A stretch of 32,917 nt of DNA from the NCBI GenBank assembly GCA_013153035.1, contig JAADFF010000024.1, positions 1 through 32,917 of the forward strand. The letters are read 5' to 3'. Shown one piece after another: positions 1 through 32,917 of the stretch. Within the stretch, counting starts at the first letter, position 1. Each line of letters begins with the position of its first letter. Position numbers and translations under genes: made by a program. This DNA is from Dictyoglomota bacterium (lineage in GTDB: Bacteria; Coprothermobacterota; Coprothermobacteria; Coprothermobacterales; JAADFF01). The notes beneath the pieces were generated by a model. The model ran no database searches and was not told the origin of the DNA. It saw only the letters and a list, made by a program, of their open reading frames with translations.

Positions 1-318
1 AAGCGTATTAGAAACATTCTTAAAGGTATTAAAAATCTTTCTACGGATATTACCCCTGAAGGCGAATGGGAAGAAAAATTGTACGCCAAGGCTGTGGACA
101 TATCTGATGCTTTAGGTGCCTTGGATTTTTATAAAGAAGATGATGTACGAAAGGCTATAGATATGCTAATAGAGCTTGCAGATGTTTTAGATAGATTCTT
201 TGAGGAGGTTCTTGTCAATCACGAAGATGAAGAGATTAGAAAGAGAAGACAGGCTCTTTTGAAGTTGACAGGTGATGTATTTGAGAGGGTGGCGCGGTTT
301 GATAAACTGGGACTCTAA
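1..318 (+). CDS. glyS: Glycyl-tRNA synthetase beta subunit, C-terminal fragment
   Basis: The reading frame is open from base 1, so the gene enters from the left and only about 105 C-terminal residues are visible, ending at TAA 316-318. GlyS is the beta chain of the alpha2beta2 bacterial glycyl-tRNA synthetase; its C-terminal part binds tRNA. The visible residues start KRIRNIL and contain LDRFFEEVLVNHED followed by RRQALLKL and ERVARFDKL. This matches the family pattern of a conserved FF-V-V--ED helix pair and the terminal VADFSKL-like sequence of the anticodon-binding domain. An internal TTG at 79 is not the true start. A diguanylate cyclase gene follows after 11 bases on the same strand. Identification is by remembered family motifs, and the catalytic part lies outside the window. 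Confidence 0.88.
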   Translation, partial: KRIRNILKGIKNLSTDITPEGEWEEKLYAKAVDISDALGALDFYKEDDVRKAIDMLIELADVLDRFFEEVLVNHEDEEIRKRRQALLKLTGDVFERVARFDKLGL

Positions 319-329
319 AATTTATAGCT

Positions 330-2054
330 GTGCGGCATTATGAAAAGATTTTATACCTAGTAATAGGGGTTTTAGCTTTTTCGATTTTGTTTTGGTATGG
401 TATTACTGGACTGGTGGTTCCTCCAGATGGAGCCACAGTTATTTACAACTGGACGGTAGAAGATACGACAGGTCATGTATATACCCGGAGGGAGGAGCGC
501 TCTATACCTAAGGTTATCGATGAAAAAATCCCTCCGGGTATTTTCGTTTATACGGCAACTGTAGAGTTACCTTTGATTGGTAATAGCTCACATGGCTATG
601 CTCTTGTCATAGCTCATCCTGCGTTTCAAGCTTTTCAGGTGTACATCGATGGTGTACTTATTGGTAGTGTTGGTGATATGGAAAGAGGGCAAAGTAACAT
701 CTGGAATGGTATTTTTTATTTTCCTATCGATAAAAAATTTCTTCGTGGAGATGCTCTTTCGCTAAAGATTAAGGGATATGCCTTGTACATCCATGGGTTT
801 GATATAGAGCCGTTTATTGCACCAATAGATATAGCTAGAAAGTATGTATTCATTAATCGGCTTATTACCGATAGAATATATAATTGGGCTATAGGTGCCA
901 GTTTGACAGTGGGGCTTAGTTTGATAGGCCTTATATTGCTCAGCAGAGGTGTTTCTAATAAGAAATATCCTTATTTTGCTCTTGCTTCAATGTTTGCAGC
1001 GATTTTTTACATGGATTATACAGTTATAGAGTCATTACCTGTATCGTATCTTACATACAAAAAGATTATTATGATATCTGCTATGATGGCAACATATTTT
1101 ATTCATAATGGTGTTTTGGCCGTTGTATATGGTAAAGAAGAGAAGCCCAAAAGTTCTTATTTCATATCGTATCTTATTGTGGGGGCAGCGATTATAGATA
1201 TCTTTCTCGGCTCTAATATGGTGACATTTAGAAAGATATATACTCATGTAGATTTGCTAATACCAGTAGTGTTCATATACGATGCGTTGGTATTATTTAA
1301 TAAGTATTCTCAAAAAGAGGATAGCGTCAGGGAAATGGGTATTCTCCTTACAGGTATGATTGCCAATAGTTTCTTTGTTATCATCGATATATATCAGCTT
1401 ATGAAAGAGCTTTATATGTCTTCTTACACTGTACTTATTAGCACTTATGGTCTTATGATTTTTATTCTTGCCATGAATTTTGCCCTCATATACGATTACA
1501 TCAGTGTATACAGAAGGGCACAGAGTCAGGAGAAAACCGTTAAAGAGTTAAAGGACATATCCCGGAGGGATACATTAACAGGAGCGTATAATCGAGGTTA
1601 TATATCGGAAATCTTATCTGCAGTACATGGAGATGTGTGCTTTCTTATGCTTGATATAGACCATTTTAAAAGAATTAACGATACATATGGTCATGTTACA
1701 GGTGATAAGGTGCTTAAGCATGTTGTTAGTATTATTACTATGCAAATTCGGTCTGGGGATGTTGTTATCAGATACGGAGGAGAGGAATTCCTTATTATAT
1801 TATTTGATGCTGAGATGGGGATAGGTAGAGCCGTGGCTGAGCGTATTCGTAAGGCAGTTGAGAAGAGTATTATTATTGCATCTGGCCAACAGATAAAGGT
1901 AACAATTTCTGTTGGTGTATGCTGTGGCTATATTAAAGAGGATATATCTGAGGAACAGGTATGGGGATATATTCATAAAGCCGATGAGTACTTGTATATT
2001 GCCAAGGAATCTGGAAGAAACAAAGTAGTGGCGGGAGAGTGTCCCGCCACATGA
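330..2054 (+). CDS. Membrane diguanylate cyclase (DISM/7TM-like sensor plus GGDEF)
   Basis: Predicted to make cyclic di-GMP from two GTP in response to an extracytoplasmic or membrane cue. Residues 8-28 form a first membrane helix and about 30-180 a beta-rich extracytoplasmic region with aromatic and Gly residues, resembling the jelly-roll sensor of 7TMR-DISM proteins. About 185-392 hold roughly seven hydrophobic helices, followed by a short charged linker and a GGDEF domain (about 410-570). The active-site motif is GGEEF (483-487), a functional variant. DIDHFKRIND (442-451) is the usual metal/GTP segment. RSGD (474-477), five residues before GGEEF, fits the RxxD product-inhibition site. The GTG start at 330 is the only start in the open frame before the first helix; an in-frame TAA lies at 303-305. 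No good Shine-Dalgarno is visible, so coupling to glyS is possible. The last codons lie in a hairpin (2028-2050). Confidence 0.9.
   Translation: MRHYEKILYLVIGVLAFSILFWYGITGLVVPPDGATVIYNWTVEDTTGHVYTRREERSIPKVIDEKIPPGIFVYTATVELPLIGNSSHGYALVIAHPAFQAFQVYIDGVLIGSVGDMERGQSNIWNGIFYFPIDKKFLRGDALSLKIKGYALYIHGFDIEPFIAPIDIARKYVFINRLITDRIYNWAIGASLTVGLSLIGLILLSRGVSNKKYPYFALASMFAAIFYMDYTVIESLPVSYLTYKKIIMISAMMATYFIHNGVLAVVYGKEEKPKSSYFISYLIVGAAIIDIFLGSNMVTFRKIYTHVDLLIPVVFIYDALVLFNKYSQKEDSVREMGILLTGMIANSFFVIIDIYQLMKELYMSSYTVLISTYGLMIFILAMNFALIYDYISVYRRAQSQEKTVKELKDISRRDTLTGAYNRGYISEILSAVHGDVCFLMLDIDHFKRINDTYGHVTGDKVLKHVVSIITMQIRSGDVVIRYGGEEFLIILFDAEMGIGRAVAERIRKAVEKSIIIASGQQIKVTISVGVCCGYIKEDISEEQVWGYIHKADEYLYIAKESGRNKVVAGECPAT
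2028..2050 (-). terminator. Hairpin, probable terminator for the convergent minus-strand gene
   Basis: GTGGCGGGA (2028-2036) and TCCCGCCAC (2042-2050) are perfect 9-bp arms around a 5-base loop. Read on the minus strand, the hairpin is followed by TACTTTGTTTCTT, a U-rich though interrupted tail. On the plus strand no T-run follows. It therefore best serves the gene at 2055-4457, whose stop lies only four bases before the stem on that strand. It also forms the last codons of the diguanylate cyclase gene. Confidence 0.6.
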
Positions 2055-4457
2055 TTATGGATAGATAATTTTTACCATCTTGGTTTCGGATATCCATTGA
2101 ACCCTTGCTCCAAATGTTTCTGCTATAAATCTTGCTGGTACAAGACTTCGTCCTTGTATAACAGGAAGCTTTCTACCAAGGTTGACCCCCTTTCCATTAA
2201 TAATGGCATATGGTTTGTCTAGATATAAGGTAAGGGTTGTTTCTCCCAGTGAAAGCACAATTTTCCTCTCCATGCCATACCATCCCAGTTCCATGCCCAT
2301 AGCCTCTGCGAGAAATCTTACGGGTATATATGTGGTGTTTCCTACTATCGTAGCTGGTACTTCCAACAGGTATTTTTTTCCATTGACATATCCTTCTTTT
2401 TTCCCTACGCGGAAAGATATAACGGTGGATGATGGATAAGATACGACACTGCATTTCTTGTATGTATTACCTGCTAAGTCTTGAGCGGAAAGACATACTT
2501 CATTAACACCCTTAAATAGGAACATATTGAAATGAAATTTTCCCTCTTTGTCTATATCAGGCTGATAATATGCCTCTCTAAGATTTCCAGCCTTCACCCT
2601 TACAATAAGTGATGCTCCGGGTTCTGTCATGCCTGTGACATTGACAGGATTTTTACTGAACACTCCTTTTTGGGGGATATTCCATATGGTAAATGGCGGG
2701 GTAGTGTCTATAGAGACAGGGATTTCTGCAGGTTTAGAGTTATTGCCGAATGTATCTTCAGCGTAAAACTTCATAACAAAGTTTCCATCACTGGGGAGTG
2801 TAATGTCTTTGAGATACGATGTGCCGGGACTAGCCTTAAATCTGAATATCTCTCTTCCATCGATTTCTGTCCATATTGTATTTACATCTTTGTCGGCAGG
2901 TGAGACAATAAGAACTTTTACCCTTCTGCCTTCTACGCCAATTTTTTCCACTATAGGAGAGGCTGGTGCCCCTTTATCTTCAAAATATCCTGTCCATGTG
3001 GCACTATTGTTGTCGGGGTTAATATCTTTGGTTTTTGTGCGTGCTTTGACACGAGTTTCTACACTTACGGGACCTTCCTTGGTGTTAATGAGGTCTATGT
3101 ACAGAGAGGCAGAGCTACCAGGATCCAATTTTTTGATGTTCCATGTGTTTCCGATAACCTCTCCGTCTGTGACATCTATGACTTGATATGAACCACCATT
3201 TATAGAGAATGTCACGACGATATTCTCTGCTGGTGTTGTGCCCTTATTGAGTACAACAATGGGTAATGGATAAGACTTAGCCGTGTCAAGACCATCTTTG
3301 TCATCAGGTAATATAAGGGCTATATCTGATATGTTTTGGGGAGACATAGACACAACTCGTTTGATATTGCTAACAGGAGATTTCAGATTTGCCTCGATGA
3401 GTATAGGTTTGCTGTCATTATCGGGTTTAGCCCTGAACACAGCAAAATATATACCGGGAACAATGTCTCCCAGGGTCCATGTATCATCTTTAAATGTTCC
3501 TTTACTGAGAAGGACTTTGGCTACACTTCCTCCTGTGGGTTTTAAAATTACATTTAGGTCTTTTTCTGGTGAGGGACCCTTTATTGTGACAACAGCGGCT
3601 ATATAGATGTTGTCTCCGGGTAAGAAGAAAGGATTGATGGTATACATTTGAAATTCAGTATTGGGCCTTCTGATGACATTGAAAGTAATCATTGTCTCAT
3701 CGTTATTATCGTTGCTATCGCTAAGCGGAGATTCTACCTTTAATATACCGTTGTATTTACCTTCTGCAAGGGCAGTAATCTGTATGAGACATTTGACTGT
3801 TTGTCCTTTGATCATGGTGCCTATATTCCATGAATTGCCTGCCATAGTTCCTTGTGAACACATAGCTTTGCCGGTTTGTCTTATCATGCTATCTGTTTGG
3901 AAAGAGACTTTTACACCACTTGCTTGCCCTCCACGGTTTAGAACAGCCAGTTCTACATATGGGGTTTCCCCGAGGGCAAAATTGATGCTTTTCTTGGGTA
4001 TGACGGTAACATCTATATCAGGTTCTTCTTCAACACCAATATAGATATTTTTCTCCATGACATATGAATCATTTTCATATACTTTGATAGTAATACCGTG
4101 TGCACCTATCTTTTCCCCTTTAATTATGAGGGTTAGCATGGCAGATTGACCTTTGTCGAGGTTGCCTATATACCATATATAGCTGTTTATATCAAAAGCT
4201 CCCCAAGTACTGTCAGTTTTAACAACTTCTAGAGCTGTAGTATCGGTAACAATGTATACTTTCACATTCCCTGTGGTGCTATCTGTCTCATTTTTAAGAG
4301 TGATTTGCATTGTTGTTGTTTCACCTACAGCTATAACATTGTCGGTAGTTGTTATTGATAGTGAAAATGACGGTGTATCAGCTGCATTTATGTATGGGGA
4401 TAGGTAAATTGAGGATATTAATAATACAAATATGGTAATCCACGCTGCCCTCTTCAT
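2055..4457 (-). CDS. Secreted surface protein: CARDB/DUF11-type repeats, Ig-like domains, copper-amine-oxidase-type stalk domain
   Basis: 800 residues with an N-terminal signal peptide (hydrophobic stretch about 5-22, likely cleavage after YINA near residue 25). About 27-490 hold four successive beta-sandwich repeats of CARDB/DUF11 character, each with a WNIG- or WTLGDI-like strand followed by a PG- or KG- turn. About 495-690 contain two Ig-like modules, including DTTPPFTIW and a segment with DLAGNTYK. The C-terminus (about 695-800) matches the copper amine oxidase N-terminal domain family (PF07833), with TYIPVRFLAEAMG and SLVPARFIAETFGA. Despite its name that domain is a non-catalytic extracellular module common in Firmicutes and thermophiles. 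The ATG has a good SD (GGAGGTGAGAAT). The gene is last in the uppS-parAB block, 41 bases after coaX. Likely role: cell-surface structure or adhesion; no enzymatic motif is seen. Confidence 0.82.
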   Translation of the reverse strand: MKRAAWITIFVLLISSIYLSPYINAADTPSFSLSITTTDNVIAVGETTTMQITLKNETDSTTGNVKVYIVTDTTALEVVKTDSTWGAFDINSYIWYIGNLDKGQSAMLTLIIKGEKIGAHGITIKVYENDSYVMEKNIYIGVEEEPDIDVTVIPKKSINFALGETPYVELAVLNRGGQASGVKVSFQTDSMIRQTGKAMCSQGTMAGNSWNIGTMIKGQTVKCLIQITALAEGKYNGILKVESPLSDSNDNNDETMITFNVIRRPNTEFQMYTINPFFLPGDNIYIAAVVTIKGPSPEKDLNVILKPTGGSVAKVLLSKGTFKDDTWTLGDIVPGIYFAVFRAKPDNDSKPILIEANLKSPVSNIKRVVSMSPQNISDIALILPDDKDGLDTAKSYPLPIVVLNKGTTPAENIVVTFSINGGSYQVIDVTDGEVIGNTWNIKKLDPGSSASLYIDLINTKEGPVSVETRVKARTKTKDINPDNNSATWTGYFEDKGAPASPIVEKIGVEGRRVKVLIVSPADKDVNTIWTEIDGREIFRFKASPGTSYLKDITLPSDGNFVMKFYAEDTFGNNSKPAEIPVSIDTTPPFTIWNIPQKGVFSKNPVNVTGMTEPGASLIVRVKAGNLREAYYQPDIDKEGKFHFNMFLFKGVNEVCLSAQDLAGNTYKKCSVVSYPSSTVISFRVGKKEGYVNGKKYLLEVPATIVGNTTYIPVRFLAEAMGMELGWYGMERKIVLSLGETTLTLYLDKPYAIINGKGVNLGRKLPVIQGRSLVPARFIAETFGARVQWISETKMVKIIYP

Positions 4458-4498
4458 ATTCTCACCTCCACTGTATACTCACTATGTATAATCGGAAA

Positions 4499-5158
4499 TT
4501 ACAGGTAGCTATGTAGTTTTTGCATGCCTAAAGCTATTAAGTGGGGAATATATGTTCCACGGGGGAGTATAGGTTGAAGTTTCAAGTATGCTCCGCCAGT
4601 ATATACAATTGGAAGATTACCAGCGAGATTGTTATATCTGTCTATCCATAGAGATTGCATGTAATATATGCCACTATAGATAGCTTCTTCTGAGGTTTTG
4701 CCTATGATAAATCCCTGTTTGGGTGCAAATTTTTTCAGTCCTGGTGCTTTCAGTGTAAGTCCTTCATGCATAGCCTCTACTCCAGGTGCTATAGCACCTC
4801 CTATGAATGTTTTATCAATAACCACATTTATGACAGTAGCTGTACCCAGCATGACTACAAGTGCAGATGGGATAGATATCCCATTGATGGCAAGAAGTCT
4901 ATCTATACCTACTGTGGAAAGATTGACATCAGGTGCTATGCGAAAAGACCATGGCATATCACGGGTGATAACTATGGCATGGGGATACGTAGTAAGCCAC
5001 TTGTCAAGAGCTGGTTTATTAACACTGGAAATAAGAATATGCTTGGACTCAATGTTATCTATGGTTTTTCCTGTTGGTACTGTATAAAGGAGTGTAGGTG
5101 GGTGTGTGGTGAGGTCATACACTTTGGTTAGGGTGTTGCCAATATCTATGCCTATCAT
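4499..5158 (-). CDS. Type III pantothenate kinase-like protein lacking the catalytic Asp
   Basis: CoaX catalyses ATP-dependent phosphorylation of pantothenate, the first step of CoA synthesis, using the ASKHA fold. Family landmarks are visible: DIGNT near the N-terminus (5-9, phosphate binding), GIDRLLA (84-90, the GxDR pantothenate-side motif), GTAT (105-108), GGAIAPG (120-126) and TGGAY near the C-terminus. In ordinary CoaX the GTAT motif is preceded by Asp (DxGTAT), the proposed general base; here it reads VVMLGTAT with Met at 103. The following conserved Asp (TxxD) is Asn111, and the family TGGD reads TGGA. At 219 residues it is shorter than the usual about 255. Its ATG overlaps the stop of the PP-loop gene (ATGA), so the two are translationally coupled. 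It may be an inactive or repurposed paralogue; fold assignment is firm, pantothenate kinase activity doubtful. Confidence 0.8.
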   Translation of the reverse strand: MIGIDIGNTLTKVYDLTTHPPTLLYTVPTGKTIDNIESKHILISSVNKPALDKWLTTYPHAIVITRDMPWSFRIAPDVNLSTVGIDRLLAINGISIPSALVVMLGTATVINVVIDKTFIGGAIAPGVEAMHEGLTLKAPGLKKFAPKQGFIIGKTSEEAIYSGIYYMQSLWIDRYNNLAGNLPIVYTGGAYLKLQPILPRGTYIPHLIALGMQKLHSYL

Positions 5159-6138
5159 GATGCATCTACCACCTGAAAGAGCCTTATAAAGTCAGATTTT
5201 GAGCGGATAAAAACGAGCTCAATATTAGGGTTGGACATCTCTCCCAATATAATAGACTTAATGGATTCTTTGCCAGATGGATTATCTAGTGATGGGTTGA
5301 TTACTACGGTTAGAGATGAGATATCTTCTCCCCATAATACAGTTCCATATTGTGATAACAATTGGCTTATCTGTATCTTTATATTTGCAGGTAGACTAGG
5401 AAGTACATTGATAATGAATTTGGTCTCCTTTTTATTTCCTATAACCTTGATATTGGCAAGATAGTGAGAGATATTTTTTTCATCGAGTAAGTTTATAAGA
5501 GTCTTGTTAACTATTGCCGTTAGGGATGTTTTCGTACCGTCTTTGTCTGGCATCCACAGATGCCTCAGCATGCAACCTTCCCTTTCAGGATGTACGCCTA
5601 TATGAAAATCTGTAATGCCGTAAATATTTTTTAGTATTTTCATTTCTTCCTCTTTAGTGAAGTCTTTTAGCGGGGCTAAAAACGGAGGATTAAAGTAAGT
5701 TCCTCCTCTGCCCCAAGAATCACTTTGGTTGGCACCGGTGATAATGATGGCATTAGGATAATGTCGTTTAATAGTACCAAGTTTTATATGTCGAGTACAT
5801 GTGTTACATGATATGCCTCTGTGTGCTAATTGTTTTAGCGCTTCATCGCCATATATGATATGAAGTGGTACAGAGAATTGTTTAGCTATAAGCTTGACTT
5901 TTCTTCTAATGCTGGGGTATGTAAAATCTCCCCAATCTATATGCACTGCTGTAATGTTTGGGATAACCTCTCTTGTCAGGAGTAGGGCAAGGGTACTATC
6001 CATACCACCAGAGAAGGCAACAACTGCCTGTTTACCATCTGTGTATTTGCTAATAACAGACAGCGCCTTTTCTATAGGGTTATTACTTTGTCCAATTTTT
6101 AAGGTAATCAATGAGCTTTTCGGCTGTTTCTTCATCAT
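5155..6138 (-). CDS. PP-loop ATPase, possibly a thiolation-type sulfurtransferase
   Basis: The N-terminal domain carries the PP-loop SGGMDS (43-48) typical of enzymes that adenylate a substrate before S or N transfer (TtuA/TtcA, MnmA, LarE, GuaA families). A CxxC pair (C111, C114 in SCNTC), the sequence TGANQSDSWGRGG (134-146) and an isolated C189 (EREGCMLRHLW) follow. CxxC plus a distant third Cys resembles the three-Cys [4Fe-4S] site of TtuA/TtcA-type tRNA thiolases. Residues about 200-327 form a C-terminal region I do not recognise. The start is uncertain: ATGATG at 6138 lies 56 bases inside the end of parB with no clear SD, and a TTG at 6111 is also possible. The stop overlaps the coaX-like start (ATGA). 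The exact substrate cannot be read from the sequence; lactate-racemase cofactor or tRNA thiolation are candidates. Confidence 0.75.
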   Translation of the reverse strand: MMKKQPKSSLITLKIGQSNNPIEKALSVISKYTDGKQAVVAFSGGMDSTLALLLTREVIPNITAVHIDWGDFTYPSIRRKVKLIAKQFSVPLHIIYGDEALKQLAHRGISCNTCTRHIKLGTIKRHYPNAIIITGANQSDSWGRGGTYFNPPFLAPLKDFTKEEEMKILKNIYGITDFHIGVHPEREGCMLRHLWMPDKDGTKTSLTAIVNKTLINLLDEKNISHYLANIKVIGNKKETKFIINVLPSLPANIKIQISQLLSQYGTVLWGEDISSLTVVINPSLDNPSGKESIKSIILGEMSNPNIELVFIRSKSDFIRLFQVVDAS

Positions 6139-6952
6139 CTATATTGATAATAAGCTTATATCCATTTTTTACCCTTCTGACTGTAGATTTCATAGGAATG
6201 TATTTCTTTGCCAGTTTTCTCAGTCTGTCTACTGTTTCATCTTTTTTTACACTTTTTTCTCGTTTTTCGCTTCCTTCTGGTAGCTTGCCATCTTGTATGT
6301 ACTTTAGGGTATTAACTTCTTCTTCCAGTTGTCGTGTAGACATATCTTCTGCCACAACTTTTTCTGCAAGCGTGATTTGCCACTGGGGTTGCTTGATTTC
6401 CAGAAGCAGTTTAATATGGCTAAGGGTTAGCTTATGGGGATATTTCTTGACAAGTTGTAGCACAGTGTCAGGCAATTGAAATATTCTCAGTATATTAGAA
6501 ATATGAGATTTGCTTTTCCCTAATATACCGGATATCTCATCAAGTGTGAGACCCATATCTTCTTTCAATTTTTTTATGGAGATCGCCAGTTCCCACAGTG
6601 TTAGATCTTTTCTATCAATATTTTCTATGATTGCAAGGGCCATGGCCTCTTTGTCGGATACGTTGATAACAATAACTGGGATTGTTTTTTTACCTAGGAG
6701 TTTTATGGCCCTGTACCGTCTTTCTCCCGCTATAATCTCAAACTTATCACCTTTCCTTCGCACAACAATAGGTTGCAGAAGGCCATGTTTTTTAATCGAT
6801 TCTGATAGAGCTTGTATCTCTTCTTCGGAAAATATCTGTCTGGGTTGGTATGGGGAGGGGTGTATATCATTAATAGGTATATTTCGGACATCTGTGTTTT
6901 TCATGTCCATCATATTTTCAAGGGATAAACCAAGTCCCCTGCGTTTCTTCAC
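6083..6952 (-). CDS. parB: Chromosome partitioning protein ParB (Spo0J)
   Basis: ParB binds parS sites, uses CTP to spread as a clamp, and works with ParA to segregate origins and load SMC. The N-terminal domain has IPINDIHPSPYQPR (about 25-38) and the CTP-binding motif GERRYRA (about 76-82). The central helix-turn-helix region reads LTLDEISGILGKSKSHISNIL, the parS-contacting domain. The C-terminus from about residue 230 is Lys/Glu-rich and short, as in dimerisation domains. Length 289 is normal. The GTG start at 6952 has a strong SD (AGGAGGTGAAATAAG) located in the end of parA; the genes are separated by one base, so parAB is an operon. The 3' end overlaps the PP-loop gene by 56 bases in a different frame. 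Confidence 0.96.
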   Translation of the reverse strand: MKKRRGLGLSLENMMDMKNTDVRNIPINDIHPSPYQPRQIFSEEEIQALSESIKKHGLLQPIVVRRKGDKFEIIAGERRYRAIKLLGKKTIPVIVINVSDKEAMALAIIENIDRKDLTLWELAISIKKLKEDMGLTLDEISGILGKSKSHISNILRIFQLPDTVLQLVKKYPHKLTLSHIKLLLEIKQPQWQITLAEKVVAEDMSTRQLEEEVNTLKYIQDGKLPEGSEKREKSVKKDETVDRLRKLAKKYIPMKSTVRRVKNGYKLIINIDDEETAEKLIDYLKNWTK

Positions 6953-6953
6953 C

Positions 6954-7736
6954 TTATTTCACCTCCTGGAACATGGCTTTGCACCTACTATCAACTTCGT
7001 TGGCAAGTTCGAGAAATGCCTGTGTTGCTTTTGATTCTGGAGCGTATTCAAGGAGAGTTAGTGCATGTGATGGAGCCTCGGCAACCCTGACTGTGCGAGG
7101 TATTACTATGTCAAATGCCTTGTCCCCCAATACTCTCTTGACTTCTTCTAGAACTTGTCTTGCCAAGATGGTTCTTGGATCCCACATATTTATGACAACG
7201 CCTATAAGCTCCAAAAATGGATTCATGCCATTTCTTATGGTTTCCATAAGCTTCCACATTTGTGAAAGACCTTCAAGAGCCAAAAACTCTGCCTGTAATG
7301 GCACAATAACCCCATCGGATGCAATAAGAGAGGCCAGCATGAGAGAACTAACAGATGGAGGGGTATCGATAAGGATGTAGTCAAATTGATGTTTAAGTTG
7401 CTCAAGAATATCTTTCATGTAGGAAAGATTTCCCGTTCCCTCTATTTCAATGTTAGCCAATGCTAGCTCAGGTGGGGCAGGAAGTAGATACATATTGCCA
7501 AAAGATTTCTCTATAGTGATGACGGCTTCTTCAGGTGGTATATTATCCATTACTATTTCAAGTAATGTTGTTTCTAAGTCTTCGAGTCCTATAAGAGAGG
7601 TAGTAGCATTACCCTGTGGATCGGTGTCTACCACAAGCACTTTCTTATTCTGCTGTGTGAGTGCTGCAGCTAAGTTGACTGTTAGGGTTGTTTTCCCAAC
7701 GCCACCTTTTTGATTTGCTATAGATATAACAGCCAC
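6954..7736 (-). CDS. parA: Chromosome partitioning ATPase ParA (Soj)
   Basis: A deviant Walker A ATPase that forms ATP-dependent dimers on DNA and moves ParB-parS complexes. MAVISIANQKGGVGKTT opens the protein, with the two-lysine KGGVGKTT motif at residues 10-17. The A' motif is VDTDPQGNAT (about 36-45) and Walker B is YILIDTPPS (about 119-127). Length 260 matches chromosomal Soj rather than plasmid ParA with an N-terminal HTH. The start is GTG at 7736 with SD GGGGAGGTATTATA. It follows uppS by 35 bases and precedes parB by one base. No parS palindrome of the TGTTTCACGTGAAACA type was found by eye in the window, so the cognate sites are probably elsewhere near the origin. Confidence 0.96.
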   Translation of the reverse strand: MAVISIANQKGGVGKTTLTVNLAAALTQQNKKVLVVDTDPQGNATTSLIGLEDLETTLLEIVMDNIPPEEAVITIEKSFGNMYLLPAPPELALANIEIEGTGNLSYMKDILEQLKHQFDYILIDTPPSVSSLMLASLIASDGVIVPLQAEFLALEGLSQMWKLMETIRNGMNPFLELIGVVINMWDPRTILARQVLEEVKRVLGDKAFDIVIPRTVRVAEAPSHALTLLEYAPESKATQAFLELANEVDSRCKAMFQEVK

Positions 7737-7771
7737 TATAATACCTCCCCTATATGTATGCTTTTAATATT

Positions 7772-8473
7772 TTACTTGCCAAAGCGCCTTTGACGACGAT
7801 TATATTCGTCTAATACTTGAAGTAGCAAAGTGTCATTCATTTCCGGCCAGTAGTTAGGTAGAAATATAAATTCTGCATATGCACTTTGCCAGAGTAGGAA
7901 ATTAGATATTCGCATTTCACCGCTTGTTCTTACGATGAGATCCACATCAGCAAATCCAGGATTATACAGGAAATGTTCTATGAGTTCCATGTTTATGGGA
8001 ACATCATTGGGTATTTCTCCGCTTCTAACACGGTCAACGATTTTATTGACAGCATCCAATATTTCCTGTCTGCCACCATAGTTTATGGCAAGGCCAACAG
8101 TTAGTTTTGTATTGTTTTTACTATTTTCTACCAGTTCATCTAAAACATCAAGAACTTTTTGAGGTAGCGGTTCTCTTCTTCCCATATGTATAAACTTTAC
8201 ACCCTTAGAGATATAAGTAGCCATTTTTTTCTTTGCCATTTCATATGCAAGGTTCATGAGATAGTTGACTTCATACTCTTCTCTTTTCCAGTTTTCTGTA
8301 GAGAATAAATAGAATACGATTGTTTCCAACTTTTCTGGGCTTCTTTCTAAGAAGAAATCAACTACATCCATAACTTTGTTAAAACCTTGTCTGTGTCCTT
8401 CCATTTTGGGTAATCCTCTTTTTTGTGCCCATCTTCGATTTCCGTCTACAATAAATCCTATGCTCTTTAACAA
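7772..8473 (-). CDS. uppS: Isoprenyl transferase / undecaprenyl diphosphate synthase
   Basis: Cis-prenyltransferase that condenses farnesyl diphosphate with isopentenyl diphosphates to make the C55 carrier lipid for cell-wall polymers. FIVDGNRRWAQKRG (the DGNxRWA active-site loop holding the catalytic Asp) and GHRQG are near the N-terminus, FSTENW lies in the middle, and the substrate-binding block VDLIVRTSGEMRISNFLLWQ followed by AYAEFIF is near the C-terminus. Start choice: GTG at 8482 abuts a GGGGG run with no spacing, while TTG at 8473 has GGGGGTGA at a normal distance, so I prefer 8473 (233 residues; 236 with GTG). An extended -10 box at 8495-8503 also fits a short leader for the TTG. 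It opens the minus-strand block leading to parAB. Confidence 0.93.
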   Translation of the reverse strand: MLKSIGFIVDGNRRWAQKRGLPKMEGHRQGFNKVMDVVDFFLERSPEKLETIVFYLFSTENWKREEYEVNYLMNLAYEMAKKKMATYISKGVKFIHMGRREPLPQKVLDVLDELVENSKNNTKLTVGLAINYGGRQEILDAVNKIVDRVRSGEIPNDVPINMELIEHFLYNPGFADVDLIVRTSGEMRISNFLLWQSAYAEFIFLPNYWPEMNDTLLLQVLDEYNRRQRRFGK

Positions 8474-8494
8474 CTTTGTCACCCCCTATAGCCA

Positions 8495-8503
8495 AGTATA
8501 TCA
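8495..8503 (-). promoter_or_regulatory. Extended -10 promoter of uppS
   Basis: The minus strand reads TGATATACT, i.e. TGn followed by -10 TATACT, 21 bases before the preferred TTG start at 8473. The box lies inside an AGTAT-N7-ATACT dyad (8495-8511). No convincing -35 hexamer is seen 16-18 bases upstream, as expected for an extended -10 promoter. The call rests on motif match only. Confidence 0.5.
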
Positions 8504-8560
8504 TGGATACTTTTTTGTATGCATAAAAGAAATATCCATATTACCTGATTACTTATACAG

Positions 8561-8726
8561 ACTAAACTTTTAGACGGAATTTAACATGCATATGCACTCC
8601 TAACTGCAACTAAACTGTAAAGTTTAACATGTCTATGCAGTTGCATGATCTCCTTATGCAATTAATGGGAAGAATATTGCTTCAGTGAATATGGTTGCAG
8701 TTGTAATATTTAGATATGCAATATAT
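8561..8726. repeat. Upstream region with direct repeats and dyads, possible operator array
   Basis: This stretch between uppS and the S8 protease is rich in repeated short motifs. ACTAAACT occurs at 8561 and 8609; TTTAACATG occurs at 8580 and 8623, each followed within a few bases by TATGCA. TAAACT-GTAA-AGTTTA (8611-8626) is a perfect 6-bp dyad. AACTGCAAC (8602-8610) is the exact reverse complement of GTTGCAGTT (8694-8702), with a related AGTTGCA at 8639. ATGCA or its complement occurs about six times. No ORF with a plausible start fits here. The arrangement suggests regulator binding upstream of the protease, but no regulator family is recognised. Confidence 0.45.
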
Positions 8727-8740
8727 TTGTTTTTAGGAGG
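8695..8740 (+). promoter_or_regulatory. Candidate promoter and ribosome binding site of the S8 protease
   Basis: A weak candidate promoter is TTGCAG (8695-8700), 18 bases, then CAATAT (8719-8724). A strong SD AGGAGG is at 8735-8740. It lies 9 bases before TTG 8750 but 15 before ATG 8756, so TTG is the more likely start. The promoter hexamers are a guess; the SD is clear. Confidence 0.4.
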
Positions 8741-8749
8741 TGTGTTGAG

Positions 8750-11700
8750 TTGAGCATGTTGAAGAAGTTTTTGGTTATTATCATTTCCCTCTCGATGCTC
8801 TTTATGGGCATGAGTTTTGTTCCCCCTATGGTCAGGGCTGAGCAAACAACCCAGGCTGGACCAGCCCTAAAACTAAGAACAGGAATACCACCAAAACTTT
8901 CCGCGGCAAGTACTTATGGTACTACTGGATCTCGTCTTTATATTCTTCAGTTTACTGGTCCTGTTAAACCTGAATATAAGCAAGCTATTAAGGATCTTGG
9001 TATCCAGATTGGCGATTATATTCCAGACTTTGCATTTGTCGTTAAAGGCACAAAAGCTCAGATGCAGAAAGCTTTACAGTTGAGTTTTGTTAGCAATGTC
9101 TATGAATATAGGGCAAAGTATCGTATTTCTCCAGAAGCTATGCAGGCTATAAAATCTGGAGAGTATGACAAGGTTGTTGCATATGGTCCTATCGGTGATC
9201 TTTTACAAATTCAACAGATTCTTTCTTCTATGGGTATTACTGATTTCGATGACATGATCGAAGAGATGATAGAAATGGTCGAGCAGCTCTATGGGGAACC
9301 CGTTTACTGGATAGATATGAAGCCTCAGAATGTCATATTTAATGATGAGGCAGCAAAGCTTATCAAGGTTAACCCTGTAGCATGGACAGATTATGGTTAT
9401 CACGGAGAAAATCAGATTGTTGGTATTATGGATACAGGTCTCGATACGGGTAATGCTTCTACACTTCATCCAGATCTTAAAGATAGACTACTTAAAGCTT
9501 ATGCATATGGTAGATCTAATGATTGGTCTGATCCTAATGGACACGGAACACATGTTGCCGGTTCTGTAGTTGGTACAGGTGCTGCATCTGATGGCAAGAT
9601 AAAAGGTATGGCTTATGGCGCCAAGATTGTCTTCCAATCTGTTCTTGATTCTAATGGTGGCCTGGGCGGTTTACCAGATGATCTTAATGATGCATTCAAG
9701 GTAGCATATGATGATGGTGCTCGTATTCATACAAATTCTTGGGGATGTCCATATCAGTATTGTCAGAATAAGTACGATACACAGTCTTCTCAGGTGGATG
9801 AATTTATGTGGAATCATCCAGACATGACCATTCTCTTTGCAGCAGGTAATGACGGTGATTATGATAGAGATGGACAGGTTGAGTATAATACTGTTACTCC
9901 ACCATCTACTGCTAAGAACTGTATTACTGTTGGTGCTGCTGAAAACTATAGACCTGATAAAGGTTCTTATGCTGATAACCCTAATGATATAGCATTATTT
10001 TCTTCTCGTGGTTGGACCTCTGATGGCCGTATTAAACCTGATGTTGTAGCACCTGGTACCTGGATTCTATCTACTCGCTCTTCACTTGCTCCAGATGACC
10101 ATTTCTGGGGTAATTACAACCAGTACTATGCATATATGGGTGGTACTTCTATGGCCACACCTATTACTGCAGGTTTTACTGCTATTGTGAGACAGTGGCT
10201 TCAGAAGGCTAAAAATTATGACGATCCCTCCTCTTCCCTTATAAAGGCCCTCCTTATAGCAACAGCTAGACCACTTGGTGATGCAATTGTGTCTGCTGAC
10301 TATGGATGGGGCGAAGTTGATATGAATAATATTATGAATGGTAGCCTTATTCTTCTTGACGAAGCCCAGACAAAATCTCTTAGTACAGGTGATAGTTGGA
10401 CGTATACATTTGATGTTAATGATACTTCTAAACCTGTAAAGGTTGTCCTTGTCTGGAGAGACTATCCTGGTTCTCCACAAGCATCTTCTTATCTTGTAAA
10501 TGACCTTGATCTTACAGTAACAACTCCATCTGGCTCTTCCTATTATGGTAATCATATGCTTTATTCTTCTGCAGATAGAAAAAATAACGTTGAGGTTGTA
10601 TATATCTCTTCTCCTCAGAAGGGAACATATACCATTAAGGTTAAAGGCTATAATGTACCAGATGGTCCACAACCTTTTTCTGTTGTAGTTTTCTCCGGTG
10701 GAGCGACTTCTGGTGGTGGTAGTGAGGATACAGACAATCCACCAAGTGTAAGCTTTGCCAAGCCTGAGAATGGGGCAGTGGTAGATAAGACATTTGATGT
10801 AGAGATCAATGCATCTGATGATAAAGGTGTATCCAAAGTAGAGCTGTATGTCAACAGCACAGATGGAGATCCTATCAAGACATGGACAGAAGCACCATAT
10901 ACAATAACTCTTGATGCATCTAATGCCAGTGAAGGTGATTACAAGCTAATAGCTGTTGCCTATGACACAGCAGATCAGAAGTCGCAAGCTGAAATTACCA
11001 TTACCGTTAAACATGGTTCATCTGATACTACAGCGCCGTCTGTATCTATTACCTCTCCAAAGAATGGAGATACAGTTTCTGGAAAGATTACTGTCGAGGT
11101 TTCGGCATCCGACGATTCTTCTGGTGTGTCTAAGGTTGAATTATATGTAGATGGCAGTAAGGTGTCTGAGGATACATCTGCTCCGTATACATTCTCACTT
11201 GATACAACATCTCTTAGTGATGGTACCCATAAACTTCTTGCTAAGGCCTACGATGCTGCCGGTAATGTAGGTACATCTGAAGAGATAACAATTACTGTAA
11301 AGAATTCTTCTGAAGAGCCCCCTGCTGCTGCAACTGCTACTGCCGAAAGAGGCTATTTCGGTAAATTCTCATCTTCTGGTGATACAAAGTATTACTATAT
11401 CAACATAACAACGCAAACAGAGATAACAATTAAAGCTTACATGGAAAGCACACTGGATATGGATATCTATCTTATGAATAGTTCTGGTACTGTCCTTGCC
11501 AAATCTGAAAATGGTAAGGGAGAAGCAGAGTCCATCACTTATACATTATCACCCGGAGTATATAAGATCAAAGCTTATAACTATTCGGGCTATGGCTACT
11601 ATATCATCTATGTTGATAACAAGATTGATACGGCAAAGCAGGTATTTAAAACAATATCAGGTAGTGTTACAGATGGTGGTTCAAAAACTTACACTCTAAA

Positions 11701-11923
11701 TCTTAAAGGTATTACAGATATATATCTCGATTGGGGAGACAGCGATGTAGATCTTGATCTTTATGTCTACGATTCTTCTGGTAACTTGGTTGCCAAGTCT
11801 GAGTATGGAAAATATCACTGGGAAACATTGAATCTTAATCTCAGTGCTGGAACGTATACGATAGTGGTTAAGTCTTATAGTGGTGGTAGCGACTTTACAC
11901 TGAGTGTGCTTACAGACAAATAA
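8750..11923 (+). CDS. Secreted subtilisin-like (S8) serine protease with Ig-like and PPC domains
   Basis: A 1057-residue exported endopeptidase. The signal peptide covers about 1-30 (KK then a hydrophobic core, cleavage after VRA). Residues about 60-130 resemble an I9-type propeptide that must be removed. The S8 catalytic domain runs about 195-535 with Asp228 (IMDTGLDTG), His265 (NGHGTHVAGS), oxyanion-hole Asn367 (AAGNDG) and Ser467 (GGTSMATP). A beta-sandwich (about 540-650) follows, with VNDLDLTV as in large S8 proteases. Two bacterial Ig-like domains follow (about 663-757 and 760-857, each with SxVSKVELYV-type strands), then two prepeptidase C-terminal (PPC-like) domains (about 865-955 and 960-1055). 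No S-layer or sortase anchor is seen. It is monocistronic, with a perfect terminator 20 bases after the stop. The likely role is extracellular protein digestion; its repeat-rich upstream region suggests regulation. Confidence 0.95.
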   Translation: MSMLKKFLVIIISLSMLFMGMSFVPPMVRAEQTTQAGPALKLRTGIPPKLSAASTYGTTGSRLYILQFTGPVKPEYKQAIKDLGIQIGDYIPDFAFVVKGTKAQMQKALQLSFVSNVYEYRAKYRISPEAMQAIKSGEYDKVVAYGPIGDLLQIQQILSSMGITDFDDMIEEMIEMVEQLYGEPVYWIDMKPQNVIFNDEAAKLIKVNPVAWTDYGYHGENQIVGIMDTGLDTGNASTLHPDLKDRLLKAYAYGRSNDWSDPNGHGTHVAGSVVGTGAASDGKIKGMAYGAKIVFQSVLDSNGGLGGLPDDLNDAFKVAYDDGARIHTNSWGCPYQYCQNKYDTQSSQVDEFMWNHPDMTILFAAGNDGDYDRDGQVEYNTVTPPSTAKNCITVGAAENYRPDKGSYADNPNDIALFSSRGWTSDGRIKPDVVAPGTWILSTRSSLAPDDHFWGNYNQYYAYMGGTSMATPITAGFTAIVRQWLQKAKNYDDPSSSLIKALLIATARPLGDAIVSADYGWGEVDMNNIMNGSLILLDEAQTKSLSTGDSWTYTFDVNDTSKPVKVVLVWRDYPGSPQASSYLVNDLDLTVTTPSGSSYYGNHMLYSSADRKNNVEVVYISSPQKGTYTIKVKGYNVPDGPQPFSVVVFSGGATSGGGSEDTDNPPSVSFAKPENGAVVDKTFDVEINASDDKGVSKVELYVNSTDGDPIKTWTEAPYTITLDASNASEGDYKLIAVAYDTADQKSQAEITITVKHGSSDTTAPSVSITSPKNGDTVSGKITVEVSASDDSSGVSKVELYVDGSKVSEDTSAPYTFSLDTTSLSDGTHKLLAKAYDAAGNVGTSEEITITVKNSSEEPPAAATATAERGYFGKFSSSGDTKYYYINITTQTEITIKAYMESTLDMDIYLMNSSGTVLAKSENGKGEAESITYTLSPGVYKIKAYNYSGYGYYIIYVDNKIDTAKQVFKTISGSVTDGGSKTYTLNLKGITDIYLDWGDSDVDLDLYVYDSSGNLVAKSEYGKYHWETLNLNLSAGTYTIVVKSYSGGSDFTLSVLTDK

Positions 11924-11943
11924 GTTGTAAAGGGGTTTCTGCC

Positions 11944-11980
11944 AAACAGGGGGACACATCTTGTGTCCCCCTGTTTATTT
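11944..11980 (+). terminator. Rho-independent terminator of the S8 protease
   Basis: AAACAGGGGGACACA (11944-11958) pairs perfectly with TGTGTCCCCCTGTTT (11962-11976): a 15-bp stem, 3-base loop, then ATTTTAT. On the minus strand the hairpin has no U-tail, so it mainly serves the protease, though so strong a stem may also slow transcripts of rubredoxin arriving from the right. Confidence 0.9.
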
Positions 11981-11992
11981 TATCTGTTGCTC

Positions 11993-12154
11993 TTATTCGG
12001 CAGGTTCAAACATATCTTTTCCTACCCCACAAACGGGGCATACCCAGTCTTCAGGAAGTTCCTCAAATGATGTTCCTGCGGGAATTCCAGCGCCAGGATC
12101 GCCTTCAGATGGGTCATAGATGTAACCGCATACTTTGCATACATACTTTTTCAT
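11993..12154 (-). CDS. Rubredoxin
   Basis: A 53-residue iron-only electron carrier. The translation begins [15 protein letters not shown], has [13 protein letters not shown], and ends FEPAE. The two CxxCG knuckles (C6, C9 and C39, C42) are the four ligands of the single Fe, and the aromatic/Pro framework (Y11, Y13, P15, W37, F49) is standard. The ATG at 12154 has an SD (GGAGGTGCGAAAT). It lies 18 bases downstream of the flavodiiron gene on the same strand, which fits its role as the direct electron donor to that enzyme. Its small size means it is easily missed by length-filtered gene finding. Confidence 0.96.
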
Positions 12155-12172
12155 ATTTCGCACCTCCTTTTA

Positions 12173-13375
12173 TTAGCAACCTGTTTCTGGACAGGTTTTA
12201 ACAGTTTGCTGTGTAGCTTCTTCTATTTCATCTGCCAAGTTAACAATCTCATTTATAACTTTTTCTTTGATTTTGCCCTTGAAAGACACATATGATAGTT
12301 TGTTGAGTTTTAATATACCGAGGATATCTTCTATCTGTTTGATTGTCATGCCTCCCCAGCCATAAGAATTTATGATTGCCAAGTTTTTGGCCTTAGGTCT
12401 AAGTGCTCTTACAAGATGGGCAAAGTAGATAATGGAGGGGTGAGCTGATGCAAGTACTGTTGGTGTTGCAAATACTATCGTTGCGGCATCAACAAGAGCC
12501 ATAGCAAATTCTCCCGGGTCGGTTTTGGTAAGATTGAAAACCTTGACATCAACATTTCTTCGTAAAAGTTCTCTTTCAAGTACTCTGACAGCTTCGTATG
12601 TACTTCCGTGCATAGATACATAAGCTATAATAACCATGTCCTTTACTGTATCTGATACCCATACTTCGTATGTTTTCAGTACCTGCTCTACAGTGTTATG
12701 TACAGGGCCGTGGCTCGGTGCTATCATATCTACTTTCAAATCCTTCATAAGCTTAATATATCTCCGTATATGCATACGGAAGGGCATCATAATCTCTGCA
12801 TAGTAGCGTTTGACTTCTATTTCTACCTCGGCCCAGTTGTCAGATGAGAATATCTCACTTGTGGCAAGGTGAGCCCCGAAAAGGTCACAGGTAAATATTA
12901 TGTCATCTTCAGGAATGTATGTTGACATTGTTTCGGGCCAGTGCACCCAAGGTGTATAGAAGAATTGTAGAGTACGTTTGCCTATTGATATTGTTTCTTT
13001 ATCTTCCACAGTGATAATTTTATCTTCTGGAATTTCAAGATGCTCTATGAGGAGTTCTTTACACTTGGGATTTGTGATAACTTTAGCATCGGGAAACATT
13101 TGTAGTAATGTGGGTATTGTTCCAGAATGATCTTGTTCTGCGTGGTTAGATATAATATAGTCCAGTTTTTCTACACCGGCATCTTTAATATTTGTTAGAA
13201 GTATATCCTTGAGATACGGTTCAACGGTATCGATGAGTACTGTTTTTTCATCTTTGATAAGATATGCGTTGTAGCTTGTTCCATGAGGTGTAGAAACAAG
13301 CTCATCGAATATGCGTCTGTCCCAGTCTATTGCTCCTACCCAGTATATGTCTGGTTTGATTTCTTTATATCCCAT
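12173..13375 (-). CDS. Flavodiiron protein (A-type oxygen/NO reductase)
   Basis: Cytoplasmic enzyme that reduces O2 to water and/or NO to N2O with electrons from rubredoxin. The N-terminal metallo-beta-lactamase-like domain (1-250) has the diiron ligand set: HAEQDH (H78, E80, D82, H83), H145 in WVHWPE, D164 in TCDLFGAH and the SHGPVH His pair (222, 226). The C-terminal flavodoxin domain (about 250-395) starts IIAYVSMHGSTYEA, the FMN phosphate loop, with SYGWGG later contacting the flavin. At 400 residues it has no fused rubredoxin or flavin reductase domain, so it is class A; rubredoxin is the separate next gene. SD TAGGAGGCGG precedes the ATG. Promoter candidate at 13406-13414. The C-terminal tail ends TCPETGC, with two Cys of unknown meaning. 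Confidence 0.95.
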   Translation of the reverse strand: MGYKEIKPDIYWVGAIDWDRRIFDELVSTPHGTSYNAYLIKDEKTVLIDTVEPYLKDILLTNIKDAGVEKLDYIISNHAEQDHSGTIPTLLQMFPDAKVITNPKCKELLIEHLEIPEDKIITVEDKETISIGKRTLQFFYTPWVHWPETMSTYIPEDDIIFTCDLFGAHLATSEIFSSDNWAEVEIEVKRYYAEIMMPFRMHIRRYIKLMKDLKVDMIAPSHGPVHNTVEQVLKTYEVWVSDTVKDMVIIAYVSMHGSTYEAVRVLERELLRRNVDVKVFNLTKTDPGEFAMALVDAATIVFATPTVLASAHPSIIYFAHLVRALRPKAKNLAIINSYGWGGMTIKQIEDILGILKLNKLSYVSFKGKIKEKVINEIVNLADEIEEATQQTVKTCPETGC

Positions 13376-13405
13376 ATATTCCGCCTCCTATATTTTTCTA
13401 TTATT

Positions 13406-13414
13406 AGTTTAGCA
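13406..13414 (-). promoter_or_regulatory. Extended -10 promoter of the flavodiiron/rubredoxin operon
   Basis: Minus strand TGCTAAACT (TGn plus TAAACT), 30 bases before the ATG at 13375 and just downstream of the yjbQ terminator. It overlaps a GTTTA-N6-TAAAC dyad (13407-13422), which could be an operator for oxygen or redox control. No clear -35. Confidence 0.5.
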
Positions 13415-13430
13415 TATTAAACAATTATAG

Positions 13431-13471
13431 GGGTTAAAAAAGATAAAGGGCAGGTGTACTCACCTGCCCTT
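13431..13471 (-). terminator. Rho-independent terminator after yjbQ
   Basis: AAGGGCAGGTG (13446-13456) and CACCTGCCCTT (13461-13471) form an 11-bp perfect stem with a 4-base loop. On the minus strand it is followed by TATCTTTTTTAAC. It separates the osmC-yjbQ unit from the flavodiiron operon. Confidence 0.92.
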
Positions 13472-13495
13472 GTAATATTCTTTCAATACAGGGGC

Positions 13496-13903
13496 TTATT
13501 CCCTTATTATCTGAACATATACTTTTCTTCTTCTTGGACCATCAAATTCACAGAAAAATATTCCTTGCCATGTGCCCAGTACAAGTTTGCCATCTTTAAT
13601 GATGACATTGACTGAGCTTCCTGTAAGGACCGCCTTAATATGAGCTGCGCTGTTTCCCTCCATATGTGAGTAAATGTCATGGTCCCATGGTATAAGAAGA
13701 CCAAGCATTTTTCTAACATCCTGCATAACAGATGGATCAGCATGCTCATTGATAGCTACACCTGCTGTTGTATGTGGTACATAGACAATGGCAACACCAT
13801 TTTCAACACCGCTAAGTTTCACCTTTTTGGCTACCTCCGCGGTAATTTCAATACACTCTTCGTGTTGTCTTGTCAATATTTCTATAGGATAGAAAAATGG
13901 CAT
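13496..13903 (-). CDS. YjbQ / UPF0047 family protein
   Basis: A 135-residue small beta/alpha protein of the UPF0047 family, which has been reported to have weak thiamine-phosphate synthase activity; its physiological role is unsettled. Diagnostic sequences are VPHTTAGVAINEHADP (about 43-58), WDHDIYSHMEGNSAAHIKA (about 73-91) and GTWQGIFFCEFDGPR near the C-terminus; the clustered His and Glu residues form the presumed metal/active site. Length is typical. The ATG at 13903 has an SD (GAGGTAAT) located in the stop region of the OsmC gene one base upstream, so the two are coupled. A strong terminator follows. Confidence 0.92.
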   Translation of the reverse strand: MPFFYPIEILTRQHEECIEITAEVAKKVKLSGVENGVAIVYVPHTTAGVAINEHADPSVMQDVRKMLGLLIPWDHDIYSHMEGNSAAHIKAVLTGSSVNVIIKDGKLVLGTWQGIFFCEFDGPRRRKVYVQIIRE

Positions 13904-13904
13904 A

Positions 13905-14687
13905 TTACCTCACCTCGTATTCGTATGTTACTGGTATGTTCTCTCTGATTGAAGCTTGCACACCACAATATCTTTCACGGGAAAGGTCAATAGATTTTTT
14001 CAGCTTTGCCTCATCTACATTGCCTTCTGCAATGTATTTGACATGTAGTTTGGTAAACACACCGGTGTTGTCATCCACTTCTCCCAGTATTTCCATTCTG
14101 TAGCGTTTAAGGTCTTGTTTCATCTTGATAAGAATGGATATTGAGTCCATACCGGTACAACCGCCAAGGGAGAGTAGGAATATTTCATACGGTGTCATAC
14201 CCCATTTTCCGTCAACGTCACCGGTGATAACATTGTTCCTTAGGAAATGAATGCTGTAGCCATCACATGTTTGAATAGAAAAGATTTTTTCCTCTTCTAT
14301 TTCTGGTAGTATATCGGTGAATTCATATGATATTTCGATATCCTCTTTTAGGCTCTTTAATATAGGGGATAGGTTTCTGTCTACATGTTTAGTAATCGAC
14401 TCTTTGCATTCTTCGGGTGCAATAAAGTAGTAATGTATTTTTACAAATCTCTTAGGGTGTTCTGTGGCTAGAGTATAATCTGTGTATACCTTGAATGCCT
14501 TTCCGCATTCCTTCCATATTCTGTGAAGCAGTTCTGTCAAAATGCTGACAACAGTTAGTGGCTTAGGTGTCATACCGGCATCTTTTCCATGAACTTTTGG
14601 AGTTGTATCCAGTACAATGGATGTTTTTCTGGCTGTTCCCACAAGCTGGAGTCCCTCGACCTGTGTTATTGTTGCCTTTATCTCCAT
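13905..14687 (-). CDS. Tandem OsmC-domain protein (degenerate N-terminal half, Cys-containing C-terminal half)
   Basis: OsmC/Ohr proteins are about 140-residue dimeric thiol peroxidases that reduce organic hydroperoxides through a Cys pair. This protein has 260 residues and reads as two OsmC units. The C-terminal unit (about 133-260) has GMTPYEIFLLSLGGCTGMD with Cys177 and RYCGV with Cys241, the catalytic pair. The N-terminal unit (about 1-112) aligns with it: AGMTPKPLTVVSILTELL in place of the Cys helix, and FVKIHYYFIAPEECKESI matching FTKLHVKYIAEGNVDEAKL. It lacks the catalytic Cys. It therefore probably folds as an intramolecular pseudodimer with one active site. The ATG at 14687 has SD GGGAGGGAG, and an extended -10 lies at 14721-14729. 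It is first gene of a two-gene unit with yjbQ. Confidence 0.82.
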   Translation of the reverse strand: MEIKATITQVEGLQLVGTARKTSIVLDTTPKVHGKDAGMTPKPLTVVSILTELLHRIWKECGKAFKVYTDYTLATEHPKRFVKIHYYFIAPEECKESITKHVDRNLSPILKSLKEDIEISYEFTDILPEIEEEKIFSIQTCDGYSIHFLRNNVITGDVDGKWGMTPYEIFLLSLGGCTGMDSISILIKMKQDLKRYRMEILGEVDDNTGVFTKLHVKYIAEGNVDEAKLKKSIDLSRERYCGVQASIRENIPVTYEYEVR

Positions 14688-14720
14688 AATACTCCCTCCC
14701 TGCTATTGGTTTGTATGTTT

Positions 14721-14729
14721 ATTTTAGCA
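14721..14729 (-). promoter_or_regulatory. Extended -10 promoter of the OsmC-yjbQ unit
   Basis: Minus strand TGCTAAAAT (TGn plus TAAAAT), 33 bases before the ATG at 14687. The geometry is nearly the same as for the flavodiiron promoter. It sits in the 47-base gap after the O-antigen-ligase-like gene, so the OsmC unit can be expressed apart from the large upstream run. Confidence 0.5.
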
Positions 14730-14734
14730 TGGCC

Positions 14735-17374
14735 TTACTTGGTTCCTGTTGTAGCCTGTGTGGAAGTTGTGATGTTTGTTGAGGTACTGACTTGATTTGG
14801 TGTAATATTTTCAGCCTGTACAGATTGGGTAAAGCTTCCCAATTTATTGAGGTAACTTTCTATGTATCCAATAAATGTCTTTAGTCTTGTGGAGAGTGAA
14901 GAGTCATCTGTGAGTTTAAAGTTCTCAGGTACGTGAATATTTTTCAGGCTTTGCAAAGCAGTCTTTATTTGCTTGACGGCATTTACAACCTGTTCTTTTT
15001 GCTCATTGCTTAGGTATTTTAGGAGATTAGTATTGATGTCCTCTATAATAGCTTGTTTTTGTTTAGCGTCTTCTATACTTCTTGTCTTCTCTTCAATAAC
15101 CTGCTTTTTAATATTCTCAATAATATCTCTGGCTTGCTGATATTGTGCTAGTGCTGTAATAACATCTATGCGGGGCTGTATATCATCGGTGCTTGTCAAT
15201 TTACCAGATGCTGACAATGTTCCTACAAGATTCTTATAAAGTTCGGGGTATTGACCAGGGTTCTTGTATCCACTATAGACAAGAAGAGCATCGAGAGATG
15301 ATTTGAGCACGTTGTCGAACTGATTTGTAGATGTTGCTGTTTTGAGATATTCCGTTAGTAGTGAGTATCCCTCTTGGTATGTTAGTTGGAATCCGTTGAG
15401 TCCATATGTTGGATAGAATCTTAAGACAATGCGAGCTATGTTAGCATGTTTCCATGAGGACTCAAGATCAGAAAGTTGGTGTTCTCTCTGCCATTTTATA
15501 TGGAAGATTTGGGATGTAGATACGTGTGCTCCAAAGAACCAGTGATCCCATTTGAATATATCTTCCATGTACTTGACAGATTCATTTAGTTTATCCATAT
15601 AATAGGCATTAAAACCTAATATCATGTAGAGATTTTCCGGAGACCATGTGTCTTTTTCGTGGCTAAGTGCAATTTCCTTGGCTACATTATACGTTTTTTC
15701 AGCATCTACTGTTTTGCCCTGCATTTTAAGGACATATGCAGCAGATCCATATGCTTTTGCCAGATTGAGGCTGTAATATGATTCTCCTGGATATGTATTA
15801 TATGCTTTACTAAGGTATTCTATTGCTGTTTGCAAAAACTGTGGGTTGATTCTACCTCCCGATTGTGATGCGTTAAGGTAGCTTATACCTGTTCTAAAAT
15901 ATCCGTCTGCTTTCCACAAATTGACATAATTGTAGCTACCTAATACACCTACGAACACAAATGCGATAACCATGATAAGAGCAATACCTTTAGCAATAGG
16001 CAGATTGATAGATTCTTTTTCTCTTTCTGCTTCGGGTACATCTTCTAGGTAGTATGTTGCCGCAATGATACCGAGGAAGATGTAGAAGAATAGGGCAGTG
16101 GATAGTGTGTCAAATATTGTCAGGAGGTTGGCGGCATATCCGAGCAGTGATGCTACCAATCCTGCCATGATAATGCGATACTGTTCACTAGGTTCAGTTC
16201 TTAAATATCGATACGCCATCCACAAGGCGGCTAGGAACATCGAAAGATATGCCAGTATACCAATGATACCTGTTTTAGCCCATACACTGAGGTAGTTGTT
16301 GTGCGGGTCATCGTAGTTAACCTTGGGTTCAGATTGACTAAGTTCAAGGCTCTTGTATGGCATAAAGTTCCTTCTAAATACCTCTATGCCAACACCTGTT
16401 AACCTACCGTGTTTCATATTATCCTTGATAAGTGTCATGGTATCTCTCCATAGTATGAGACGGGGAATAGGTCTTCCATGTGAGTCGTACCACACGAATA
16501 TTGTTTTTAGTCTGCTGAAGACGGGAAATTTATTGCCGAGAAGGAGACCTGTTGCTATAAACAAGACAATACCAACAATTAGGGCTATGGATACGACCCT
16601 TATGAAGATTTTCTTGTTTTTTCCTGTAATAACCATACCGGTTACTATGATCCATGCGATAATACCGACGAAAAAGCCAACCCATGCGCCACGGGTCATG
16701 GAGCCTATAACTGCAATAAGCTGGGCAACAAACATGGAAAAGTAAATGATTGCCCCGTTTTTGTTGTTATTTACAAGATAAGAATAAGAACGGGCTAGTG
16801 TGAGAAATGCTGTTAAAACGAGCATGGGACCGAAGAAATCTGGATTACCCTGAAAGCCAAAGGCCCTATGGCCAAATGCACCACTACCCCAGAATGGATC
16901 AGCACCAAGCATTTGAAGAATGCCATACAAAGCGTTAAATGTGCCAAAGTATATGAGTACATCATATAAGAATTCTAGAGATTTTCTGTTGTAGACAACA
17001 ATCATAGTAAGAAATGCCATCCATGTGATAGGAAGAAAAACAATGAGACCTAATTGTCTTTCGTACACACCCCAGAAGGAAACATTGGGGTTTAGCGAGA
17101 ATATGGTAGATAAGACAATGGCTATGTCAAACGCTAACACTGTGTAGGCTATAGGGTTTTTCAGTTTTTTTGTTTCACCAGGGTATAGGGCTACAAGAAC
17201 TGCAATAATTGTGCCGATAATGGTAAATAGCCAGATAAAAGTAGCACTCTTGACAATATCAAATGCCCTATAAATACCCCTATAGAATGCTACTGGTGGA
17301 ATAACTACTAAGAGTACGTAAAGCCATAGTAAAAGATTCCTCTGTGATTTTGGAATGGTTAGTTCTTCCTTCAT
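14735..17374 (-). CDS. O-antigen ligase/Wzy-like polytopic membrane protein with TPR region
   Basis: The N-terminal 460 or so residues contain about 12 hydrophobic helices. The central part (about 170-400) has the character of the O-antigen ligase/polymerase family PF04932: FGFQGNPDFFGPMLVL, SMTRGAWVGFFVG, a large external loop with RRNFMPYKS, and DDPHNNYLSVWAKTGIIG, which holds the family's conserved His. Such proteins move or polymerise lipid-linked glycans at the outer face of the membrane. A final helix near 465-485 leads into an alpha-helical region with TPR-like repeats (about 485-720), a charged coiled segment (about 745-800) and a Thr/Ser-rich tail. Its ATG overlaps the stop of the nucleotidyltransferase (ATGA), suggesting a joint role in glycoconjugate synthesis. 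The exact substrate is unknown. Confidence 0.85.
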   Translation of the reverse strand: MKEELTIPKSQRNLLLWLYVLLVVIPPVAFYRGIYRAFDIVKSATFIWLFTIIGTIIAVLVALYPGETKKLKNPIAYTVLAFDIAIVLSTIFSLNPNVSFWGVYERQLGLIVFLPITWMAFLTMIVVYNRKSLEFLYDVLIYFGTFNALYGILQMLGADPFWGSGAFGHRAFGFQGNPDFFGPMLVLTAFLTLARSYSYLVNNNKNGAIIYFSMFVAQLIAVIGSMTRGAWVGFFVGIIAWIIVTGMVITGKNKKIFIRVVSIALIVGIVLFIATGLLLGNKFPVFSRLKTIFVWYDSHGRPIPRLILWRDTMTLIKDNMKHGRLTGVGIEVFRRNFMPYKSLELSQSEPKVNYDDPHNNYLSVWAKTGIIGILAYLSMFLAALWMAYRYLRTEPSEQYRIIMAGLVASLLGYAANLLTIFDTLSTALFFYIFLGIIAATYYLEDVPEAEREKESINLPIAKGIALIMVIAFVFVGVLGSYNYVNLWKADGYFRTGISYLNASQSGGRINPQFLQTAIEYLSKAYNTYPGESYYSLNLAKAYGSAAYVLKMQGKTVDAEKTYNVAKEIALSHEKDTWSPENLYMILGFNAYYMDKLNESVKYMEDIFKWDHWFFGAHVSTSQIFHIKWQREHQLSDLESSWKHANIARIVLRFYPTYGLNGFQLTYQEGYSLLTEYLKTATSTNQFDNVLKSSLDALLVYSGYKNPGQYPELYKNLVGTLSASGKLTSTDDIQPRIDVITALAQYQQARDIIENIKKQVIEEKTRSIEDAKQKQAIIEDINTNLLKYLSNEQKEQVVNAVKQIKTALQSLKNIHVPENFKLTDDSSLSTRLKTFIGYIESYLNKLGSFTQSVQAENITPNQVSTSTNITTSTQATTGTK

Positions 17375-18108
17375 TGTTTTTCCCTCCCCAATGTTTCGAA
17401 TAGTTTTAACATTAAGTAATCTGATTTCTTATCCACATCCGCTCCCATGACGGGACTAACCGTTACCGCTGTTGCTTTGACACCGAATTTTTTGTCCACC
17501 CATTTTATCACATCGTTTATAGATAACTGACCTGTTATTAATTTAGCAAACAGTGAAATACCCATTTTCCATACAATCATAAAAGGATTTTTACGGTAGT
17601 TATAATATTTTGTTCCTTCATCTATCACTGTTTGCCATTTGTCTTTGCTTATAAGGGCAGCTCCCGCTAATTTAATTTTTCCATCTTTCAGTGGAATAAA
17701 GGTTTTGTGCCATCCAGGAAACATTTTTTCAAAGTCCTCTTTATAGATGACGCCAGCCACGAGTTCGCTTGGGGTTTCTATAAATGGTATTAAGTCTTTC
17801 CCCCTAACAAGTGGGCTATCTCCTGTGAGAAGTAACACATAGTCTGTATCAGGTTGTATGACAGATATAGTATCCATAATGCTGCTACTGTCGATTTTCA
17901 GCAATGTAGCTCCCTCAACGGTATCTATTGGCCACTCAGTTCTGCCTATAACGGTAATAGGTACATCTAAGTCTTTTTTAATATTATTGACCATATGCTG
18001 AATAATAGTTGTGCCTGACCAGGGTAGTAGTGCCTTGTATCCTACCCCGAAATCTTCACACCATTCTTCTTGATCTCCCCCTGCCAGTATGTATATTTTT
18101 ACATTCAT
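17371..18108 (-). CDS. MobA-like/sugar-phosphate nucleotidyltransferase
   Basis: A 245-residue Rossmann-like NTP transferase (PF12804-like). The N-terminus reads IYILAGGDQEEW followed by GVGYKALLPWSG (about 21-32), the nucleotide-binding LAGG and the Lys-containing KALLP motif. LLLTGDSPLV (about 92-101) provides the metal-binding Asp. The C-terminal half (about 165-225) carries a small helical region, WKMGISLFAKLITGQLSINDVIKWV, and TAVTVSPVMGADVDKKSDY resembles the end of MobA/GlmU-type domains. The activated group is not determinable; a sugar phosphate is suggested by the coupled O-antigen-ligase-like gene. The ATG is preceded by GGGAGATGATGCCAT; the 5' end overlaps ispE by 53 bases in another frame. 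Confidence 0.82.
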   Translation of the reverse strand: MNVKIYILAGGDQEEWCEDFGVGYKALLPWSGTTIIQHMVNNIKKDLDVPITVIGRTEWPIDTVEGATLLKIDSSSIMDTISVIQPDTDYVLLLTGDSPLVRGKDLIPFIETPSELVAGVIYKEDFEKMFPGWHKTFIPLKDGKIKLAGAALISKDKWQTVIDEGTKYYNYRKNPFMIVWKMGISLFAKLITGQLSINDVIKWVDKKFGVKATAVTVSPVMGADVDKKSDYLMLKLFETLGREKQ

Positions 18109-18880
18109 ATGGCATCATCTCCCATCCTGTTTTTCGTGTGCTTATTTCTATGATATCCCAATGTTTTGGTATTTGGGTTGGTGGAGACAAGCTAAACATG
18201 CTGCTGCCGCTACCTGTGAGATGCATACCTTTTCCTATAGGAATGCCAAAGACCCGTTGAAATGTCTCAGTAAGTCCGTTGCCCATGGTGCCATTCTGAA
18301 CATACATGTCTGAATAGTTGGAGTAAAATGGTTTTTCATCCCATGCTTTATATATCATGGGAGTAGGCGATGAAAAGTCTGGTACTACTAGATAGAGGGT
18401 AGAAGGAACATTAATATTATAGAGAGGTGTTATTTTTTCACCTGTTCCCTCCATAAGGAGTGGGCTTTTGTAGAGATACATGCTGACATCAGCCCCTATA
18501 TTGGGAGCTATGGCTATAGCCTCCCCCTTATCTAGTAGTCCTAATTTGACAAATGCCCCTAGTAGACCTCCTGCATTACTGCTTGAGCCTCCTAGTCCTC
18601 GACCTATGGGAATATGTTTATAGATAATGGCGCTAAATGGTATACCTGTCAAAGCCTTAAGTTTATGTACTGTGGAATTCTCTATAGGTGAGGGGAAAAA
18701 TGTGATTGGACCATCTTCTCCTACGTTTATTAGCATTGTGTCAAATACGTTAATGAACGACACGATACTCTTCAACAGATGCATACCATCATCTCTGATA
18801 TCTACAACATCAAGTGTGATATTGATTTTTGCATATGTTTTCAGTAGAAAGCAGTGTGTAAACATGGCACAGTGTTTCAA
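18056..18880 (-). CDS. ispE: 4-diphosphocytidyl-2-C-methyl-D-erythritol kinase
   Basis: GHMP kinase of the MEP pathway that phosphorylates CDP-ME on the way to IPP/DMAPP, the substrates of UppS. YAKINITLDVVDIRDDGMHLL (residues 16 onward) is the IspE signature with the substrate-binding Lys, and PIGRGLGGSSSNAGGLL is the GHMP ATP loop. GADVSMYL carries the catalytic Asp, and LTGSGSSMFSL the third GHMP motif. Length 274 is normal. The start is taken as TTG 18880 because GGAGGTGA lies at proper spacing; ATG 18865 has no SD. It overlaps rsmA by 71 bases and the next gene by 53, so translation is probably coupled. The yabE-ksgA-ispE neighbourhood is known in Bacillus. Confidence 0.95.
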   Translation of the reverse strand: MKHCAMFTHCFLLKTYAKINITLDVVDIRDDGMHLLKSIVSFINVFDTMLINVGEDGPITFFPSPIENSTVHKLKALTGIPFSAIIYKHIPIGRGLGGSSSNAGGLLGAFVKLGLLDKGEAIAIAPNIGADVSMYLYKSPLLMEGTGEKITPLYNINVPSTLYLVVPDFSSPTPMIYKAWDEKPFYSNYSDMYVQNGTMGNGLTETFQRVFGIPIGKGMHLTGSGSSMFSLSPPTQIPKHWDIIEISTRKTGWEMMPYECKNIHTGRGRSRRMV

Positions 18881-19649
18881 CGCTCACCTCCTCACCCCGA
18901 ATGGTGGGTTTCAGTCCAACAACATTCAATATATGCTCTATACATTGTTTAGAATACCCCATATTTCTCAAGTTGTTGGCAAGAGTTTTTCGTTTTTGCC
19001 TAAATACCCCTTTAAGGAATTCTTCCCACTTGTCATAATCTATATTGCATAAAGGTGTTTCTCTTCTCTTTAAGAAGATGACTTCTGACATAACCTTAGG
19101 TGGAGGAGAAAATGCTCCTGGTTTCACAAGAAATGAAGATACTATTTCTGTGTATGTTTGCATCCATATGCTGAGAGAAGATTTTTCTTTGCCCTTTTGA
19201 GCTTTTATGCGTCTTGTTACCTCTTTTTGAAGCATGAAAGCTCCTAGTTTCCAAGAAGGAAAGTACTTAACAAGATGAGTGATAATAGTGGTTCCTATCA
19301 TGTAAGGTAAATTGCCAGTTGTGTTGTATGTACCAGTAGGTATATCATCTTCTCGCAGTTTAAGAAAATCAGCCCATATAATGGTGAGATGGGGGACATC
19401 TTTTATGACAGTCTCCCAGAAAGGCTTTAGTCGGTTATCTATCTCTACAGCTACAACAGGTCCTTTTTCCAGTAGGGCAAATGTTAGGTCTCCTGCTCCA
19501 GGTCCTATTTCCAAGATATAATCAGGACCATCTTTCCACACATAATCTGCTATTCTTCGAGATACGGAGTGGTCTTTTAGAAAATGTTGTCCCAATCCTT
19601 TCTTTGGCTTGGGTATGAGGTGTTTGTATTTCTCTCTTATCTCATACAT
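18810..19649 (-). CDS. rsmA: 16S rRNA (adenine1518-N6/adenine1519-N6)-dimethyltransferase
   Basis: RsmA (KsgA) dimethylates two adjacent adenines near the 3' end of 16S rRNA and checks small-subunit assembly. KKGLGQHFLKD, LEIGPGAGDLT (SAM-binding motif I), VAVEIDNRL, the catalytic TGNLPYMIGT (NLPY) and PPPKVMSEVIFLKRR are present in order. The C-terminal helical domain contains RQKRKTLANNLR. The start is set to ATG 19649, which overlaps the upstream stop as TAATG. A longer frame to 19688 would add 13 residues with no function inside the 3D-domain coding sequence. The result is 279 residues, usual for the family. Confidence 0.96.
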   Translation of the reverse strand: MYEIREKYKHLIPKPKKGLGQHFLKDHSVSRRIADYVWKDGPDYILEIGPGAGDLTFALLEKGPVVAVEIDNRLKPFWETVIKDVPHLTIIWADFLKLREDDIPTGTYNTTGNLPYMIGTTIITHLVKYFPSWKLGAFMLQKEVTRRIKAQKGKEKSSLSIWMQTYTEIVSSFLVKPGAFSPPPKVMSEVIFLKRRETPLCNIDYDKWEEFLKGVFRQKRKTLANNLRNMGYSKQCIEHILNVVGLKPTIRGEEVSVETLCHVYTLLSTENICKNQYHT

Positions 19650-20572
19650 TATTTCTTTTCCCCCGGATACTGTATGATGTAAACCCACTTGTATCGTTTA
19701 CCCCATTTTAGAGCTTCGGCTTTGGTGGGGAAGAATACATCAATGTGGTAGTACTTAATCCAACCTCCAACATCGACTGCGTCACCGTTGCCATAACCCT
19801 CTATATACAGCTTGCTGTGAAGTGGAATAAGTCTAGGATCTACTGCAACAACTCCTTTTCTTGCCCTGTCTCCTGTTGCAGTAACCCAGTCGACACCGGG
19901 ATCTTCTGGAGAATATGCTGTTATAAGTGCAATAAATTTCTTGATGTAGGGTCCATTGTAAATGTGAGGACCGCTTTTGAATATCCATGGTGTAGGTTTT
20001 TTAATGATCTTCTTTTCTGTCCATGTCTTGATAACTTTATCATCAAGTATGTACTTATATGTCACTATTTCCATTAGTCCGCCTTCAGCTTTCTGTAGCC
20101 TAATGACTTTGCCCGGTGGTAGATTTTTGTCGTAGTATACAACTTGCTTCCATATCAGTGGGGCCAGAGGTATAAGTTTGGCTTTTTTTTGTATCCACCC
20201 TTTACTAACAAATAGTGTTTTATTGTTTTTCCAGAAAATCTTATCCAGTGGGTTTATATCTATGCCTGCAATGCTAAGTAGTGTCTTTGTGCTGCTACCT
20301 GGAGATGTAAGAACGTGTACTGCATCTTCCTTTGTTTCGATCTTGTATTCTTTAACTTCTGTATCGTACATAATTGGGCATGAGTCTATGGTGTTTATGG
20401 GGAGTCCCGTTTTTTCTATAAATTCTTCTTCTGTTCTTGCAAATACATATCCGCTCTTTATGCCATCTAGTGTTATAGCACAGTAAAAGCGGGTATTTAA
20501 CACGCCAAATAATATGGCCCATGCTGTAAAGATAATGATGAGAATCCTTAATACACTACGAGCTATGTTCAC
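19649..20572 (-). CDS. YabE-like membrane-anchored G5/3D domain protein
   Basis: The predicted start is GTG 20572, overlapping the upstream stop (GTGA) with SD GGAGG in front; an ATG at 20587 lacks an SD. The product starts with a membrane anchor (ILIIIFTAWAILFGVL). About 160-205 resemble a G5 domain (VIRLQKAEGGLMEIVTYKYILD, then WTEKKIIKKPTP). The C-terminal 90 residues are a 3D domain: FIALITAYSPED, TATGDRARKGVVAVDPRLIPLHSKLYIEGYG, GDAVDVGG and HIDVFF supply the three Asp residues. The 3D fold is the double-psi barrel shared with MltA/RpfB-type peptidoglycan lytic enzymes, so it probably cleaves or remodels cell wall. Its position upstream of rsmA and ispE matches the Bacillus yabE-ksgA-ispE neighbourhood. 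Confidence 0.87.
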   Translation of the reverse strand: MNIARSVLRILIIIFTAWAILFGVLNTRFYCAITLDGIKSGYVFARTEEEFIEKTGLPINTIDSCPIMYDTEVKEYKIETKEDAVHVLTSPGSSTKTLLSIAGIDINPLDKIFWKNNKTLFVSKGWIQKKAKLIPLAPLIWKQVVYYDKNLPPGKVIRLQKAEGGLMEIVTYKYILDDKVIKTWTEKKIIKKPTPWIFKSGPHIYNGPYIKKFIALITAYSPEDPGVDWVTATGDRARKGVVAVDPRLIPLHSKLYIEGYGNGDAVDVGGWIKYYHIDVFFPTKAEALKWGKRYKWVYIIQYPGEKK

Positions 20573-21051
20573 CTTAATATCCTCCATCTTATGAGATATA
20601 CAGGATATGGTGATGGATTTATGCCCACATGAACACCGCCTACATTTTCATCTACCAGTGTCATAACATATACGAATGCTTCTGCCACATGACTGGCATC
20701 TACTGTAGAATTGGCCTCCCTTGGTAGAAGTATGGTGAGTTTTACTATAGCTACTCCGTTCATGTAGCTTGTGTTTAATTGTTCTACTTGTATTTTGGCA
20801 GTGTGCCCGTTGGGTAGCGTTGTTGATGTTTCGGATATTATGTTTGGGTAGTAATTAGCTGATGTCCAAACAACTCCATACTCTACAGCGGATTCTATAT
20901 CTTGCATAAGGAGGGTCGATGTTCTCACCGAGATATTGAGTTTGTTTTCTTGTACCACATAGTCAAGTAATATTGCTGATAGAAGCCCGAGTATAAATAT
21001 GATTATTAATGTAATAATAAGAGTTGAACCCTTCTGATTTTTTATGGACAT
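20569..21051 (-). CDS. Pilin-like protein without Glu5 (PilX/GspK-type N-terminus)
   Basis: 160 residues. The N-terminus is KNQKG followed by STLIITLIIIFILGLLSAIL: a short basic leader ending in Gly and a long hydrophobic helix, as cleaved by prepilin peptidase. Position 5 after the cleavage site is Ile rather than Glu, as in some minor pilins that sit at the pilus tip (PilX/GspK). The remainder is a small Ser/Thr-rich beta region with no recognised domain. It overlaps the preceding Glu5-containing pilin-like gene by 10 bases and the next gene by 4, so the pair probably acts together. No assembly ATPase or platform protein is in the window, so the machine is encoded elsewhere. Confidence 0.7.
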   Translation of the reverse strand: MSIKNQKGSTLIITLIIIFILGLLSAILLDYVVQENKLNISVRTSTLLMQDIESAVEYGVVWTSANYYPNIISETSTTLPNGHTAKIQVEQLNTSYMNGVAIVKLTILLPREANSTVDASHVAEAFVYVMTLVDENVGGVHVGINPSPYPVYLIRWRILR

Positions 21052-21950
21052 GCTCCTGTCACCTCAATGTAAGGGCTAATACCTGTTATATTTTGAAAGT
21101 CTTGCATGGTGTACCCGTCATAGCTTTCTATGATATCTGAGTCTTTGAATGTTATTGTACAGATAGAAGGGGACACTTGACTGTTTATCGACACAGACAG
21201 CTGTAAGATAGAAGGATTGTTATTTACTAATGAGCCACTATTTATTGTTGTAGGATACCCACCACAGTTGATATCAAGGTACTCGTCTGGATTGCTAATA
21301 TTAGGTTTGTCTTTTATAGGTTGTGTGAAGTAAAGGTATATGATTTTCCCCTGTGTGGCGCTAATGGTATTTTCATCAAAGCATGCAATAGGTAGGGCAA
21401 AAGGTGCTGTTAATTTTGTCATACCAACGGTACCAGATATTGTTTGATTATCTTGGATAGTAGCTGTATATGCAATAGTGAGGTTGGAAAAGGGTTTGTA
21501 ATCTGCCTGAACATTGCTAAAGGTTTTGTCTCCGTAAAATAGTTTTATACTCTCAATATGAACACCTGGTATATCGGGATATATCCTCCCATCTTCTAGG
21601 GCTATATAGGTGTTTTCGTTTGTTATAGATAATTGCTTGAGAGAGAGTTGTCTTGTTATATCTTTAGAAGTGCTAAAAGACGTAGCGGTATAGATGGATA
21701 AGTGAGATATGTTAGTTGAATTTCTATCTTCATCTGTTTGTGTACATACGGCAAATTTCATAGGATATAGGGCGTCGATGAATCGGCTATTTGCTAAGTA
21801 TGTGGCTTCTGCTTTGCTCGTAGCGGATGGGGTTTCAATGAAAGTAGTTTTTAGTAAGCTTATTGTCATTGGTACAAGTGCAATGGTTAGTATGGAAACT
21901 ATAATAATCACTACCAATAGTTCAATGAGTGTGTAGCCGCTATTTTTCAT
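21042..21950 (-). CDS. Prepilin-type N-terminal cleavage/methylation protein (PilW-like minor pilin)
   Basis: The product begins MKNSG then YTLIELLVVIIIVSILTIAL, the classic type IV/type II secretion prepilin motif with Gly before the cut and Glu at +5. After the helix (to about residue 32) comes a 270-residue beta-rich part with few Cys (one near the middle, ACFD, and CP at the end). Such proteins are minor pilins or pseudopilins. It starts one base after the mnmG stop and is followed by the PilX-like gene, the usual order PilW then PilX. A role in pili, DNA uptake or secretion is inferred from the family only. Confidence 0.78.
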   Translation of the reverse strand: MKNSGYTLIELLVVIIIVSILTIALVPMTISLLKTTFIETPSATSKAEATYLANSRFIDALYPMKFAVCTQTDEDRNSTNISHLSIYTATSFSTSKDITRQLSLKQLSITNENTYIALEDGRIYPDIPGVHIESIKLFYGDKTFSNVQADYKPFSNLTIAYTATIQDNQTISGTVGMTKLTAPFALPIACFDENTISATQGKIIYLYFTQPIKDKPNISNPDEYLDINCGGYPTTINSGSLVNNNPSILQLSVSINSQVSPSICTITFKDSDIIESYDGYTMQDFQNITGISPYIEVTGACP

Positions 21951-21951
21951 A

Positions 21952-23784
21952 CTATTCCAGCCCCTTAATCCTCTTTAAATATAACATCAGGGCAACGACA
22001 TCCCCGCTGGATACCCCTGGAATCTGGCTAGCCTGTCCCAGGGTTGCAGGTTTAAATTCCTTTAGATAGTCTCTACCTTCTCGTGAAAGGTTGGGTACCT
22101 CATCGTAGTTTATATCTTCTGGTATCCCAAGTTGGCTGAGTTTTTTTGCTTCATTAATAAGGCTAAGGTCTCTCTTGATGTATCCTTCGTATTTGACATC
22201 TATTTCTAGCGTCAGTTTGCCCTGATTGTCAAGGTGGGATATTTCTGGCACATACTCTATAAGGTCATCGGCGTGTACCTCAGGTCTTTTAAGCACTTGA
22301 TAGGCCGAGGTTTTTCCTTTGAGAAAGTCAAAATGCTCTTTGTTCAGGTATGTTTTTTTCAGTTTCTCTTTTGCCTTTTCTATAAGCTCTTGTCTTTCTT
22401 TGACAAGTTTGTATTCATCTTCTGTTAGTATTCCTAAATCATAGGCTATTCTCGATAGCCTAAATGCAGCATTGTCTTGTCTCAGCACAAGGCGATATTC
22501 GGAGCGTGATGTTAGCATTCTATAGGGTTCTCTTATAGGATGAGTTGTCAGTTCGTCGATAAGCACACCGATATATGCATCCTCGCGGGACAGTACAAGT
22601 GGTTTTTCTCCCCTAACGTACAATGCAGCATTAATACCGGCAATAATGCCCTGTGCCGCGGCCTCTTCATATCCTGTTGTTCCATTGATTTGGCCAGCTG
22701 AAAACAATCCCTCTATACCTTTAACTTTCATAGATGGATGAAGCTGGTGCGGGGCAATAAGATCATAATCTATAGTATATCCCGGTCTAACAATTTCTGC
22801 ATCTTCAAGCCCTGGTATACTGCGCACAACGAGTTCTTGGATTTCAACAGGTAGCGATATGGCAAGCCCGTTAGGATATATCTCTTCGGTATTCAGACCA
22901 ACAGGTTCCAAGAATATAATGTGGCTATTTCTATCTGGGAACCATACGGCCTTTTCCTCGATGGATGGACAATATCGAGGGCCTATCTTGACCATATCGG
23001 AAGCACGGGATGCTGTTAGGTGTATGTGCATACGCACAATGTCCATGGTGCGCTTTGTTGTGCGGGTTATATACACAGGTTTATATCCCGGTGGATTAGG
23101 GGCTTCAAAGAATGAAAATGTGATACCTTCTTCTCCAGGCTGGATTTCCAACCTATCCCAGTCTATGGTGCGGCCATCTAGCCTTGGTGTTGTTCCTGTA
23201 TTGAACCTTAGTATCTGGAGCCCCAGTCTTTTCAGGGCATCAGATATTCCGTATGATGGAAACTCTCCCCATCTACCTGCCTCTTTCGACCAAGCAGATA
23301 TATATATTTTTCCTTTCATAAATGTGCCGGTTGTCAATACTGTTGCCTTTGCCAGTATTTCATCACCATATTCCAGTTTTACACCTACAACTCGGTTGTT
23401 TTCTGTAAGCAGGTCTACAGCCAAGCCCTGTATAATCTCGAGGTTGTCTGTGTTCATGAGTCTTTTTCTCATATTTGCGGGGTATATATCTTTATCTATC
23501 TGTGCCCTTTGAGACCATACAGCTGGTCCCTTTCCTTTATTAAGTACACGCGCTTGTATGTACGACTCATTTGTAACCCTTCCCATAAGTCCACCGAGGG
23601 CATCTATTTCCATGACAAGCTGTGTTTTACCGGGTCCTCCTATAGCAGGATTACAAGGGGGTATGGCAATGGTATCTACAAAGCCCGTAACGAGAGCTGT
23701 TTTCATTCCCATGCGTGCTGCCACCTGTGCCGCCTCTACACCGGCATGACCTCCACCGACAACGATAACATCAAATGTTCTCAA
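21952..23784 (-). CDS. mnmG: tRNA uridine-5-carboxymethylaminomethyl modification enzyme MnmG (GidA)
   Basis: FAD- and folate-dependent partner of MnmE that installs the aminomethyl-type group on U34 of tRNAs. FDVIVVGGGHAGVEAA (4-19) is the FAD-binding GxGxxG motif, and IPPCNPAIGGPGKT, with the conserved Cys, follows. GTFMKGKIYI, YCPSIEEK, GINGTTGYEEAAAQG-type sequence (GQINGTTGYEEAAAQG) and LTSRSEYRLVLRQDNA are signature segments. The C-terminal helical region ends SQIPGVSSGDVVALMLYLKR, which contacts MnmE. Length 610 is slightly below the usual 620-630. The TTG start at 23784 has SD GGGAGGAG. It overlaps mnmA by 14 bases, so synthesis of the two U34 enzymes is coupled. No MnmE gene is in the window. 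Confidence 0.97.
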   Translation of the reverse strand: MRTFDVIVVGGGHAGVEAAQVAARMGMKTALVTGFVDTIAIPPCNPAIGGPGKTQLVMEIDALGGLMGRVTNESYIQARVLNKGKGPAVWSQRAQIDKDIYPANMRKRLMNTDNLEIIQGLAVDLLTENNRVVGVKLEYGDEILAKATVLTTGTFMKGKIYISAWSKEAGRWGEFPSYGISDALKRLGLQILRFNTGTTPRLDGRTIDWDRLEIQPGEEGITFSFFEAPNPPGYKPVYITRTTKRTMDIVRMHIHLTASRASDMVKIGPRYCPSIEEKAVWFPDRNSHIIFLEPVGLNTEEIYPNGLAISLPVEIQELVVRSIPGLEDAEIVRPGYTIDYDLIAPHQLHPSMKVKGIEGLFSAGQINGTTGYEEAAAQGIIAGINAALYVRGEKPLVLSREDAYIGVLIDELTTHPIREPYRMLTSRSEYRLVLRQDNAAFRLSRIAYDLGILTEDEYKLVKERQELIEKAKEKLKKTYLNKEHFDFLKGKTSAYQVLKRPEVHADDLIEYVPEISHLDNQGKLTLEIDVKYEGYIKRDLSLINEAKKLSQLGIPEDINYDEVPNLSREGRDYLKEFKPATLGQASQIPGVSSGDVVALMLYLKRIKGLE

Positions 23785-24799
23785 GGTTATCTCCTCCCTC
23801 TATGATGCCTCCCATAAGTAGGTGTCCTTCTCTGTCAAATACAGCGCCAATCTGGCCAGGAGTTGCCTGAATGCCGTTTTCTAATTTTACTATATTACCA
23901 TCTATATACTTTATCTCTGCCAGTGGTCCCCGGTATCTTGTCTGCAGTAAAAGCCCTTTCGGAGGAAGATTGTCTACAAACATGTTGATGTCAAAGAGCT
24001 TTACAGTGGTCTTTAAAAGATATGTTTTGGGGGCGACATAGAGCGTGTTGTCTTTTTTCTTTATGACGTATAGCCTTTCGTGTGTCTTGGGATGGGCTCC
24101 CAGCCTTTCTCCCACGGTATATAGGTGAGTTCCACGATGATGACCAACGACAATGTTTTCTGGGTATAGCACAACTTTACCGCTTTTCTCACCTAAGTGA
24201 TGTTTCAGAAAGTCTGACATCTTCTTTGAAAAGCATATGTCTTGGCTTTCCTTCTTACCTATGAGTGGAAGTATACCGATATCTTCTGCAATGGCATATA
24301 TCTCTTCCTTTTTCATACCATTTAAAGGGAATATAAGGTGTTTAACGATATTCCTATCAATGAGGGCAAGAAAATATGTTTGATCTTTGGGATTGTCGGA
24401 GTCTTTTTTTAATAGGGCATTGCCATAGGGTGTTTTATGGGCTACTTGACTATAGTGCCCTGTTGCCATGCAGTCGGCACCGAGGTTTTTCATTGCTTCG
24501 TATAGTCCTTTCATCTTGGCATCTCGGTTACATATTGTGCACGGATTGGGTGTGTATCCTTCTTTGTACATTTGCAGGGTTTTTTCAATTACTGCCTTAG
24601 AAAAAGATATAGTCAGTGGCGTTTTTATCCATGTTATACCCAGTTTTTCCATAACAAGTGGAAGGTGTTTTGGCATAGGATGTCCTAATTCCAGGAATAC
24701 TCCTATAACATTGTACCCCATCTTTTTTAAGAGATATGCAGCAACAGATGAATCTACTCCACCTGATATTCCCAATGCAACTGTTTTGCTCACCGACAT
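23771..24799 (-). CDS. mnmA: tRNA 2-thiouridylase MnmA
   Basis: Thiolates C2 of U34 in tRNA for Lys, Glu and Gln after ATP-dependent adenylation. The PP-loop SGGVDSS is at 12-18, PNPCTICNRDAKMKGL (84-99) holds C87 and C90, MATGHYSQV is the conserved tRNA/ATP segment, and ESQDICF (184-190) holds C189. The CxxC plus distal Cys set is the pattern reported for [4Fe-4S]-dependent MnmA (as in Thermus), in contrast to the two-Cys persulfide type with a single Cys after NPD. The protein (342) is slightly short; the segment before PNPC is abbreviated. The ATG has an SD (AAGGAGGGCTG). It heads the long minus-strand run; no firm promoter was found in the 69-base divergent gap. Confidence 0.95.
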   Translation of the reverse strand: MSVSKTVALGISGGVDSSVAAYLLKKMGYNVIGVFLELGHPMPKHLPLVMEKLGITWIKTPLTISFSKAVIEKTLQMYKEGYTPNPCTICNRDAKMKGLYEAMKNLGADCMATGHYSQVAHKTPYGNALLKKDSDNPKDQTYFLALIDRNIVKHLIFPLNGMKKEEIYAIAEDIGILPLIGKKESQDICFSKKMSDFLKHHLGEKSGKVVLYPENIVVGHHRGTHLYTVGERLGAHPKTHERLYVIKKKDNTLYVAPKTYLLKTTVKLFDINMFVDNLPPKGLLLQTRYRGPLAEIKYIDGNIVKLENGIQATPGQIGAVFDREGHLLMGGIIEGGDNLENI

Positions 24800-24868
24800 C
24801 AGCCCTCCTTGTTAGAATAATCATACAATACAAGTTGTTATGGTATGTGAACAAAGGGGTGATGCCTT

Positions 24869-26263
24869 ATGGATATAAAGATTGTAGATACGACACTACG
24901 AGATGGACAGCAATCACTGTTGGCAACACGTATGACAACAGACGAAATCATGGAGGTGGCTCCAATACTTGATAAAGCTGGCTTTTATTCTATGGAAGTA
25001 TGGGGAGGAGCTACATTTGATGCACCGCTGAGGTATCTTGGTGAAAACCCATGGGAAAGACTTGATGCCATACGCTCTGCTCTGAAAAACACAAAGATAC
25101 AGATGCTCCTAAGGGGGCAAAATCTTGTGGGATATCGCCATTATGCAGACGATGTTGTAGAGCTCTTTATAAAGACCGTTAAGAAGCATGGTATGGATAT
25201 TGTTAGAATCTTTGATGCCCTCAATGATGTGAGAAATATGGAAAAATCTATAGAAGTTGCCAAAGATGAGGGTATGCATGTCCAAGTAGCCTTATCATAT
25301 ACAGTGTCTCCTGTTCATACGATAGATTACTATGTTTCTCTTGCAGAAAAAGTCAAGAAACTGGGAGCTGATTCTATAGCCATAAAAGATATGGCAGGTA
25401 TCTTGCTGCCCAGACAGGGAATACAGCTAGCCCGAGCTATCAAGGAAGCTACAGATCTTCCTGTTGAACTTCATACACATTCTACAGGTGGGGTAGGACC
25501 AACTCTTATCTATGAAGCTGTTGTTTCTGGGAATGTTGATATTGTTGATACTGGTGTATCGCCTCTGGCTATGGGAACAGCTCAGCCTTCCATTCAGACG
25601 CTTTACTATATGCTGAAAGATGCAGATATAGAGCTTGACATCAATATAGAAGCTATACATGAGGCATCAAAGATTATCAAGGAAATTGTCCAGAAGCATA
25701 ATCCCCCTGCTAAGGTATACATGATGGATCCGATGGTACTAAAGCATCAGGTGCCTGGGGGTATGCTTTCCAATCTCATAGCCCAGCTAAAGGCTATGAA
25801 TGCAGAAGATAAGCTGGAAGAGGTGCTTGAAGAGGTGCCTCGTGTAAGGAAAGACTTGGGTTATCCTCCGCTGGTTACACCTATGAGCCAGATCGTAGGC
25901 ACTCAAGCTGTTTTGAATGTTCTCAAGGGTGAACGATATGCAATGATTACCAAGGAACTAGAGAACTATATTAAAGGACTCTATGGTAAACCTCCAGCTC
26001 CTATAAATCCGGAGCTTGTCCAGAAGGTACTGGGTGATGAGAAGCCAATAGATGTAAGACCAGCGGATCTTCTTGAACCAGAGCTACCAAAGGCACGAAA
26101 ACTGGGAGCTCCTTATATAGAGAGTGATGAAGATTTACTTATTGTTGCACTGTTTCCCGAGCAAGGTTTAGAGTATTTAAGGAGAAGAGCCATGAAAAAG
26201 TACGGTGTTGATGAGGAGCTTGTTATATATGATGAAGATGTTGTCGTATATCCTGTCCCATAG
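24869..26263 (+). CDS. Carboxyltransferase subunit (oxaloacetate decarboxylase alpha / PycB / transcarboxylase 5S type) without biotin domain
   Basis: DRE-TIM barrel carboxyltransferase that exchanges CO2 between carboxybiotin and pyruvate/oxaloacetate. VDTTLRDGQQSLLATRM (6-22) starts the barrel with the metal Asp, VEVWGGATFDAPLRYLGENPW-type sequence follows, AIKDMAGIL supplies the Lys that is carboxylated, and VELHTHSTGG gives the two His ligands. The PYC_OADA conserved domain runs about 290-430 (HQVPGGMLSNL, RKDLGYPPLVTPMSQIVGTQA). At 464 residues the protein ends before the AMKM biotin-attachment domain found in longer homologues. The carrier must be a separate protein, not seen here. ATG 24869 has SD GGGGTGATG. 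Whether it works as a Na+-pumping decarboxylase, pyruvate carboxylase B or transcarboxylase cannot be decided. Confidence 0.93.
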   Translation: MDIKIVDTTLRDGQQSLLATRMTTDEIMEVAPILDKAGFYSMEVWGGATFDAPLRYLGENPWERLDAIRSALKNTKIQMLLRGQNLVGYRHYADDVVELFIKTVKKHGMDIVRIFDALNDVRNMEKSIEVAKDEGMHVQVALSYTVSPVHTIDYYVSLAEKVKKLGADSIAIKDMAGILLPRQGIQLARAIKEATDLPVELHTHSTGGVGPTLIYEAVVSGNVDIVDTGVSPLAMGTAQPSIQTLYYMLKDADIELDINIEAIHEASKIIKEIVQKHNPPAKVYMMDPMVLKHQVPGGMLSNLIAQLKAMNAEDKLEEVLEEVPRVRKDLGYPPLVTPMSQIVGTQAVLNVLKGERYAMITKELENYIKGLYGKPPAPINPELVQKVLGDEKPIDVRPADLLEPELPKARKLGAPYIESDEDLLIVALFPEQGLEYLRRRAMKKYGVDEELVIYDEDVVVYPVP

Positions 26264-26293
26264 TTAATGCATATACACAAATGTATCTGGCTA

Positions 26294-26302
26294 TGATACA
26301 AT
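26294..26302 (+). promoter_or_regulatory. Extended -10 promoter of the DUF59 gene
   Basis: TGATACAAT (TGn plus TACAAT), 32 bases before the ATG at 26335. It overlaps the TGTATC-N7-GATACA dyad at 26282-26300. No good -35 hexamer. Confidence 0.5.
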
Positions 26303-26334
26303 AAGCTATAGAGAAGTTTATGGAGGTGAACATT

Positions 26335-26670
26335 ATGTCAGATTTTAGACCAATGTATCCAGAAAAAGTGGAAGATCCTGATATCAAGAATTTGCTGACG
26401 AGGCTTAGACAGGTTGTTGACCCAGAAATAGGTCTCAACATAGTAGATCTTGGGCTTATATACAACATCGAGCTTGATAAAGAAAACGGCGAGGCCACCA
26501 TTACGATGACACTCACCGTTCCCGGTTGTCCCTTGTCTCAGTGGCTTGTTGAACAGGTTCGAATGGTTGCCATGGCTACAGAAGGTATTAACAAAGCGGA
26601 TGTAAAACTTGTATTTGATCCACCGTGGACACCTGACTTTGTTAATAAAGAAGCATTAGGCATGAAATAG
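26335..26670 (+). CDS. DUF59/MIP18-family (SufT/PaaD-like) protein
   Basis: 111 residues of the MIP18 family, whose members assist iron-sulfur cluster assembly or maturation. VVDPEIGLNIVDLGLIY is the family signature, TLTVPGCPLSQW holds the conserved Cys, and FDPPWTPDFV the C-terminal block. Start at ATG 26335 rather than 26320: GGAGGTG at 26322-26328 is the SD for 26335, and the 26320 ATG would overlap it. It has its own extended -10 promoter. Its last 15 bases overlap the convergent xapX gene. Fe-S enzymes in the window that could need such help include MnmA of the three-Cys type, but a link is inference. Confidence 0.92.
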   Translation: MSDFRPMYPEKVEDPDIKNLLTRLRQVVDPEIGLNIVDLGLIYNIELDKENGEATITMTLTVPGCPLSQWLVEQVRMVAMATEGINKADVKLVFDPPWTPDFVNKEALGMK

Positions 26671-26859
26671 TGCTTTGACAACGATATAACCTAAAAATAT
26701 TCCTAAGATTCCCATAATGCCAGGTAAGACGGTGGGAGCTGGTACCTCTAGTTTCAATAGGGCAAAGATGGCTCCCACCGCGAATCCTGTCCCCAGTGCC
26801 ATAAGATTATCTTTTACACTTCCCATGTATTTGGCAAGTTCCATGAAGAACTCTTTCAT
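26656..26859 (-). CDS. XapX-domain (DUF1427) small membrane protein
   Basis: 67 residues. The first 18 are amphipathic; two hydrophobic segments follow (about 20-38 and 44-63). FAVGAIFALLKLEVPAPTVLPGIMGILGIFLGY is close to the XapX family consensus, a small inner-membrane protein of unknown function, here shown in parts: FAVGAIFALL, PAPTVLPG, GILGIFLGY. The ATG at 26859 has SD GGAGGAAGAAAT. The gene is convergent with the DUF59 gene and overlaps its coding end by 15 bases, with no terminator between them. A perfect 10-bp inverted repeat (26730-26739 and 26771-26780) lies within the coding sequence. Function unknown. Confidence 0.8.
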   Translation of the reverse strand: MKEFFMELAKYMGSVKDNLMALGTGFAVGAIFALLKLEVPAPTVLPGIMGILGIFLGYIVVKALFHA

Positions 26860-26897
26860 ATTTCTTCCTCCTTTCTATGTTTATTGAAGGGTATCTA

Positions 26898-26906
26898 TGA
26901 TACCAT
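26898..26906 (+). promoter_or_regulatory. Extended -10 promoter of cheW
   Basis: TGATACCAT (TGn plus TACCAT), 33 bases before the GTG at 26940. It overlaps the dyad GGTATC-TAT-GATACC (26890-26904), the most perfect of the dyads at these promoters and situated between divergent xapX and cheW. No clear -35. Confidence 0.45.
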
Positions 26907-26939
26907 ATTTATAGATATATGAGGGAATGAAAGGGGGTA

Positions 26940-27392
26940 GTGGCCTTGGAAAGACAGGTAGTTGTCTTTAAATTAGGAGAGAAGGAGTATGCAATTGATA
27001 TTTTAGAAGTACAGGAGATTCAGCGTTACATAGAACCCACAGAGGTGCCTAATGCACCATCATTTGTTAAGGGTATCATCAATCTCAGAGGTGAAATTAT
27101 TCCAATCTTTGACATCAACGAACGTTTTGGGAAGCCCCCTGTACAGATAGACGAAGGAACTAAGATTATAATTGTCATGGTTGGTGATCGAAAGGCTGGC
27201 TTTATTGTCAATGATGTTCATGAAGTGCTCCGTATCTCTACAGATATGATTTCCCAAGTCCCTGATACTATAGGTGGTAGGGTTAGGGAGTTTCTTAAAG
27301 GTGTCATCAAGTATCAGGATAGACTCATACTGTGGATAGATGTCGAAAAGCTATTCTCAGAGGAAGAAAAAGAGGCTTTAGCTCAAATCTAG
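26940..27392 (+). CDS. cheW: Chemotaxis coupling protein CheW
   Basis: Cytoplasmic adaptor that links methyl-accepting receptors to the CheA kinase. 150 residues containing only the CheW SH3-like domain: VVFKLGEKEYAIDILEVQEI, then VPNAPSFVKGIINLRGEIIPIFDINERFG, the hallmark G-xNLRGxIIPxxD core, then FIVNDVHEVLRI and FLKGVIKYQDRLILWIDVEKLF at the end. GTG start at 26940 with SD AAAGGGGG. No cheA, receptor, cheY or flagellar gene is in the window, so this is an isolated cheW. Two polytopic membrane protein genes follow directly, the first 36 bases on, probably in one operon. Confidence 0.97.
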   Translation: MALERQVVVFKLGEKEYAIDILEVQEIQRYIEPTEVPNAPSFVKGIINLRGEIIPIFDINERFGKPPVQIDEGTKIIIVMVGDRKAGFIVNDVHEVLRISTDMISQVPDTIGGRVREFLKGVIKYQDRLILWIDVEKLFSEEEKEALAQI

Positions 27393-27428
27393 TGTTTTTT
27401 ATTGTCTTTGGCGAAGGGAGAGGGGAAT

Positions 27429-28811
27429 ATGGTGGCATATGTCCTTGCTTATGGTGAGCTTTTTGTTTCTACAGCTTTGTTTTTTTATTGGGTAACACAA
27501 TATGAAGTATCTGCTATGCTTCTTGCAGGTCTCCTAATGGCTACAGTATATGGACTTGCCTCTGTATTGTGGATGCACTATAGAAAAGATAAAAACTTGT
27601 ATAGAGATATCTTGATTCCTGTTATGGGCTTTTTTACAATATCTCAGGCTTTCCTATTTAAAGATTCTATATTAGGATGGTATTTCTACATTGTATTATC
27701 TCTATTGGCGGCGTTTATATTTAAAGGATGGTTCAGTAAAAAGGAAATAAAAAAGTCTCTGATGGTTTTACTGCCTGTAGTGCTTCTTATGATGTATCAG
27801 GTATATTTACTCTTTTCATCTATTGCACAGCAGGGAGGATTGTTACAGGGTCAAATATGGCATAACTTCAGTGTGGTTAAGAGTACGATCGAGGGGATGG
27901 CATTGCACCCTGAATATCAATTTATAGCTGCTACAGTTGCCTTGGTATTTATTGCATTTGGGGTGTTTCCATTTTCATGGCTTCGGGATAAAGATTATAT
28001 AGTTATTGGTCCTGCATTTGGATATGTGGCGTATGCTCTTGTTTACAGACTTCTTGTTAACGCATCGTATTCATTGCCGGATAATTTTTCCCATTTGTCT
28101 ATCCTATTTCTTATGGTTTTAGGAGCATTAGTTGTTATGTCATTTAACCTAAGTAGGTTTTATTCTGTATATGCTCTTGTTCCTATATATGCCATATCTC
28201 TTACAACAGGAAAAATAGACTTTGAAGGATTTTTCGTATGGGCATTTTTCCTCTTTATTATTGCCATGTCAATTACCCCTACAATGGATAGTCGTTGGGC
28301 CCTGTGGCATATGGCCGGTGGTCCATTGGGCATGGCTTTCTGGGGTATATGGATGGTAATGCTTAGTTTATATGGTATGGGATTTCACCTTGATTGGTGG
28401 CTCATGCTCTTGTTCTGGCTGGCAATGCTCAGTGAATTTACACGTATACGTATGAAGGATATGAATATTACAGATGAAATGGTGTTGCAGTGGATGGAGA
28501 ATGCTTCACTGAAGGACATGATAAAATCTTCGATGCCTGGCCTTATTATGTCTTTCCTTTCTATATTCATAGGTTGGTGGGGACTGTATGTTGTCAGTTT
28601 TACCCACGGTCCTGTAAGACCATATAACCTGTCTCTTTTATCAATAAAATTACCGTTTGGTGATGTTAATACCCCTGTCTCGGCTTTGGTAGTACTAAAT
28701 ATGGTTGTTATAGCCCTTATGTGGTTGGGTATTTGGTACTCTGTTTGGGAGTCATTTGTAGAAAAACAGCGTATCTCCTCCGATGAAATGGTAGGTGATA
28801 ATCATGAGTAA
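27429..28811 (+). CDS. Polytopic membrane protein of unknown function
   Basis: 460 residues, about 12 hydrophobic helices, many Trp and Phe, a short polar C-terminus. Start set at ATG 27429, preceded by GGGAGAGGGGAAT; a TTG at 27402 lacks an SD. I do not recognise the family. One stretch, FGVFPFSWLRDKDYIVIGPAFGYVAYALVYRLL (about 177-209), vaguely recalls the PFHxWL...RLL pattern of NuoM/NuoN/MrpD antiporter subunits. The conserved Lys and Glu of those pumps are not obvious, so the resemblance is weak. A cytoplasmic-looking loop (RIRMKDMNITDEMVLQWMENA, in parts) lies near residues 338-365. It follows cheW by 36 bases and overlaps the next membrane gene by 8, indicating co-translation of the two membrane proteins. 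Confidence 0.75.
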   Translation: MVAYVLAYGELFVSTALFFYWVTQYEVSAMLLAGLLMATVYGLASVLWMHYRKDKNLYRDILIPVMGFFTISQAFLFKDSILGWYFYIVLSLLAAFIFKGWFSKKEIKKSLMVLLPVVLLMMYQVYLLFSSIAQQGGLLQGQIWHNFSVVKSTIEGMALHPEYQFIAATVALVFIAFGVFPFSWLRDKDYIVIGPAFGYVAYALVYRLLVNASYSLPDNFSHLSILFLMVLGALVVMSFNLSRFYSVYALVPIYAISLTTGKIDFEGFFVWAFFLFIIAMSITPTMDSRWALWHMAGGPLGMAFWGIWMVMLSLYGMGFHLDWWLMLLFWLAMLSEFTRIRMKDMNITDEMVLQWMENASLKDMIKSSMPGLIMSFLSIFIGWWGLYVVSFTHGPVRPYNLSLLSIKLPFGDVNTPVSALVVLNMVVIALMWLGIWYSVWESFVEKQRISSDEMVGDNHE

Positions 28812-29490
28812 GATGTTGCTGATGCTTTTTGCTCCTGTGATAGCTACTTTTGTGGGTTTTATTCCTGTTATTATTTTCCACATAAAATATCTTTCCTCAG
28901 CTCATGCGTCTTGGTGGAGACCTAATCATAATGCGTATCTTGGTCTTCTTTCTCTTATTACAGCTAATACCTTACTTATTATGGCAGATCCTGATCTACG
29001 TATATACAGCGACTTTATAATGTTTATATTATTTTATGCGTTGGGAGTTATGCTTGCTATTCCTCCTAATAAAATGCTTTCACGAAGGATTGCTGGTTTG
29101 GGATTATATATCATAGGTGTGACAGCTTATATATCACATTTATACGGTGGTAGAGGGACTGTTCCTGCACTAACATTTAATCAGATGTGGTTATATCAAA
29201 ATAAAATGGGAATGAACGTTTTTCACTTTTCCTCCGTAATAGCCGTTTATGTGCTTGGTGGTATTGTTCTATTTAGTGGTATAAGATTTGCTATTGGAAG
29301 AGACGATATTCTGACGGAGGCATTAATTGTTGCTGGATATAGTCTGTTTGGTGCTTATATGTATTTTGGCGGAAAGTCCCTTTTTGTGATGTTGATATTT
29401 GCTCTTATATTTGCTTTCGTTGTTTATGGGCTTAGTGAGCTTGTGGTACTTCTTATCTGGTCATTTACGGGTAGACGCCTTGAAGATTAA
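28804..29490 (+). CDS. Small polytopic membrane protein of unknown function
   Basis: 228 residues with about seven predicted helices. The start is ATG 28804 with AGGTGAT in front; it overlaps the stop of the previous gene by 8 bases (ATGAGTAA). A GTG at 28795 is within the SD. The sequence contains WWRPNHNAYLG (about 38-48) in the first long loop, and a polar stretch LYGGRGTVPALTFNQMWLYQNKMG near the middle, given the several charged and aromatic residues a possible binding surface. No family recognised. A terminator follows 30 bases after the stop, closing the cheW operon. Together with the 460-residue protein it may form a two-subunit membrane complex. Confidence 0.72.
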   Translation: MSKMLLMLFAPVIATFVGFIPVIIFHIKYLSSAHASWWRPNHNAYLGLLSLITANTLLIMADPDLRIYSDFIMFILFYALGVMLAIPPNKMLSRRIAGLGLYIIGVTAYISHLYGGRGTVPALTFNQMWLYQNKMGMNVFHFSSVIAVYVLGGIVLFSGIRFAIGRDDILTEALIVAGYSLFGAYMYFGGKSLFVMLIFALIFAFVVYGLSELVVLLIWSFTGRRLED

Positions 29491-29519
29491 CGTGACAGTA
29501 ATAATTGAATGATATTGTT

Positions 29520-29552
29520 AGCGGGCGGTTATCTGCCCGCTTTATTTTTATT
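29520..29552 (+). terminator. Rho-independent terminator of the cheW operon
   Basis: AGCGGGC (29520-29526) pairs with GCCCGCT (29535-29541), extendable by two inner pairs to a 4-base TTAT loop, followed by TTTATTTTTATT. Confidence 0.9.
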
Positions 29553-29648
29553 GTGATCTTCTATAAACTTCGTGAATAAACACCACTCTATATAGGTATA
29601 TATGTAGTGAAGTTAAAGAAACAAGAAAAAATATGGGAGGTGGTATCT

Positions 29649-32183
29649 ATGAGATACTATGACTTTACTGAAGGGGCCATCTGGGCGATTGAGGCAGCAC
29701 CCAAGGTGGCTAAGCAGATGGGTCATAAGCAGATAATGCCAGTCCATCTTTTAATAGCACTTGCTGCTAATGAGAATACTTTTGCTGCCCAGGTATTAAA
29801 GTTGTTTGATGTTGATGCTGATAGTATCGTTAGAAAGGTAGACGAAAAGCTTGGAACCTCTGAAACAGAGGTATCTGTAATGTCTTACTCTCCAAGCTTT
29901 AAGAGCACATTGGAGAGGGCAAGAAAAGAGGCAGGTAGCCTTGGTGTAGGATATGTTGGTACTGAGCATTTACTCCTTGCTGCTATTGCTGAAGATGCAT
30001 TGGTGCAGGAAATTATGGCTGAGCTTGGTGTGTATTATGAGGATCTCAAGAAGCTTATCTATCTTATTTATACAGGAGAGTCTCCAGAGGTTGCCGTCAA
30101 GCATCTGAGAGAGACAGGGGCAAAACCTACATCTTCTAAGAAACAGGGTGCAGGTAAAAGAGGTAAGAAAAAAGGTAACATCCTTGAAGAGTTTGCCAGG
30201 GATCTAACAGAGCTTGCCAAAGAGGGTAAATTGGACCCGGTTATAGGTAGAGAGAAAGAGATTAGAAGAGTTATGCAGATTCTTTCTCGTAGAACAAAGA
30301 ATAACCCTGTGCTGATAGGTGAACCTGGTGTTGGTAAAACTGCTATTGTTGAGGGACTTGCTCAGCGTATTGCCGAAGGTCTTGTTCCTGACATCTTGAA
30401 AAATAAGAGAATTGTGCAGCTTGATATGGGGGCTCTTGTTGCCGGTACCAAGTATCGTGGTGAGTTTGAAGAGAGATTAAAGAAGGTTATTGAAGAGCTT
30501 ATTGAAGATAAGGATACTATAGTGTTTATCGATGAGATACATACTATTGTAGGTGCTGGTGCAGCAGAGGGTTCTATGGATGCTGCCAACATGCTAAAGC
30601 CTGCATTGGCCAGAGGTGAGCTTCAGCTAATAGGTGCTACAACACTTGATGAATACAGAAAATATATTGAAAAAGATGCGGCACTCGAAAGAAGACTTCA
30701 GCCGGTATTTGTCCCAGAGCCAACACCTGAGCAGGCCATTGAAATTCTTAGAGGTCTAAGAGATAGATTTGAGGCACATCACAAAGTTAAGATTACCGAT
30801 GAGGCTATTGTTGCAGCTGTGACATTGTCCGATAAGTATATCCAGGGTAGATATTTGCCTGATAAGGCTATAGATTTGCTTGATGAGGCATGTGCTGCTA
30901 AAAAGCTTGAGGTGTTTACCGAGCCAGAAGACCTTTCAGCTATGGAAAAAGAGCTTGAGAAAGTTCGTAGAGAAAAAGAGGCCGCTGCTAAGGCTCAGGA
31001 TTATGAGCGTGCTGCTAATCTGAAGAAGGAAGAAGAGAGATTGGCTGAGGAGATTGAAAAGCTGAAAGAGGAGTGGCAGAAGAAGAGAGCCGAGTCTGCT
31101 GTTCAGGTTACTGCAGAAGATGTAGCTAAAGTTGTTGCCGATTGGACTGGTATACCTGTAACACAGCTGATGGAGGAAGAAATTCAGAAGCTTCTGAGAA
31201 TGGAAGAGGCACTACATGAGCGTGTTGTTGGTCAGGATCATGCTATAGAGGCAATTGCTCAGGCTATACGCAGGGCAAGAGCAGGGCTTAAAGATCCACA
31301 CAGGCCAATAGGTTCGTTCCTGTTCCTTGGTCCTACTGGTGTGGGTAAGACAGAGCTTGCTAAGGCACTGGCTGAGTTCCTATTTGGTGACGAGGATGCA
31401 CTCCTTAGAATAGACATGTCAGAGTTCCAGGAGAAGCATACAGTATCTAGGCTTGTTGGTTCTCCTCCCGGTTATGTTGGACATGAGGAAGGTGGCCAGC
31501 TGACAGAGCCTGTTAGAAGAAGACCATACAGGGTTATACTCTTTGATGAGATAGAGAAGGCACATCCTGATGTGTGGAATATACTCTTGCAGATACTTGA
31601 TGACGGTAGGCTAACTGATGCTAAAGGTCGTACTGTTGACTTCTCTAATACTGTTATTATCATGACATCTAATATTGGTAGCCATTATTTTGCCGACTAT
31701 CTCAAGGCTATGAAAGAAGGCCGTAAGCCATCTATGGACCTTGATAAGATTAAAGAACTCGTTCTGGAGGAGCTGAGAAGACACTTTAGACCTGAGCTGC
31801 TTAACCGTATTGATGAGATCATCGTATTTGATCCGTTAAGCCATGAGCAGATGCTGGCCATAGTAGATATCTTTGTGAGGAAGCTTAGGAGGCTTCTCAG
31901 GGCTCAGAGAATAGAGATCGAGTTCACAGATAGGGCTAAGGAATGGCTTGCAAAGAAGGGCTTTGATCCTGAGTATGGTGCCAGACCACTGAGAAGGATA
32001 TTCCAGAGATATGTTGAAAATAGAATTGCTGAAGAAATACTGCACGGTAACTTCGCACCAGGTGATACTATCATCGTCGATGTAGATGAAGAGGCAGATA
32101 CCATAGTCTTGAAGAAGAAAGCATCTGAGGAAAATAGTGGTTCTGATGAGCAGAAAGAACACAAAGAGGATAAGAGTGAATAA
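29649..32183 (+). CDS. clpC: ClpC-type AAA+ unfoldase (ClpA/B family)
   Basis: 844-residue Hsp100 ATPase that unfolds proteins through a hexameric pore. A double Clp_N domain (2-150), a Lys/Gly-rich linker (158-176), AAA+ D1 with GEPGVGKT (224-231) and FIDEIH (293-298), a short middle domain with a UVR-like motif [15 protein letters not shown] (451-465), AAA+ D2 with GPTGVGKT (561-568) and LFDEIE (631-636), pore loop GYVGH (608-612), and a C-terminal ClpB_D2-small domain are visible. The short UVR-containing middle is typical of ClpC, not ClpB. The ClpP-docking tripeptide (VGF/LGF/IGF), expected after TSNIG (673-677), is not seen in residues 677-710. Start at ATG 29649 with GGGAGGTGGT; a frame-start at 29607 has no SD. 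It is monocistronic. No CtsR-like operator was recognised in 29553-29648. Confidence 0.93.
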
Positions 32184-32205
32184 ATTCTGAATAACATAAA
32201 AGATT

Positions 32206-32235
32206 AGCGGGCCCATCATGGGGCCCGCTTTTTTC
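32206..32235 (+). terminator. Terminator of clpC
   Basis: AGCGGGCCC (32206-32214) pairs with GGGCCCGCT (32221-32229), 9-bp stem with a 6-base loop, then TTTTT. The minus strand has a poorer tail (AATCTTTTATG), so it may also help end malic enzyme transcripts. Confidence 0.92.
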
Positions 32236-32257
32236 ATGGTAATGAGGGATGGAGTCC

Positions 32258-32917
32258 TTACCGTAGTTTGGCTGCAATGTCTTTTACTGCTTCTTTATAT
32301 TCTACTCCAGCTGTTCCATTTTCTACCGCTACCTTTGCTACGCGTATGGCAACATGGTAATACACATGTTTTTCATCCATGCGTGGAATAATCCTATCCG
32401 GCCGTGGTTTTTTTACTTCATCTGCTAAAGCGTACACGGCTTCTTTCTTCATACTAGCGGTTATCTTGTTTGCTCTGGCAGATAATGCGCCTCTAAAGAG
32501 ACTGGGAAATACCAGAGAGTTGTTTAGTTGATTGGAAAAGTCAGACCTACCTGTGGCTGTGATGTATACTCCTGCTTTTATGGCATCTTCAGGATATATC
32601 TCTGGTACAGGATTTGATACGGCAAATACGATAGGTTTATCTGCCATCTTTTTTATATGTTCTGGCCTGATGGCACCAGGTGAAGAAGCACCTATAATGG
32701 CATCTGCTCCATCTACTACTTCATCTAGTGTATGGCCTTGGCCAGATGATAGGTTTGCAATTTGACTTTTTACAGGGTTTTCTCTTGTGTCTGATCTATC
32801 TAAAGATATAACGCCTTTTCTATCGATGAATGTGATATTTTCGGTGGGTAAATTCATGTCGCTCCATAGGAGGGCAAATCCTAAACCAGCAGAGCCACTA
32901 CCAACAAATACAACCTT
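32258..32917 (-). CDS. Malic enzyme, C-terminal part (5' end outside window)
   Basis: Oxidative decarboxylation of malate to pyruvate with NAD(P). The frame stays open to the right edge, so about 219 C-terminal residues are visible. The first visible residues are KVVFVGSGSAGLGFALL, the GxGxxG of the NAD-binding domain, then FIDRKGVI. GADAIIGASSPG, then KPIVFAVSNPVPEIYPEDAIKAG (malic enzyme NP signature, catalytic Asn region), ATGRSDFSNQLNNSLVFPSLFRGALSARA follow. Malic enzymes of the short bacterial type have this order. The gene points leftward and converges on clpC. With the carboxyltransferase at 24869 it provides a second entry to the pyruvate/C4-acid node. Confidence 0.94.
   Translation of the reverse strand, partial: KVVFVGSGSAGLGFALLWSDMNLPTENITFIDRKGVISLDRSDTRENPVKSQIANLSSGQGHTLDEVVDGADAIIGASSPGAIRPEHIKKMADKPIVFAVSNPVPEIYPEDAIKAGVYITATGRSDFSNQLNNSLVFPSLFRGALSARANKITASMKKEAVYALADEVKKPRPDRIIPRMDEKHVYYHVAIRVAKVAVENGTAGVEYKEAVKDIAAKLR

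Follow-up and report, generated by a model that had tools for sequence, protein, structure and literature searches.

Why a cheW gene should head a unit whose two other genes encode large polytopic membrane proteins, with no receptor, kinase or flagellar gene beside it, is the question raised by the DNA analysed here, a window of 32,917 nucleotides that constitutes contig C93 in the draft genome (1.43 Mb, completeness 93.8%) of a Dictyoglomota bacterium. The features of the unit, compared with the one congener in which it was also found, are as follows.

26881-26918, strand not assigned: conserved block with the palindrome GGTATCTATGATACC, probable promoter/operator; 38 nt identical in the congener.
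26946-27392, plus strand: cheW, coupling protein of 148 aa; PF01584, E 3.4e-41.
27429-28811, plus strand: TM1, 460-aa polytopic membrane protein with about 14 TM helices; ATG start, 83% identity in the congener.
28804-29490, plus strand: TM2, 228-aa polytopic membrane protein with about 7 TM helices; ATG start, 87% identity in the congener.
29520-29541, plus strand: rho-independent terminator hairpin of the cheW-TM1-TM2 unit; stem GCGGGC/GCCCGC, T-rich tail.

The description of the locus in the initial annotation, a cheW followed by 460- and 228-residue polytopic proteins with overlapping frames in one unit, was borne out by the frames (3/3 present in the window), by the spacing, with 36 nt separating cheW from TM1, and by the overlap of the first 8 nt of TM2 with the end of TM1, which is kept in both species. 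The TTG at 26946 is more likely the start of cheW than the alternative GTG at 26940 because of its spacing from the ribosome-binding site and the sequence of the congener. It had also been proposed that the unit has its own promoter and terminator; the terminator stands, with the hairpin stem and T tail conserved in the congener, while for the promoter a sigma-70 consensus scan listed no candidate upstream of cheW, leaving the conserved 38-nt block as its probable site. This block lies between cheW and a small divergent gene, and is unchanged between two species with dS near 1 while the flanking intergenic bases differ. The identity of all 38 nt, palindrome included, between the two species makes it likely that 26881-26918 contains a regulatory element. 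The small divergent gene (67 aa, DUF1427/PF07235; 26656-26859, minus strand) has its upstream region in common with cheW, and perhaps the block also serves as its promoter/operator. Spacing, the conserved upstream block and the terminator together suggest that cheW, TM1 and TM2 are co-transcribed.

The absence of receptor, kinase and flagellar genes holds for the window but not for the genome, such that the orphan status of cheW is a local one. Of the three CheW-domain proteins encoded in the genome, one is the window CheW and the other two, a CheW and the only CheA found, are products of adjacent genes on contig C62; the CheA has Hpt, P2, dimerisation, ATPase (HATPase) and CheW domains. The same genome encodes FliG, flagellin and 12 matches to the MCP signalling domain (MCPsignal), one of them, at 35 bits, only a short fragment; at 93.8% completeness the draft assembly may lack further che genes. 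Flagellar and CheY transcripts are among those reported from Coprothermobacter proteolyticus by meta-omics (PMC6988822).

In a Pfam search the window CheW scored 140.5 bits with PF01584 (curated cut-off 23.5) and covered positions 1-137 of the 138 in the profile, a full-length domain; a CheA kinase and receptors to couple are encoded in the same genome. Judged by its sequence it is a good coupling protein, with binding to CheA P5 and to receptor tips predicted from the family. Window and congener cheW are 98% identical at the protein level with a dN/dS of 0.008, making cheW the slowest-evolving gene among those measured and therefore not a decaying spare. Since it shares only about 30% identity with its paralogue on C62, the two are not recent duplicates. 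Four sister-family genomes (G001, G002, G003, G005) have two stand-alone CheWs and one was found in a fifth (G004). With stand-alone CheWs of relatives it shares 22-34% identity, and 22-28% with the second CheW of the sister family; the CheW tree is poorly resolved (tree and identities leave out the wrong-frame row G003_W1). Neither sister-family CheW is clearly its orthologue, and the role of the window CheW could therefore be special.

An additional CheW encoded away from the che cluster is a known arrangement. Agrobacterium fabrum is described as having one CheA and two CheWs, both encoded outside the che cluster and both important for chemotaxis, for which receptor preferences have been proposed (PMC12654446), while for Geobacter many CheWs per genome are described, and it has been suggested that the additional ones make room for more receptors (PMC2577667). 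The likeness to CheW1 and CheW2 of A. fabrum lies in one CheA, more than one CheW with at least one away from cheA, and many receptors; the difference is in the company of the extra cheW, which here shares its unit, as first gene, with two uncharacterised membrane proteins rather than with a receptor gene.

Judged by the dN/dS values of cheW and of its two neighbours against the congener (0.064 for TM1 and 0.055 for TM2), all three are real genes, and strong purifying selection on TM1 and TM2 is evident from the comparison of the two known species. TM1 is predicted by the positive-inside rule to have its N-terminus inside (K+R 14 vs 5, with helix limits set by hand) and contains a conserved loop of about 24 residues, 342-365, predicted to be cytoplasmic. 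The checks for remote homology called for at the outset matched neither protein to a known family. The window TM1 had no Pfam match at E<=10 (its congener counterpart had two sub-threshold matches), TM2 had none above cut-off, and against NCBIfam neither gave anything usable, TM1 having no match at E<=1. The assignment of TM2 to the Shr3 chaperone family PF08229 was rejected at 16.5 bits (also 16.6 and 15.7) against a curated cut-off of 25. A PHROGs search of the pair gave nothing usable (best E 0.021), the PDB sequences contained no relatives, and a few phrasings put to the open-access literature returned no description of such a pair. AlphaFold2 models from two-row alignments had mean pLDDT of 39.8 (TM1) and 47.9, too poor to use, such that the lack of Foldseek matches in the PDB at E<=0.001 is evidence neither way.

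TM1 was found in two of the nine genomes of the phylum, its own and the congener. In the wide set of 386 genomes there were three with matches, the third (G376) being treated as chance with 18 bits over 80 residues and four in-frame stops. TM2 was found in 2/41 and 2/386 genomes, a second match to it in G006 (19 bits, nine in-frame stops) being set aside. A peptide-pattern scan of a contig collection covering 84,980 species returned the congener only, with patterns that were made from one sequence and so reach close relatives only, and viral contigs held no relatives of the pair. Among the 386 genomes TM1 and TM2 are restricted to the genus, apart from the 18-bit match with stops. The sister-family genomes lack TM1 and TM2, so the pair is also absent beside their cheW genes. 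In the three genomes read (3/3), the region preceding the best sister-family match to ClpC likewise lacks the pair and contains, on the other strand, a gene cluster that resembles an ABC transporter in sequence and is dissimilar to TM1 and TM2.

As to conservation of the neighbourhood, cheW and the pair are adjacent in the congener, within a longer collinear stretch in which 20 window frames between 8.7 and 32.9 kb were matched, all in one order (the comparison lists matched frames only). Because the whole shared stretch is collinear, the adjacency carries little weight and is not independent evidence of a link. Within the window, clpC is 94.5% identical to its congener counterpart with a dN/dS of 0.036. 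In the longer contig of the congener, clpC and a malic-enzyme-like gene are followed (L011, 2578-5345) by three further genes: one CheC/CheX-like, one unassigned, and one for a Cache-HAMP membrane protein that ends after HAMP and lacks the MCP signalling domain. Elsewhere in the window, the frame at 8750-11923 encodes a protein of 1057 aa whose sequence resembles that of a secreted protease of the subtilisin type carrying repeated domains at the C-terminus.

If the membrane pair were a non-MCP sensor, for example of membrane energisation, it would report to the array by binding the CheW encoded with it. In keeping with this are the shared transcription unit with its conserved upstream block and terminator, the strong conservation of CheW, and the loop at 342-365 of TM1, which could be a contact site. 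A tidy three-gene unit of this kind would also fit a functional link. Methyl-accepting chemotaxis proteins (PF00015) are likewise membrane proteins encoded beside cheW, but they have one or two TM helices and the MCP signalling domain, whereas TM1 and TM2 are polytopic and gave no PF00015 match at E<=1 or E<=10, and were accordingly rejected as members of that family. Pfam identified in them no other known signalling domain and no signalling hairpin. The linkage, moreover, is seen only in two congeners whose shared stretch is collinear throughout, and the pair is missing from the sister-family genomes. The earlier suggestion that the pair reports a membrane state to the array thus found nothing in its favour beyond co-directional spacing, and we regard such a sensor as very unlikely; that TM1-TM2 is a new non-MCP sensor complex feeding the array through a CheW dedicated to it we consider more improbable still.

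The other suggestion made for the pair was that TM1 has a weak resemblance to antiporter subunits, in which case it would be a far-diverged relative of NuoL/M/N or MrpA/D and, with TM2 as partner, would form a small cation/proton-translocating complex. Like the antiporter subunits of complex I, Mrp and membrane hydrogenases (PF00361), TM1 has the appropriate size and some 14 predicted helices, and residues 178-211 resemble, by eye, the PF..WLPD motif of these subunits. The resemblance fails profile tests. At E<=10, PF00361 gave five true matches in the genome and none in TM1, and in hmmsearch with two home-made profiles, one built from 39 mostly NuoL-like sequences and one from 20 fetched sequences mostly of NuoN/MrpD length together with the subunits of the genome itself, TM1 ranked below shuffles, the controls comprising shuffled, reversed and unrelated polytopic proteins. 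The second profile recovered 39/39 antiporters of the first set, a positive control in which a few subunits of the genome itself occur in both sets. With hhalign the probabilities were 0.3-1.8%; against the first profile TM1 was the highest of all queries (1.8%), a value still insignificant with five unrelated controls. With the positive control passed, TM1 was rejected as a PF00361 subunit on sequence-profile grounds, and no hydrogenase, Nuo or Mrp genes were seen linked to it in the window. As the TM1 family consists of two sequences only, a far-diverged relation keeps a small probability.

A second resemblance, of TM1 90-155 to NuoK, appeared as weak matches in one register to several NuoKs that are related to each other (best E 0.035). 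The likeness to NuoK/MrpC likewise gained no support, for the score fell with a better profile of 36 sequences and was reached by 9/200 shuffles; hhalign gave a probability of 0.9%, and the 12 best hmmsearch scores shown all belonged to shuffles. Taken together these results make an antiporter-like complex quite unlikely. Two clusters elsewhere in the genome (G000, contigs C10 and C52; L112 and L114) resemble membrane-bound hydrogenase/Mrp-like complexes in sequence, and in one of them two antiporter-like subunits are fused in a protein of about 1050 residues.

A different possibility concerns CheW itself, which might serve the output of type IV pili and not the flagellum. In the three sister-family genomes with enough flank (3/3; G001, G002 and G005) three prepilin-like genes immediately precede the extra cheW, and TM1 and TM2 are absent; the positions are as follows.

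L045, 6887-7312: extra cheW of the sister family, behind three prepilin-like genes.
L046, 7300-7722: extra cheW of the sister family, behind three prepilin-like genes.
L047, 6696-7127: extra cheW of the sister family, behind three prepilin-like genes.

This adjacency hints that chemosensory signalling and type IV pili are connected in the sister family, where an N_methyl domain was confirmed for one of the prepilin-like genes (L046). The window itself has two prepilin-like genes some 5 kb away from cheW, of which 21042-21950 has an N_methyl match while 20569-21051 has no Pfam match. These two are, however, on the other strand and separated from cheW by four genes and the small divergent gene, and only one CheA was found. 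Given also that orthology of the window CheW to the second CheW of the sister family is not settled at the identities found, a role in pilus output appears unlikely, if less so than the readings of the membrane pair set out above.

The reading that we consider reasonably probable is that the unit combines an auxiliary CheW for the one flagellar chemosensory array with a co-transcribed, genus-restricted membrane complex that is maybe unrelated to taxis. The window CheW would act as second coupling protein in one flagellar chemosensory system that is complete, its CheA and other CheW being encoded elsewhere in the genome. From knowledge of the family and of known two-CheW systems, its most likely place is in the receptor-CheA baseplate, where, by the same reasoning, it would link some of the receptors to the one CheA. 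TM1 and TM2 are predicted to be translationally coupled and are probably parts of one heteromeric membrane complex, the 8-nt overlap being the observation that suggests this; such a complex would more likely be transporter-like than a receptor, and direct contact between CheW and TM1 or TM2 is not expected.

For the lineage, probably Coprothermobacterota, the analysis documents one CheA with two stand-alone CheWs and many receptors. Beside one of these CheWs is a genus-restricted polytopic pair recognised by no library searched and, if this pair did signal through CheW, it would provide bacterial chemosensory arrays with an input of a new kind.
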